Below, in pieces: positions 1 to 41,099 of a stretch of DNA of 41,099 nucleotides. Origin of the DNA: a virus. The first letter of the stretch is position 1, and every line of letters begins with the position of its first letter. The stretch covers positions 1 through 41,099 of IMG/VR virus record IMGVR_UViG_3300036766_000148. The stretch is one strand, 5' to 3'. A model generated the notes under the pieces. That model saw nothing but the letters and a program-made list of their open reading frames with translations, ran no database searches and was not told the origin of the DNA. The translations under genes were made by a program, and so were the position numbers.

Positions 1-1
1 C

Positions 2-520
2 GAAACTGGAATTGAACCACTACATAAAAAGTTATTTGCTATTAAAAATAATAATGGTTTTGCCTCAAGGCCAAGATTGGTAATTGGTTTATGGCTAGGG
101 ACTTTAGCAACTATTCCTTTAGGTTGGAGTTTATGTGATGGTAATAATGGCACACCTGATTTAAGAGATTACCATTTAAAGATTACAAATACTGGTGGAG
201 ATATTGGAAGTACCGGGGGTGCAAATACCCATGCCCATGCAGCTTCAAATTCTCACACTCATACTGCAGCTGGAACCCATACCCATGCAAGCACTACAGT
301 TGATTATGTTGGTGGTGTTGGAAGCACAGGGGTATCGGGAGATAATGCAGCTAAACCCCATAGCCATACATCGGGTACATCATCTTCAAGTACTTCAGTT
401 TGGAATAGTACAACTATCCAGGCCGATTCAAGTAATAATGAACCTGCTTATAGAACAGTTGCTTTTATTCAACTCCTTTTTGATAGGGCTGGTGGGGGCT
501 TCCCATTAATGGCTCTTTAA
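2..520 (+). CDS. Tail collar fibre protein, C-terminal part (continues from 40332)
   Basis: The frame is open from base 2 and has no start of its own. It continues the gene that runs off the other end at 41099. The piece holds the last collar module: IPLGWSLCDG followed by TPDLRD, the usual signature of phage tail-collar domains. After that come several HAHA/HTH/HSH motifs. In T4-type fibres such HxH motifs bind metal along the fibre axis. It ends in AYRTVAFIQLLFDRA, the typical last beta segment of this family. The ATG at 77 is internal to the module and is not a real start. Role: receptor-binding or fibre-tip protein of the virion. Confidence 0.85.
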   Translation, partial: ETGIEPLHKKLFAIKNNNGFASRPRLVIGLWLGTLATIPLGWSLCDGNNGTPDLRDYHLKITNTGGDIGSTGGANTHAHAASNSHTHTAAGTHTHASTTVDYVGGVGSTGVSGDNAAKPHSHTSGTSSSSTSVWNSTTIQADSSNNEPAYRTVAFIQLLFDRAGGGFPLMAL

Positions 521-610
521 GCTAGAACTAGACTAACAAAGAAAAGTTATTGTATACTGATATATATATGTATATAGTCAACCTTTTTAAATCAGTTTTA
601 AATACATAAA

Positions 611-877
611 ATGTCAACCCAACAATCTGAAATAATTGATTTTGTTAGAAAAACTACTGAAGCAATTACTATTATCTCAGAAAGTACCAAACAACAAGCT
701 GTAACTACAGGGAGAATTGTAGAGATGTTAAATACACAAAATACACTTAATACTCAAGGATTTGAGAAGTTGGATGGTAAATTAGATGGGTTAGTAACAA
801 TGTTTAAATATGTAATAGCCCCTTTAGTCGGTGGTATACTTGCACTAGTTGGAATTAAAATGATTTTTAAATTATGA
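611..877 (+). CDS. XhlA-like small membrane protein of the lysis module
   Basis: 88 residues. An N-terminal amphipathic, coiled-coil-like part (residues 1-62, with TQNTLNTQGFEKLDGKLDGL) is followed by one C-terminal membrane helix (about 66-86, rich in V, I, L, G) and a short basic end. This topology matches the haemolysin XhlA family, which lies beside holin and endolysin genes in many phages. The assignment rests on topology and position, not on a diagnostic motif. No Shine-Dalgarno site precedes the ATG. A TATACT box lies at 553-558, which would leave a leader of about 45 nt. The gene overlaps the next one by ATGA. Confidence 0.6.
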   Translation: MSTQQSEIIDFVRKTTEAITIISESTKQQAVTTGRIVEMLNTQNTLNTQGFEKLDGKLDGLVTMFKYVIAPLVGGILALVGIKMIFKL

Positions 878-1266
878 TTATTGAATATTTATTATTTATA
901 GGTTCAGCATTTTACCTCATCTCAGGGGTAATGTTCTTTTATCTTTTCTTCAGAACTATTAAAGCAAGCGATGGTTTAGGTTTAGTATTTTTGAGATTTT
1001 TAACTTTTAGCCTTAGTATGGGTTCATTTACAATATTTATGACTAGAATTTTATCAGAATATGGAAATCTTGATTATGTTACAGCCCGCGCAATAGCAGT
1101 AGTTAATCCGATTCTTTTAGTTGTAGTTGCTCTTTATCTAAATTATTTATTCCACAATAATAATATTATTACTAAGAGCCAAGATAGTAAAAGTATTCAA
1201 AAAACTGAAGCTAATGTTAAAGAAATAAAGAGTGATGTTAAAGATATAAAAAGAAAAGTAGTATAA
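874..1266 (+). CDS. Membrane protein with three predicted TM helices, lysis module
   Basis: 130 residues. Hydrophobic segments lie at about 3-27, 40-60 and 76-96, followed by a Lys-rich, coiled-coil-like tail (about 105-130, KTEANVKEIKSDVKDIKRKVV). It starts at the ATGA overlap with the gene before, so translation is coupled. The size, the helices, the charged tail and the position just before the endolysin suit a holin or a holin partner. No family-specific motif was recognised, so the role is inferred from context. Confidence 0.55.
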   Translation: MIIEYLLFIGSAFYLISGVMFFYLFFRTIKASDGLGLVFLRFLTFSLSMGSFTIFMTRILSEYGNLDYVTARAIAVVNPILLVVVALYLNYLFHNNNIITKSQDSKSIQKTEANVKEIKSDVKDIKRKVV

Positions 1267-1273
1267 TAAACCT

Positions 1274-2050
1274 ATGCCAATTACTTTAGGGAATGACATC
1301 TCACATTATCAAGGCGATATTAACTATGACATCTTTAAGAATAACAGTCAGTTTGTAATTGCTAAGGCTTCTGAGGGTAACTACTATAAAGATGATAAGC
1401 TCACTAGGAATAAATCTGAGGCTAGACGAGTAGGCCTTACTCTTGGATATTATCATTTTGCTAGACCTAGCCACGGAACTTCAGGCCAACAAGAAGCTGA
1501 TTACTTTTTAACTACAATTGGAGACTTTAAAGAAGGTGAAATGTTATGCCTAGATTATGAAGATACCTGGGCAGGTGATATTGTGGCTTGGTGTAAAGCA
1601 TTTTTAGATAGGATTCGCGAAAAAGTCCCTGGATATAATGCTTTGATTTATTTGAATCAATCTCACATGGGCCTTAATTGGAAGCCAGTAATTGATGCCG
1701 GGAATGGTTTATGGATTGCAGCTTATACTTACAGTCCAACTAATAATACTTTTAATAAAGGTCAATGGCCTTTTGCAGCTATGCAGCAATGGAGTAATAA
1801 ACAATCAGTCCCGGGTATCTCAAGCCCAGTTGATGGTGATGTTTTCTTTGGAGATTTAACTACTCTTAAAAAGTATTGTTATAAAGCCCCAGCTCCTATG
1901 CCTCCTGCAGACCCCTGCACAGCAGTCAAAGCAGAACTTGAAGCTACAAAACTTGAATTGTCTAAAACTCAGGGTGCTTTGACACAAGCAAACTCTGAAA
2001 TTATAATGCTCAATGGTAAGATTGAATCAGCTAAGAGTGCTTTGAGCTAG
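1274..2050 (+). CDS. Endolysin, glycoside hydrolase family 25 lysozyme
   Basis: 258 residues. The GH25 barrel covers about residues 3-205. It shows the N-terminal GNDISHYQGDI motif (Asp8), the GYYHFARP strand, and the catalytic DxE pair in CLDYED (Asp94 and Glu96). The end of the fold is marked by VDGDVFFGD. GH25 enzymes cut the MurNAc-GlcNAc bond of peptidoglycan. There is no recognisable wall-binding repeat. After a proline-rich linker the C-terminus (about 218-258) is a predicted coiled coil. No signal peptide is seen, so export should depend on a holin. The ATG lies 6 nt after a TATAAT box, with no Shine-Dalgarno site. Confidence 0.93.
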   Translation: MPITLGNDISHYQGDINYDIFKNNSQFVIAKASEGNYYKDDKLTRNKSEARRVGLTLGYYHFARPSHGTSGQQEADYFLTTIGDFKEGEMLCLDYEDTWAGDIVAWCKAFLDRIREKVPGYNALIYLNQSHMGLNWKPVIDAGNGLWIAAYTYSPTNNTFNKGQWPFAAMQQWSNKQSVPGISSPVDGDVFFGDLTTLKKYCYKAPAPMPPADPCTAVKAELEATKLELSKTQGALTQANSEIIMLNGKIESAKSALS

Positions 2051-2075
2051 GCAGTTGCCCCTGTTCGCAACAACT

Positions 2076-2489
2076 ATGTTAAAAGAAGAAAAAACTATTT
2101 TAGAGGGAATACTGGAAGAACAAAAGAAATTAAGAAGTTCTGTTGAGGATATTCAAAGTGATTTAATGGAATACGAAAAAGATCATCTTCTTGTTATTAA
2201 ACTTAAAAGTGAAGTCTCAGGCCTCAGGGATGATGTAGACAAACTGATTGTAGTTATCCATAAGAACCAAGAAAAAATGGATGTTAATATTCAAAGTGCA
2301 GTTAATAAAGGAGTTCAACCTGCAACAGAAATGGCCCAGGAAGTAGCTGAAGGACTTAAGAGTGGGGCTATTCCTATAAGTAAAGATACAGCTAATGGAA
2401 TTAAAAACAGTAATTTTATAACTAAGTTTATTAAAAAGTGGGAAAAGTTTGATTGGTTAGGTAGAGAAAAGAAAGGGACTAGGGGGTGA
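2076..2489 (+). CDS. Coiled-coil protein of the lysis module, function unknown
   Basis: 137 residues from the ATG at 2076. An in-frame TTG at 2055 is possible but lies in a short GTTGC/GCAAC inverted repeat right after the endolysin stop. Residues 1-75 are charged heptads (EEKTILEGILEEQKKLRSSV and onward), predicted as a coiled coil. The C-terminus is basic and aromatic (FIKKWEKFDW). No membrane helix is seen. It sits between the endolysin, which also ends in a coiled coil, and a holin-like gene, so the two coiled coils might interact. That idea is inference. I recognise no family. Confidence 0.6.
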   Translation: MLKEEKTILEGILEEQKKLRSSVEDIQSDLMEYEKDHLLVIKLKSEVSGLRDDVDKLIVVIHKNQEKMDVNIQSAVNKGVQPATEMAQEVAEGLKSGAIPISKDTANGIKNSNFITKFIKKWEKFDWLGREKKGTRG

Positions 2490-2494
2490 TTATG

Positions 2495-2767
2495 ATGGAT
2501 TTTTCACAAATTGGTTTTGTCGGATTAGTAGTAATAGTTTGTATTGATGCTTTAAAAGAACAGTTTCCCGGGATAAAAGGAAATTTAACTAGATTGATTG
2601 CTCTTGTAATTGGTGGTGCAATAGGGTTGTTATTCCAAGTTGGAATTTTACATGGAGTACAGATCGATCTTATTGGTGGAGTCTTTGCAGGAGTAGCAGC
2701 AGTTGCTGGTAATACTTTGATAATGAGAGCTGGCGGAGAGACTGCACAGCGGTCAGAGAGTCAATAA
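2495..2767 (+). CDS. Holin-like membrane protein
   Basis: About 91 residues with membrane segments at about 4-20, 33-55 and 60-80, a glycine-rich middle (VIGGAIGLLFQVG) and a polar C-terminus. This is the usual look of a small phage holin. The likely start is ATG 2495 or 2492. The upstream GTG at 2486 lies inside a strong Shine-Dalgarno run (AGGGGGTGAT at 2481-2490) and is unlikely to be the start. The gene closes the lysis module and is followed by a 286-bp non-coding region. Confidence 0.65.
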   Translation: MDFSQIGFVGLVVIVCIDALKEQFPGIKGNLTRLIALVIGGAIGLLFQVGILHGVQIDLIGGVFAGVAAVAGNTLIMRAGGETAQRSESQ

Positions 2768-2851
2768 GTCTTATAAAAGATAAACACTAGGCTCAAAAGA
2801 GGTATAGTATGTATACTTCATAAAAATACAGGCCTTAAAATCGATTACACG

Positions 2852-2877
2852 AGGTCATTGGCCTCAGATGACTTTTT
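2852..2877 (+). terminator. Possible intrinsic terminator after the lysis module
   Basis: AGGTCAT (2852-2858) pairs with ATGACTT (2868-2874) with one G-T wobble, leaving a 9-nt loop, and a short T run (2873-2877) follows. The stem is modest and the T run short, so this is a weak candidate. Its position 85 bp after the holin-like gene fits the end of the lysis transcript. Confidence 0.4.
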
Positions 2878-2888
2878 CATTTAGCCTC

Positions 2889-2898
2889 AAACATGTTT
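2889..2898. promoter_or_regulatory. Perfect 10-bp palindrome, possible operator
   Basis: AAACATGTTT reads the same on both strands and lies in the non-coding region before the initiator gene. A second short symmetric site, AGTAT-GT-ATACT, lies at 2806-2817. Both could be protein-binding sites. No regulator can be assigned from sequence. Confidence 0.3.
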
Positions 2899-2940
2899 TG
2901 CCTATGGACAAAGTTAGATAATAAGCGGTAAATTAACTTA

Positions 2941-3035
2941 ATGTTGAACTGTCTAATAAATAAGAAATCTCTTTTATTCCCGCTTGGTGTGGCGGTTCAA
3001 CATCTCCAGCTCTTTAATGGGCGGCACGAGGCGGG
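2941..3035 (+). promoter_or_regulatory. Structured leader before the replication gene
   Basis: ATGTTGAAC (2941-2949) and GTTCAACAT (2995-3003) form a perfect 9-bp inverted repeat. An inner AATAAA/TTTATT pair can stack within it. CCCGC (2979-2983) can pair with GCGGG (3031-3035), an arrangement that crosses the long stem and would compete with it or form a pseudoknot. The stretch 2979-3035 is much richer in G+C than its surroundings. It ends 18 nt before the initiator ATG, with TATAAA at 3036-3041 and an AAAGGGG ribosome site following. It could be a cis-acting RNA switch, an attenuator or part of an origin. It lacks the T-loop of a tRNA. Confidence 0.4.
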
Positions 3036-3053
3036 TATAAAGGGGATTTTTTA

Positions 3054-3758
3054 ATGGCGGATATGAAAAATAAAGAATTACAGTTACCAGATTTTATTCA
3101 AATACCCAGACAGATTATGGAAGATCAGACACTTTCACAACTTGATTGGTCTGTATATGGTTTGATTTATTGGTATTCTAAATTAAAACTTCAAAAATGT
3201 ATTCTTTCAAATTCTAGTTTTGCAAAACTTACTAATACACAACCACGAAGTATCCAGCGCTCACTAGTAAGACTTGAAGATGCCGGTTATATATGTTGTG
3301 AATATAATGAAAAAAAGACTGAGCGTGAAATACATCCTTTAGTTAATTATTCTATTCAGAAAAAAGAGGGTAGACCCATGACAGTTCAGTCATCCCCCCA
3401 TGACAGTTCGGTCGTAGGGGGGCGACCATTGGGTCATCCTAATAATATAAATATAATAATAAAATCTAATAATAAAGAAAAAAATATATTAAAAAAAGAA
3501 AAAGGATACCCATTAAACAAAATCACTGAAATTGATATAGAACAAATAGCCGAGCGGTATAAAGTATCGGTTGGGTTTGTAAAATTGCAGTTAGAAAAGA
3601 TGACTAATTGGTGTGAGGCTAAAGGTAAGCATTATAAGAATTATAAATTTGCACTTCGTAATTGGGTTGTGGGTTCGATGGAAAAACAAATAGAAGGGAG
3701 GATGCAAGGAAATGTTAGACCAACAGTTGATGCCAGAGGACTTAGCCAAAGATTATAA
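3054..3758 (+). CDS. Helix-turn-helix replication initiator-like protein
   Basis: 234 residues. The N-terminal winged-helix domain (about 12-100) has LSQLDWSVYGLIYWYSK, then SNSSFAKLTNTQPRSIQRSL and VRLEDAGYI, as in phage replisome organisers and RepA-type initiators. A low-complexity linker (about 105-155) is coded by the iteron and AT-rich DNA described separately. The C-terminal part (about 160-234, ITEIDIEQIAERYKVSVGFV) looks like a small helical domain that could load host helicase. The ribosome site AAAGGGG lies 8-9 nt upstream. The phage has no helicase or polymerase, so this protein would hand the DNA to the host replisome. The family call is by pattern only. Confidence 0.65.
   Translation: MADMKNKELQLPDFIQIPRQIMEDQTLSQLDWSVYGLIYWYSKLKLQKCILSNSSFAKLTNTQPRSIQRSLVRLEDAGYICCEYNEKKTEREIHPLVNYSIQKKEGRPMTVQSSPHDSSVVGGRPLGHPNNINIIIKSNNKEKNILKKEKGYPLNKITEIDIEQIAERYKVSVGFVKLQLEKMTNWCEAKGKHYKNYKFALRNWVVGSMEKQIEGRMQGNVRPTVDARGLSQRL
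3375..3413 (+). repeat. Two 17-bp iteron-like direct repeats
   Basis: CCCATGACAGTTCRGTC occurs at 3375-3391 and 3397-3413, identical except for one A/G. The start-to-start spacing is 22 bp, about two helical turns, so both lie on one face of the DNA. An inverted GGTCG/CGACC pair follows (3410-3414 and 3423-3427). The repeats lie within the initiator gene, in its linker region. Confidence 0.7.
3441..3503. other. AT-rich unwinding-type segment, part of an origin candidate
   Basis: 63 bp with only three G or C bases, starting 27 bp after the second iteron-like repeat and still inside the initiator gene. Iterons next to an AT-rich block within the initiator gene is the layout of the lambda O origin. 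Here it is inferred from sequence alone. Confidence 0.5.
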
Positions 3759-4068
3759 ATATAAGGAAGTTTGGGAAGTCTTTATGTCTAACCAGAAAGA
3801 ACCTTATATTATGAATGAGTTTGAGTATGCAGTTTTTGAAAATGCTGTTACTAAAGGAATGAAAGGGGTTATTAGTTTTGATTGGGGAATGGTTAATACT
3901 TCATTTTTTGTATCTTCTTATAGGAAATCTCGCAGTTTAAAAGAAGCCTGGATGCCAACTCAGATTGAAGCACCAAAAGAAAGAGAACTTACCCCAGAAG
4001 AAAAAGACAAAGCCCAAAAAAGACTTGATGAGATTAGAGCTAGGTTAAAAATAAAGTTAAGTAAATAA
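3712..4068 (+). CDS. Conserved-looking protein of unknown function in the replication region
   Basis: 118 residues, overlapping the end of the initiator gene by 47 bp in another frame, with GGGAGG 11 nt upstream. The middle has FEYAVFENAVTKGMKGVISFDWGMVNTSFFVSSYRKSRSLKEAWMP. The C-terminus is a highly charged helix (about 88-118, LTPEEKDKAQKRLDEIRARL). It has no membrane helix or Cys motif. Location suggests a replication accessory protein, but I do not recognise the family. Confidence 0.6.
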   Translation: MLDQQLMPEDLAKDYKYKEVWEVFMSNQKEPYIMNEFEYAVFENAVTKGMKGVISFDWGMVNTSFFVSSYRKSRSLKEAWMPTQIEAPKERELTPEEKDKAQKRLDEIRARLKIKLSK

Positions 4069-4077
4069 TGCCCATTC

Positions 4078-4111
4078 TTGACAACAGGCTACTAGCAGTA
4101 TAATATAAATT
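4078..4111 (+). promoter_or_regulatory. Sigma70-type promoter, leaderless, for the 4112 gene
   Basis: TTGACA at 4078-4083, then TAATAT at 4101-4106 (17-bp spacer) overlapping TATAAT at 4099-4104. The ATG is at 4112, where transcription is expected to begin. The spacer holds GCTACTAGCAGT, a motif shared with the promoters at 4291 and 5746. Confidence 0.75.
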
Positions 4112-4276
4112 ATGGACCAAAAAGAATTCGCTAAGCGTGGAGGCAGGGCTAAGTTTGCCAAAGTCGGTAAAAAAGGAATGTCTGAGATGGGTAAGAAAGG
4201 CCAAGCAGGGTTAAAGAAATATGGCCCGGATTATTACAAGAGAATCAGAAAAGGTGAAAAACCAAGTCAAGACTGA
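4112..4276 (+). CDS. Small basic protein with KGG-type motifs
   Basis: 54 residues, rich in Lys, Arg and Gly. It has repeated short motifs: AKRGGRAKFAKVGKKG, then SEMGKKGQAGLKKYGPDYYK. These resemble the glycine-lysine motifs of small KGG-type stress proteins and similar phage micro-proteins. Its net positive charge suggests nucleic-acid contact, which is inference. It starts directly after a consensus promoter with no Shine-Dalgarno site. Confidence 0.65.
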   Translation: MDQKEFAKRGGRAKFAKVGKKGMSEMGKKGQAGLKKYGPDYYKRIRKGEKPSQD

Positions 4277-4290
4277 GGCCAGATTGCCAG

Positions 4291-4325
4291 TTGACAAGCT
4301 ACTTGCAGTTTGATAAGATACTTAC
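4291..4325 (+). promoter_or_regulatory. Consensus leaderless promoter for the 4326 gene
   Basis: TTGACA at 4291-4296, a 17-bp spacer, TAAGAT at 4314-4319 with an extended TG at 4311-4312, and ATG at 4326. The expected transcription start falls on the A of the ATG. The spacer has GCTACTTGCAGT, nearly the same as in the 5746 promoter. Confidence 0.8.
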
Positions 4326-4514
4326 ATGATAGCAAATTACGATCAGGAAATTGAAAGAAGATACCACCCCGAGAACTTTTTACTTGATGATGATATTGCA
4401 GACTTCTTACATGACCAACCAGAAGAACCCCAGGAAGAACTTGAAAGAGTTGATAAGGCTGAAGAACTTATAAAAGGTAATGGCCAAGACGGAGATTTAA
4501 TACTTTCATTATGA
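4326..4514 (+). CDS. Small acidic protein of unknown function
   Basis: 62 residues, strongly acidic (LLDDDIADFLHDQPEEPQEELERVDKAEELI). No domain is recognised. It is the first gene of a chain coupled by ATGA overlaps (4326, 4511, 4666, 5433) and starts directly at its promoter. Confidence 0.6.
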   Translation: MIANYDQEIERRYHPENFLLDDDIADFLHDQPEEPQEELERVDKAEELIKGNGQDGDLILSL

Positions 4515-4669
4515 ACTTATACCCCTACATTCAACCCCGAAAAATTAGAATCTACTACAGAAAGAATAAAGGTATGATTTTTGCTGCACTATCTTTTATA
4601 TTATTATTAATAGTTTTAGGTTTAGTTGGCCACCAGGAATATGAGACTTATAAAAAACTAGGACTATGA
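4511..4669 (+). CDS. Small membrane protein
   Basis: 52 residues: a basic N-terminus (PRKIRIYYRKNKG), one membrane helix (about 22-40, MIFAALSFILLLIVLGLVG) and a short polar tail. It begins at an ATGA overlap with the gene before and ends in an ATGA overlap with the nuclease gene, which supports it as a real gene. By the positive-inside rule its N-terminus would be cytoplasmic. Function unknown. Confidence 0.6.
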   Translation: MNLYPYIQPRKIRIYYRKNKGMIFAALSFILLLIVLGLVGHQEYETYKKLGL

Positions 4670-5436
4670 AAATTATACATAACCACGATATTGAACAGAT
4701 AACATTTTTAGATGAGAGGTTTTATCAAGACCCGGCAACTGCAACCTATTGGCCATCTGTAAATACTATATTAGATGTTTACCCTAAAGGTTATGGATTT
4801 ATCCAATGGTTAAAAGACCTCGGCAGTAATTCAGAAGAAGTGTTAAAAAGAGCAGGAGATCAAGGAAGCCATATACATGATGCAATTGACAGATTCTTAA
4901 GAGGTGAAGAATTGAAATGGACTGATGAAGAAAAAGATAATTATACCCTTGATGAGTGGATGATGATTTTAAAATTCTTTGACTTTTATAAAACTTATAA
5001 ACCAGAGACTATAACTGTTGAACAAAGTTTGGTTGACCCAGAATTAGGATTTGGTGGAACCCTAGATTATGTTTGTAAGATGCAAGGTCAAGTTTGGTAT
5101 ATCGATTGGAAGTCAGGGGGCGCAGTTTATAAAGGTAATAAAATTCAAGGTGCAGCTTATCAAAAGATTTGGAATAAACAGCATGACCAAAAGATTGAGA
5201 GATTAGGTTGTTTACATTTGAGAGCCATGACTAGAGGGGCTGATAAAACAGGTAAACAGATTCAAGGGGAAGGTTGGAAGTTAGAGGAGATTGAGAACCC
5301 GGACCATTTATTTAGCTTATTTGAACATGCCCGCGCTATTTGGAATGAGGAGAACCCTAACCCAAAGCCTAAGAATATGGTTTACCCAGATAGGATTAGC
5401 CTTGAGATATTAAATAAACAGGAGGTATTAAAATGA
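4666..5436 (+). CDS. PD-(D/E)XK family nuclease (RecB/Cas4-like exonuclease)
   Basis: 256 residues with the RecB-type nuclease motifs in order. GSHIH at 68-71 is the N-terminal His motif. GGTLDYV has Asp134. YIDWKSGG has Asp147 and Lys149, the D-x-K core. QGAAYQK (161-167) is the QxxxY motif. Such phage enzymes process DNA ends for recombination or packaging. It lies in the coupled group that starts at the 4291 promoter and is followed by a zinc-ribbon protein. The coiled-coil protein at 5781 may be its partner. Confidence 0.85.
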   Translation: MKIIHNHDIEQITFLDERFYQDPATATYWPSVNTILDVYPKGYGFIQWLKDLGSNSEEVLKRAGDQGSHIHDAIDRFLRGEELKWTDEEKDNYTLDEWMMILKFFDFYKTYKPETITVEQSLVDPELGFGGTLDYVCKMQGQVWYIDWKSGGAVYKGNKIQGAAYQKIWNKQHDQKIERLGCLHLRAMTRGADKTGKQIQGEGWKLEEIENPDHLFSLFEHARAIWNEENPNPKPKNMVYPDRISLEILNKQEVLK

Positions 5437-5639
5437 AATGGACAAATTTAGGTAATAATAAATGCCCTCAATGTGGGAAGGATTTATTATCTAGCTTTGA
5501 TAAAGAGAAAGAAATGTTTATTTGTAAGTGTGGTTTTAAAATTAAAGAGCAAAGATTTAAGGAATTAGTTAGTAAAAATTCTCAAAGTAATTTTAAAGAA
5601 GAAGAACATTACAGACCTGAGGATGAGAACCCGGAATAA
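5433..5639 (+). CDS. Zinc-ribbon protein
   Basis: 68 residues with CPQCGKD (Cys12, Cys15) and CKCGF (Cys31, Cys33), a four-Cys zinc ribbon with a tight second knuckle. It has a charged C-terminal tail. A clear AGGAGGT ribosome site ends 6 nt before the ATG, which overlaps the nuclease stop. It may bind nucleic acid or assist the nuclease. Function not known. Confidence 0.65.
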   Translation: MKWTNLGNNKCPQCGKDLLSSFDKEKEMFICKCGFKIKEQRFKELVSKNSQSNFKEEEHYRPEDENPE

Positions 5640-5643
5640 GAAC

Positions 5644-5727
5644 TTTAAAAGTTGAGTGGAGTAAAAGATATATGGCCCAAGTGCTAGCGTATTAAGCCTT
5701 TGTTTTTTATTCCACTGAGCTTTTAAA
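5644..5727 (+). ncRNA. Long imperfect hairpin, candidate structured RNA
   Basis: Bases 5644-5653 pair with 5718-5727, 5655-5660 (AGTGGA) with 5711-5716 (TCCACT), and 5661-5666 with 5705-5710. That makes about 22 pairs with one mismatch and two wobbles, closing a loop of about 38 nt that contains GCTAGC. No T run follows the right arm, so it is not a classical intrinsic terminator in the + direction. It lies between a zinc-ribbon gene and the 5746 promoter. I do not recognise the RNA family. Confidence 0.45.
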
Positions 5728-5745
5728 AGAATAAGAAGTTGCCTA

Positions 5746-5780
5746 TTGACAAGCAACTAGCAGTTTGATAAATTATTATT
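5746..5780 (+). promoter_or_regulatory. Consensus leaderless promoter for the 5781 gene
   Basis: TTGACA at 5746-5751, a 17-bp spacer, TAAATT at 5769-5774 with an extended TG at 5766-5767, and ATG at 5781. The spacer GCAACTAGCAGT matches that of the 4291 promoter. GTTGC just upstream can pair with the GCAAC in the spacer. Confidence 0.8.
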
Positions 5781-6833
5781 ATGACAGATCAAAACAATGA
5801 ATTAGTTTTAGCAGTAAAAGAAATAAACCTTGAACCAAGTAAGGTTGAAAGTTTATTGACTAGCTTTAGTAAGAACTTCCAGGAAGCAAAACAAATTGCT
5901 GCAGATGTTAAATCAATTGTTGTAACTGATGTATCCCAAACTGATTTAATGAATAAAGCCCGGGAATCTCGATTGAGTTTAAAGAATATCCGAGTTGAGG
6001 TTGAGAAAACTAGAATTTCTTTAAAAGAACAATCACTCCGTGAAGGTAAAGCAATTGATGGTATGGCTAATATTATAAAGGCTTTGATTATCCCGGTTGA
6101 AGAACACCTTGAAAAACAAGAAAAGTTTGCAGAATTAAAAGAGCAAAAGAGATTGGCTGATAAGTATGCTGAAAGAATCGAGAAGTTATCAGTCTTAGTT
6201 GATGATATAACTCTTTACAATGTTAAGGAAATGTCTGATGAAGCATTTGAGAATTTAATTATAGCTTCAAAAGAAGCTAGGGAAGCTAAGAAACAAGCTG
6301 AGTTAAAGGTTGAGCAGGATAGGATTGAATGGGAAAGAAAACAAAAACTACTTCAGGATAGGAAATTAGAACTTGCCCCTTATAGAGAATTTTTAGAAGA
6401 TGAAATTACTATTGATACTACTGATGAAGATTATCAGAAGTTATTAAAAATTGGTAAGGAAACTAAATCTAAATATGATAAAGAGCAAGAGAAAATCAGA
6501 AAAGAAAATGATGAACTTCGTAAGAAAAATGAGGTTGCAGAAAAAGCAAAACAAGAGGCTGAGGATAAGTTGAGAGTTGAAAAGGAAGCCCAAGAAAAAA
6601 AGGAACTTGATGAAAAGAAAGCTGAAGAAGAAAAATTGAGACTTGAGGATGAGGCAAAGAAAAAAGCTATATTAGCACCTGATAAAGAAAAGTTATTAGA
6701 GCTTGCCAAAAAGATTGAGTTGATTGAATTGCCAAATGTTGCTAGTAAAGAAGCCGGGGAAGTTATTAATGGAATTGAACAGGATTTAAAAACTATTGTT
6801 AGTCATTTAATAGAAAGATCACGAACATTATGA
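5781..6833 (+). CDS. Long coiled-coil protein, probable recombination accessory
   Basis: 350 residues. Residues 1-130 are helical with mixed charge. Residues about 215-300 are a near-continuous charged coiled coil of EKIRKENDELRKK type. A short C-terminal domain follows (KLLELAKKIELIELPNVASKEAGEVING). Phages often encode such coiled-coil proteins next to a RecB-like exonuclease and a single-strand binding protein, and that is the setting here. The family is not identified with certainty. It is transcribed from its own leaderless promoter. Confidence 0.6.
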   Translation: MTDQNNELVLAVKEINLEPSKVESLLTSFSKNFQEAKQIAADVKSIVVTDVSQTDLMNKARESRLSLKNIRVEVEKTRISLKEQSLREGKAIDGMANIIKALIIPVEEHLEKQEKFAELKEQKRLADKYAERIEKLSVLVDDITLYNVKEMSDEAFENLIIASKEAREAKKQAELKVEQDRIEWERKQKLLQDRKLELAPYREFLEDEITIDTTDEDYQKLLKIGKETKSKYDKEQEKIRKENDELRKKNEVAEKAKQEAEDKLRVEKEAQEKKELDEKKAEEEKLRLEDEAKKKAILAPDKEKLLELAKKIELIELPNVASKEAGEVINGIEQDLKTIVSHLIERSRTL

Positions 6834-6864
6834 TAAGAAATACTAGAGGGGGGGTGATATAAAG

Positions 6865-7242
6865 ATGGGAATTTTAGCAGATATTGCAAAAAAGAGGAGT
6901 CCATATCTCACACTTGAGGCAAATGAATCCATAGTTGTTGTATATAAAGGCTACAAAATGGTTCCATCGTCCTTTGATCCTGAGAAAGAAAACTTTAGGT
7001 TTTTATTAGGTATCGAAATAGGTGGTGAAATGGAGACTAAGTATTGGGATACAGGGTCTAATAAGATAGCTTTAGTTTTCGATACTCTCAAAGAAGGTGA
7101 CAAGGTAAAAATCACAAAAAATGTTGAAGTATCTAAAAATGGTAAAGACCAAATTAGTTGGTCAGCCGAGCAAGTAATGGATGCAGAAGGCACAGTTACT
7201 AAGAAAGAAGCAGACAAAATAAATGCCGATATGGTGAAGTAA
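6865..7242 (+). CDS. Small beta-rich protein, possible single-strand DNA-binding role
   Basis: 125 residues with alternating beta-type segments (SIVVVYKGYKMV, FRFLLGIEI, KIALVFDTL, DKVKITKNVEV) and a charged C-terminus. It has no membrane helix or Cys motif. The pattern and the place after nuclease and coiled-coil genes would suit an OB-fold ssDNA-binding protein, but no diagnostic motif is visible. One of the best ribosome sites in the window (AGAGGGGGGGTGAT) precedes the ATG, so this gene is expected to be translated strongly from the 5781 transcript. Confidence 0.55.
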   Translation: MGILADIAKKRSPYLTLEANESIVVVYKGYKMVPSSFDPEKENFRFLLGIEIGGEMETKYWDTGSNKIALVFDTLKEGDKVKITKNVEVSKNGKDQISWSAEQVMDAEGTVTKKEADKINADMVK

Positions 7243-7258
7243 TTTGTTTGTTCCTATT

Positions 7259-7284
7259 CTGGGGAGGTCGAGCAACTTCCCCAG
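7259..7284 (+). promoter_or_regulatory. Strong hairpin between genes
   Basis: CTGGGGAGGT pairs with ACTTCCCCAG over 10 bp with a single G-T wobble and a 6-nt loop (CGAGCA). No T run follows. It sits just before the TAAGGAG ribosome site of the 7301 gene, so it may modulate translation or protect the upstream mRNA. Confidence 0.55.
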
Positions 7285-7300
7285 TAAGGAGTAAATAAAA

Positions 7301-7408
7301 ATGAATAAAGTTAAAAAAGGTTCAGTAACAAATTTTAAGAAAGAGCATAAGAAAAAACTTTTAAATAGAAAGTTAAGAAGGATTGCTCAAACTCAAAATA
7401 GAAAATAA
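7301..7408 (+). CDS. Very small basic protein
   Basis: 35 residues, 14 of them Lys or Arg (NFKKEHKKKLLNRKLRRI). It has a good TAAGGAG ribosome site 9 nt upstream and ends 2 nt before the next ATG, so it fits the operon tightly. Probably binds nucleic acid, judged only from charge. Confidence 0.5.
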   Translation: MNKVKKGSVTNFKKEHKKKLLNRKLRRIAQTQNRK

Positions 7409-7410
7409 AA

Positions 7411-7917
7411 ATGACAGATTTAGATTCAATAGCAGAAGAAATAAAAGCCACTTTAGTTGAGGCTGAATTTGGTGCCCGCTGGGGTTTGATTGAGGCTCAC
7501 CACAAAGTTGGAGAGTTGATAATCGGTCTTGGCGGGGATCGTGCAAAAGTTGTGCAAGACCTTGCAGTAAGAATTGAAAGAAGTGCCCGGACTCTTTGGT
7601 ATGATGTTAAGTTTGTTGAAAGGTATCCTAGGCTTGATGTCTTACCAGAAGGTAAAGTTATTAGTTGGAATAAAATAATTACTAAATATTTGACTGAATC
7701 AAAAGATAAAGAATTAGGTGATTCACATAATCATGAATTTATTACTAAATGTAAAGTTTGTGGTGATATAAGGATTGGTGATAATCCACAAGTTATTGAT
7801 ATTTTTATAAGTGAACTTCAAAGATTGGGAATATGTAATTTAAAAGGTGCTGAATTAGTTAATCAATTGAATGATATTAAAGCGGAAAGTTTAAATGGAG
7901 TTATTGAAATTAAATAA
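7411..7917 (+). CDS. DUF1016-like helical protein with a Cys pair
   Basis: 168 residues. Residues about 10-95 contain a helical segment ending in [30 protein letters not shown]. This resembles the N-terminal domain of DUF1016/YhcG-type proteins, which occurs in some nuclease-associated and phage proteins. CKVCG (about 113-117), with nearby His residues, may be half of a zinc site. No nuclease core is visible, so it may be a DNA-binding regulator. It lies immediately before the sigma4-alphaCTD gene. Confidence 0.5.
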
Positions 7918-7918
7918 A

Positions 7919-8461
7919 ATGAATAAATTAGACTTTATTTTCCAAATAATTGGGTTTGATAATGATATTAATTATCTTTCTCTTATTGAACCTATTTTAG
8001 ATACTTTGAGTGAGAGAGAAAAGAAACTTTTAATATTAAGATATGGTTTAGATAATCAAATGGGTGAAAAAGAATTGACCCTTGAAGAAGTTGGTAAAAT
8101 ATTTGGAATTAGTAAGGAAAGAGTAAGACAAATAGTTGTGAAAGCAATAAGAAGATTAAGACATCCTAGTAGAAGAATTTCAATTTTGGCTGGTCCTCAA
8201 GTTTATGATGAACTTGTTGCTTTAAGATTAGAGAATAAAGAATTATTATCACATACAGTAAGTAAAGTTGAATTGACTGTAAATCAAATTCATGACCAAA
8301 GACCAATAGAAGATTTGTCTTTACCAACTAGAGTTCTTAATGCTTTATATAGGGGTAAGATTAAAACTGTTGGAGATTTGAAAAATAAAACAAGAAAAGA
8401 GTTATTAGAAATTCATAATATTGGGATACATACTATTCATCTTATTATGAATAAAATATAA
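7919..8461 (+). CDS. Sigma region 4-RNA polymerase alpha C-terminal domain fusion
   Basis: 180 residues from ATG 7919; an upstream in-frame ATG at 7895 lies inside the preceding gene. Residues about 27-86 are a clear sigma70 region 4: [38 protein letters not shown] and [12 protein letters not shown]. Residues about 129-180 match the alpha CTD, starting [16 protein letters not shown], then GDL and NIG. Arg138 and Asn141 align with E. coli alpha R265 and N268, which contact UP-element DNA, and Gly169 aligns with G296. Sigma regions 1-3 are absent, so it cannot melt a promoter by itself. It probably redirects host polymerase by touching the beta flap, the -35 box and upstream DNA. Confidence 0.85.
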
Positions 8462-8465
8462 AATT

Positions 8466-8714
8466 ATGTTTAGAGATATAACAGGAATAATCAAATGGCT
8501 CAAGATTTATGTAATTGGATCTTTGGCTTTATTTGCTTTAGTTGGGATACTCGGAATAGTTATGATTTACCAGAGATCAGTTAATGATAGGCGCTTAACA
8601 GATGAACAGGCCAAGGTATATCAATCTCAAGTGAAAGTATTTGAGGCTCAAGCAAAGAATGTAGGCGCTCCTCAAATTATTGAACAAAGATATTTTAGCC
8701 CACAAGGAAAATGA
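8466..8714 (+). CDS. Single-pass membrane protein
   Basis: 82 residues: an N-terminal membrane helix (about 13-36, YVIGSLALFALVGILGIVMIY) and a polar helical tail rich in Gln and Val. It lies 4 nt after the sigma4-alphaCTD gene and overlaps the next small membrane-protein gene by ATGA. Function unknown. Confidence 0.55.
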   Translation: MFRDITGIIKWLKIYVIGSLALFALVGILGIVMIYQRSVNDRRLTDEQAKVYQSQVKVFEAQAKNVGAPQIIEQRYFSPQGK

Positions 8715-8875
8715 AAAATTATTACAATGACTATTTAAAAGATGATTACTATTTAAAACCAGTTGTTGAATGGATTGATAGCCATGAAACTCAAATAAGT
8801 ATCCTTATAGGAATTTTTATATTAGGTTTAACAATAGGATTTGTAATAGGGACTTTCATTTTTAAAAGATTATAA
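8711..8875 (+). CDS. Small membrane protein
   Basis: 54 residues. A Tyr/Asp-rich N-terminus (NYYNDYLKDDYY) is followed by one long membrane helix (about 29-51) and a basic end (FKRL). The start is set by the ATGA overlap with the gene before, and the stop is 1 nt before the next ATG. Function unknown. Together with the 8466 product it could form a membrane complex, which is inference. Confidence 0.55.
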   Translation: MKNYYNDYLKDDYYLKPVVEWIDSHETQISILIGIFILGLTIGFVIGTFIFKRL

Positions 8876-8876
8876 A

Positions 8877-9311
8877 ATGTTAAAAAATTATGCAAGTACA
8901 TCAGCACTACCAAATATCTTTAGTGCTATTGAAAAGACTTTAGTTGAACATAAAGCTAAATCAATAGTTCGAGATTATAATGACCAAGGAAGGATTAAGT
9001 CAATTTCATTTGTAGTAGATACAAATAAAGGTTCAATAGGAGTTAGGCTTCCAGCAAGATTCGATCAAGTAGAGAAAATCTTTCAAGAACAAGGAATTAG
9101 ATATAAAGAAGAGCAACCATATCGTACAGCATGGGCTACAATCCGAGATTGGGTTGATTCTCAAATGGCTTTAATTGATTGGGAGATGGTAAAGTTAGAA
9201 GAAGTATTTTTACCTTATGCAGTTAATAAAGATGGTCGAACTTATTTTGAAGTAATTGAAGATCGAGGGTTCAGTCTTGAAAGTGGTGCTGAGGAGGGTA
9301 AAATTGAATAA
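8877..9311 (+). CDS. Conserved phage protein of unknown function
   Basis: 144 residues. The pattern is an N-terminal helix (IEKTLVEHKAKSIVRDY), a beta hairpin (KSISFVVDTNKGSIGVRLPA), then TAWATIRDWVDSQMALIDWE and VKLEEVFLPYAV. I know this arrangement from a widespread set of phage hypothetical proteins in early regions, whose function is not known to me. No catalytic motif is seen. Confidence 0.6.
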   Translation: MLKNYASTSALPNIFSAIEKTLVEHKAKSIVRDYNDQGRIKSISFVVDTNKGSIGVRLPARFDQVEKIFQEQGIRYKEEQPYRTAWATIRDWVDSQMALIDWEMVKLEEVFLPYAVNKDGRTYFEVIEDRGFSLESGAEEGKIE

Positions 9312-9322
9312 GGAGAATAATT

Positions 9323-9484
9323 ATGTTTGCCTTACCTATTACAAGCCAGTATCAGTTTGAAAGAAGGAGAAAGTTTTGTTGGAGGCATTGGGCTTACTTT
9401 TATGAAGATGAAGAATGTCCGGTTTGTTGGAGAGAAAAGGAACTTGAAAGACAAAAGCAATTAGAAAAGAAAAAGAAAAACTAA
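9323..9484 (+). CDS. Small Cys/Arg-rich protein
   Basis: 53 residues with FCWRHW (Cys19, His22) and CPVCW (Cys32, Cys35), which could bind one zinc, and a very basic C-terminus. An AAGGAG ribosome site lies 6 nt before the ATG. Possibly a nucleic-acid-binding micro-protein; no family recognised. Confidence 0.55.
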   Translation: MFALPITSQYQFERRRKFCWRHWAYFYEDEECPVCWREKELERQKQLEKKKKN

Positions 9485-9489
9485 AATGA

Positions 9490-9654
9490 ATGATAACCAT
9501 AAAGTTAATAGGTCGAAGGGAATGGAAAAAATACTCTCAAAGAATGACTATGTGCGATTCTTGTAAAAAAGTTATAATTCCTATAGAAGGATTTTGTACT
9601 TGCGGAATGAGTTTAGTAGCCATAGATAGATTAATTATTACGAATGAAAACTGA
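9490..9654 (+). CDS. Small zinc-ribbon protein
   Basis: 54 residues, with a basic N-terminal helix and then CDSC (Cys22, Cys25) and CTCG (Cys36, Cys38), a compact four-Cys zinc knuckle. The start chosen is ATG 9490, 5 nt after the previous stop. An out-of-frame ATG at 9486 would give only 26 residues. The end overlaps the next gene by 11 bp. Confidence 0.5.
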   Translation: MITIKLIGRREWKKYSQRMTMCDSCKKVIIPIEGFCTCGMSLVAIDRLIITNEN

Positions 9655-9850
9655 TACTAGAAAACAAAAAGTCAATTTAGGTTCTTTCAAAGGAGTTAAA
9701 TTACTTAAAATTAAAACTAACCACCAACATTCTTTTAACCTTGGCTTCAAATTGGGAAGGATAATAGGCCCATCTTATTTAACTTTAGTATTAGCCTTTT
9801 TTGGATTTATTTGTTTTACTTACTTATTATTTAACTCTATATTCAAATGA
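9644..9850 (+). CDS. Small membrane protein
   Basis: 68 residues: a basic N-terminal half (about 1-40) and one membrane helix (about 45-64, YLTLVLAFFGFICFTYLLF). It overlaps the genes on both sides and is ATGA-coupled to the next one. Function unknown. Confidence 0.5.
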   Translation: MKTDTRKQKVNLGSFKGVKLLKIKTNHQHSFNLGFKLGRIIGPSYLTLVLAFFGFICFTYLLFNSIFK

Positions 9851-10089
9851 ATAATACTAAATTCCCCACATTAATTAAAACTCCTGATTGGGAAGGCTAT
9901 GAAGGAAAGGATGTTGATAGGTTTATGAAAGAATGGAAGCCTGGAATGGATGCAAGGTTTAGGACTTGGTTCAATGGCCAGACAGGTGGAATTACAGAAG
10001 ATGGTAAGTTTTGTATTTATGTATATGACTTCAATAGATTTTGCGCTCAATATGGTCTATTGATTGGTGGGGGGGTGAGTAAAGAATGA
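9847..10089 (+). CDS. Small soluble protein of unknown function
   Basis: 80 residues with many aromatic and charged residues (DWEGYEGKDVDRFMKEW, FRTWFNGQTGGITEDG). No known motif. The start overlaps the preceding stop and the stop overlaps the following ATG. The 3' end of the gene carries the G-rich ribosome site of the next gene, which forces the C-terminal GGGV. Confidence 0.5.
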   Translation: MNNTKFPTLIKTPDWEGYEGKDVDRFMKEWKPGMDARFRTWFNGQTGGITEDGKFCIYVYDFNRFCAQYGLLIGGGVSKE

Positions 10090-10853
10090 AAAAGTTTATA
10101 TTTGTTTTAATTGTATTAGTAGTTGTTTTATTTGCTGCAAAGCAAGTTTTGGCTAAAGGTAAGCCAGAACAAGACCCTTTTACACCAGTGACCTTGTGTC
10201 ATGCCACAGGTTCATTGTCTAACCCTTTTGAAACTATCACAGTTGATAATCAAGGGCAGCTCAATGGTCATACTCACCATGATGGTGATATAATCCCAGC
10301 TCCTGAAAATGGATGCCCGGGGCCAGTTGATGTTTGTACAAACTTAGATGGACTTCAGACTGAAGTACCAGAAGGTTATGTATTAGAAGAAGGGCAATGC
10401 GTACAGCCTCCAGTTGATGTATGCCCTAATTTAGAGGGTCTTCAAACTGAAATCCCTCAAGGTTATCACCTTGAAGAAAGATTTGGTTGTATTATCGATG
10501 TTCCTGAACCTGGTCCAGCACCAGAACCAGTAAGAGTCGAAACTCCTTTAACTGAGGCAGGAGCCCCAGTTTGTGGAGATGTAGCACCTGCAAAAATTCC
10601 TAACATCTTTGTTGTGAATGCAGGAAGTGGAAAGTTGGAAGTCCGATGGATACCAACAGGCGGAGAGTTTGCCCATATTTTCTATGGAGCAAAAGCTGGG
10701 GAATCTCAATACTCTTTAATTAATACTCCTAATGATGGAGTAGAAGTTATTGGAGCTTTAAACCCTGGGCAGCACTATTGGTTCGCGGTAACTAATGGTG
10801 GTGGTTGTGCATGGAGTTCATTATCTGATTGGTTCGATCCAATTGTTGAATAA
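10086..10853 (+). CDS. Secreted Cys-rich protein with repeated motif and FN3-like domain
   Basis: 255 residues. A clear signal peptide covers 1-23, with likely cleavage after VLA. Then comes VTLCHATGSLSNPFETITV with NGHTHHDGDIIPAP. Two copies of a PNLxGLQTExPxGY-type unit (about 80-98 and 115-133), each flanked by Cys, follow. After a Pro/Glu linker there is a fibronectin-III-like C-terminal domain (about 180-255, KLEVRWIP to HYWFAVTN). I know these motifs from cell-surface proteins of bacteria, notably candidate-phyla genomes, rather than from virions. A strong ribosome site (GGGGGGGTGAG) precedes it. It may alter the host surface or block other phages, which is inference. Confidence 0.7.
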   Translation: MKKFIFVLIVLVVVLFAAKQVLAKGKPEQDPFTPVTLCHATGSLSNPFETITVDNQGQLNGHTHHDGDIIPAPENGCPGPVDVCTNLDGLQTEVPEGYVLEEGQCVQPPVDVCPNLEGLQTEIPQGYHLEERFGCIIDVPEPGPAPEPVRVETPLTEAGAPVCGDVAPAKIPNIFVVNAGSGKLEVRWIPTGGEFAHIFYGAKAGESQYSLINTPNDGVEVIGALNPGQHYWFAVTNGGGCAWSSLSDWFDPIVE

Positions 10854-10906
10854 TGATCTGATGGGTGGCTTTAGTTAGGGCAGGACTAGAGCCACTTAAT
10901 TTGATT

Positions 10907-11203
10907 ATGATTAAGCCAGGTAAGAAAACAAAAGAATGGGACAAAGCAAAAGTCGAACTTAAAAAAGAATTTCAGGAAATGGGAATTACTAGTTGTGAGA
11001 TTAGACTTCCTGATTGCACAAATAGTTATATGTTAGGTTGGGCGCATACCCGGAAGCGAAGGTTTGTAACTGATATTAAAAGAGTTGTTTTAGCTTGTCA
11101 GAATTGTCATCAGAAGGTTGAATACGAATGTGAGAAGTGGACTAGTAAAGATATGGAAACTTATTTAGAAGAAATTATACAAAAGAGAGGTGGTGATTAT
11201 TAA
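10907..11203 (+). CDS. HNH-like zinc protein, possible endonuclease
   Basis: 98 residues from ATG 10907; an in-frame GTG at 10865 would add 14. It has a Cys pair (CEIRLPDC), then GWAHTRKRRFVTD and CQNCHQK, which together resemble the zinc-bound beta-beta-alpha fold of HNH proteins: C..C, a central AHT, and CxxCH. The His and Asn residues of a full HNH core cannot be confirmed by eye. Such genes often sit near packaging genes; here the neighbour is an RRM gene, with a TAATG overlap. Confidence 0.55.
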   Translation: MIKPGKKTKEWDKAKVELKKEFQEMGITSCEIRLPDCTNSYMLGWAHTRKRRFVTDIKRVVLACQNCHQKVEYECEKWTSKDMETYLEEIIQKRGGDY

Positions 11204-11454
11204 TGAATAAATTATTTGTTGCAAACTTGTCTTGGTCAGTAACTGAAGCAGATTTACAGGGTGTATTTTCTGAAGTAGGAATAGTTAGCCATGTTCAAAT
11301 AATCCTTGATAGGGAAACTCAGAAATCAAGAGGTTTTGGATTTGTTGAAATGTCTACTCCTGAAGAAGCAAAACTAGCAATTGAAAAATTAAATGGTTAT
11401 GAATTAGGTGGTAGGAGACTAGCAGTTCAGGAAGCTAAACCAAAGACTTTCTAA
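11203..11454 (+). CDS. RRM-type RNA-binding protein
   Basis: 83 residues forming a single complete RNA recognition motif. RNP2 is LFVANL (4-9) and RNP1 is KSRGFGFV (41-48), with the RNA-stacking aromatics Phe5, Phe45 and Phe47 present. The C-terminus (LGGRRLAVQEAKP) is that of bacterial single-RRM proteins. The ribosome site AGGTGGTGAT is strong. RRM proteins are uncommon in phages and are known from cyanobacteria and many candidate-phyla bacteria, so this gene may have come from a host. Likely targets are phage or host mRNAs, which is inference. Confidence 0.9.
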   Translation: MNKLFVANLSWSVTEADLQGVFSEVGIVSHVQIILDRETQKSRGFGFVEMSTPEEAKLAIEKLNGYELGGRRLAVQEAKPKTF

Positions 11455-11455
11455 A

Positions 11456-11493
11456 TTGACAAGCATTTTAGGTAATAGTAATATATATAGATA
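11456..11493 (+). promoter_or_regulatory. Consensus promoter close to the 11494 start
   Basis: TTGACA at 11456-11461 (overlapping the end of the RRM gene region), a 17-bp spacer, TAATAT at 11479-11484, and ATG at 11494, 9 nt later. No Shine-Dalgarno site is seen, so a leaderless or near-leaderless mRNA is expected. Confidence 0.75.
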
Positions 11494-11709
11494 ATGAAGA
11501 TATTCACTAAGATGCACTTATTAAATGCTTTAAAAGTTGCAGGACTGCCCTCAACTTATAAAACACTTTTGAAAATGGAGAGAGATGGTGTCATTTCACG
11601 AGGTGGTAATGATGCTGAAGCGGTTGGGAATAGAGATAGATTTTATTCAGAACAAGAAATTAAAGATATTGTAGTTAAAGTTAAAGCACATAAAAATGAA
11701 AGAAAATGA
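11494..11709 (+). CDS. MerR-like winged-helix regulator
   Basis: 71 residues. The pattern MHLLNALKVAGLPSTYKTL (helix-turn-helix), then GNRDRFYSEQEIKDIV (wing and following helix) resembles the DNA-binding domain of MerR-type or excisionase-type proteins. There is no effector domain. It overlaps the glycosyltransferase gene by ATGA. MerR proteins bind between the -35 and -10 boxes, so the shared spacer motif of the 4078, 4291 and 5746 promoters is a conceivable target. That is inference. Confidence 0.6.
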   Translation: MKIFTKMHLLNALKVAGLPSTYKTLLKMERDGVISRGGNDAEAVGNRDRFYSEQEIKDIVVKVKAHKNERK

Positions 11710-13706
11710 CAGATTACTTAAAACTTGCAGAACAATACATAAATAAACAGGAAAAATTTTATAACCGTCCTCTTAGGTCATTAAATAAATTTCTTCTTAA
11801 AGACTTTGCTGAGGTATTAAAAAAATCATTAGCAACTAATACTGAACCTGAAGATACTTCTTGGTTAGAATTAAATAAAGAAAAAGTTGTAGTAGCTTTG
11901 ATTACCGAAGATGTAGGTCATTTAACCGGGGGCAGATACTATGCTTGGTTCCTTGCATCTGCCTTACTTGAAATTGGTTATGATGTTACAGTTTATACAA
12001 ATCGTAAACCAGTCTTTGAAGGTGATTTTAAAAATTATAAGCAACCGAAAATTGAAGTCATTGCACAGAAAGCAAAAGATTTAGAAAACATAGATATTAA
12101 AGCTGATATTTATTTAGGTTCACCAATATCAGGTAATATTGCTGCTGCACGATTGGGTAAGAAATATAATAGGCCATCATTCGCTTTGATATTTGACCCA
12201 TTTCCGATGATGGCTAAATATCTTGGTGATAAGACTTATGCTGGGTGGATACCTTTAATCAAGGAACTTCGAGAAACAAACTGTAATATAATATCTCTTT
12301 GTGATACTACTTCAGAGTTTATTTATGATTGGTTAAATAAAACTAAAGATCAGGTTATACCTATTTTCCCTTGTATAAATTCCCGGGAAGTTGGTTATGA
12401 TACCCCAAAGCCAGACCGTGAAGATTATGTAGTATTTATATCAAGGTTAGTAAATCATAAAAACTTCGATCATGTTGTTAAGGCTTGTAAGAATTTAGGG
12501 GTAAAACTAAAAGTCATCTCAAGTGTTGATGGTATCCAAGCCGAAGATATGGTTAAGCGCTTAGGGATGAGAAAAAATGTAGAGTTCTGCATGAAATGTA
12601 ATGATCGAGAGAAGTTTGACATTATATTTAAAAGCCAGGCAGTAGTTAATGCTTCAATGTTTGAAGGATTTGGAATGTATTTAACTGAAGCTATTGCTAC
12701 AGGTACCCCATGTGTTTGTTATGAATACCCAACTTTTAGAGAGATTGAGAAGTTTGCTGGGGCAGACAATATTTATATGGCTAAGTATAACAATATGCAA
12801 GATCTTGAAAATAAATTAAAACAATGTTTAGAAGAAAAGAAATTTAGGCCAGTAAGCCATTTGTTTGATTTTGATGCTATGGTTAAAAGAGTTAGCCAGG
12901 TATTTACTATTGAACCAAAGATTGGAGTTATTACAATTGCTCTTAATGAAGAACAATATATTGAGGCTTCTTTAACTTCAGTTATTAAACACCCTAATAT
13001 TAAAAAAGTAGCAGTTGTTGAAGGGGCAGTTAATCTATTTGCCCATGCTGCAACCAAGGAAGGTTTAAGTTTAGATGATACTGCAGATAAGGTTTTTGGA
13101 ACTATGCACAGAAAAAATGGAGAGAAGATTATTTATGAGCGCTATGGTTGGGCATTAGATAAGTCAGAATTAAGAAACCGAGCATTAACTTTATTAGGTA
13201 AAGACATAACTCATGTTTTAATTGTTGATGCAGATGAGGTTTGGAAGCAAGAAGACCTTGACAATCTAGTCAAGGCAATGCGAGTTAATCCAAAGATAGG
13301 TGTATTCCTTTTTAAACTTTATCATTTTTGGAAACAAAAGAATTTAGTTGCAGTTGGTGGTCAATGGGATTCTACACTTTTTAGATGTTTTAAATACCAC
13401 AATAAAGCTTTGCATTGGAAACTTCATCAATTACCAGTAGTTGATAGTCAAGGTAGATTTATAAATATAACTGATGGTTCAATGCTTCTTGAAGATGTAC
13501 ATGTTTATCACTTTGGGTATTTAAAGAAAGTTAAGAATGTTCAGGATAAACTAGAATTTTATCGCAAAAGAGATGGGGCAAACCTCAATGTCAAAGATAC
13601 TTGGACTAATTGGAAGCCAGGAGATCCAACACAACCTACTCATGGAAGTGGAACTGCAATTGAATTTAAGGGAACTTTGCCAGAGGAGGTAAAAGATATA
13701 TGTTAA
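11706..13706 (+). CDS. Two-domain glycosyltransferase (GT4-like plus GT2-like)
   Basis: 666 residues. Residues about 45-405 are a GT-B fold with GGRYYAWFLASALLEIGYDVTVYT at the N-terminal lobe, then YVVFISRLVNHKNFDHVVKA and the EGFGMYLTEAIATGTPCVCYEYP nucleotide-sugar motif. Residues about 410-640 are a GT-A/GT2 type domain with ITIALNEEQYIEASLTSVI and the metal-binding VDADEVW. It could build a two-sugar unit on the virion, the DNA or the host surface. The start is an ATGA overlap with the regulator gene. Neighbours include another GT2 and a methyltransferase, forming a sugar-modification cluster. Confidence 0.85.
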   Translation: MTDYLKLAEQYINKQEKFYNRPLRSLNKFLLKDFAEVLKKSLATNTEPEDTSWLELNKEKVVVALITEDVGHLTGGRYYAWFLASALLEIGYDVTVYTNRKPVFEGDFKNYKQPKIEVIAQKAKDLENIDIKADIYLGSPISGNIAAARLGKKYNRPSFALIFDPFPMMAKYLGDKTYAGWIPLIKELRETNCNIISLCDTTSEFIYDWLNKTKDQVIPIFPCINSREVGYDTPKPDREDYVVFISRLVNHKNFDHVVKACKNLGVKLKVISSVDGIQAEDMVKRLGMRKNVEFCMKCNDREKFDIIFKSQAVVNASMFEGFGMYLTEAIATGTPCVCYEYPTFREIEKFAGADNIYMAKYNNMQDLENKLKQCLEEKKFRPVSHLFDFDAMVKRVSQVFTIEPKIGVITIALNEEQYIEASLTSVIKHPNIKKVAVVEGAVNLFAHAATKEGLSLDDTADKVFGTMHRKNGEKIIYERYGWALDKSELRNRALTLLGKDITHVLIVDADEVWKQEDLDNLVKAMRVNPKIGVFLFKLYHFWKQKNLVAVGGQWDSTLFRCFKYHNKALHWKLHQLPVVDSQGRFINITDGSMLLEDVHVYHFGYLKKVKNVQDKLEFYRKRDGANLNVKDTWTNWKPGDPTQPTHGSGTAIEFKGTLPEEVKDIC

Positions 13707-13912
13707 AACTTAATATGAATTGTCCTAGTTGTGGGGGGATACCATTAAATAATGGTCCTACTAGAATATATATGGATTCGAAAGAAAAAGTATTTAAAAT
13801 CAAATGTACTCATTGCAAAGTTATGCTCGATCTTTTAATGACACCAGAACAATTTGAAGACTTTAAATCTGAATTGGGTAACAGTTTAACCCCAATATCT
13901 TTTGTTAATTAA
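13700..13912 (+). CDS. Zinc-ribbon protein
   Basis: 70 residues with CPSCGG (Cys8, Cys11) and CTHCK (Cys36, Cys39), a standard four-Cys zinc ribbon. It overlaps the glycosyltransferase end by 7 bp and has a strong AGAGGAGGT ribosome site about 8 nt upstream of the ATG. Function unknown. Confidence 0.65.
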   Translation: MLKLNMNCPSCGGIPLNNGPTRIYMDSKEKVFKIKCTHCKVMLDLLMTPEQFEDFKSELGNSLTPISFVN

Positions 13913-13913
13913 T

Positions 13914-14375
13914 ATGAATAATGATATAGCAAACCAACCTTTTGATAAGAGATTAGCTTATGGTCGGGAGACTGAAGATAAAGTTTTATTTTATATTCAA
14001 GGATATTTTGATGAGGAGGCTTTTGTAAAATTAGGGCATGATAAGAAAAAAGATATTGTCTGCCCAACTACAGGGATGTTGTTTGAAGTTAAAGATCAAA
14101 GGAATGGAGAAAAGTATGGTAGTGTTTTTGTTGAATTATTTAAAGTATTTAATGGCAAAGATTATCCGACTAAGCTATCAACTACAGGAGCAGATTTTTG
14201 GGTTTGGTATGTTCAAGACAAATATTATGTAATTAAAACAGATAAGTTAAAAGAGATTATTGTTGATAAAGAATTGAGGTCTTATACACATATAGATGGT
14301 GAAAAAAGAGGGAAAATTTTACCTATTACTGAACTTAAAGATAACTGTGATTTTATATGGGACGCAATAAATTAA
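13914..14375 (+). CDS. PD-(D/E)XK-like nuclease
   Basis: 153 residues from ATG 13914; an in-frame TTG at 13902 lies inside the preceding gene. KKKDIVCPTTGMLFEVKDQR gives Asp47, Glu58 and Lys60, in the spacing of a PD-(D/E)XK core. An N-terminal helix (YGRETEDKVLFYIQ) with Glu21 could supply the first acidic residue. Small nucleases of this type act as restriction, repair or Holliday-junction enzymes. The exact role cannot be told. Confidence 0.6.
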   Translation: MNNDIANQPFDKRLAYGRETEDKVLFYIQGYFDEEAFVKLGHDKKKDIVCPTTGMLFEVKDQRNGEKYGSVFVELFKVFNGKDYPTKLSTTGADFWVWYVQDKYYVIKTDKLKEIIVDKELRSYTHIDGEKRGKILPITELKDNCDFIWDAIN

Positions 14376-14380
14376 ACATA

Positions 14381-14611
14381 ATGTTAACAGAAGAACATAA
14401 AAAAGCCTTACAAGAAATTGAGGACCAATTGTATGCAATAAATGCGCGCAATATTAGTATGCCCTGGATTGGTTTGAAGAAAACTCCTACACCAGAAGAA
14501 ATATCAAACCTTAATGCTTTACTAGGATTTATTATTTTAGAGATAAGAACACTTAAAGAAACTGGCAAAATGGATGTAGACAAGTTACATAAACAGGAAT
14601 TTGGAAAATGA
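14381..14611 (+). CDS. Small helical protein of unknown function
   Basis: 76 residues from ATG 14381; an upstream in-frame ATG at 14357 would overlap the preceding gene by 19 bp. It is helical and mostly charged at both ends (LTEEHKKALQEIEDQLYAI, IILEIRTLKETGKMDVDKL), with an IGLKKTPTPEEISNLNALL middle. It ends in an ATGA overlap with the methyltransferase gene. No family recognised. Confidence 0.5.
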   Translation: MLTEEHKKALQEIEDQLYAINARNISMPWIGLKKTPTPEEISNLNALLGFIILEIRTLKETGKMDVDKLHKQEFGK

Positions 14612-15252
14612 ATCAACTAGAATTTTACAGACTTATTGAACAAGGAGCTTTACAAGGGGCTTGTAGGTATTATGAATATTGGTTTATTTATAATAGTTTG
14701 CCTCAACAAGGTAAGGTTTTAGATTTAGGGTCAGGTAGAAGTATGTTACCTAAAGCTATGCAATTAAAGGGGTTAGAAACTATTGCAGTAGAAATAGACC
14801 CAAAATGTGTTGAATTTCAAAATAACCAAGGGATTGAATGTGTTGCAGTTAAGGATGAGCAACTTCCTTTTGAGAAGGAAACTTTTGATATAGTCACTGC
14901 TGCCTCAGCAATTGAACACTTTGAAGATGATAAAACAGTAGTTGATGAAGTTTTAAGGGTATTAAAACCAGGGGGGTTATTTATTCTTACAATTCCAGTA
15001 GGGCCAGAATATATTAAAAATCGATTTAAAGGCAAAAACCATCCATTAACTAGAGTTTATGATGTAAATAAATATTTAGAAGTATTTTTAGGTGATGATT
15101 TTGCAGAGGTAAATAGGAAGTTTTATAAGGTTACTTCGACAGAACCTAGAGACTATATCCCGCATGAATCTTGGGGTAATAGGATTAATACCCGGGAAGT
15201 TGAAGGATTTGGAGAAGATGTCGGGCTTTGTGTATTACTTGCAAAATTATGA
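14608..15252 (+). CDS. SAM-dependent methyltransferase, class I
   Basis: 214 residues. Motif I is VLDLGSGRSM (about 32-41), the acidic residue after strand 2 is in AVEIDP, motif IV is IVTAASAIEHF, and VLRVLKPGGLFILTIP is the typical Methyltransf_11 strand 5 region. There is no DNA-methylase NPPY motif, so small molecules, sugars or proteins are likelier substrates. It lies between two glycosyltransferase genes, so methylation of a sugar is a reasonable guess. Confidence 0.85.
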   Translation: MNQLEFYRLIEQGALQGACRYYEYWFIYNSLPQQGKVLDLGSGRSMLPKAMQLKGLETIAVEIDPKCVEFQNNQGIECVAVKDEQLPFEKETFDIVTAASAIEHFEDDKTVVDEVLRVLKPGGLFILTIPVGPEYIKNRFKGKNHPLTRVYDVNKYLEVFLGDDFAEVNRKFYKVTSTEPRDYIPHESWGNRINTREVEGFGEDVGLCVLLAKL

Positions 15253-15884
15253 TAAATCAAACAATTGGTTTAATGATGGTAGTTAGGAATGAGATTAAAA
15301 GAATTGGTAAATGCTTAGATTGGCATTTACCTTATGTTGATGAAGTTTCAATTTGTGACCAAAGCAGTACAGATGGTACAAACCAATTGCTTCAGGAATA
15401 TAAGGATAAGTCAAAAATTCCCTTTAGACTTTGGACTGATAACCCCCGGGGATATTGTGAACCCAGCAAACAAATAACAGCTGATTTATTAAAGGCAGAT
15501 TGGATACTTTATGTAGATGCAGATGAGAAGTTTCCCATAGAGTTTTTAAAGCAAATGCACAATATTGTAGATATTGCTAAGGTTGATGGTTTTAGATTCC
15601 CAAGGTATAACTATTTTGAAGTACAGGTTTATGACGACAATGTACCTATTACCCCAAAATGGGTTACAGTTTTACACCCAGCAAAAGACCCACAGCTTAG
15701 ACTTACCCGCAGATCATTAAGTAAATTCCCGGTATATTTACATCACAGGGTAAGGATATTTAATGCCAAAGGTGAGAAGTTAATGGTTGATTTGCCATAT
15801 CCGATTGAACATAAAAAGACAGTTAAAGACCAACTTGAAGATAATAAGCGCTATGCAATAGCTAATGATAGGTCAAAAAGATGA
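15249..15884 (+). CDS. Family 2 glycosyltransferase
   Basis: 211 residues from the ATG at 15249, which overlaps the methyltransferase stop (ATGA). An in-frame TTG at 15228 is possible but lies inside that gene. IGLMMVVRNE at the start, CDQSSTDGTNQLL and the VDADEKFP metal-binding DxD-type motif define a GT-A fold. The C-terminal part (about 135-211) is the acceptor side. It overlaps the next small gene by ATGA. Confidence 0.85.
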   Translation: MINQTIGLMMVVRNEIKRIGKCLDWHLPYVDEVSICDQSSTDGTNQLLQEYKDKSKIPFRLWTDNPRGYCEPSKQITADLLKADWILYVDADEKFPIEFLKQMHNIVDIAKVDGFRFPRYNYFEVQVYDDNVPITPKWVTVLHPAKDPQLRLTRRSLSKFPVYLHHRVRIFNAKGEKLMVDLPYPIEHKKTVKDQLEDNKRYAIANDRSKR

Positions 15885-16021
15885 AAAGCGAAGATCCAAA
15901 GATACATAAAACAGTAATTAAGAAGCCTAAAAAGCTTCCTATAATTACCTCAAATCTTGAGGGAAATAAATCTGGTGGGGTGGGGGATACCCTTTTGACT
16001 AAATCCCGAGGCCAGAAATAA
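15881..16021 (+). CDS. Small protein over a G-rich repeat region, uncertain
   Basis: 46 residues, Lys/Pro-rich (KTVIKKPKKLPIITS), then GGVGDTLLTKSRGQK. It is linked to the glycosyltransferase by ATGA. The C-terminal part is coded by one copy of a G-rich 15-bp repeat, so this part may be constrained by DNA rather than by protein. It could be a small real gene or chance. Confidence 0.35.
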   Translation: MKSEDPKIHKTVIKKPKKLPIITSNLEGNKSGGVGDTLLTKSRGQK

Positions 16022-16053
16022 AAGGGGGGATACCCCCAGTGGGGTGGGGGATA
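15975..16053 (+). repeat. G-rich direct repeats and C/G hairpin
   Basis: GTGGGGTGGGGGATA occurs at 15975-15989 and again at 16039-16053. Between them, GGGGG-ATA-CCCCC (16025-16037) can form a 5-bp G/C hairpin with a 3-nt loop. In an AT-rich genome this is a marked island. It lies just before the ParB-like and DNA methyltransferase genes, so it may be a terminator-like, protein-binding or G-quadruplex element. Confidence 0.5.
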
Positions 16054-16077
16054 GGCTAGGTAATTGCGAGGGAATTG

Positions 16078-16096
16078 TAGTATTATACATATATAT
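16078..16096 (+). promoter_or_regulatory. Possible -10 region for the 16097 gene
   Basis: TATTAT at 16081-16086 with ATG 10 nt downstream. No -35 box or TGn extension is clear, and the TA repeats make this weak. Confidence 0.35.
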
Positions 16097-16573
16097 ATGG
16101 AATTAAAAAAGGTCGATATAAACAGTTTAAAGGAATGGGATAAGAACCCAAGGTCTATAAAACAAGTAGATTTTGAAAGGTTAAAGGCTCAGATTGTTAA
16201 ACTTGGGCAATATAAACCTCTTATTGTTACCTTAGAAAATGAAGTTATTGGGGGTAATATGAGGCTTAAGGCTTTCAAGGATTTAGGTATAAAAGAAGTT
16301 TGGGTAACAATAGTCGAGCCAAAATCAGAGCAAGAAAAACTTGAAATAGCCTTATCAGATAATGACCGAGCTGGTTATTATGATGATGACATGCTTGCTA
16401 ACCTTATTGGAGAGTTCCCTAAACTTGATCTTTCACAATTTGCAGTTGATATGAATGTGCCTATTGATTTAAAGACTTTGTTTATAGGGGGCACTCAAGG
16501 CAATGATGAACAAGAAGTTGATGAGAGTTTAGAGACAAAAAATGAGTGTCCTTCTTGCCACTATAAATGGTAG
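16097..16573 (+). CDS. ParB/Srx-like nuclease-domain protein
   Basis: 158 residues from ATG 16097. The in-frame TTG at 16064 would place the -10 box inside the coding region. The N-terminal domain (about 1-95) has LKEWDKNPRSIKQVDFERLK, PLIVTLENEVIGGNMRLKAFKDLG and EWVTI-type strands, the ParB-like fold found on phage and MGE methylases. GGNMRL is the ParB GxxR-type motif. The C-terminus holds CPSCHYKW, half of a zinc ribbon. It overlaps or abuts the cytosine methyltransferase, a known pairing. Confidence 0.8.
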   Translation: MELKKVDINSLKEWDKNPRSIKQVDFERLKAQIVKLGQYKPLIVTLENEVIGGNMRLKAFKDLGIKEVWVTIVEPKSEQEKLEIALSDNDRAGYYDDDMLANLIGEFPKLDLSQFAVDMNVPIDLKTLFIGGTQGNDEQEVDESLETKNECPSCHYKW

Positions 16574-16584
16574 TTAAAAATTAT

Positions 16585-17550
16585 ATGAATACAATCATTT
16601 CAACATTCTCAGGTTGTGGAGGTTCAAGCCTAGGTTATAAATTAGCTGGGTTTAAGGAGTTGTTAGCTATAGACTTTAACCAAAACTCAGTTGATACATT
16701 CAAGTTAAATTTCCCAGAAGTTCCTGTTTGGATGAGGGATATTACAGAAGTTAAAGCTCAAGAGATACTAGACTTTTGCAAGATTAAGCCGGGAGAATTA
16801 GATATTTTAGATGGTTCACCTCCATGCCAGGGATTCTCAATGTCAGGTAAGCGCCGAGTTATGGACCCAAGAAACCGCCTATTTGAAAGTTTTACTTATC
16901 TTATTAAAGAGCTTCAGCCTAAAGTATTTGTTATGGAGAATGTACCAGGGCAAGTGCGCGGGACTATGAAAGGGTTATTTAAAGAGATATTAGCTAGTTT
17001 AAAAGGCCTAGGTTATGAAGTTAAGGTTAAAATAATGAATGCCAAATATTACCAAGTTCCCCAAGCAAGGCAAAGACTGATTTATATAGGGGTAAGAAAA
17101 GACTTAAACAAAGTACCGAGCTTCCCTATTCCATCAGATAAAGTAATTACAGTCAAAGAAGCCCTAGAAGGATTAAAAGATATAGGGGAAGCAAAAGAAC
17201 CTAATGGCAAGGTAGCTGAAATGTATTATCAGATTATTCCAGGTCAAGGGATGGATGTATCTTTCAATAGACATTTTCACAAATCATCTTATTTTAATGT
17301 TCGTAAGCTTTCCTGGTACAAACCATCATTTACTGTAACAAAGACATTCAGTACAAGTGCTGCAGGACTCTTGCACCCAAAGGAGTTTAGATTTATGACA
17401 ATTAATGAGATTAAAAGATTATGTAGTTTCCCAGATAGTTTTCAAATGACAGGGAGTTTTACAGAACAATGGAATAGACTAGGTAATGCAGTTATGCCTA
17501 ATATGATGAAAGCAATTGCTCTAAATATAAAGGATAATATTTTAAACTAA
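16585..17550 (+). CDS. DNA (cytosine-5) methyltransferase
   Basis: 321 residues from ATG 16585; an ATG at 16567 overlapping the previous stop would add 6. All main C5-MTase motifs are present. Motif I is FSGCGGSSLGY, motif IV is GSPPCQGFS with the catalytic Cys, motif VI is MENVPG, motif VIII is QARQRLIYIG, and GNAVMP is motif X. The target recognition region lies between VIII and X and is short. No restriction partner is seen, so it probably protects phage DNA from host restriction or marks it. It is followed 1 nt later by the packaging genes. Confidence 0.95.
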   Translation: MNTIISTFSGCGGSSLGYKLAGFKELLAIDFNQNSVDTFKLNFPEVPVWMRDITEVKAQEILDFCKIKPGELDILDGSPPCQGFSMSGKRRVMDPRNRLFESFTYLIKELQPKVFVMENVPGQVRGTMKGLFKEILASLKGLGYEVKVKIMNAKYYQVPQARQRLIYIGVRKDLNKVPSFPIPSDKVITVKEALEGLKDIGEAKEPNGKVAEMYYQIIPGQGMDVSFNRHFHKSSYFNVRKLSWYKPSFTVTKTFSTSAAGLLHPKEFRFMTINEIKRLCSFPDSFQMTGSFTEQWNRLGNAVMPNMMKAIALNIKDNILN

Positions 17551-17551
17551 T

Positions 17552-17995
17552 ATGCCAGACGAAAATAAACCAATAGAAATAGTCGAGCCTGTTAATCCGA
17601 TTAAATCGGTGGATAATCGGCAACCAGATGGTAAGTTTGGACCAGGTAATAATGCTAACCCTAAAGGAAGACCCCCCAAAGGTTGGGCATTATCAGATTT
17701 GATAGAAGATGGAATGGATGAAGAAGAACCAAAAACAAAAAAACAATTTAAAGAATTGATTATTAAAAGGTTAATTGTTGAATGTGTTAATGGAAATATT
17801 ATGGCTATGCGTGAATTGTTTAACAGAATAGAAGGTATGCCTAGAATGAAAATGGAAGTTGATAGTAAAGTTGATATGAAGATTCCTGAATTAGTTGCAG
17901 TACTTGATAAAATGCTTGAAGGGGATGATTTGCCTGATGAGCCAAAGAAAGATGATAAACCCGAAGAAAATAAAGATAATCAAACAAACAGTTAG
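17552..17995 (+). CDS. DUF5681-type protein, probable terminase small subunit
   Basis: 147 residues. RQPDGKFGPGNNANPKGRPPKG (about 24-45) is the DUF5681 pattern that is often placed directly before a large terminase. It is followed by a helical region (about 47-110) and an acidic, low-complexity tail (about 125-147). The end overlaps the large-subunit gene. DNA recognition for packaging is the expected role, from position and family habit. Confidence 0.75.
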   Translation: MPDENKPIEIVEPVNPIKSVDNRQPDGKFGPGNNANPKGRPPKGWALSDLIEDGMDEEEPKTKKQFKELIIKRLIVECVNGNIMAMRELFNRIEGMPRMKMEVDSKVDMKIPELVAVLDKMLEGDDLPDEPKKDDKPEENKDNQTNS

Positions 17996-19253
17996 GACTA
18001 TATTTAAAACTTCAAAAGGTCAACCTTATGAAATGACAGATGGTCAAGCTGAATTGTTTTTGTCTATAATCGACCCCAAGATAAAATGGCTCTGGTGTTC
18101 AGCTCCAACTAGGTATGGTAAGTCAGATATTCTAGCAATGGCTATCCTATATCTTGCTTCATATAAGAAACTCAAGGTACCGATAGTAGGTGGTTCAGAG
18201 GATAAAGCTAAGAAAATCATGGAATATGTAGTTGCTCATTTGGCTGATGATGCTTCTTTATATGCAGGGCTTATCAATATTCAAGATGCCCATGATGTAG
18301 ATAAACTAAAAGTCACTGTTAGTAAAGATGCTTTGAGGTGGCGAGATGGCGGATGGATTTATATTACTTCAGTTGATTCACGAAGGGTTGGGGCTTCCCA
18401 AGGTGAAAAGGTAGTTGGTGAAGGTGGTGATGTTATTGTATTAGAAGAAGCCGGGCTTATTACAAATAAAGAACAATTTTCAAAAGTAGTTCGTATGCCA
18501 GAAGAAGATAAAGGTTGGGGTAAACTTATTATGTCTGGTAACTGTATTGAGAAAAGTGTTTTTGAAACTGCATATAATGACCCTCTTTATCATAAAGTTA
18601 GAATTGATCTTGACCAAGCAATTAAGGAGGGCAGATATACCCAGGAATATTTAGAGCAAAAGAAAGGCCAGACAACTTCAAAAGATTGGAAGCGATACTA
18701 TTTAGTTTTATTCCCGGCAGCAAATGAGTTTACAATCTTCAAACCTAAGAAGTACGAGATACTACCTAATGAGCTTAAATACTATGGTGCTGTTGATTTG
18801 GCTCTAGGTGAAGCCAAGAAGGGAAGTTTAGTGGGTATTACTATCTTAGGGGTTGATGGTAAAGGCCAAGTTTATGAGATCGATAGTATTGGAGTACAGA
18901 TTCAACCAGAAGAAACTATGCGTACAATCTTTAATTTTCCTTATAAGTTCCAAAGGTTTGGAGTTGAAAAGGTACAGTTCCAGGCTTACTTCTTAAAAGT
19001 GATTGAAGAAAAATCTAAAACTGAAGGTAAATATATCCCATTCCAAGGTATTACCCAGAACAAAAAGAAAGAAGAGCGTATTGAATCTCTTGAACCATTT
19101 ATTAATACTGGTCAAATTCTCTTTAAGGGTGATAATGAATTGTGGGATGAAATGCAAAGTTACCCCACTTCAGATCATTTGGATGTTTTAGATAGCCTTG
19201 AGATGGCTTGGAGGATAATAGGCATAGGAAAATTTGAATTCGTAATGATATAA
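17937..19253 (+). CDS. terL: Terminase large subunit
   Basis: About 438 residues from ATG 17937; ATG 17952 and 17895 are alternatives, all overlapping the previous gene. The ATPase Walker A is SAPTRYGKS (about 55-63) and Walker B is VIVLEEA. The nuclease half begins with YYGAVDLALGEA, carrying the first metal-binding Asp, and ends with HLDVLDSLEMAW, carrying the last. This is the packaging motor that cuts and translocates phage DNA into the prohead. The length is normal for the family. Confidence 0.92.
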   Translation: MSQRKMINPKKIKIIKQTVRTIFKTSKGQPYEMTDGQAELFLSIIDPKIKWLWCSAPTRYGKSDILAMAILYLASYKKLKVPIVGGSEDKAKKIMEYVVAHLADDASLYAGLINIQDAHDVDKLKVTVSKDALRWRDGGWIYITSVDSRRVGASQGEKVVGEGGDVIVLEEAGLITNKEQFSKVVRMPEEDKGWGKLIMSGNCIEKSVFETAYNDPLYHKVRIDLDQAIKEGRYTQEYLEQKKGQTTSKDWKRYYLVLFPAANEFTIFKPKKYEILPNELKYYGAVDLALGEAKKGSLVGITILGVDGKGQVYEIDSIGVQIQPEETMRTIFNFPYKFQRFGVEKVQFQAYFLKVIEEKSKTEGKYIPFQGITQNKKKEERIESLEPFINTGQILFKGDNELWDEMQSYPTSDHLDVLDSLEMAWRIIGIGKFEFVMI

Positions 19254-19259
19254 TAAACT
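19246..19259 (+). promoter_or_regulatory. Extended -10 promoter directly before the portal gene
   Basis: TG-A-TATAAT (19246-19254) with ATG at 19260, only 5 nt later. No good -35 box and no Shine-Dalgarno site. A leaderless mRNA is predicted. The promoter lies inside the last codons of the terminase gene. Confidence 0.7.
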
Positions 19260-21263
19260 ATGAATCTTTTTCAAAGAGTAGGTAAAACAATAGGTAAATT
19301 CTTCTTAGGTAATAGTACCCCAGGACTTTGGAGTTGGGCAATGCCAGGACAATGGAATAAGAAAATGATGCTCGAGCAATATACCCGCTATGTTTATGCA
19401 GTTGTCTCAGCAATAGCCCAAGAAGCAGCTAAGGTCAATCTTGAGATGTACAAAAATGATAAGGTAGTCGATAACCACCCATTCCTTTCACTTATTAAAA
19501 GACCTAACCCTGATGTATCACAATTCCAGTTTTTGGAAATGCACTTTACTTATATGTTGCTTGCTGGAGAATCTTATTGGTACCTTGCGCGCGGACTTAA
19601 TAGTTTAAAAACAAAAGAACTTCATTTACTTCGACCAGATTTAATGCAAGTTGTTGTTGATAAAACAGACCCTAGGGGAATGGTTGCTGGATATTTAATG
19701 GTTAAACCAGATGGAACTAAAGAACCATTTAATAAAGATGAAGTACTTCATTTCAAAATGCCTAACCCATTAGATCGATATTATGGATTAGGGACTATCC
19801 AAGCAGCTAAGACTTATATTCAAACTGAAGAGTATGCTTCAACCTGGACTAAGAACTCTATATTTAATTCAGGTCGCCCATCAGGAATATTAAATGTTAA
19901 AGGGGTAATTGATAAGGATGAGTTTGAGCAATTAAAGAAACAATTTAAAGAAAATTATTCAGGAACTGAAAATGCTGGTAAGACAATGATGCTTAAAGGT
20001 GCCGATGGTTTGGATTATCAAAAGCTTGGTATGGAACTTCAAGAGGTAGCACTTAAAGAATTAAAAGACATGACCCGCGATGACATTATGGTTATGTTTA
20101 GAGTAAGCAAAACTATTCTTGGAATTACTGATGATGTAAATCGTGCTAATGCTTTGGAAGCAAGAGAAGTCTTTACCCGAAATGTCATAGTCCCAACTGT
20201 TGACAGAATGATGGACCACCTTAATGCTTTCTTAATCCCTGATTGGGGAGATGGATTCTTATTAAGTTATGAAGACCCAACACTTCAAAGTGATGCAGAC
20301 AGATTAGCTGAATGGACTGCAGGGCATAATAAATGGCTTACTACAAATGATATTCGTGGAGAAAGACAACTTGACCCAATTCCTGGAGGGGATGTTATAA
20401 GAGAACCATTTAGTTTGACTCCAACTTCTGGTGACCCTAAAGGGGATTTGGCAAGTGCTCCTGTTATAACACCAACTAAAGGTTTAAAAAAAAAAGACTT
20501 AGAAGTAAATAAAAAACTCCGTGAAAAAATCTTTACAGAATCCCTATTTTCAATACAAGATCACTGGATGGGTCTTTATCAAGGCATTATGGATACAGAG
20601 TTTAAACTTCAGCAAAAGGAAATTCTTGCAAATAATAAAAAGTCTAGTTTCATAGAATGGTTATTTGATGTCGATGCTTCACAGACCCGCATAGTTGGTA
20701 AACTCTTCCCATTAGGGATTGAGTTAATGAAAGCAGCAGCTAAGGTTGCATTAGAACTTGCCGGGGATAAAGAAACTGAATTAGAAGTTGTTAATAGAAT
20801 TACTGATTATATCCATGACAGAACTACCCGCCTTGCAACTGCTACAAATGATGAAACTATAAAATCTATTGAGGCAGCAATATCTGAAGGTACTCAAAAT
20901 GGTGAATCAGTTGCCAAACTTAGAGAGAGAGTCAAAGAAGTTTACAGTTATGCTACAGATACTAGAGCTCAAAGGATTGCGCGAACTGAAAGTATTGCAG
21001 TAAGCAATGAAGGAAGCCTTGCAGCTTATCGTCAATCCCCTCTTGTTACTGGTAAAGAATGGGCAACAACTGGTGACCCTTGTGAATTTTGTGCAGAGCT
21101 TGAAGGTAAAGTAGTTGAGATTGATTCTAACTTTGCAAACCTAGGCCATGATTTTACAGGTGCAGATGGTGGAAAATTAAAGATTGATTATGAGGATATT
21201 GAACATCCCCCAATTCACCCAAATTGTCGCTGTGTATTATTGCCAGTAGTCCTTGAAAATTAA
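19260..21263 (+). CDS. Portal protein fused to MuF head-morphogenesis domain
   Basis: 667 residues. Residues 1-405 are a HK97-type portal (YTRYVYAVVSAIAQEAAKV, HPFLSLIKRPNP, PFNKDEVLHFK, SKTILGITDD). Residues about 420-667 carry the MuF/SPP1 gp7 domain: RIARTESIAVSNEGSLAAYR, CEFCAELEGKVV and the closing HPNCRC. The junction (about 408-412) is coded by a run of ten A. A -1 slip there ends translation after five codons, giving a free portal of 417 residues, a normal portal length. A +1 slip also stops quickly. So one gene may give both portal and portal-MuF. Confidence 0.92.
   Translation: MNLFQRVGKTIGKFFLGNSTPGLWSWAMPGQWNKKMMLEQYTRYVYAVVSAIAQEAAKVNLEMYKNDKVVDNHPFLSLIKRPNPDVSQFQFLEMHFTYMLLAGESYWYLARGLNSLKTKELHLLRPDLMQVVVDKTDPRGMVAGYLMVKPDGTKEPFNKDEVLHFKMPNPLDRYYGLGTIQAAKTYIQTEEYASTWTKNSIFNSGRPSGILNVKGVIDKDEFEQLKKQFKENYSGTENAGKTMMLKGADGLDYQKLGMELQEVALKELKDMTRDDIMVMFRVSKTILGITDDVNRANALEAREVFTRNVIVPTVDRMMDHLNAFLIPDWGDGFLLSYEDPTLQSDADRLAEWTAGHNKWLTTNDIRGERQLDPIPGGDVIREPFSLTPTSGDPKGDLASAPVITPTKGLKKKDLEVNKKLREKIFTESLFSIQDHWMGLYQGIMDTEFKLQQKEILANNKKSSFIEWLFDVDASQTRIVGKLFPLGIELMKAAAKVALELAGDKETELEVVNRITDYIHDRTTRLATATNDETIKSIEAAISEGTQNGESVAKLRERVKEVYSYATDTRAQRIARTESIAVSNEGSLAAYRQSPLVTGKEWATTGDPCEFCAELEGKVVEIDSNFANLGHDFTGADGGKLKIDYEDIEHPPIHPNCRCVLLPVVLEN
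20486..20495 (+). other. A10 run at the portal-MuF junction, likely slippage site
   Basis: Zero-frame codons are TTA AAA AAA AAA GAC. A -1 shift continues AGA CTT AGA AGT AAA and stops at TAA (20510-20512). A +1 shift stops at TAG (20500-20502). Either slip truncates exactly after the portal domain. Confidence 0.6.
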
Positions 21264-21277
21264 TGCTATAATTGATT
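21264..21277 (+). promoter_or_regulatory. Extended -10 promoter before the 21278 gene
   Basis: TG-C-TATAAT (21264-21272) with ATG at 21278, 5 nt later. The -10 box overlaps an upstream in-frame TTG (21272), which argues that the ATG is the true start. Confidence 0.7.
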
Positions 21278-21643
21278 ATGGCCAGCCAAAGAATGCTTAT
21301 TATTAAAAGAGATGATAGTGATTTTGAATTAACATTCAAGGATATTGATAGTAACCCAATTGATTTAACAGATGGTACAGTTTTCTTCACAGTTAAAAGA
21401 AATAAAAAAGATACTGATGAGAATGCAATTATAAAAAAGCATATAACTACTTTTGAAGATCCAACCTTAGGAATTTGTACTTTGAGCCTAAGTAGTTCTG
21501 ATACAGACATACTTCCCGGGGACTATTGGTTTGATGTACAATTAAAAGATAAGTTAGGCAGAATATCATCAACTTATGCAGGGAGAATGTTAGTGAAACA
21601 AGATATTACTATTAGAACAGACATTGACACTGAACTTTCTTAA
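21278..21643 (+). CDS. BppU-N/Ig-like structural protein
   Basis: 121 residues, all beta. The pattern MLIIKRDDSDFELTFKDIDSNPIDLTDGTVFFTVK, then DPTLGICTLSLSSSDTDILPGDYWFDVQL resembles the N-terminal domain of baseplate upper proteins and other phage adaptor domains. It lies right after the portal-MuF gene, so a head-decoration or neck-adaptor role is also possible. The ATG at 21278 is preferred over TTG 21272, which lies in the promoter. Confidence 0.6.
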   Translation: MASQRMLIIKRDDSDFELTFKDIDSNPIDLTDGTVFFTVKRNKKDTDENAIIKKHITTFEDPTLGICTLSLSSSDTDILPGDYWFDVQLKDKLGRISSTYAGRMLVKQDITIRTDIDTELS

Positions 21644-21661
21644 GAATAGAATATAAATAAT
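21624..21661 (+). promoter_or_regulatory. Consensus promoter for the 21662 gene
   Basis: TTGACA at 21624-21629 (within the previous gene), a 17-bp spacer, TAGAAT at 21647-21652 and ATG at 21662, 9 nt later. No Shine-Dalgarno site. Confidence 0.75.
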
Positions 21662-22216
21662 ATGGCAGCAACATTTGCATTTGACGCAGACCACGGAACC
21701 CAAACAGGTTCACCTACAAAAGGTACTACTCGTACAGCTGGTGTATCAGATGTAAATTGGAAAAATAGTGATGTTCATGCAGATGCTTATTCAGCTTACC
21801 CAATAACAGATGGTTCAAATTCTTATCCTATTTGGCTTTTTGGTCACTTCTCAGGAACATTCAACACAGTTTTAACAGGGTTATTTGCTCATACTTTGAC
21901 TGCTTTTGGCACAGGATTAACTCTTAAAGGTACCCCAGCTTGTACAGGTGATGGTGATAGGCTTTTATATGTAACCCCAACTACATCAGCTTTAGCAGCC
22001 CTTTCAGTTGATATGACCACAGCAGTTGCAATTGGTTCAGGTGTAGCAGTATTCTTTGGACCTACTGGCCCAGAAGCAACAGGTAAAGCAGCTTCTCAAG
22101 CTCATGCAGGAGTAGATCAATATACCAATTTCTTGACAACTCAATTACAAACAAGTGGTGCAGCAGCTGGAGATACCGCACAGGTAACTCTTACGCTACA
22201 ATATCAAGAAAATTAA
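21662..22216 (+). CDS. Small structural protein, decoration- or fibre-like
   Basis: 184 residues with very high Thr, Ala, Gly and Ser and almost no Lys, a composition typical of exposed virion proteins. Beta segments with conserved-looking WLFGHFSGTFNTVLTGLFAHTL and DRLLYVTPTTSALAALSVDM. No Cys-based or enzyme motif. The downstream 24039 product is similar in composition. Its own strong promoter suggests high expression. The precise role is not known. Confidence 0.55.
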   Translation: MAATFAFDADHGTQTGSPTKGTTRTAGVSDVNWKNSDVHADAYSAYPITDGSNSYPIWLFGHFSGTFNTVLTGLFAHTLTAFGTGLTLKGTPACTGDGDRLLYVTPTTSALAALSVDMTTAVAIGSGVAVFFGPTGPEATGKAASQAHAGVDQYTNFLTTQLQTSGAAAGDTAQVTLTLQYQEN

Positions 22217-22217
22217 T

Positions 22218-22457
22218 ATGAAAGACGTATTTTGTACAAAAGAACAAAAAGTAACAGAGCATAAAGCCTCGCTTAGCCCTGATGGAGAATTTGTGTTTAC
22301 TTGCCAAACTGAAGGTTGTGGTAGGTTTATTAAATTCCCGGCTGATACTGAAAACTTAGATGAATTATTAGTTACCCATGAAGAAGTAAATACAGGTCAA
22401 GTTAGTATTGAAGCACAAGAAAAGAAATTAGCAGATTTTCTAAAAGCAAAAAAATAA
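22218..22457 (+). CDS. Small Cys-containing protein
   Basis: 79 residues. Cys6, Cys29 and Cys34 with EFVFTCQTEGCGRFIKFP suggest a small zinc or disulphide knuckle, followed by a helical tail (about 58-79). It starts 1 nt after the previous stop. No family recognised. Confidence 0.5.
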   Translation: MKDVFCTKEQKVTEHKASLSPDGEFVFTCQTEGCGRFIKFPADTENLDELLVTHEEVNTGQVSIEAQEKKLADFLKAKK

Positions 22458-22482
22458 TACAATATTTACTGAAAACAATACA
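22458..22482 (+). promoter_or_regulatory. Paired TACAAT boxes before the 22483 gene
   Basis: AATACAATAT occurs just upstream, and a second ACAATACAAT runs into the ATG. A similar pair precedes the 27088 gene. Either box could act as a -10; the upstream one would leave a short leader of about a dozen nt. Confidence 0.45.
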
Positions 22483-22944
22483 ATGTTATTTAAAACAACT
22501 CCAAACAAATTACAATATCTCTGGGTAGCTGAATTATCAGATGGTAGTTTTATTAAACAAAACCCTCAAGATATATCTGAAGTAAATCCTAAAGAGAATT
22601 GTTATCACGATTTACTTGAGTTACTTCAAAATAAAAAAGATTTAAGTATCCATAGATTCTCAGTTGTAGGCAAAGGCAATACTATTACAGTTGATTTAAT
22701 CACTGGGGTTTTCTATGTTAATGGTCTTGCAGTTTTATTAGAATCAGATCGACTTCCTAGTATGCCAGATAAATTTAATTTAATTTGGTATCATCAAGTT
22801 ACCCAAGAAACCAAAGTTAATTATGATACTAAAACTATGATGGCCACAAAAACAGAAGACTTACCAGAATACCGGGAGTATTTTATTGGGTGGCAAACAA
22901 ATATTAAAGGTAAGAACTACCAACAGAAGATTGCAGTTTCATGA
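22483..22944 (+). CDS. Conserved phage-type protein of unknown function
   Basis: 153 residues. The opening KLQYLWVAELSDGSFIKQ, the middle HRFSVVGKGNTITVDLITGVFYVNG and the ending YFIGWQTNIKGKNYQQKI form a pattern that I know from many phage hypothetical proteins near structural genes. It is beta-rich with no membrane helix. Function unknown; a virion or assembly role is inferred from place. Confidence 0.55.
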   Translation: MLFKTTPNKLQYLWVAELSDGSFIKQNPQDISEVNPKENCYHDLLELLQNKKDLSIHRFSVVGKGNTITVDLITGVFYVNGLAVLLESDRLPSMPDKFNLIWYHQVTQETKVNYDTKTMMATKTEDLPEYREYFIGWQTNIKGKNYQQKIAVS

Positions 22945-22956
22945 TAGAATTAGTAG

Positions 22957-22968
22957 TATAATAAAAAT
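22957..22968 (+). promoter_or_regulatory. -10 box before the 22969 gene
   Basis: TATAAT at 22957-22962 with ATG 6 nt later. Another TGATAGAAT lies at 22942-22950, overlapping the previous stop. No -35 at the right spacing. Confidence 0.6.
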
Positions 22969-23193
22969 ATGGAAAAGAAATTTTTGATTTTAGGGATTCA
23001 CCCATTACTAGATGAGGCTAATAATATAGTTAAAGAGTATGATTCAGCCAGGGTCAGAATGTATGTCGGTGATAAAGAATTTGATGAAGATTTTGCACTT
23101 CCAGAACTTCCCCCAGGAGTACCACCTACACAAGAGGTATTTGAATTTTATCTTAAAGAGAATATATTAAAAAGAATGGAGGAGTTAAAATGA
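22969..23193 (+). CDS. Small protein of unknown function
   Basis: 74 residues with a beta-type N-terminus (KFLILGIHPLLDEA, ARVRMYVGDKEFDEDF), a Pro-rich stretch (LPELPPGVPPTQ) and a C-terminal helix. It is followed by an ATGA-overlapping gene with a GGAG ribosome site. No family recognised. Confidence 0.5.
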   Translation: MEKKFLILGIHPLLDEANNIVKEYDSARVRMYVGDKEFDEDFALPELPPGVPPTQEVFEFYLKENILKRMEELK

Positions 23194-23555
23194 ACCCACA
23201 AAATCCAATAATGTCACATTTAGCTGGTGATAAACCAGAAGTTGGTCAAGAGCATACAGAAGTAAGGATTAATATGGCTAAACTTCCTAAACCTGCAAAT
23301 ATTACCGGGATTGCCGGGGAAAAATGCAATAACTGTGGGGGTTATGGATTTACAGTTGGTATGAATGGAAAGCATATTGATTGTGCTCAATGTGAGAAAA
23401 CAGGTGTCAAACTTCCGACTATTCGTGAACTTCAAACTCAAATTAGTGAATTAAAATTAGATTTGTCAGCTTTAAGGAAAGCTATTTTAGATGCTATCCC
23501 TCATGCGCAAATTGTCGATCCTAGAGATGTAGGGGCAAAGGAGGTAGTCGAATGA
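23190..23555 (+). CDS. DnaJ-type zinc-knuckle protein
   Basis: 121 residues. CNNCGGYGF (Cys47, Cys50) and CAQCEKTG (Cys67, Cys70) form one CxxCxGxG-type zinc finger, as in DnaJ. The C-terminal part is a coiled coil (about 80-105, ELQTQISELKLDLSALRKAIL). It is ATGA-coupled on both sides and has a GGAGG site. The next gene is the homing endonuclease. Confidence 0.6.
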   Translation: MNPQNPIMSHLAGDKPEVGQEHTEVRINMAKLPKPANITGIAGEKCNNCGGYGFTVGMNGKHIDCAQCEKTGVKLPTIRELQTQISELKLDLSALRKAILDAIPHAQIVDPRDVGAKEVVE

Positions 23556-24037
23556 GTAGGCAAATCTTTATAGTTCCTGAATTAGAACATGATAACATTG
23601 TTTATATGGCTGGTTTAATAGATGGTGAAGGATGTTTTTATATTGCTCACAAAATCAAAAATATGTTAAAATCTACCTATTCTCCACAATTTAAGATTGT
23701 TTTGACGAATCAAGAAGTAATTGTTTGGATGGCTGATAAACTTAAAAGATCATATACACATATATTAGGTAGTTCTGATACAAACCAACATGAAACTTAT
23801 ATCGTAAGAATTAGTGATAGAATTGGACTTATAAAATTTATTGAACAGATTTTACCATATTTAATTGTTAAAAAAGATATTGCACAAACTATTTTAGATT
23901 TTTGTAAATCACGAGTAAATAATTGGGACATAAACAATTCAAGAAAAATGGCATCTACATATAGTAAAATAGAATTAGATTTATTTAATAAAACAAAAAC
24001 ACTAAACCAAGTAGGTTTTATGAAAGGGGGATACTAA
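23552..24037 (+). CDS. LAGLIDADG-type homing endonuclease
   Basis: 161 residues with one motif, MAGLIDGEGCFYI (19-31, the metal-binding acid being Asp24 or Glu26), then the usual beta strands (QFKIVLTNQEVIVWMADKL, TYIVRISDRIGLIKFI). Single-motif enzymes of this size act as homodimers. The N-terminus is MSRQ and, just after the stop, the next gene begins with ISRQ in different codons. So the element seems to have split an MSRQ-starting gene and restored it behind itself. The codon use is more AT-rich than in the neighbours. Confidence 0.85.
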   Translation: MSRQIFIVPELEHDNIVYMAGLIDGEGCFYIAHKIKNMLKSTYSPQFKIVLTNQEVIVWMADKLKRSYTHILGSSDTNQHETYIVRISDRIGLIKFIEQILPYLIVKKDIAQTILDFCKSRVNNWDINNSRKMASTYSKIELDLFNKTKTLNQVGFMKGGY

Positions 24038-24038
24038 A

Positions 24039-24602
24039 ATTTCACGACAATATTGGGAAGAATTAATTGCTTGGGCTACTGCTTCTGGTACTGCTGTGGC
24101 TTCATCAACTACTGAAACTATTTTATATCCAAATATAACTATCCCTGCTAATTACATGCAAGATGGCCGTACTATTCACATTGTTTATATTGGTCAGTAT
24201 TCAGAATTAGGCTCAGGTACAGTTACTAAAATATTCAATGTTAGATGGGGTGGAGTTGCAGGAACTGTTATTTGTAAGACAGGTACAATTACCACACTTA
24301 TTAGTGCTGCAGCATGGCTTGAGATAGTTGAGGTCTGGATAACAACTCGCTCAAATGGTTCCTCAGGCACTGTAATGGGCAATGGATATGCGATGGTATT
24401 CGGGGGCACTGCCCCCACAGTAGGGTCTGCGACAGGTGCCCCAGCAGTCTCTCCATTAACTGCAGGAGGCCAAGTTACACCTGCTACAGCGTCACTTGAT
24501 TTAACAGCAGATACAGCTTTGGCTATTACTACTACTCACGGTTCAAATAGTGCAAGCGATACTGAGACAGGACTTCAATACACCCTCGAATCCTGGAATT
24601 AA
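24039..24602 (+). CDS. Small structural protein, predicted ATT start
   Basis: 187 residues if begun at ATT 24039. The frame is open as (I/M)SRQYWEELIAWATASGTAV before the first GTG at 24096, with AAAGGGGG ending 8 nt upstream of the ATT, so the usual 24096 start would waste a good ribosome site and a sensible N-terminus. The rest is Thr/Gly/Ala-rich beta structure (TILYPNITIPANYMQDGRTI, IFNVRWGGVAG, YAMVFGG) as in phage head or tail decoration proteins. It lies behind the homing endonuclease. Confidence 0.65.
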   Translation: MSRQYWEELIAWATASGTAVASSTTETILYPNITIPANYMQDGRTIHIVYIGQYSELGSGTVTKIFNVRWGGVAGTVICKTGTITTLISAAAWLEIVEVWITTRSNGSSGTVMGNGYAMVFGGTAPTVGSATGAPAVSPLTAGGQVTPATASLDLTADTALAITTTHGSNSASDTETGLQYTLESWN

Positions 24603-24607
24603 TTTAC

Positions 24608-24621
24608 TGGTATAATAAGTT
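24608..24621 (+). promoter_or_regulatory. Extended -10 promoter before the 24622 gene
   Basis: TG-G-TATAAT (24608-24616) with ATG at 24622, 5 nt later. No Shine-Dalgarno site. Confidence 0.7.
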
Positions 24622-25317
24622 ATGCTTATAAGAGTTGGTGCAACTGCAGTCGAAAGTACCTCAATTACTATTCCTACGCATAAGATAGGAGATTTAATAA
24701 TAATGTTTGCTTTCCGCGATGGATCAGCAACAAATCCTACAATTGGTACAGGTTCACCTACAGTTTGGACTTCAATTACAAGTACAACAGATGGTACCTC
24801 ATGTTCAGTCTCTATGGCGTGGAAAATTGCAACCTCAACTGCAGAACTTTCAGGAACTTGGACTAATGCGACTGATTTAGTTTGCTTAGTTTATAGGGGT
24901 CACTTATCTTCAGGAACTCCAATAGGAACTTTTGCCCCAGGTTCAGGTACAACAAATACAGTCAACTATGCAGCAAGGACTTTGACTAAATCAAATATAA
25001 TTGGTGATTCTTGGTTTATTGCTTTTGCGGGTCATAGAAGTGCAGATACTACTTTAGAATCACCACCTACTAATATGGCTTTAATATCTGGGTCTGCTTT
25101 AGTTGCTTCATCTTCTGAAGTTGCAGCTTTTGACACAAATGGCCCTGCACCACAAGATTGGCCATCAACTAATGTATCAATATCAGGTACAGCTTCGGGG
25201 TGGCAAACAGAAGTAATTGAAATTAAAGTTGAACCTTGGATTGTAAATAACTATAAATTTCCAAGTTCATCAGTTGGGAATACAGGTATAATTAGTATTG
25301 GAGAAAAAATAAGATAA
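24622..25317 (+). CDS. Beta-sandwich surface protein
   Basis: 231 residues, Thr/Ser/Gly-rich. SITIPTHKIGDLIIMFAFRDG, VSMAWKIATSTAELSG and DSWFIAFAGHRS recall a jelly-roll domain common in phage fibre and host-surface proteins. No enzyme motif. It overlaps the next gene by TAATG, so the three genes 24622, 25317 and 26267 form one coupled unit, probably of fibre or adhesin parts. Confidence 0.55.
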   Translation: MLIRVGATAVESTSITIPTHKIGDLIIMFAFRDGSATNPTIGTGSPTVWTSITSTTDGTSCSVSMAWKIATSTAELSGTWTNATDLVCLVYRGHLSSGTPIGTFAPGSGTTNTVNYAARTLTKSNIIGDSWFIAFAGHRSADTTLESPPTNMALISGSALVASSSEVAAFDTNGPAPQDWPSTNVSISGTASGWQTEVIEIKVEPWIVNNYKFPSSSVGNTGIISIGEKIR

Positions 25318-26267
25318 TGTTAATAAAATATGGAACTTATATTGGTGATGGGACTTCTTCTCATGCAATAACCGGGATTGGGTTTAAACCAGATATGGTT
25401 ATAGCAAAACCTGCAATTACTTCAGATGGTATGGCTTTCAGAACTAAAGATATGGATGCCGGGAAGTCTACTTATATTAGAAATGATTGGGGCTATGAAA
25501 CTACTTTTATTCAATCTTTTGAAGTAAATGGTTTTACAGTGGGTAGTGATTCAAGAATTAATGGTAATAATTCTTTATTTTATTACATAGCTATTGCAGA
25601 AGATTCGGCTAATGATTTTAAAGTTTTTACTTTTACAGGTGATAGTACAGATGGTAAAGCACTTACTGGATTTGGTTTTCAACCAGCATTTGTTTTTATA
25701 AAAGGTATTCAATCTTTAACAGGTGCAATGAAATTTTCTAGTGCAACAGATACTTCAATGGTATTTAGTGGAGGTGGAACTCAAGATAGAACTGATTTAA
25801 TTGTTAGCCTTGATGCAGATGGTTGTACAATAAATAATGGTTCAGTAGGATCTGCAAATTTAGTAAATCCAAGTGTTGCTTGTTTTGGTTTTGCTTTCAA
25901 AAGTGTTACAGGTAAAGTTAAAGTTGGTACTTATACCGGGAATGGAGTTGATAATACAGTAATTGACCCAGGTTTTCCCCCAGGATTAGTTTTAATTAAA
26001 TCAAGTACATCTCAAGACCCATGTTTTAAAACTCCAGTAATTCAAGGTGATAATTCTATTGGCTTTGATTATGCTCAAGTAAATGATTCTATTCAAAGTA
26101 TGAATAGTTCTGGTTTTACTTTAGGAACACGTGGGAATGTTAACTCAAATACAGTTGTTTATAATTATCTAGTAGTTTATAACCCGACAAATCTTAATGG
26201 GTTAAGTAATAAAATTAGAAATATCTCAGTAGGTAATGGAATGAGTAGGTCTGAATTAGCATCATAA
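25317..26267 (+). CDS. Fibre-type protein with three internal repeats
   Basis: 316 residues. A unit of the form GTYIGDGTSSHAITGIGFKP followed by D/F-x-V-I/F-x-K occurs three times (about 6-33, 99-128 and 197-227). This repeat pattern, (Y/F)TG(N/D)G then GFxPxxVxIK, is known from phage tail-fibre and adhesin proteins. All beta, with no enzyme motif. Coupled by TAATG to its neighbours. Confidence 0.65.
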   Translation: MLIKYGTYIGDGTSSHAITGIGFKPDMVIAKPAITSDGMAFRTKDMDAGKSTYIRNDWGYETTFIQSFEVNGFTVGSDSRINGNNSLFYYIAIAEDSANDFKVFTFTGDSTDGKALTGFGFQPAFVFIKGIQSLTGAMKFSSATDTSMVFSGGGTQDRTDLIVSLDADGCTINNGSVGSANLVNPSVACFGFAFKSVTGKVKVGTYTGNGVDNTVIDPGFPPGLVLIKSSTSQDPCFKTPVIQGDNSIGFDYAQVNDSIQSMNSSGFTLGTRGNVNSNTVVYNYLVVYNPTNLNGLSNKIRNISVGNGMSRSELAS

Positions 26268-27043
26268 TGGCAAAACCTGTAAATCCAACATTAGATTTTA
26301 ATAACCCGATTGTCTCGGGAATGGTTTTATGTATGCCTTTTAATGAAGGTACTGGTATTCCTGGTGATAAAACTCGTAATATAAATATTGCAACAAAAAC
26401 TGGTACTCCAGTTTGGCAACTTACTGGACAAGATCCTGAAGTCCTTTTTGCTGCTGCTTCAAGTCAATCTTATGATTTAGGCAATCCTAGTCAATTAAGA
26501 ATAACTCAGGACCTTTCATTTTGTTTGGAATATAAGATAACTACCAGACCACCATTAAATAAAGAATATATGTTTTTTACAAAAGATAATGCTTTAGGTG
26601 CAAATAATACTCGTGGTTGGTCTTGTGATGTAGCTGAATGGGGAAATCGTGGAGTTAGATTTTATGTTGCAGGTGGGTCTTCTGGTGAACTTGATAGTAA
26701 TGTAAATTGTGCAGCAGGAGATTCAGCAAAAGTTATTGGTATATATTCAGTTACTAATAATCATATGAAACTAATAATTAATGGTACAACTGTTGGAAGC
26801 CAGGGAGCAACAACAACAATAGTTGATGATACTGCAAATGCTGCTATAGCAAAAAGAAATGGTTCAGGTAATGAAGAATATTTAGATGGTGTAATTAGAT
26901 ACCTTTATGTTTGGAATCGTGAATTAACAGCTACAGAAATTACTAAACTTACAGCAGACCCTTATTACTTTTTTATAAATCAACATAAAAAAATAAATAG
27001 TGGACTTAGACCAAGACCATTTAGTCCAGGTCTAGCTAGGTGA
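26267..27043 (+). CDS. LamG/concanavalin-like lectin-domain protein
   Basis: 258 residues. VSGMVLCMPFNEGTG (start of the jelly roll), LSFCLEYKITTRP, VIGIYSVTNNHMKLIINGTTVG and YLDGVIRYLYVWNRELTATEI are the ordered strands of a laminin-G-like domain (about 15-235). Such domains bind glycans. The C-terminal FSPGLAR and preceding basic segment may link it to a partner. It probably contributes to host attachment. Confidence 0.8.
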   Translation: MAKPVNPTLDFNNPIVSGMVLCMPFNEGTGIPGDKTRNINIATKTGTPVWQLTGQDPEVLFAAASSQSYDLGNPSQLRITQDLSFCLEYKITTRPPLNKEYMFFTKDNALGANNTRGWSCDVAEWGNRGVRFYVAGGSSGELDSNVNCAAGDSAKVIGIYSVTNNHMKLIINGTTVGSQGATTTIVDDTANAAIAKRNGSGNEEYLDGVIRYLYVWNRELTATEITKLTADPYYFFINQHKKINSGLRPRPFSPGLAR

Positions 27044-27087
27044 TATAATAAAAATTAGGGTAATACAATATCCAAAAATAATACAAT
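27041..27087 (+). promoter_or_regulatory. Promoter region of the giant repeat gene
   Basis: TG-A-TATAAT (27041-27049) lies at the end of the lectin gene. TACAAT follows at 27064-27069 and again at 27082-27087, the last directly touching ATG 27088. The paired AATACAATAT arrangement matches the one before 22483. Confidence 0.5.
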
Positions 27088-29265
27088 ATGTCATTCAAAG
27101 CCCTACGATCACAATATATAAACCTCACTAAGCAGGGGGCTTCATCTGCAATTCGCGATATTCTTGGTCTTGCTAAAATCCAAGCTGCAGCTACTGTTAA
27201 AACTATTTTAGGTAGATCTACTATTACTAAGTTAATTTCAGGTCTTTATGATGACTTTAATGATAATAGTTTAGATGCTACAAAATGGAGTTTATTTGCA
27301 GGGAGTGAAACAAATAATAGGATTGAATTAAGTCCTAATGTTGAAGCTGAACTTATTAGTCTTACAACAAAACCTTGGAATATTGCTGATGGTTCTCTTC
27401 ATGTAGAGATACCCCAAATTGGAAGTATTACTCATAGTGATTCTCAATTTAAAGTTTCTATTATTAATATTAGTAATTCAGATTGGGCAGCATATTTTAT
27501 TTTTGCAAGTAATGGAGTTACTGCTTATAAGTTAGAAAATGGAGTTGAAACAAGTGTGGCAACTGATACTTATAATGCCACTAATTATAGATATATAAGA
27601 TTTAGAACAAGTGGGACTACAGTTTATTTTGAATATTCAGCAGATAGCCAAACTTGGAATGAATTAGGGCATTATACAACCTCAGACTCATTTTGGTTTG
27701 CAGGAATATTTTTTGATATTTATGATTTAGATGAATCAGGAAGCCCAGCTGTTTCATATATTGATAATGTAAATACTTATAAAACTTTAAAAACAATCCA
27801 AGGATTAGCACGTATTACAAAAACTACTGCTCAAACAATACTTGGATTAGCCAGAATTACAGCCACAACTGCACGCACAATTCTTGGTAAAGCAGATATT
27901 CGAGTTACTACTACTAAAACTATTTTAGGACTTTCAAGAATCAGGGTTACAGTTGCAAGAACAATATTAGGGTTAGCCAGAATAACAAAAACTACTGCAC
28001 AGACTATTCTAGGTAAGGCCAGAATAACTGCAACTACTACCAAGACAATATTAGGTAAAGCTGATATTAGAGTTACAACAACTAAAACAATCTTAGGTAT
28101 TGCAAATCTAACTGTTACTGCAACTAAAACTATCTTGGGTAAAGCACGTATTACTGCAACCACTATTAAAACTATTCTTGGATTGTCACGCATTACAGTC
28201 ACAACTATTAAGACTATTTTAGGTAAAGCAAGAATCCGAACTACTGTTAGTCAAGTTATATTAGGTATTGCAAGAATCCAAAAGGTTGTTAATAAAACTA
28301 TTTTAGGGTTAGCACGTATTACTGCGACAACTGTAAAAACTATATTAGGTAAAGCCAGAGTTCAGAAAGTTGTTAATCAAACTATTTTAGGTTTAACAAG
28401 AATACAAAAAGTAGTTATTGCCACAATTCAAGGACTTGCGCGCATAACAGTTTCAACTACTAAAACCATACTTGGTAAAGCAAGAATAATGGTTACAGTT
28501 GCCAGGACCATTCTTGGTAAAGCTCGTATTCAGAAAGTAGTAAACCAAACTGTGCAGGGGCTTGCACGGATAAGAGTTACAGTTACAAAAACTATTCTTG
28601 GTTTAGCCAGAATCCAAAAAATAGTCAATCAAACAATATTAGGTTTGGCCAGAATCAGAGTTACAGTAACCCAGGTGATTCTTGGTAAGGCCAGAATCAT
28701 GGTTAGTGTTACAAAAGATATTTTAGGTATTGCCAGAATCCGGGTAATAGTTTCACAAACCATTTTAGGTTTGGCAAGAATAACTATAACTGTTAATCAA
28801 ACAATTCAAGGGTTGGCAAGGATAACAGTTTCAACTACTAAAAATATTTTAGGTATATCAAGAATTCAAGAAGTTGTATCAAAAGATATTTTAGGTAAGG
28901 CAAAAATAAATATATCAACAGAAGCTAACAAAGATATATTAGGGTTGGCCAGAATCCAAAGAATAATCTCAGTTACTATTCAAGGTTTGGCCAGGATACA
29001 GAAAGCAGTTAATAGAATTATTTTAGGTAAGGCTGCAGTTAGAGATGTTACAAACCGATTGATACTTGGTAAAGCCAGAATAAAGAGAAGAAAAGTTAAA
29101 AGTATTTATGTTGATATTAAAAGTCTTAACCCGGTAATTAATATTGTTAGCCAAAAAGGAAGTTTGCAAATTATGTCTTTGAAACCTACTATTAGTATTA
29201 AAGATTTGAAACCTCAAATTGGAATACAAAAGTTAAATAAAGTAATTGGAATTAAAAAACTATAA
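27088..29265 (+). CDS. Lectin-like domain plus 31-copy 14-residue repeat protein
   Basis: 725 residues. After two N-terminal repeat-like units (about 24-48), residues about 50-235 form a concanavalin-like beta-sandwich (YDDFNDNSLDATKWSLF, GSLHVEIPQ, YRYIRFRTSGTTVYFEYSAD). Residues 236-671 are 31 tandem units of 14 residues (one of 16) with consensus T-I-L-G-K/L-A-R-I followed by six variable T/V/K/Q residues. The last 54 residues carry other short beta repeats. The repeat is probably a long beta-solenoid shaft. It lies among fibre genes, so a stalked adhesin is likely. Confidence 0.75.
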   Translation: MSFKALRSQYINLTKQGASSAIRDILGLAKIQAAATVKTILGRSTITKLISGLYDDFNDNSLDATKWSLFAGSETNNRIELSPNVEAELISLTTKPWNIADGSLHVEIPQIGSITHSDSQFKVSIINISNSDWAAYFIFASNGVTAYKLENGVETSVATDTYNATNYRYIRFRTSGTTVYFEYSADSQTWNELGHYTTSDSFWFAGIFFDIYDLDESGSPAVSYIDNVNTYKTLKTIQGLARITKTTAQTILGLARITATTARTILGKADIRVTTTKTILGLSRIRVTVARTILGLARITKTTAQTILGKARITATTTKTILGKADIRVTTTKTILGIANLTVTATKTILGKARITATTIKTILGLSRITVTTIKTILGKARIRTTVSQVILGIARIQKVVNKTILGLARITATTVKTILGKARVQKVVNQTILGLTRIQKVVIATIQGLARITVSTTKTILGKARIMVTVARTILGKARIQKVVNQTVQGLARIRVTVTKTILGLARIQKIVNQTILGLARIRVTVTQVILGKARIMVSVTKDILGIARIRVIVSQTILGLARITITVNQTIQGLARITVSTTKNILGISRIQEVVSKDILGKAKINISTEANKDILGLARIQRIISVTIQGLARIQKAVNRIILGKAAVRDVTNRLILGKARIKRRKVKSIYVDIKSLNPVINIVSQKGSLQIMSLKPTISIKDLKPQIGIQKLNKVIGIKKL
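27793..29100 (+). repeat. 31 tandem 42-bp coding repeats
   Basis: Each unit codes TILGxARI plus six residues. Copies differ greatly at synonymous positions (Ile as ATT, ATA, ATC; Gly as GGT, GGA, GGG), so the array is old or under protein-level selection and is not a fresh slippage expansion. Identical protein units such as 1/5-type TKTTAQ and 3/7-type ADIRVTTTK show past duplication of multi-unit blocks. Confidence 0.9.
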
Positions 29266-29846
29266 TGGAAATGACTTGGGATGAACATCAAGCTTGGGAG
29301 GCAAACTGGCATTCGGCTAATAATAACTGTGCTAATTCTTACAATGAAGAAACTAAGCAATACAATTATGCTCATTCTATGGGTCTTGATACTTTTATGG
29401 TTAGTCGATTTGGGGCAAAAGGCTGGAATTTTGATGGCAAATCTGTATTAGATGTAGGTGGTGGGCCATATTCTATTCTTCTTAAGAGTAAAGCCAAGCG
29501 AATGGTAGTCCTCGATCCTTGTACTTATCCTAATTGGACCCAAGTAAGATACAAAGAATGTGGGGTTGAAGTCTTAAAAGAAGAAGCCGAGACTATGCAA
29601 TTCCCAGAATCATTTGATATTATTCTTTGCTACAATGTGCTTCAGCATGTCAAAGACCCAGAAGCTATTTGTAAAAGAATGCGGGCTATTGGAAAAGTAA
29701 TTTACTTTTTTGATTGGTTAGGTATAGGTAATACCCCAGGCCATCCAAATGTTTTAGAAGAATCTAAATTAAATGAATGGCTTGGTAGTAAAGGTACAGT
29801 TGAAGGTCATGCTTACTTCGGGAAATTTCAAGGAGAAGTGCTATAA
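29265..29846 (+). CDS. SAM-dependent methyltransferase, class I
   Basis: 193 residues. SVLDVGGGPYSILLK (motif I, about 62-76), MVVLDP (strand 2) and FDIILCYNVLQHVKDPEAICKRM (motif IV region) define the fold. It begins at a TAATG overlap with the repeat protein, so the two are co-translated and the methyltransferase may act on a fibre or a surface glycan. That target is inference. Confidence 0.8.
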   Translation: MEMTWDEHQAWEANWHSANNNCANSYNEETKQYNYAHSMGLDTFMVSRFGAKGWNFDGKSVLDVGGGPYSILLKSKAKRMVVLDPCTYPNWTQVRYKECGVEVLKEEAETMQFPESFDIILCYNVLQHVKDPEAICKRMRAIGKVIYFFDWLGIGNTPGHPNVLEESKLNEWLGSKGTVEGHAYFGKFQGEVL

Positions 29847-29852
29847 TAAATT
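29839..29852 (+). promoter_or_regulatory. Extended -10 promoter before the 29853 gene
   Basis: TG-C-TATAAT (29839-29847) with ATG at 29853, 5 nt later. No Shine-Dalgarno site near the ATG, although AAGGAG lies at 29830-29835 inside the previous gene. Confidence 0.7.
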
Positions 29853-30146
29853 ATGCAAATAAGTATTAGTAAACCAGATTTTTCAGTTGACTTCAAAGAT
29901 CATATTGCTAGGGCTAGAGCTAAAGGTTGTACCCAACAGATTATAATTGCAGATACTTTTATTGAAGCCCAGGTTATAGCAAGTGGGCGCTTAGTTGGTA
30001 AGTTTTCATTTGATAAAGAAGATGACAATTGTATTTTAAAAGGTTATCATGTTATCGAAAGAGAATTTTACCCATTTGAGTTTATAATATTTGAACTTGC
30101 AAAGTTTCTTAAAAGAAAAAAGATTAAATTTATTGTTTGGAATTAA
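29853..30146 (+). CDS. Small protein of unknown function
   Basis: 97 residues with an alpha/beta pattern (CTQQIIIADTFIEAQVIASG, FEFIIFELAKFLKRKKIKFIVWN). No known motif. It stands alone between two leaderless promoters just before the capsid gene. Confidence 0.5.
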   Translation: MQISISKPDFSVDFKDHIARARAKGCTQQIIIADTFIEAQVIASGRLVGKFSFDKEDDNCILKGYHVIEREFYPFEFIIFELAKFLKRKKIKFIVWN

Positions 30147-30148
30147 TA

Positions 30149-30163
30149 TGATATACTAATTTT
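30149..30163 (+). promoter_or_regulatory. Extended -10 promoter before the protease-capsid gene
   Basis: TG-A-TATACT (30149-30157) with ATG at 30164, 6 nt later. No Shine-Dalgarno site. Confidence 0.65.
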
Positions 30164-32146
30164 ATGGATGAATTAAAAAAGATTCTAGCCAAAAAAGTTG
30201 ATGAGAGAACTGCTGCGGAGTTGCAGTATTTGGAACTTCATAAACAAGAACTAAGCACAGATCAGCTTCAGCAATTGCAGGATGAAAAATCCACAGTTGT
30301 TAAATTAGAAAATGCCGAGAAGAAAGAATTAGATGGTATTTTTGAAACTAAAGATTTAGGCGATGGTGAAGTTCAAGCAATTGTTGCTTCAGATTCAGTT
30401 GATAGGCATGGAGAGATAATTGATATTGCTGGGCTTAGTGTTAAAAAGTATATGGATAACCCGGTTGTTCAATGGGCACATGATTATGATAAACCCCCAA
30501 TAGCACAAGCTACTAAAGTTTGGAAAAGTGGTGGTAAGTTAATGGCCAAGATGAAGTTTGCTTTAGAAGAAAATCCTTTTGCTAAACAAGTTTATGATTT
30601 AATTAAAGGTGGATTCTTAAATGCAGTTTCAATTGGATTTATACCTCTTGAGATGGATGGTAATACTTTTACAAAATCTGAGATGGTTGAATTTTCAGTT
30701 GTACCAGTTCCAGCCAATTCTGAAGCATTGATTACTGCTCGTAAATTGGGGCTTGACACTAGTATTTTGAAATCCTACAATGTAGTTATGTACAAATTAG
30801 AAGAGATCCTCGCAAAAGCAGTAGCCGATTTAACAATTGGTGAAATAAAATTCCTCAAAGAGAATGTTGAAAAATTGACACAAGCTCAAGCTAAAAAGTA
30901 TGCATCTGTATTGAAAGAAGAAACTCAAGAAACTGAAGAAGAGAAAGTTGCTCGTGAAGCAAAAGAAAAAGAAGAAGCAGACAAAGTAGCTGCAGATAAA
31001 GCAGAAGCTGAAAAAGTTGCTGCAGGTCAAGGTGAAACAGCAGAAGCACTTAAGAAACTCCAAGCAGAAGTTGAAGCATTAAAGAGTGCAGACCCAATTG
31101 CTTTCCGAAACTTCTCAATCCAAGCAGGTAAAAAAGGTGATGTCTCAAAAGAGATGAAATTCTTACTTTATGCTAGGGGCGTAAAAAGTGGTAATTTCTC
31201 AGAATATCTACAAGTAGTTGGCAAAGATGCCATGAATACTACTGATGATGGTGTAGTTTTACCTCCAGCAGAATTTGTTACTGAAATAACTCGTCTTGAA
31301 GAATCCTTTGGAGTAGGTCGAAGATTTGCTACAGTTAGACGCTCAGCATCCGGGAATGGTATTAAATTCCTTTTGGGTGATGATGATGTGTCAATTTATG
31401 ATACAGCTGAGAGTGGAGTTAAGAAATCCACCAAACTTAGTTATGATTCCCAGACCTTACTTTGGAGAAAGTTTGCAGCTATCTTACCTATAACTGATGA
31501 ACTTAATGAAGATTCAGCTATTGATCTTTGGACAGATGCTACAAATAGATTTGCAAGAGCTTATGCAAGACAAGAAGATCAGTTAATCTTTACTGAAAGT
31601 GATGACACTGGACCAAAGAATAAAGGTATTACTACAGTTGCAGGTACAAATCTAGTTGAGATTGCAAACCTTGCAGCTCTTAATTTTGAAAAATTAGTAG
31701 ACATGATCTTTGGAGTACCATCAGCTTCTGGTGATAATGGTAGATTCTTCTTGAATAGAACATTCCTTGGTGAAGTTATGAAGATGAAAGATCAAAATGA
31801 CCGACCACTTTGGTTGCCAGGAGTAGCTTCAGGAGCACCTGCAACAATCCTTAATAGACCTTATGAATTAACTGAAGTCTTGAATAAAGTTGAAGATGCA
31901 GACCCAGGTGAAGCAATAATGGTTTATGGAGATTTGAAATTCGTAACTCTTGGAGAAAGAAATACTTTGAGCGTCAAGATGTTTGACACAGGTATAGTTG
32001 GTGACCCAGATGAAGAAGATCAAGATACAAATACAATCAATCTTATGACTCAAGATGCACAAGCAATGAGAGTTGTTAAAAGAATGAATGCCATTGTAAG
32101 ATTCCCAGCAGCTTTCTCAGTATTGAAACTTGAAAGCGGATCTTAA
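30164..32146 (+). CDS. HK97-type prohead protease fused to major capsid protein
   Basis: 660 residues. Residues about 55-195 are an S78 prohead protease: AIVASDSVDRHGEIID, the catalytic His106 in QWAHDY, Ser156 in NAVSIGF, and MVEFSVVPVPAN. Residues about 210-320 are a charged helical scaffold (delta-like) region. Residues about 330-660 are the HK97-fold capsid protein (VLPPAEFVTEITRLEESFGVGRRF, LPITDELNEDS, FFLNRTFLGEVMKMKD, MRVVKRMNAIVRFPAAFSVL). The segments starting at Met1 and Met209 resemble each other (L-x-x-I-L-A-K-x-V), a sign of duplication or gene fusion. An internal promoter and start at 30788 could give free capsid. Confidence 0.93.
   Translation: MDELKKILAKKVDERTAAELQYLELHKQELSTDQLQQLQDEKSTVVKLENAEKKELDGIFETKDLGDGEVQAIVASDSVDRHGEIIDIAGLSVKKYMDNPVVQWAHDYDKPPIAQATKVWKSGGKLMAKMKFALEENPFAKQVYDLIKGGFLNAVSIGFIPLEMDGNTFTKSEMVEFSVVPVPANSEALITARKLGLDTSILKSYNVVMYKLEEILAKAVADLTIGEIKFLKENVEKLTQAQAKKYASVLKEETQETEEEKVAREAKEKEEADKVAADKAEAEKVAAGQGETAEALKKLQAEVEALKSADPIAFRNFSIQAGKKGDVSKEMKFLLYARGVKSGNFSEYLQVVGKDAMNTTDDGVVLPPAEFVTEITRLEESFGVGRRFATVRRSASGNGIKFLLGDDDVSIYDTAESGVKKSTKLSYDSQTLLWRKFAAILPITDELNEDSAIDLWTDATNRFARAYARQEDQLIFTESDDTGPKNKGITTVAGTNLVEIANLAALNFEKLVDMIFGVPSASGDNGRFFLNRTFLGEVMKMKDQNDRPLWLPGVASGAPATILNRPYELTEVLNKVEDADPGEAIMVYGDLKFVTLGERNTLSVKMFDTGIVGDPDEEDQDTNTINLMTQDAQAMRVVKRMNAIVRFPAAFSVLKLESGS
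30753..30787 (+). promoter_or_regulatory. Consensus promoter nested inside the protease-capsid gene
   Basis: TTGACA at 30753-30758, a 17-bp spacer, TACAAT at 30776-30781, and an in-frame ATG (Met209) at 30788, 6 nt later. It is the same leaderless layout as at other phage promoters and falls exactly at the protease-to-capsid boundary. Confidence 0.65.
30788..32146 (+). CDS. Predicted free major capsid protein from internal start
   Basis: 452 residues, in frame with the fusion, starting at Met209 (MYKLEEILAKAVADL). It would hold the scaffold-like helices and the whole HK97 capsid fold without the protease. A consensus promoter ends 6 nt upstream. Capsid protein is needed at hundreds of copies per head and protease at few, so a second product would solve the ratio problem of a fused gene. 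This is a prediction from sequence. Confidence 0.55.
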   Translation: MYKLEEILAKAVADLTIGEIKFLKENVEKLTQAQAKKYASVLKEETQETEEEKVAREAKEKEEADKVAADKAEAEKVAAGQGETAEALKKLQAEVEALKSADPIAFRNFSIQAGKKGDVSKEMKFLLYARGVKSGNFSEYLQVVGKDAMNTTDDGVVLPPAEFVTEITRLEESFGVGRRFATVRRSASGNGIKFLLGDDDVSIYDTAESGVKKSTKLSYDSQTLLWRKFAAILPITDELNEDSAIDLWTDATNRFARAYARQEDQLIFTESDDTGPKNKGITTVAGTNLVEIANLAALNFEKLVDMIFGVPSASGDNGRFFLNRTFLGEVMKMKDQNDRPLWLPGVASGAPATILNRPYELTEVLNKVEDADPGEAIMVYGDLKFVTLGERNTLSVKMFDTGIVGDPDEEDQDTNTINLMTQDAQAMRVVKRMNAIVRFPAAFSVLKLESGS

Positions 32147-32177
32147 CCTCCTAGGTTCATCTCAACACCAGTAACTT

Positions 32178-32264
32178 TATAATGTTAGCATTGTAATGTT
32201 CTGAAATCCCTACATTATAATGTACAGGTTTGCATAGATTCTAAATAATCTGCATAGATTGTAA
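32178..32264. promoter_or_regulatory. Palindrome and direct repeats between capsid and connector genes
   Basis: In the 162-bp gap after the capsid gene, ACATTATAATGT (32212-32223) is a perfect 12-bp palindrome, with related TATAATG (32178-32184) and TGTAATG copies upstream. TGCATAGATTSTAA occurs at 32231-32244 and 32251-32264, exactly 20 bp apart. This looks like a binding region for a regulator controlling the connector-tail genes. A short AACCT/AGGTT hairpin follows the capsid stop. No clear T run is seen. Confidence 0.5.
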
Positions 32265-32293
32265 CCTTTAATATACCCGCCTCTTTGTAATTG

Positions 32294-32308
32294 TGATAGA
32301 ATATTGTT
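32294..32308 (+). promoter_or_regulatory. Extended -10 promoter before the connector gene
   Basis: TG-A-TAGAAT (32294-32302) with ATG at 32309, 6 nt later. No Shine-Dalgarno site. Confidence 0.65.
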
Positions 32309-32920
32309 ATGTACACAGATCAAGGTCGTGTCGAATCTTACCTTAAAAGGGAACTTACCGACGAAGAAATAGATATAATTGATGAGGTAATACTCCAAAA
32401 TTCTTCATATATAAATGGCTATACTAACCGGGAATGGTTATCGGTTGATACTGAAGTCGATGATGAGATTGATGATTTAGAGCCCTCAGAAAGAATCTTT
32501 AATGGTAATGGTAAGCGCGAACTATTTATAGATGACTTTACATTGTTAGAATCAATCTCAGTTCAGGATAACCAAGGTAATGAAGTTATCAAATATGAAG
32601 AAGAAACTGATTGGTTACTTTATCCTCTTAACAAGAATCCTAAACAATCAATTCATTTGAGGACTGGGAGTTTCCAATATGGCCAGGGGAATATAGAGGT
32701 AACTGCTGTGTGGGGCGCTGGGATAGTCCCGGCAGATATTGTGGTGGTTTGTACTGCTTTGGTTGCAAAGTATCTACAGAAGGCTACATCGTCTACAGGG
32801 ATGTATAGCAGTGAGTCTATTGAGGGTTATTCTTACAAGTTATTAAATGCTTCTGAGATTGATTCGGATACAGCAAATGTATTAAAAAATTTAGACAAAT
32901 GGAAAAAGTTTATTTTATAA
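32309..32920 (+). CDS. Head-tail connector (adaptor) protein
   Basis: 203 residues. An N-terminal helical part (YLKRELTDEEIDIIDEVILQNSSYINGY), a central beta part (ERIFNGNGKRELFIDDFTLLESISVQDNQG) and C-terminal helices (ADIVVVCTALVAKYLQKA) match the HK97 gp6/SPP1 gp15 type adaptor. It binds beneath the portal. It is the first gene of the connector group and starts directly at its promoter. Confidence 0.75.
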   Translation: MYTDQGRVESYLKRELTDEEIDIIDEVILQNSSYINGYTNREWLSVDTEVDDEIDDLEPSERIFNGNGKRELFIDDFTLLESISVQDNQGNEVIKYEEETDWLLYPLNKNPKQSIHLRTGSFQYGQGNIEVTAVWGAGIVPADIVVVCTALVAKYLQKATSSTGMYSSESIEGYSYKLLNASEIDSDTANVLKNLDKWKKFIL

Positions 32921-32921
32921 A

Positions 32922-33248
32922 ATGGGAATCATTAGTCACACCCTTAATCAAGAAGCAAAGATAGTTACCACTACACAAGATAAACATGGTGACCAAATCT
33001 CTAGTTCAGAAACTTCAATAAAATGTAGGTTCAGATATATTACTGAACTTGACCGCAATTCAAATAAAGAAGGTCTTGAATCTTTTGATGCAATTGTTTG
33101 GTTTGAACCAGATGCTAATATCCAGGAAGCAAGTATAATCTTTGCAGATGGCAAGTATTGGAGAATCAATAGGCTTATCAAAGCTCGTAGATTGTCTGGT
33201 AGCATTGTAGAATTCTTAAAAGGATTTGTTAAAAAGCATGACCTATGA
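32922..33248 (+). CDS. Head-closure (stopper) protein
   Basis: 108 residues, all beta: LNQEAKIVTTTQDKHGDQI, IKCRFRYI, FDAIVWFEPDANIQEASIIFADGKYWRINRLIKAR. This is the pattern of the SPP1 gp16-like joining proteins that close the filled head. It starts 1 nt after the adaptor and overlaps the next gene by ATGA. Confidence 0.7.
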   Translation: MGIISHTLNQEAKIVTTTQDKHGDQISSSETSIKCRFRYITELDRNSNKEGLESFDAIVWFEPDANIQEASIIFADGKYWRINRLIKARRLSGSIVEFLKGFVKKHDL

Positions 33249-33601
33249 TAAAAATTGTCGATAAAATTATGACCTTTGTTAGAGAGAATGCCACTGTAAT
33301 GGATAGGGCACTTAATCGCATGGCTATTGATATTGAAAGGTTATCTAAAGCTCAAGTGCCACTTAAAGATGGTCAACTTAGAGCTTCCGGGCATTTTCAA
33401 AGATTAGGGCCATTAAATTATATTGTTTCTTATAATATGGAGTATGCTAGATTCCAAGAGTTTGGCGGAGATCATAAAAGAACTGTGAGAAAATATACTA
33501 CACCCGGGACTAAGAAGTTTTATTTAAGAGATCCAGGAAACCAAATCTCAGCAAAAGCTGTTGACTATTTTAGAAATGAAGCTAAAACAATACATATATG
33601 A
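33245..33601 (+). CDS. HK97 gp10-like neck protein
   Basis: 118 residues. ALNRMAIDIERLSKAQVPLKDGQLRASGHF, then YIVSYNMEYARFQEFGGDH, the typical gp10-like core in which the A-x-x-Q/V-E-F-G motif follows a helix. The C-terminus is FYLRDPGNQISAKAVDYF. ATGA-coupled on both sides within the neck group. Confidence 0.8.
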   Translation: MIKIVDKIMTFVRENATVMDRALNRMAIDIERLSKAQVPLKDGQLRASGHFQRLGPLNYIVSYNMEYARFQEFGGDHKRTVRKYTTPGTKKFYLRDPGNQISAKAVDYFRNEAKTIHI

Positions 33602-33975
33602 TAATTGATAAAATTTTAGATTACCTTGAAGATAATGGAATTGGGAATATTCTTATTGGAGAATTACCTTTTGATAAAAGTGATTGTGCTGCAATGGTAG
33701 CCACAGTTTCACCAGACCCAAATAAAGCAATTCCTTATTATGTTCAAAATGTAGATGTCTGGGCAAGGTATTCAAAATATGATGAGGGTTATAAAAAACT
33801 TCAAGATATTTTTGATATTCTACATAGAAATGAGAATTATGAAATTGATGGTTACCATATTTATCTTTCTTATGCAGTAGGCATGATTACAGATTTTGAT
33901 AGGGATGCTGAAAGACGACATTTATTCAAATTAAGTTTGGCTTTTGTATATCGTATAGGTGAAGAGTTTAGTTAG
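33598..33975 (+). CDS. Tail terminator-like protein
   Basis: 125 residues. IIDKILDYLEDNGIGNILIGELPFD, VQNVDVWARYSKYDEGYKKLQDIFDIL and FKLSLAFVYRIGEEF are the helices and strands of the tail-completion family (phage minor capsid/DUF3168-like). It caps the tail tube at the neck. It starts at an ATGA overlap. Confidence 0.7.
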   Translation: MIIDKILDYLEDNGIGNILIGELPFDKSDCAAMVATVSPDPNKAIPYYVQNVDVWARYSKYDEGYKKLQDIFDILHRNENYEIDGYHIYLSYAVGMITDFDRDAERRHLFKLSLAFVYRIGEEFS

Positions 33976-33978
33976 TTC

Positions 33979-34017
33979 TTGACAAGGGATATAAGGGTGA
34001 ACTACAATTGACTCAAT
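33979..34017 (+). promoter_or_regulatory. Consensus promoter for the major tail protein
   Basis: TTGACA at 33979-33984, an 18-bp spacer, TACAAT at 34003-34008 and ATG at 34018, 9 nt later. A dedicated promoter fits a protein needed in many copies. Confidence 0.7.
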
Positions 34018-34497
34018 ATGGATGGACCATCAAACTTCAGAATAGGTGCAGGAGCATTGTCGATTGACGGCCAAGATGTTGGTTTAACATCTGAAGAAGG
34101 AGTAGTCGTAAATTATGAACCAGATGTTCATCTTCATTTATCAGGAAAATATGGAAATACCCCAGTCAAGGCTTCTCTTATTGGTCAAAAATTAACAGTT
34201 GAAGTTTGGATTGCTGAACATACTCTTGAAAATATTGAGAATGCTTATGCAGGAGTTACAAGTTCTGGTGGAGCTATCCAATTTGGTGGATTAGCAGGTC
34301 GTGAAGTTGAAGGTCATGAACTTATTCTTACTCCTTTTGATGGTACTCCTAGTTGGTATTTTAGAAATGCAGTACCCACTGAAGCTGTTGATGCAAATTA
34401 TAAAGTTAATGATGAAAGAATAATCCATGTTACATTCACAGCCTTAGTTGATATTAATGCTTCAGATGAAGATAACCTTGGTTATATACTTTCGTAA
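34018..34497 (+). CDS. Major tail tube protein (probable)
   Basis: 159 residues, beta-rich: GPSNFRIGAGALSIDGQDVGLTSEEGVVVNYEPD, LTVEVWIAEHTLENIENAY, ERIIHVTFTALVDI. The opening IGAGxLxIDGxDVG and the closing VTFTAL-type strand are common in tail tube proteins. Its place between the terminator and the chaperones and its own promoter support this. Confidence 0.75.
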   Translation: MDGPSNFRIGAGALSIDGQDVGLTSEEGVVVNYEPDVHLHLSGKYGNTPVKASLIGQKLTVEVWIAEHTLENIENAYAGVTSSGGAIQFGGLAGREVEGHELILTPFDGTPSWYFRNAVPTEAVDANYKVNDERIIHVTFTALVDINASDEDNLGYILS

Positions 34498-34534
34498 TTG
34501 ACATTATAAATCCTCAATAGTAATATATATATGT
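34498..34534 (+). promoter_or_regulatory. Consensus promoter for the tail chaperone gene
   Basis: TTGACA at 34498-34503 (beginning on the TAA of the previous gene region), a 17-bp spacer, TAATAT at 34521-34526, and ATG at 34535. An ATG at 34531 would give only three codons. Confidence 0.75.
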
Positions 34535-34852
34535 ATGAGTGATACTCTTGATTTAGATATTTTGGCACCAGAGAAAAAAACTGTTAAAGTAAATGGTAAG
34601 TTATATGATATTAATCCTCTTAAATTAAAGGATTTTTTAACACTTCAAAGACTTTTAAAAGCCTCAGCAGGTAAAAGTGAAACTGAAATGGTAAATACAA
34701 TGGGAGATATTTTTGAATCTTTGAAACCAATTGTACCTAATATTGATGAAATGGATTTAACAATGAAGCAAACTATTGCTTTACTTGATTTTATTTATAA
34801 ACAAGAAGAGTTAGCACAAGCACAAGATACACAAAAAAAAACAGAAGTTTAA
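34535..34852 (+). CDS. Tail assembly chaperone (G-like)
   Basis: 105 residues, helical after a short beta start (KKTVKVNGKLYDINPLKLKDFLTLQRLL), as in lambda G-type chaperones. It ends in a Gln/Lys-rich tail coded over a run of nine A (34833-34841). A -1 slip there enters an open frame that continues into the 34903 gene with no stop, giving a G-T type fusion of about 201 residues. It lies directly before the tape measure, the standard place. Confidence 0.8.
   Translation: MSDTLDLDILAPEKKTVKVNGKLYDINPLKLKDFLTLQRLLKASAGKSETEMVNTMGDIFESLKPIVPNIDEMDLTMKQTIALLDFIYKQEELAQAQDTQKKTEV
34833..34841 (+). other. A9 slippery run for -1 frameshift in the tail chaperone gene
   Basis: Zero-frame codons are CAA AAA AAA ACA. 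After a -1 slip the next codons are AAC AGA AGT TTA AGC, and the frame stays open to 35145. This is the same logic as the lambda G/GT frameshift. Polymerase slippage on the A run would give the same result. Confidence 0.75.
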
Positions 34853-34890
34853 GCCTCGCAATAACATTCTTCATTAAACATTATCCTGCA

Positions 34891-34902
34891 TATACTATTG
34901 AA
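34891..34902 (+). promoter_or_regulatory. Possible -10 box before ATG 34903
   Basis: TATACT at 34891-34896, 6 nt before the ATG, without a -35 box or a correct TGn extension. It may be chance, since the frameshift explains expression of this frame. Confidence 0.3.
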
Positions 34903-35145
34903 ATGGTTTTGAATGAATATGTTGCAACTTTTACTGGTATGTTAAAATCTGCTCAAAAATTAGATGCTGGAGAAAAACTAGAGTTAATTAATATTATATC
35001 TGTACCTCATTTAAAAGGTAATGGTGGCAAAAAAGTTAGTGATATTTATAGAAACATATTAAACTCTGATGAAGAAATTGATCTTGAAGTAATTAAAAAA
35101 GACAGACAACTTCTACTTAAAAGATTAAGGGGTAAAGTGTTATAA
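34903..35145 (+). CDS. T-like part of the tail chaperone (frameshift extension)
   Basis: 80 residues from ATG 34903, but the same frame is open back to the A9 run, adding about 21 codons (coding SLAITFFIKHYPAYTIE). Most likely it is translated mainly as the extension of the chaperone by -1 frameshift. A TATACT box at 34891-34896, 6 nt before the ATG, leaves open a separate leaderless product. Helical (LKSAQKLDAGEKLELINI, DRQLLLKRLRG). Confidence 0.75.
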   Translation: MVLNEYVATFTGMLKSAQKLDAGEKLELINIISVPHLKGNGGKKVSDIYRNILNSDEEIDLEVIKKDRQLLLKRLRGKVL

Positions 35146-35156
35146 TTTGAATTAAG
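35138..35156 (+). promoter_or_regulatory. Extended -10 promoter before the tape measure gene
   Basis: TG-T-TATAAT (35138-35146) with ATG at 35157, 10 nt later. The box overlaps the last codons of the chaperone gene (stop TAA 35143-35145). Confidence 0.65.
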
Positions 35157-37208
35157 ATGGCACAAGGAACAGAAGTAGGCTCAATTTATTATGATCTTGA
35201 TCTTGATGATACCAAATTTAAAGGTAAAGCAGGACAAGCTTCTAAGGATGTAGAAAATTTAGGTTTTAGTTTTGATAAAGCTGTTGAAGGTTCAAAAGTC
35301 TTTGCTCTTGGTGTAGCAGCTGCTGGAACTGCTTTAGTTGGATTTGGTGTTTCTTCTTTAAATGCTTACCAAGAAAGTGCAAGAATGAATGCTCAGCTTG
35401 ATGCTGTATTAAAATCTACAAAAGATTTAACTCCTGCTACTAAAGCCCATGCTGTTACTGTTGGTTTATCTGCAGATAAACATAAAGAATTGGCTGATAA
35501 ATTAGCAACTGCTAAAGATAAATTAGATGACTTAAATCATAGTCATGCCAAAGGTGAAGATTCAGTTTACAAACATGATAAGGCTGTTAAACAAGTCACA
35601 GCTACAATTTCAGAACTTGAAGGACAACTGGGTAAGACTTCTACTGCTATGGTTGGTGGTTATATTCCAAGAATACAAATGTCTAAGGACGCTTTAATTG
35701 CCCTTTCAAAAGAAATTCAAAGAAATACAACTATTGGTGATGAAGCAGCTCTGGCAGCAATAAATATGGGTTTGACATTTACTAATATAGGTAAAGATCA
35801 ATTCCCAGCATTTACTAAAGCTGTTGTTGATACAGCTTATGCAATGAATAGTGGATTGAGACCTAGTGCTGAACAATTAGCAGATACAACTAAACAATTA
35901 GGTAAAGCATTACAAGACCCAGAACAAGGCTTAGGTGCTTTACATAGAGTTGGTGTTAATACTGATGAGTTGGCAATTAAATTTAAAACTGTTACCGATA
36001 TTGCAGAAAGACAAAAATTAATTATTGGTGAATTAATGACTGAGTTTGGAGGTTCAGGTGCAGCACAATTAAATACTTTTGGCGGGCAACTAGATCATGT
36101 AAAAGAAATATTTAATGATTTTCAAGAGTTAGTAGGTCAAGCACTTGCTGATAAACTAAAACCATTGATTCAAGCTTTTGATGATTGGTTTACTTCGATG
36201 GGTGGTGTACAAGGTTTAATGGATAAATTTAATAAAGAAATTTTCCCTCAATTACAAACTAATCTTCCAATTATTATTGGTTTTATTCTCGGTGGACTTG
36301 CACCTGCCTTATTAGCAGCAGCTGGGAGTGCAGCACTTTTGATGTTAAATTTATTACCATTTATTTTAATAGGTACTGCATTAGGTCTTATTGTCAAATT
36401 ATTACTTGACCACTTTGGAGGTTTGGAAGCAATAATGACAAGATTACAACCAATAATTGATTTGGTTGGTGGAGTATTTAGAGATTTAATTTTACCTCAA
36501 TTACAAGCAATTTGGAATCAATTATCAACCCAACTATTACCTGCATTACAACAATTATGGACTGTATTAGAACCAGTCCTTATGCCTGTATTAAAGTTTT
36601 TGGCTATTTTATTAGGGTCTATTTTATTAGGAGCAATATTTATATTTATTGAAGGTATAAGATTAGTAATAGCAATTATTACAGAGTGGGTTAAACAAGT
36701 TAAAATGGGGGTTGATATGGTATTTGGATTTTTCAAATGGTTATTTGATGTTTTAGTTGGCCATTCATTAATTCCTGATTTAATTAATGGTGTTGTTGAT
36801 TGGTTTAAAAGTTTACCGGGAATGATAATCTCAGCACTAAGTAATTTATGGGATGCAATAACTTCACCTTTCCGTAGTGCATTTAATGAAGTTAAGAAAA
36901 TGGCTGAAGATGCTTGGCAAGCAATTCAAAAAGTAAATCCATTACATAGAAATAGTCCATCTTTAGTCGATAATGTTATTAAAGGATTAGATATTATTAA
37001 AAAAGAATATGCTAGTTTAGGTGAAATACAATTACCAAATTTGGGAATGATGAGTAATAATTATCAACCAGCACTTGCTACAGTAGGTTCAGGAGGCTCT
37101 GGGGTAAAGCAAGACATTAATATCTATGTGGATAAGGTAGGGGGGATGCAAGATGTGCAAGCAATAGGCCGAGAACTCGGATTTAGAGCAGGAATGATGC
37201 CACAATGA
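35157..37208 (+). CDS. Tail tape measure protein
   Basis: 683 residues. The start GSIYYDLDLDDTKFKGKAGQASKDVENLG is the usual tape-measure opening. Helical, Lys/Asp-rich repeats follow (about 125-180). Hydrophobic segments lie at about 370-425 and 470-515 (LPIIIGFILGGLAPALLAAA), then comes a C-terminal amphipathic part. At about 0.15 nm per residue this predicts a tail of roughly 100 nm. ATGA-coupled to the distal tail gene. Confidence 0.92.
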   Translation: MAQGTEVGSIYYDLDLDDTKFKGKAGQASKDVENLGFSFDKAVEGSKVFALGVAAAGTALVGFGVSSLNAYQESARMNAQLDAVLKSTKDLTPATKAHAVTVGLSADKHKELADKLATAKDKLDDLNHSHAKGEDSVYKHDKAVKQVTATISELEGQLGKTSTAMVGGYIPRIQMSKDALIALSKEIQRNTTIGDEAALAAINMGLTFTNIGKDQFPAFTKAVVDTAYAMNSGLRPSAEQLADTTKQLGKALQDPEQGLGALHRVGVNTDELAIKFKTVTDIAERQKLIIGELMTEFGGSGAAQLNTFGGQLDHVKEIFNDFQELVGQALADKLKPLIQAFDDWFTSMGGVQGLMDKFNKEIFPQLQTNLPIIIGFILGGLAPALLAAAGSAALLMLNLLPFILIGTALGLIVKLLLDHFGGLEAIMTRLQPIIDLVGGVFRDLILPQLQAIWNQLSTQLLPALQQLWTVLEPVLMPVLKFLAILLGSILLGAIFIFIEGIRLVIAIITEWVKQVKMGVDMVFGFFKWLFDVLVGHSLIPDLINGVVDWFKSLPGMIISALSNLWDAITSPFRSAFNEVKKMAEDAWQAIQKVNPLHRNSPSLVDNVIKGLDIIKKEYASLGEIQLPNLGMMSNNYQPALATVGSGGSGVKQDINIYVDKVGGMQDVQAIGRELGFRAGMMPQ

Positions 37209-38050
37209 AAATACTAACAATTACAGAACAACAAGATAATAATACTTTTACCTTTTATGATAATTATTTAGGTACAATTCTTCGTGCTTTTGAAGGATTT
37301 GAATATGCAGATGTTCGTGAATCAATTGATGATGTTGCCGGGAATTATGGAGCTACTTATATTACTTCAAAATTTGGAAAGCGTCGAGTTTCAATCTCAG
37401 GTGATTTAATTGATTCTGATATTTTTGCAATGCGAAGAAGATTAGCTCGCGCACTTCGTCAAACAGGAACTATGAAATTAATTACTTTTACAACTTATGA
37501 TGATCTTGCATTACAATTTGAAGCTGAAGTTGTCAAAGCATTAAATCCTTATACTCATAAAACTCATTCATTCTTAATAGAAATGATAGCCCCAGATTGG
37601 AGATTTTATTCACAAACATTAAAAGAACAGATTATGGGAGAAACTATTTTGAGAGGTGGTACTTCAATACCTGCAATTATTCCTATGAGTTTTCCAGTTC
37701 CTACAGACCCAGCAACAGAAATTAATAATATAGTTATCAATGAAGGGAGTGAAACTACAGACCCAATATTTACAATTACTGGACCGGGTACAGATTTTAC
37801 AGTTGGGAATGTTACTACAGATCAAGAATTTACTTTATCATCAACTTTGGCAGGTGGAGATGTAATTGAAATAGATGTCAAAACAAGAAGTGTTATCAAA
37901 AATGGAACTGATAATTTATACCCAGATTTTACTGGTGACTTTTGGAGTTTAATACCTGGTGAAAATGAATTAAGATTTTTCGTAGGTACTGATTTGACTG
38001 CAGATACAAATTTAAAAGTTTCATATCGTGATGCTTATGGAGGCATTTAA
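37205..38050 (+). CDS. Distal tail protein (Dit-like)
   Basis: 281 residues. The N-terminal beta domain (GTILRAFEGFEYADVRESIDD, GKRRVSISGDLIDSDIFAMRRRLARAL, KTHSFLIEMIAPDWRFYSQ) is of the phage tail/Dit type. The C-terminal part (about 165-281) is a beta-sandwich that could hold a carbohydrate-binding insertion. It directly follows the tape measure, as Dit genes do. Confidence 0.75.
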   Translation: MKILTITEQQDNNTFTFYDNYLGTILRAFEGFEYADVRESIDDVAGNYGATYITSKFGKRRVSISGDLIDSDIFAMRRRLARALRQTGTMKLITFTTYDDLALQFEAEVVKALNPYTHKTHSFLIEMIAPDWRFYSQTLKEQIMGETILRGGTSIPAIIPMSFPVPTDPATEINNIVINEGSETTDPIFTITGPGTDFTVGNVTTDQEFTLSSTLAGGDVIEIDVKTRSVIKNGTDNLYPDFTGDFWSLIPGENELRFFVGTDLTADTNLKVSYRDAYGGI

Positions 38051-38052
38051 TT

Positions 38053-39084
38053 ATGTATAAAATACAAGTCCGAGATGTAGATGGTGATTATTTAGGTGAG
38101 TTTCCAAACTTCAGAGCTTTACAATTTGGCAAGAGGTTAAATAATTATGGCCAATGTTCTTTTCAAGTTCCAATTAATGACCCTAATGCTGGAAGTTTAA
38201 TTGGACTCCGAGCTTTTTCAGTTGAAGTTTGGAGAGAAGAAATATTAATTTGGGCAGGTGAGCAAGTTAATAAACAAGGAACTCTTGATAATAAAGGTGA
38301 CAATTGGGTTACTATTTATTGTTATGATTGGTTTGAACAATTACTTGGAAGGTATACTGATTCAGAAGTTACATTTACTGGAATTGATGCAGGTGAAATT
38401 GCCTGGCAATTAATAAATACTTCACAAAGTTTAAGTAATGGAGATTTAGGAATTACTGAAGGAACTATTGAAGCTACACAAAATAGAGACCGTACTTATT
38501 ATAATCAAAATGTTGGGCAAGCAATTATTAATCTAAGTAATGTTTTAAATGGTTTTGATTTTGAAATTAATAACTCAAAAGTATTTAATGTTTATGTTAC
38601 TCAAGGAGTAGACAGAAGTGATGATATTATTTTGGAATATGGAGTTAATGTTTCAGACATGAGAATTACAGAAGATTTTAGTAAGCCAGTAAATAAAGCC
38701 ATAATCTTGGGAGATTCAGGAGACCCGCTCGATCCTTTAAGAGTTGAGAGAAGTGATGCAGCTTTACAAACTCAATATAAATTAAGGGAAGGGTTATCAA
38801 ATGAGACTACAGTTTCAGAACCCGGCACACTTAATGAAAGTGGTGATGCTATGATTCGTAAATATGGTATTCCTTTATTAAAAATTAGTATGGGAATTGT
38901 AAGAAAATCACCTACAATTGCAGATTTTGCTTTGGGTGATATTATTGCTTTAAAGGTCCAGAATGGAATTTATAACATTAGTAAGAATTTTAGAATCTTT
39001 GAATGGCAGGTAAATTTTAATACTGATAATACTGAAACTTTGACCTTAACCTTAGGAGACTTTACAATACCAGCAATATCATAA
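38053..39084 (+). CDS. Tail-associated baseplate hub protein
   Basis: 343 residues, beta-rich. YKIQVRDVDGDYLGEFPNFRALQFGKRLNNYGQCSFQVPINDP at the start and SVEVWREEILIWAGEQV resemble the siphovirus Gp37-like/tail hub family, and the C-terminal NFRIFEWQVNFNTDNTETLTLTLGD is typical of that end. No peptidase or lysozyme domain is seen, so the hub seems to lack a wall-degrading enzyme. Confidence 0.7.
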   Translation: MYKIQVRDVDGDYLGEFPNFRALQFGKRLNNYGQCSFQVPINDPNAGSLIGLRAFSVEVWREEILIWAGEQVNKQGTLDNKGDNWVTIYCYDWFEQLLGRYTDSEVTFTGIDAGEIAWQLINTSQSLSNGDLGITEGTIEATQNRDRTYYNQNVGQAIINLSNVLNGFDFEINNSKVFNVYVTQGVDRSDDIILEYGVNVSDMRITEDFSKPVNKAIILGDSGDPLDPLRVERSDAALQTQYKLREGLSNETTVSEPGTLNESGDAMIRKYGIPLLKISMGIVRKSPTIADFALGDIIALKVQNGIYNISKNFRIFEWQVNFNTDNTETLTLTLGDFTIPAIS

Positions 39085-39085
39085 T

Positions 39086-39202
39086 ATGGGTGGATTTAAT
39101 ACAATTGAAGAAGAAGATTTATTGAGATTGATTCAAGACCTCTTGAGAAGATTAAGAGAACTTGAGGCTGAAGTCTTGCGCTTGAGAAAGCAACTAGAGT
39201 AA
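39086..39202 (+). CDS. 38-residue leucine-zipper-like protein
   Basis: After a short MGGFNT start, the rest is a perfect-looking amphipathic coiled coil with Leu at regular steps (DLLRLIQDLLRRLRELEAEV onward). It lies between the hub and the fibre gene with 1 nt from the previous stop. It may help trimerise a fibre or be a chaperone. Too short for family assignment. Confidence 0.5.
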   Translation: MGGFNTIEEEDLLRLIQDLLRRLRELEAEVLRLRKQLE

Positions 39203-39215
39203 GGCAAAACAAAAG

Positions 39216-39230
39216 TGTTATAATAAAAAT
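39216..39230 (+). promoter_or_regulatory. Extended -10 promoter before the 39231 gene
   Basis: TG-T-TATAAT (39216-39224) with ATG at 39231, 6 nt later. No Shine-Dalgarno site. Confidence 0.7.
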
Positions 39231-40139
39231 ATGTCAGTTAATATAAGAATCAGAAATGGCCTAGAACCCAATATGGGTGGTGATGGAGGTGCTACAGAAG
39301 GAGATATAAGGGGTACTTCTACAGATGAAATTGAATCTTTAAGTGGTGTAGTTGATTTAGATGGTGGCCATTTATTAGTCCATGAAGCTGGAACCCCAGC
39401 AATGACAGTTGTAGTTGATGCAGGTGTAGGTTATATCCCTAATGATTCTTTTGATGAAACTGATTCAGATTCAATTAAATTTTGGGAGGCAGTTGTTGCA
39501 GGAACAACTGGAAGTAGGACTTTAGTAATAGGTGCTAATGCTTCAGGCCAAACTAGAATTGATTTAACTTGTATAAAGATTGACCCGGGTGCAACCCCTG
39601 ATGAGTTTGCTTCAGATATTGCAGAATTAATTATAGTTGCAGGAACCCCAGGTGCAGGAGTACCAGCAACCCCGGCTTTCTATTTAAAGTTGGCTGAAGT
39701 TACTGTTTTAAATGCAGCCACAGAAATTACAGATGCAAAGATTGCAGATTCAAGAGAGCAAATTACAATCAAAAATGCTTTCATTCCATCAACTTTAACT
39801 GGTAAAGGTATTACAAAAAGGGTTGGGAGTGTAGCAAGTGCAACTTCAATTACTCCTAATATTGATCTTTATGATGAGGTGATTCAAACAAATACTGGTG
39901 GAAATGGAACTCTAACTTTAAATGCTCCAACTGGAACTCCAACTGATGGGAAAGTTTTAATTGTAAGAATTAAATCAACTAATTCCCAGACTTATGCTTT
40001 TAATGGTGCTTACCGAGCAAGTACAAATATGCCATTCCCTGAGACTCATGCAGGGGGAAGCAAGTTTGATTATCTAGGATTTATTTATAATGACCTTGCA
40101 AGTAAATGGGATTTGTTAGCTTTGTTACAAGACTTTTAA
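39231..40139 (+). CDS. Tail fibre / baseplate protein
   Basis: 302 residues. An N-terminal and middle beta domain (VVDLDGGHLLVHEAGTPAMTVVVDAGVGYI, RTLVIGANASGQTRIDLTCIKID) resembles baseplate wedge or fibre-base proteins. The C-terminal domain (about 215-302, YDEVIQTNTGGNGTLTLNAPTGTPTDGKVLIVRIK, FDYLGFIYNDLASKWDLLAL) is a frequent phage fibre module. It probably links the baseplate to the collar fibre two genes downstream. Confidence 0.7.
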   Translation: MSVNIRIRNGLEPNMGGDGGATEGDIRGTSTDEIESLSGVVDLDGGHLLVHEAGTPAMTVVVDAGVGYIPNDSFDETDSDSIKFWEAVVAGTTGSRTLVIGANASGQTRIDLTCIKIDPGATPDEFASDIAELIIVAGTPGAGVPATPAFYLKLAEVTVLNAATEITDAKIADSREQITIKNAFIPSTLTGKGITKRVGSVASATSITPNIDLYDEVIQTNTGGNGTLTLNAPTGTPTDGKVLIVRIKSTNSQTYAFNGAYRASTNMPFPETHAGGSKFDYLGFIYNDLASKWDLLALLQDF

Positions 40140-40140
40140 A

Positions 40141-40323
40141 ATGAAAAAACCTTATTTAGTTTATATTATCCAAGGGTATCATCTTAAAACAGATGAAGGA
40201 ACTTTAGTTGATAATGTCGAAGTTCAGTTAATTGATACTAGTTATGAAAAGGCTTTAGCAAGAGCAAAGAAATTAGTTAATAAAGAATTTTGGCGACTAT
40301 CAATGATTGTTGAAAAGTTTTAA
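40141..40323 (+). CDS. Small protein of unknown function in the fibre region
   Basis: 60 residues with an alpha/beta pattern (KPYLVYIIQGYHLKTDEGTL, YEKALARAKKLVNKEFWRL). It starts 1 nt after the fibre gene and ends 8 nt before the collar gene. It could be a fibre-assembly chaperone, judged only by place. Confidence 0.5.
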   Translation: MKKPYLVYIIQGYHLKTDEGTLVDNVEVQLIDTSYEKALARAKKLVNKEFWRLSMIVEKF

Positions 40324-40331
40324 TAAAATGT

Positions 40332-41099
40332 ATGTCTTATATACCCACAGGTGTTATCTTCATTTGGACAGGCACTAATGCCAGTATTCCTAGTGGCTGG
40401 GCTAGGGAAACTTCACTTGATGGTAAGTTTATAAAAGGTGCACCTAATGCAACTAACCCTAATAATACAGGGGGAACTGATACTCATACTCATACTTCAC
40501 CCGCGCACACGCATACTTTAGCAAGCCATACTCATACAGGCCAAACTTCAAGAGATGGTGCAAATGAAGATACTGATAATTCAAATCAAAATGCAGCACG
40601 TGATTCCCATGTGCATGATTGGACTTCAGATGCTCCAACTGGAGGTGGTTTATCAGATACAATTAGCTATCAATCAGTTTCTAGTTTGCCACCTTATTAC
40701 GAAGTTATTTTTATTAAACCTAATACTTCCCATGCAGGAGTACCTAATGGAGCTTTGGGATTATTTAATTCTTCTACTTTGCCAGTTGGATGGAATAAAT
40801 GCGATGGTACAAGTTCAACTCCAGATTTAACAGATAAGTATTTAAGAGGTGCAGCTGGGGGTGGAAACTCAGGAGCTACAGGTGGAGCTACCACCCATGT
40901 TCACACAGTTGACCATACCCACTCAGCAGTTACTCATACCCATACTGGAACTACTGGGGGCAATTCTGATGGAGGTAAGGCTAGAGACAACTCAGGAGCC
41001 CAGGTTGTACAAAATGGTCATACTCATGGATTTACTTTACCTGCAAATTCTGGTGAAACTGGATCGGCTTATACTGGCACTGCAGGTAGTGCCGAAACT
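40332..41099 (+). CDS. Tail collar fibre protein, N-terminal part (continues at base 8)
   Basis: 256 codons, open at the window end. It starts MSYIPTGVIFIWTGTNASIPSGWARETSLDGKFIKGAP. A second collar module follows (LPVGWNKCDG, TPDLTDKYLRGA), and the third lies at 2-520. Each module is followed by clusters of HTHTH-type motifs (about 52-76 and 190-235). With the end overlap removed the whole protein has about 426 residues. HxH motifs in tail-collar fibres bind iron in T4. Likely the receptor-binding tip. Confidence 0.88.
   Translation, partial: MSYIPTGVIFIWTGTNASIPSGWARETSLDGKFIKGAPNATNPNNTGGTDTHTHTSPAHTHTLASHTHTGQTSRDGANEDTDNSNQNAARDSHVHDWTSDAPTGGGLSDTISYQSVSSLPPYYEVIFIKPNTSHAGVPNGALGLFNSSTLPVGWNKCDGTSSTPDLTDKYLRGAAGGGNSGATGGATTHVHTVDHTHSAVTHTHTGTTGGNSDGGKARDNSGAQVVQNGHTHGFTLPANSGETGSAYTGTAGSAET

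Follow-up and report, generated by a model that had tools for sequence, protein, structure and literature searches.

The window analysed here is a stretch of viral DNA of 41,099 nucleotides (IMG/VR record IMGVR_UViG_3300036766_000148). Directly downstream of its terminase large subunit gene lies a gene of 667 codons in which an HK97-type portal is fused to a MuF domain. Assignment of the N-terminal part is based on the Phage_portal domain, the adjoining terminase and a match to the GTA/HK97 portal fold, while the C-terminal part is identified as a MuF (SPP1 gp7) head protein by its Phage_Mu_F domain (PF04233). The fusion was modelled with AlphaFold2 at a mean pLDDT of 79.8 and a pTM of 0.45, with residues 382–414 falling below a pLDDT of 50 and the first MuF helix beginning at residue 411. 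The modelled portal part resembled the GTA and HK97 portals, which are about 340–370 residues long (Foldseek E 5e-19 and 3.5e-15). Elsewhere in the window, a C-5 cytosine DNA methylase gene (16567–17550) is located close to the terminase genes, prohead protease (Peptidase_S78) and major capsid (Phage_capsid) domains are combined in a single gene (30164–32146) about 9 kb 3' of the portal gene, and a 666-residue protein of the phage genome (11706–13706) carries two glycosyltransferase domains, of the GT1 and GT2 types.

Table 1 Features of the portal-MuF locus and of the tail-chaperone site, with positions given for the window.
Feature	Position	Strand	Evidence
Terminase large subunit gene, directly 5' of the portal-MuF gene	17895..19253	+	PHROG 38, E 4e-36
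Portal-MuF fusion gene, 667 aa, ATG start	19260..21263	+	PF04860 Phage_portal E 1.4e-63; PF04233 Phage_Mu_F E 1.6e-16; PHROG 2662/12 portal
Portal domain, residues 45-367	19392..20360	+	Pfam match
Predicted disordered linker, residues 382-414	20403..20501	+	pLDDT <50
Upstream in-frame heptamer U_UUA_AAA	20483-20489	+	sequence
A10 run, candidate slippery site	20486..20495	+	sequence; same position in L009
In-frame heptamers A_AAA_AAA	20486-20492 and 20489-20495	+	sequence
+1-frame TAG stop, 413-aa product	20500..20502	+	sequence
-1-frame TAA stop after R-L-R-S-K, 417-aa product	20510..20512	+	sequence
MuF (SPP1 gp7-like) domain, residues 536-660	20865..21239	+	Pfam PF04233
A9 run, predicted tail-chaperone -1 frameshift site	34833..34841	+	matching A9 in relative at L282:6498

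Ten consecutive A residues form the final base of codon 409 (TTA) and the whole of codons 410–412 of the fusion gene (...ACT AAA GGT TTA AAA AAA AAA GAC TTA GAA...), at the point where the disordered linker meets the first MuF helix. The first-pass annotation had placed the run at these codons and at the boundary between the domains; direct inspection of the sequence verified its coordinates, and the Pfam matches and the model agree with its position in the linker. The predicted ends of the slipped products were likewise reproduced. An extra A, or a −1 slip of the ribosome, leads through R-L-R-S-K to TAA after 417 residues, and the loss of one A, or a +1 shift, leads to TAG after 413 residues. 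Given the length of the GTA and HK97 portals, either short product would be a complete portal. The run has two features of a dnaX-type site, at least nine A or T within a coding region and nearby stops in each of the alternative frames.

Runs of nine A or T cause efficient slippage of bacterial RNA polymerase, as in Thermus dnaX, where transcriptional slippage occurs on nine A with stops in both other frames, and among dnaX genes at large the change of one base can swap the product that slippage yields (PMC5009743, PMC1088944). Like the dnaX gene of Thermus thermophilus (with the E. coli and Chlorobium-type genes), the window gene is one open reading frame with a run of nine or more A and stops in both other frames nearby, the short product would lose a C-terminal domain, and the roles of the frames are reversed in some relatives. 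In contrast to dnaX, the site in the window is in a phage structural gene, and slippage is predicted here from sequence. The A10 run is probably a dnaX-like recoding site, at which transcriptional slippage, −1 ribosomal frameshifting or both would yield portal as well as portal-MuF. Unslipped reading would produce the 667-residue fusion, while RNA polymerase adding or dropping A residues in the run, or the ribosome stepping back by one on A_AAA_AAA, would shift reading to a frame that terminates after a few codons, giving a complete portal without MuF. Portal rings would then hold both subunits, with MuF kept inside the head. The logic would be that of dnaX, whose run is read in frame by some organisms, while others have the reversed arrangement. 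We infer that the run is slippery in vivo and that the virion incorporates both products.

Taken alone, the A10 run in the window is not improbable, because the portal-MuF gene acquires an A10 in 23% of trials in which the synonymous codons of the window are shuffled, and it is the comparison with relatives that takes the case beyond chance. Runs of at least eight A are nonetheless scarce in the window, with two observed against 10.5 expected when synonymous codons were shuffled in all genes, a shortage that is weaker under an order-3 Markov model (2 versus 6.8, range 0–16). The only such run besides the A10 is an A9 at the end of a chaperone open reading frame (34535–34852), from which the −1 frame is open into 34903–35145, before the tape measure gene. 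The region 34535–35145 has the form of a tail assembly chaperone pair, a typical predicted gpG/gpGT frameshift with A9 as the slip site. The phage of locus L009, the closest relative found, carries an A9 at the same chaperone site with a first chaperone open reading frame that is just 43% identical, and in both phages, over the whole window and the L009 contig beyond its base 1000, the predicted recoding sites coincide with the two longest A runs. The chaperone A9 thus supports the placement of long A runs at predicted recoding sites in this phage. As proposed for the portal, the −1 shift in gpG/gpGT gives a minor structural or assembly protein with a C-terminal extension, although the gene and its function are different.

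L009 was recovered by a family profile scan, while neither a scan of viral contigs with the single protein nor one for the exact motif yielded relatives, and megablast against a phage collection found no near-identical phages. Its portal is 87% identical to that of the window and it has an A10 at the same junction, within linker DNA that has diverged on either side of the run. The frames are reversed: in L009 the portal frame terminates after R-L-K-K-K-V, and MuF is read on in the −1 frame. L067 (T9), L071 (A8), L087 (T7), L203 and L204 (both A7) likewise require a −1 step at their runs, and in all six loci the MuF part lies in an overlapping −1 open reading frame, though MuF of L067 may also start anew at an ATG behind AAAGG. 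Every frame break at a run was −1, and no +1 state at a run was found among the portal-MuF loci compared. Other relatives are fused in frame and carry a run, for example the L020 type (A9 or A10, kept in 10 of 10 clade members compared), L110 and L111 (T10) and the cultured Geobacillus phage GBK2 and Bacillus phage Silence (T9). A search for the genus of the L020 type recovered only a Clostridium MAG. Six loci with small start/stop overlaps (L063, L105, L108, L109) or with no overlap (L132, L155) were treated as separate genes rather than slips, and L080 was left out because it has no long run and its shift point could not be pinned.

The length of the run varies among relatives, from A8 to A10 and from T7 to T10, and L009, L071, L067 and L087 would each need one more base to be fused in frame. 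Such a pattern could reflect a length-variable tract at the level of DNA, with replication slippage toggling between fused and unfused virions or with the −1 contigs being recent indel variants. This is unlikely, given the lack of a +1 state and the comparison of L203 with L204, which retain the same A7 break although their DNA is only 90% identical (over 2.7 kb, no gaps). Differences between their MuF parts fall mostly at third codon positions (24/13/76), and on this evidence selection acts on the −1 frame, which is no slip of assembly.

The wider comparison comprised 147 different loci, gathered by profile scans, in which a portal is followed by MuF. Across the 141 loci covered by the homopolymer count, 19 of the 20 homopolymers of at least nine bases were in the linker, a zone of 180 bases or 9% of the length (p 3e-19, uncorrected for kinship). 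Many of the run-bearing relatives fall in two clades, so these counts are not independent, and the run or −1 break states occupy about seven or eight separate places on the portal tree. When synonymous codons were shuffled in the 129 in-frame genes, 9.5 such homopolymers were expected in the linker and 9.3 outside it, compared with 18 and 1 observed. Linker runs occur as A (Lys) or as T (Phe), suggesting that it is the bases rather than the peptide that are kept, and stops in both other frames are, as a rule, nearer at the run than at control positions in the same genes. For junction runs, this comparison of sequences across relatives is decisive against chance.

The same figures bear on the idea that the −1 relatives are homopolymer errors of metagenome assembly and the in-frame runs no more than neutral stretches of Lys or Phe within the disordered linker. 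The −1 homopolymer loci do come from IMG/VR contigs, mostly metagenome assemblies, and an A10 in the portal-MuF gene is not rare under synonymous shuffling. However, errors would be expected in both directions and at other runs, whereas the breaks are all −1, and 130 of 134 in-frame genes are free of internal stops. Moreover, L203 and L204 agree despite their divergence, and linkers hold twice the expected number of runs while the remainder of the genes holds a tenth, making this explanation improbable.

Between L089 and L093, both of the L020 clade, identity falls from 86% in the portal part to about 28% in the MuF part, and the drop coincides exactly with the A run. The run might therefore be a recombination seam, kept as microhomology behind which MuF modules are swapped, and have no part in recoding. 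We consider this improbable, as it would explain neither the selected −1 arrangements nor the nearby stops in both frames.

Recoding at the junction could proceed by either of two routes. Transcriptional slippage would be expected to dominate on runs of A9–A10. A possible alternative, to which we give less weight, is that the two products arise mainly through −1 ribosomal frameshifting on A_AAA_AAA or U_UUA_AAA, in the style of tail chaperones, rather than through polymerase slippage. Phased X_XXY_YYZ heptamers are present in all the −1 homopolymer cases, and in the window both U_UUA_AAA and A_AAA_AAA are in frame. The shorter runs of the −1 relatives (A7 in L203 and L204, T7 in L087, A8 in L071) fit ribosomal slippage on such heptamers and are too short for efficient slippage by polymerase. 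The uniform −1 direction of the breaks, a strong Shine-Dalgarno-like stretch and a hairpin in L067, and a U_UUU_UUA slip site in phage Emery (described below) point the same way. Against a mainly ribosomal mechanism, the runs in the window and the L020 clade, at 9–10 bases, are longer than a heptamer requires, and no clear stimulator (downstream structure or upstream Shine-Dalgarno) was found in the window and none conserved in the T clade, a strong candidate being seen only in L067.

A dnaX-like site is not a general requirement of the fused gene. In L189 and L010 (about 50% identity) an AAG codon interrupts the run (GGA TTA AAG AAA AAA GCT) of an in-frame fusion, in L190–L193 it is absent from in-frame fusions, and it is also absent from L100 and L101, which are slightly more distant than the L020 clade. 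Most fused members of the family, the next nearest relatives included, have no run, and these sequences indicate that a portal-MuF of this family can work without it. With in-frame fusions and a broken or missing run in many relatives, L189/L010 and L190–L193 next to the window among them, a mixed ring would not be obligatory. The first-pass annotation had named relatives with synonymously broken runs as evidence against its reading, and L189 and L010 in part provide this. The suggestion that one gene makes two products is nevertheless well supported by comparison, through the retention of the run with its frame reversed in L009, its recurrence at the junction in other lineages and the exclusively −1 breaks. 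The proposed ratio of twelve portals to a few portal-MuF copies is not supported as stated. The unslipped frame in the window is the fusion, which would be the majority product unless slippage were very efficient, and the fusion is common among relatives that lack a run.

In SPP1, MuF proteins are present at one or two copies in the head, and MuF carries many phage-encoded toxins (PMC5576092). Unlike in the window, the SPP1 portal (gp6) and MuF (gp7) are encoded by separate genes. The junction run touches on the question of how a 12-fold portal ring acquires few MuF, or whether fused phages include twelve, and with a predicted slip site recurring at the seam, the matter of MuF copy number becomes testable. 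Homopolymer runs at the seam could, as a tentative generalisation, govern the number of portal subunits, out of twelve, that bear an internal MuF arm in a wide range of phages, with single-base changes in run length reversing the default product and the make-up of the ring evolving by slippage. Annotation of portal genes with a frame break at the junction as broken, or as two separate genes, should accordingly be avoided.

In the open-access literature, we found no description of a slip site conserved where portal and MuF join. Portal-MuF fusions are known in actinobacteriophages, such as the Microbacterium clusters EA and EB (PMC7302621), and share the domain fusion of the window but are described as plain fusions without recoding. 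The nearest precedent is Brevibacillus (formerly P. larvae) phage Emery gp4/gp5 (KC595516), in which a slip was annotated in 2014 in a 'head morphogenesis' gene (PMC4168068). Its record is a two-piece join (L281:3171-5350), with a TTTTTTA heptamer that is consistent with the −1 shift. The first open reading frame of the pair gives a weak T4-type portal match, below the Pfam cut-off, and the extension ends in a MuF-like part as judged by eye. As in the window, the −1 slip is predicted between portal-like and MuF-like parts; in contrast to the window, the portal is of another family, and the authors saw a head morphogenesis gene, with no portal-MuF junction and no conserved set. The Emery record may lack a named portal because the portal-like open reading frame carries the 'head morphogenesis' name.

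Follow-up and report, generated by a model that had tools for sequence, protein, structure and literature searches.

A LAGLIDADG endonuclease gene that appears to have captured the 5′ end of a phage tail gene and left it with an ATT start

We describe a viral LAGLIDADG endonuclease gene that is likely to represent a home-and-rescue element, having captured the 5′ end of the tail gene in which it resides. It lies in a 41,099-nucleotide stretch of viral DNA, here called the window (IMG/VR record IMGVR_UViG_3300036766_000148, positions 1-41,099), whose sequence we inspected directly around positions 23,194-24,602. An insertion seen against empty alleles, two copies of the tail-gene start, recoding of one of them, a new ribosome-binding site, a recurrent ATT start codon and scars of the element in other lineages are all evident in the sequences. 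Homing, DNA cleavage and initiation at ATT, on the other hand, are inferred.

All of the features in question lie on the plus strand. The gene upstream of the endonuclease (23190-23555) encodes a protein with a CxxC zinc-finger-like motif, recognized by sequence inspection, and its TGA stop overlaps the endonuclease ATG in the sequence ATGA. This overlap is likely to be the original junction between the zinc-finger-like gene and the tail gene, tight joins of this kind being typical for adjacent phage genes. The Shine-Dalgarno sequence AAAGGAGG (23537-23544) would thus be the original gene's ribosome site, which today drives the endonuclease. The first four codons of the endonuclease, ATG AGT AGG CAA (MSRQ; 23552-23563), form the 5′ copy of the target-gene start. 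The 161-residue ORF that they open (23552-24037) ends with a TAA at 24035-24037, preceded by a C-terminal module, LNQVGFMKGGY (24002-24034), whose KGG codons form a downstream ribosome site. This Shine-Dalgarno-like sequence, AAAGGGGG (24023-24030), lies inside the endonuclease ORF and appears to serve the rescued gene: after an 8-nt spacer, and with a single base separating the endonuclease TAA from the ATT, the tail gene begins at 24039 with ATT TCA CGA CAA TAT TGG, the first four codons of which are the 3′ copy of the start (I/M-SRQ; 24039-24050). The rescued gene (24039-24602) encodes 187 residues. The previous stop in its frame is a TGA at 24021, its first standard start is GTG 24096, and no ATG, GTG or TTG occurs in that frame between the two. 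A pseudo-palindrome at the insertion point was not significant (P 0.19).

The two copies of the start agree with each other at only 6 of 12 bases. The nearest homologue of the target, at locus L002 (87% identity), begins ATG AGT AGA CAA TAT TGG, and this native start is matched at 11 of 12 bases by the window's 5′ copy but at only 7 of 12 by the 3′ copy. Because it matches the native start far better, we take the 5′ copy to be the original and the 3′ copy to be the re-spelled one. A preliminary description, made before any database search, had pointed to the same four residues flanking the endonuclease and proposed that the element carries a recoded copy of the lost 5′ end. Direct inspection confirmed the layout, and the recoded copy held as well, with the nuance that the 5′ copy keeps the original spelling and it is the 3′ copy that has been re-spelled.

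Searches for homologues of the target gene returned 22 viral loci at first and 62 later, together with a contig assigned to a Patescibacteria bin, amounting to 46 distinct sequences with the window included; the target gene alone had no match among annotated phages. An ATG start is found in 36 of the 46, usually as ATG-SRQ-[Y/F]W without an endonuclease. The SRQ residues are kept in all 17 of the aligned homologues, in which S, R, Q, E7, W11 and T13 are invariant. At L003, a zinc-finger ORF passes straight into MSRQYW, the very arrangement that the endonuclease interrupts in the window. L002 is not the exact pre-insertion allele, since its two upstream genes stand in the other order. Nevertheless, the criterion of a presence/absence polymorphism is met: L002 and many other relatives lack the endonuclease at the tail-gene site, and its full-length form was found there in the window only, with searches of the other target loci and records finding none. 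The preliminary description had placed the insertion just behind the original start, with the original signals reused, and had proposed looking in relatives without the endonuclease for an uninterrupted start; these relatives do carry ATG-SRQ-[YF]W uninterrupted, which supports that placement.

An AlphaFold2 model of the target protein is all-beta (pLDDT 80) and most closely resembles, in fold, uncharacterised phage proteins (appendage or tail-spike proteins among them) and TNF-like proteins or legume lectins. Since the adjoining genes match tail families, the target is likely to be a tail-appendage protein. Some homologues depart from the usual start. At L015, L016, L020, L071 and L073, SRQ is preceded by Asn and is in frame with an upstream ORF, and the tail domain therefore appears to be fused to a longer protein. 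L018 (on a record shared with L059) has an ATA start at 3998-4000 (ATA-SRQFW) behind AGGAG and without an endonuclease scar; it could be a resistant allele, or simply another tolerated AUN start.

The inserted ORF is likely to encode a LAGLIDADG homing endonuclease, as judged by motif, profile and fold, with site-specific cleavage and homing being inferences for which there are no biochemical data. It carries the single motif YMAGLIDGEG (23603-23632), matches the Pfam family LAGLIDADG_1 (PF00961; E 1.2e-7, 33 bits against a cut-off of 23.1) and matches PHROG 5046 (E 2e-21). An AlphaFold2 model (pLDDT 86) predicts the alpha-beta-beta-alpha fold of I-CreI, and the best PDB matches are I-CreI and I-MsoI (TM 0.6-0.7). 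These two enzymes share the single-motif fold with the window enzyme, which is predicted to act as a homodimer. Unlike it, however, they are intron-encoded, and sequence identity is about 20% or below. An Rfam search of the window returned no family at the gathering threshold and no intron match. Given this result and the ORF's own stop codon, the gene belongs neither to a recognised intron element nor to an intein. Neither the endonuclease nor the upstream gene, when used as the only query, retrieved a viral relative.

Support for a mobile origin of the ATT start comes from two further loci, L021 and L032, at which the tail gene also begins with ATT and the endonuclease is missing. The L021 gene starts ggaggg-tatctaa-ATT-AGC-AGG-CAA-TTT-TGG, with GGAGGG as its Shine-Dalgarno sequence and a TAA stop as the codon directly before ATT. 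The L032 gene starts aggagga-tattcaa-ATT-AGT-CGT-CAG-TTT-TGG, with AGGAGGA as its Shine-Dalgarno sequence; a TAG lies 15 bases upstream of the ATT and no standard start intervenes. At both loci, the ATT is preceded by a short ORF that ends like the window endonuclease (NxVG...GGY), the modules being LNQVGFMKGGY in the window, PNKVGIKEGGYLN in L021 and LNRVGIPVELGGYSN in L032. Among all fetched loci, the window, L021 and L032 are the only ones with an ATT start, and they are also the only ones in which the NxVG...GGY module lies directly upstream. The chance of such a coincidence for 3 of 46 distinct sequences is about 7e-5 (1 in 15,180, by our own arithmetic). Two border-pattern scans of 2.9 million viral contigs turned up no further real case; the scan for ATT-AGY-MGN-CAR-TTY-TGG returned 21 stretches, of which only those in L021 and L032 belong to the real target gene. 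In a tree of the 46 sequences, the three ATT alleles are placed on different branches and each is adjacent to an ATG allele, with support for the L021 and L032 pairings being moderate only.

The matches to these remnants are short (about 10-14 residues). Ends of the type [KR]x[LIV]N..G are nevertheless found in 21 of 71 tails of the endonuclease's relatives, compared with 2.5% of shuffled tails, and K/R-x-L/I/V-N-x-x-G-type ends occur at other sites in RBC11 (RQMNKRGL), KIL1 (MNLNKKGVSHG) and Faust (MRELNTKGVGKI). Because the module is thus, by alignment as well, an ordinary endonuclease C-terminus, the short ORFs at L021 and L032 are best taken as 3′ scars of deleted endonucleases. The L021 scar ORF still opens with MSRQ, so that both copies of the start are kept (TCA AGA CAA versus AGC AGG CAA), whereas L032 has no 5′ copy. 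The L021 MSRQ lies behind a TATACT box, placed like the TATAAT before the normal ATG of a relative, L061. Since the two boxes match in place, the position of the L021 box fits an old start that has not moved and a gene that has shifted to the border of the element. A separate HNH-endonuclease-like ORF (CxxC...VDHINGGG) occupies 3569-3922 of L021, leaving about 20 nt between its end and the MSRQ scar; we infer that it is likely to be a second selfish gene adjoining the same site.

That the window's tail gene starts at ATT and apparently still works is likely, though this is inferred from sequence and initiation has not been measured. Compared with L002, codons 1-19 show nine synonymous and two amino-acid codon differences, a pattern shared by the rest of the gene. 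This excess of synonymous change indicates that the codons before GTG 24096 are under purifying selection at the protein level. Taken as criteria for an AUU-initiated gene, the lack of a standard start, a strong Shine-Dalgarno sequence at proper spacing and coding conservation from the ATT onward are all met. The ATT start had already been proposed in the preliminary description, which named initiation at GTG 24096 as a result that would refute it. That result is opposed by the pattern of codons 1-19 and by L021 and L032, and the ATT recurs in two independent remnant-bearing alleles; actual initiation there remains an inference, as does the proposed loss of the target site through recoding.

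Our proposed explanation is that a free-standing endonuclease gene, with neither intron nor intein, inserted right after codon 4 of the tail gene (ATG-AGT-AGG-CAA) and would be expressed from the ribosome site and ATG belonging to that gene. The 3′ end of the element would supply a Shine-Dalgarno sequence and the synonymous start copy ATT-TCA-CGA-CAA, joined to what remains of the gene, and because of these the tail protein would still be made, from ATT. The enzyme is inferred to cut alleles without the element, either at the insertion point or close to it, repair would copy the whole element along with its border, and the re-spelling, including the change of ATG to ATT, would block re-cutting and shield the carrier. 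In other lineages, the endonuclease core would later have been deleted, with its C-terminal codons, the Shine-Dalgarno sequence and the ATT start remaining. We propose that the 3′ border is retained after such deletions because the tail gene depends on it.

The arrangement is not confined to this tail gene, a point that goes beyond the preliminary description. In Stenotrophomonas phage StenR_269 (GenBank OR838459), a LAGLIDADG ORF distantly related to that of the window separates the scaffolding gene from the major capsid gene. It is preceded by a stub reading ATG TCT TTT AGT GGT ATG CAC TTC TCC TAA (MSFSGMHFS), and the capsid gene starts with the re-spelled ATG AGT TTC TCG GGT ATG CAA TAC GGG (MSFSGMQYG), its Shine-Dalgarno sequence being encoded in the last codons of the endonuclease. 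In the relatives L193 and L195, the capsid start is uninterrupted. As in the window, therefore, a duplicated, re-spelled gene start is combined with a Shine-Dalgarno sequence at the 3′ end of the endonuclease. In StenR_269, however, the original start has become a nine-codon stub closed by a stop, the endonuclease does not borrow that start but has one of its own, the restored gene begins with ATG, and the two endonucleases are only about 25% identical. As judged by a text search, the endonuclease goes unmentioned in the StenR_269 genome paper (PMC10747016).

The frequency of start capture was assessed by an anchored comparison of the start peptides around 81 LAGLIDADG ORFs, which replaced an all-frames search for peptide duplications that had no power. 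Of about 6,480 mismatched pairs, 21 (0.3%) had three or more leading identities and none had four, whereas the only real pairs to share at least three were those of the window (three) and StenR_269 (five). Because so few mismatched pairs reach three identities, the SRQ match in the window exceeds chance. Start capture is thus rare, yet not unique, being found at 2 of 81 LAGLIDADG loci; among named phages, the LAGLIDADG loci of RBC11, RHph_N3_13, KIL1, BaboJay, Samisti12 and Faust showed no start duplication. A bolder reading, towards which the balance tips only slightly, is that a class of phage endonucleases spreads by capturing the 5′ ends of essential structural genes and leaves scars behind. 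Such enzymes would cut at a conserved start and provide a ribosome site together with a recoded start, in some cases opened by a non-standard codon that destroys the target; because the gene comes to depend on its 3′ border, the element could never be deleted in full and scars would be left.

Several other explanations need to be considered. The one that survives best concerns the ATT codon only. We suggest that ATT is possibly part of the destruction of the target that protects the carrier, which is an inference. Alternatively, the capture may be real and ATT unrelated to site protection, having arisen from reading-frame overlap at the border and/or as a weak start; we judge this to fall a little short of an even prospect. 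In its favor, L021 and L032 share ...AAT TAG / ATT AG(Y), in which AATTAG combines the TAG stop of the scar ORF with the ATT start of the gene, and this overlap constrains the third position of the start codon, since only a T there yields a stop in that frame. Moreover, AUU starts with a strong Shine-Dalgarno sequence attenuate translation in S. aureus (PMC13009471), and because this combination is a documented weak start, output of the tail protein may conceivably be lowered. In the window, however, TAA ends the ORF one base before the ATT and the serine codon is TCA; the overlap is therefore not needed there, yet ATT persists.

A less favored alternative is that the GGY mini-ORF is an ancient leader peptide preceding an ATT-initiated gene, to which an endonuclease was fused later. 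L021 and L032 do have the mini-ORF without an endonuclease, but we consider this unlikely because KxLNxxG is the usual C-terminus of related endonucleases elsewhere and because the three ATT alleles are scattered among ATG alleles. Very little speaks for a tail gene that starts at GTG 24096, or that has decayed into a pseudogene, with I-SRQ as a relic. Although this GTG is its first standard in-frame start, codons 1-19 show the purifying pattern, S, R, Q, E7, W11 and T13 are invariant, and at L021 and L032 no further standard start is reached until inside or past the most conserved block, such that the conserved domain would be lost. It is just as improbable that +1 frameshifting or translational bypassing yields a fusion of the tail protein to the endonuclease or mini-ORF, without any initiation at ATT. 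All three upstream ORFs do stop within one codon of the ATT, with the tail gene in the +1 frame, but TAC TAA A, TAT CTA A and TAT TCA A share no slippery sequence and allow no +1 P-site re-pairing, and the strong Shine-Dalgarno sequence at 7-8 nt spacing indicates initiation; an inspection for slippery or take-off/landing codons found no re-pairing option common to TACTAAA, TATCTAAA and TATTCAAA.

LAGLIDADG genes frequently reside in introns. An unrecognised self-splicing intron that carries the ORF and joins its exons in RNA would suit an insertion within a conserved codon block, but it is practically ruled out by the lack of an Rfam match in the window, by a 3′ border that re-encodes SRQ (redundant under splicing), by borders that misfit group I (U at the 5′ site, G at the intron end) and group II (GUGYG...AY) introns, and by an L021 remnant of only about 55 nt. 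Stop-codon reassignment was also considered and rejected: TGA ends 22 of 66 window ORFs, and TAA (L021) and TAG (L032) lie upstream in frame.

Some other features of these genomes were recorded in passing. A TATAAT begins 11-13 nt before the ATG of many window genes (1274, 4112, 19260, 22969, 24622, 29853 and 39231), and the target gene of L061 is preceded in this way too. As the window genes so preceded mostly lack a Shine-Dalgarno sequence, leaderless transcripts are a possibility. Successive tail genes end in recurring C-terminal tags common to different contigs, such as VGNGMSRSE(V/L)AS and RPxPFxPGLAR (window 26267 and 27043; L002 5743; L032 4805 and 6172). A 725-residue ORF at 27088-29265 of the window contains many degenerate 14-residue repeats (42-bp units, xxTILGLARIxxT).

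The closest known parallels to the home-and-rescue element are the mobile ORFs (mORFs) of fungal mitochondria, for example in Allomyces macrogynus atp6 and Glomus atp6, atp9, cox2 and nad3, which carry gene ends and provide a replacement 3′ gene end that is divergent in bases but conserved in protein (PMC3630166). Like the window element, they combine an endonuclease ORF (LAGLIDADG or GIY-YIG) with a duplicate of one end of the host gene, which takes the place of the native end and preserves the protein sequence. Taken as the criterion for such elements, an endonuclease ORF beside a synonymously diverged gene-end duplicate is present for SRQ in the window and L021 and for MSFSGM in StenR_269. 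The fungal elements, however, capture the 3′ (carboxy-terminal) end of a mitochondrial gene, whereas the window element captures the 5′ end of a phage gene and must for that reason supply a new ribosome site and start codon. Capture of a 5′ end by a phage endonuclease was not found in the open-access literature that we searched (most subscription papers were outside its scope), although fungal 3′-end capture was. The free-standing endonucleases of T4-like phages (seg, mob) occupy positions between genes and cleave at distances of hundreds to thousands of bp (PMC2988022). They resemble the window element in lacking an intron or intein, in their insertion at gene borders and in their overlapping ORFs, but the window element is inserted inside a coding start. 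By functional analogy only, engineered home-and-rescue gene drives, a synthetic CRISPR system in Drosophila (PMC7968924), likewise place a nuclease within a target gene and rescue that gene.

The case illustrates how a selfish endonuclease that resides in neither an intron nor an intein could occupy a coding region without loss of the gene, by bringing the replaced start along. In this respect, the element seems to do in nature what home-and-rescue drives have been engineered to do, and to mirror at the 5′ end what the fungal elements do at the 3′ end. Its predicted scars are an endonuclease C-terminus, a ribosome site and an odd start, which gene callers miss because they reject ATT. The element also offers an explanation, amenable to testing, of why ATT recurs as a start codon in phages.

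Follow-up and report, generated by a model that had tools for sequence, protein, structure and literature searches.

The window analysed here, the 41,099-base virus record of an uncultured phage, carries on its + strand one gene (30164–32146; 660 AA) in which an S78 prohead protease, a scaffold-like domain and an HK97-type major capsid protein are joined. Pfam searches placed the Peptidase_S78 match at residues 130–193 (30551–30742, + strand; E=5e-8) and the Phage_capsid domain of the HK97-fold family at residues 365–655 (31256–32128, + strand; E=7e-35), both within a single uninterrupted 660-AA open reading frame, which identifies the gene as a fusion. Residues H106 and S156 of the protease, presumably the catalytic His and Ser of the S78 family, were invariant across the 13 fusions aligned. 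The gene has what appears to be its own promoter, an extended -10 element (TG-A-TATACT; 30149–30157, + strand) without a -35, which lies 6 nt before ATG 30164. No Rfam families were found in the window.

A second start signal lies inside the gene. The initial annotation had described a TTGACA-17-TACAAT promoter followed 6 nt later by an in-frame ATG at the junction of the protease and capsid parts, and the window sequence agrees with it on both points. The -35 hexamer TTGACA (30753–30758), the 17-nt spacer (30759–30775) and the -10 hexamer TACAAT (30776–30781), all on the + strand, form together with the ATG a site spanning 30753–30790. ATG 30788 is codon 209 of the 660-AA frame; residue 209 is directly C-terminal of the protease domain and falls between the S78 and Phage_capsid matches. 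It opens a nested capsid gene of 452 AA (30788–32146, + strand), starting inside the protease gene and having its frame, stop codon and 3′ end in common with the fusion, and its start is homologous to those of stand-alone capsid genes. The sequence before ATG 30788 was checked for a Shine-Dalgarno site and gave no match; with the -10 ending 6 nt before the ATG, the arrangement is that of a leaderless gene as judged from sequence. The 6-nt gap fits leaderless expression, and in several relatives, where the gap is 9 nt, there is room for a leader of approximately 0–3 nt, so that the nested transcript may, but need not, be strictly leaderless.

Promoters of this kind are common in the phage. The window contains nine TTGACA-16/18-TAnnnT sites, all on the + strand and each with an ATG 4–9 nt downstream, and zero such sites on the - strand. 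As all nine adjoin an ATG, the nested site represents the ordinary near-leaderless promoter type of this phage, used for whole genes. A second class, TGn-TAtaaT without a -35, precedes several genes, the fusion gene among them, by 5–6 nt, and the TGn-TAnnnT pattern precedes the fusion also in the relatives L002, L032, L033, L073 and L074. Promoters of these classes are present at ~31% of gene starts vs. 2.2% of internal ATGs. Near-leaderless promoters of the two classes (TTGACA-17-TAnnnT, and TGn-TATAAT without a -35) were recorded at window positions 1274, 5781, 11494, 19260, 21662, 24622, 29853, 30164, 32309, 34018, 34535 and 39231, and the closest relative, L002 (record G001, 41,229 bases, syntenic with the window), has many of them at the orthologous starts as well. 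Their wide distribution points to a host in which leaderless translation is common. The leaderless habit and the AT content brought a Patescibacteria or CPR host into consideration, with no evidence found for or against it; two scans of genome contigs for a host or prophages found no relatives.

Several other features of the two genomes were recorded. A perfect TTGACA-17-TATAAT promoter (window 1979–2015) lies close to the end of gene 1274–2050, and the ATG 5 nt after it opens an ORF of only 10 codons ahead of gene 2055/2076. The portal and a Mu-F-like head protein are fused at window 19260–21263 and form two separate ORFs at 23497–25463 of G001. The intergenic region 3′ of the capsid gene (32174–32223) holds three copies of an operator-like 12-bp near-palindrome of the ACATTATAATGT type, which are found also in L002 (8005–8057).

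The chance occurrence of the nested site was estimated by shuffling. From codon-order shuffles of all genes, 0.027 in-frame ATGs per genome are expected to have a promoter matching at least 11/12 positions at 4–10 nt upstream, and none of 300 codon-order shuffles of the fusion gene alone yielded such a site. With the amino-acid sequence held fixed, 36% of the synonymous shuffles of the fusion gene still gave 11/12; the peptide itself allows the promoter, and synonymous-codon shuffling was rejected as a poor test. Because the linker peptide is this permissive, the site in one genome is not proof, and the decision rests with the relatives. The same result speaks for an explanation without any internal expression, by which the fusion would be self-cleaved post-translationally and the promoter-like string would arise incidentally from conservation of the linker peptide. 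Auto-cleavage is usual in prohead proteases of this kind, and part of the -35 overlies a Gly-Ile/Leu-Asp motif which recurs in the linker and may matter in the protein too.

Viral contigs were scanned eight times, which yielded 16 different genes with protease and capsid fused, that of the window included. In 11 of the 16, an identical TTGACA is followed after exactly 17 bp by a -10 with invariant A2 and T6 (nAnnnT). In ten of these (the window, L002, L032, L033, L073, L074, L085, L086, L088 and L179), the gap between the end of the -10 and the homologous internal ATG is 6 or 9 nt. The remaining one, L090, has a 12/12 promoter, but this lies 33 nt upstream of the internal ATG and is not leaderless. 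Ten fusions were compared jointly by column, a set that includes L090 and leaves out L179, which was found later. This set shows no variation at any of the six -35 positions or at A2, A4 and T6 of the -10 (the last three matched in L179 as well), and the spacer is always 17 nt long although its columns show only 22–64% pairwise identity. The -10 reaches only 4/6 in L032 and L179. Spacer and linker residues around the nested promoter vary freely among the fusions.

These comparisons bear directly on the self-cleavage account. The Asp codon within the -35 is GAC in 10/10 fusions, for which the chance is ~10^-5.3 given the codon use of each gene, and the spacing is exactly 17 nt despite the variable residues. 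In L086, which has a longer linker, other residues supply the -35 and the spacing to the ATG is unchanged, whereas L093 retains the Gly-Ile-Asp peptide with a GAT codon and hence has no -35. Also, the promoter is missing from unfused relatives: among 80 distinct loci with protease and capsid in separate ORFs, no promoter of at least 10/12 was found within 60 nt of the capsid ATG. The doubt raised by the synonymous shuffles is removed by this comparative evidence, and we regard self-cleavage without internal expression as very improbable. The two fusions from the last scan, L179 and L187, were used as a small held-out test set; L179 fits (10/12) and L187 does not clearly do so, as its promoter (TGGACA-17-TATCCT) is degraded and lies 42 nt upstream of the internal ATG, with no Shine-Dalgarno close to that ATG. 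The initial annotation had made its proposal dependent on the promoter being kept in relatives, and it is kept in 11/16 fusions, with invariant -35 and spacing in variable surroundings. That the nested promoter is real is thus well supported by sequence conservation.

Four of the other fusions appear to use the same ATG differently. In L076 and L077 it is preceded by clear Shine-Dalgarno sites, AAAGGAGGTGA and AAAGGAG, and in L092 and L093 by purine-rich sites, AGAAGGGA (weak) and GGGGGTGA. The 16 fusions thereby comprise 11 of promoter type, four that are Shine-Dalgarno-like (L076, L077, L092 and L093) and one that is ambiguous (L187). The capsid tree places the fusions in a single group, separated from the unfused relatives that are more distant; the unfused L094 branches at the base of this group. 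Two sub-clades are seen within it, one of nine promoter-type fusions (support 96/95) and one in which L090 joins the four Shine-Dalgarno-type fusions. The promoter of L090, with its 33-nt leader, is possibly a separate gain.

The Shine-Dalgarno-type fusions raise the question of whether free capsid in the window could come from ribosomes that enter the long mRNA internally, with no new transcript. Phages are known to solve the problem by internal translation starts, as in Mu I/Z and lambda C/Nu3, and the sites in L076 and L077 are clear. Yet the window's ATG has no such site, its promoter-type relatives show before theirs at most 4-nt matches, which is the chance level, and it is the promoter hexamers that are conserved in the promoter-type fusions; of the explanations weighed here, internal entry is the least probable. 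The nested promoter might also be real and serve mainly as a boost for the downstream head-tail operon, free capsid being a by-product or not made. The genes 3′ of the fusion are indeed co-directional and would also be fed by a promoter at this place. This account is improbable, as the gene following the fusion has its own promoter at 32309, in ten fusions 6 or 9 nt separate the -10 from an in-frame ATG that has capsid starts as its homologues, and a Shine-Dalgarno-like site at that ATG in four promoter-less fusions is sensible only for capsid production.

The homology of the internal ATG to capsid starts is seen in the unfused relatives, whose stand-alone capsid N-terminus aligns with M209 of the fusion. 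Many of their capsid proteins open with the N-terminal module of the nested ORF (e.g., MLKLKEVIAKEADDLSDEEKVFLKENVEKL in L005 vs. MYKLEEILAKAVADLTIGEIKFLKENVEKL in the window), from which it follows that the internal ATG would be the old capsid start. On this sequence evidence, it is best read as the start codon that capsid had as an independent gene, retained after loss of the intergenic stop codon. Among cultured phages, the capsids found were all distant, at less than ~30% identity, and there was no close fusion.

The N-terminal module of the free capsid (residues 209–245; 30788–30898, + strand) is a repeat of fusion residues 1–37 (30164–30274), and 0/2000 shuffles scored as high as this pair. 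The repeat is present also in L033 and L002, and not clearly in L032. A structure model of the fusion, weak overall (mean pLDDT 55), shows two similar three-helix modules and a weak linker at 203–209. We speculate that the duplicated module might be an assembly tag that helps protease and capsid to assemble together.

Taken as a whole, gene 30164–32146 would consist of two nested in-frame transcription units with a common 3′ part. The -35-less extended -10 before ATG 30164 would drive the full protease-scaffold-capsid fusion. The consensus -35 promoter within the codons of the protease-capsid linker would give a near-leaderless mRNA beginning at, or just before, ATG 30788, to be translated into a 452-AA scaffold-capsid protein without protease. 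By analogy with HK97-type assembly, the shell would be built from free capsid, and some full fusions would co-assemble and carry the protease inside; the nested product would probably outnumber the fusion product. In evolutionary terms, the stop codon between the protease and capsid genes would have been lost, and capsid would have retained its separate initiation, for which one sub-clade uses a nested promoter and most members of the other a Shine-Dalgarno-like site. We assign a probability of roughly 0.84 to this reading, in which the nested near-leaderless transcript supplies the free 452-AA capsid, the full fusion supplies the protease and the internal start is the ancestral capsid start.

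The closest functional counterpart is found in herpesviruses. In HSV-1, the UL26.5 promoter lies inside the coding region of the UL26 protease and the 3′ end is shared; of the two partners in capsid assembly, the UL26.5 product, which lacks the protease, is the more abundant (PMC2949831; PMC4498786, citing Liu and Roizman 1991). Like UL26/UL26.5, the phage gene contains an in-frame 3′-coterminal nested gene with a promoter within the protease coding sequence, which here is deduced from sequence and conservation. Unlike UL26.5, which has a eukaryotic promoter and a scaffold-only product, the phage nested ORF encodes scaffold and major capsid protein. Since it holds the full capsid domain, it would work like UL26.5 but is not a member of that class. 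The initial annotation had considered a gene-in-gene solution through a leaderless promoter to be new, a claim which was too broad given that the nested-promoter logic already exists in UL26/UL26.5.

Internal starts are known from phages as well. In lambda C/Nu3, an in-frame internal start in the head protease gene leads to a product without protease. The window's gene resembles Mu I/Z, PaMx73 and lambda C/Nu3 in having such a start and a predicted protease-free product, but these three use a translational start with a Shine-Dalgarno site and their nested product is scaffold only. A site of that kind is absent at the internal start of the window and present in L076 and L077, and it is the Shine-Dalgarno-type fusions (L076, L077, L092 and L093) that resemble those systems. 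In Mu-like phages such as PaMx73, the scaffold start lies inside the protease gene and has a Shine-Dalgarno site (PMC4378225). In Microbacterium phages of clusters EE and EL, protease, scaffold and capsid are likewise fused in one gene; the passage on these fusions mentions no internal promoter or start (PMC7302621). HK97 gp4/gp5 also pairs a prohead protease with an HK97-type capsid carrying an N-terminal scaffold domain (PMC10275583), but from separate genes. As for the promoter type, -10 elements adjoining ORFs give leaderless mRNA in Deinococcus-Thermus (PMC12340547), and leaderless genes are known from other bacteria as well (PMC3160421). In those bacterial genes, the -10 is similarly placed a few nt before the start, but at ordinary gene starts, whereas here it is also nested in a phage gene. 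In the literature searched, outside which most subscription journals lie, no leaderless nested capsid promoter is described in phages. Nested promoters, internal starts, protease-capsid fusions and leaderless promoters are each known, and it is their combination here that appears new against that literature.

Each head requires hundreds of copies of capsid protein. A protease-capsid fusion therefore poses a dosage puzzle, as one protease per capsid subunit would be wasteful or harmful, and the answer of this clade, readable from the sequence, would be to keep the old capsid start alive within the fusion by a nested promoter or a ribosome-binding site. We consider it likely that the clade sets its protease-to-capsid ratio transcriptionally, through a codon-embedded near-leaderless promoter and independently of the herpesviruses, with the sister branch relying mostly on Shine-Dalgarno-like sites. 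Annotation by the longest ORF would hide a main structural gene at such loci. The fusions would also provide a natural promoter-swap set for studying leaderless expression, and they form a parallel with the protease/scaffold gene of herpesviruses, a group that shares a related capsid machinery with the tailed phages.
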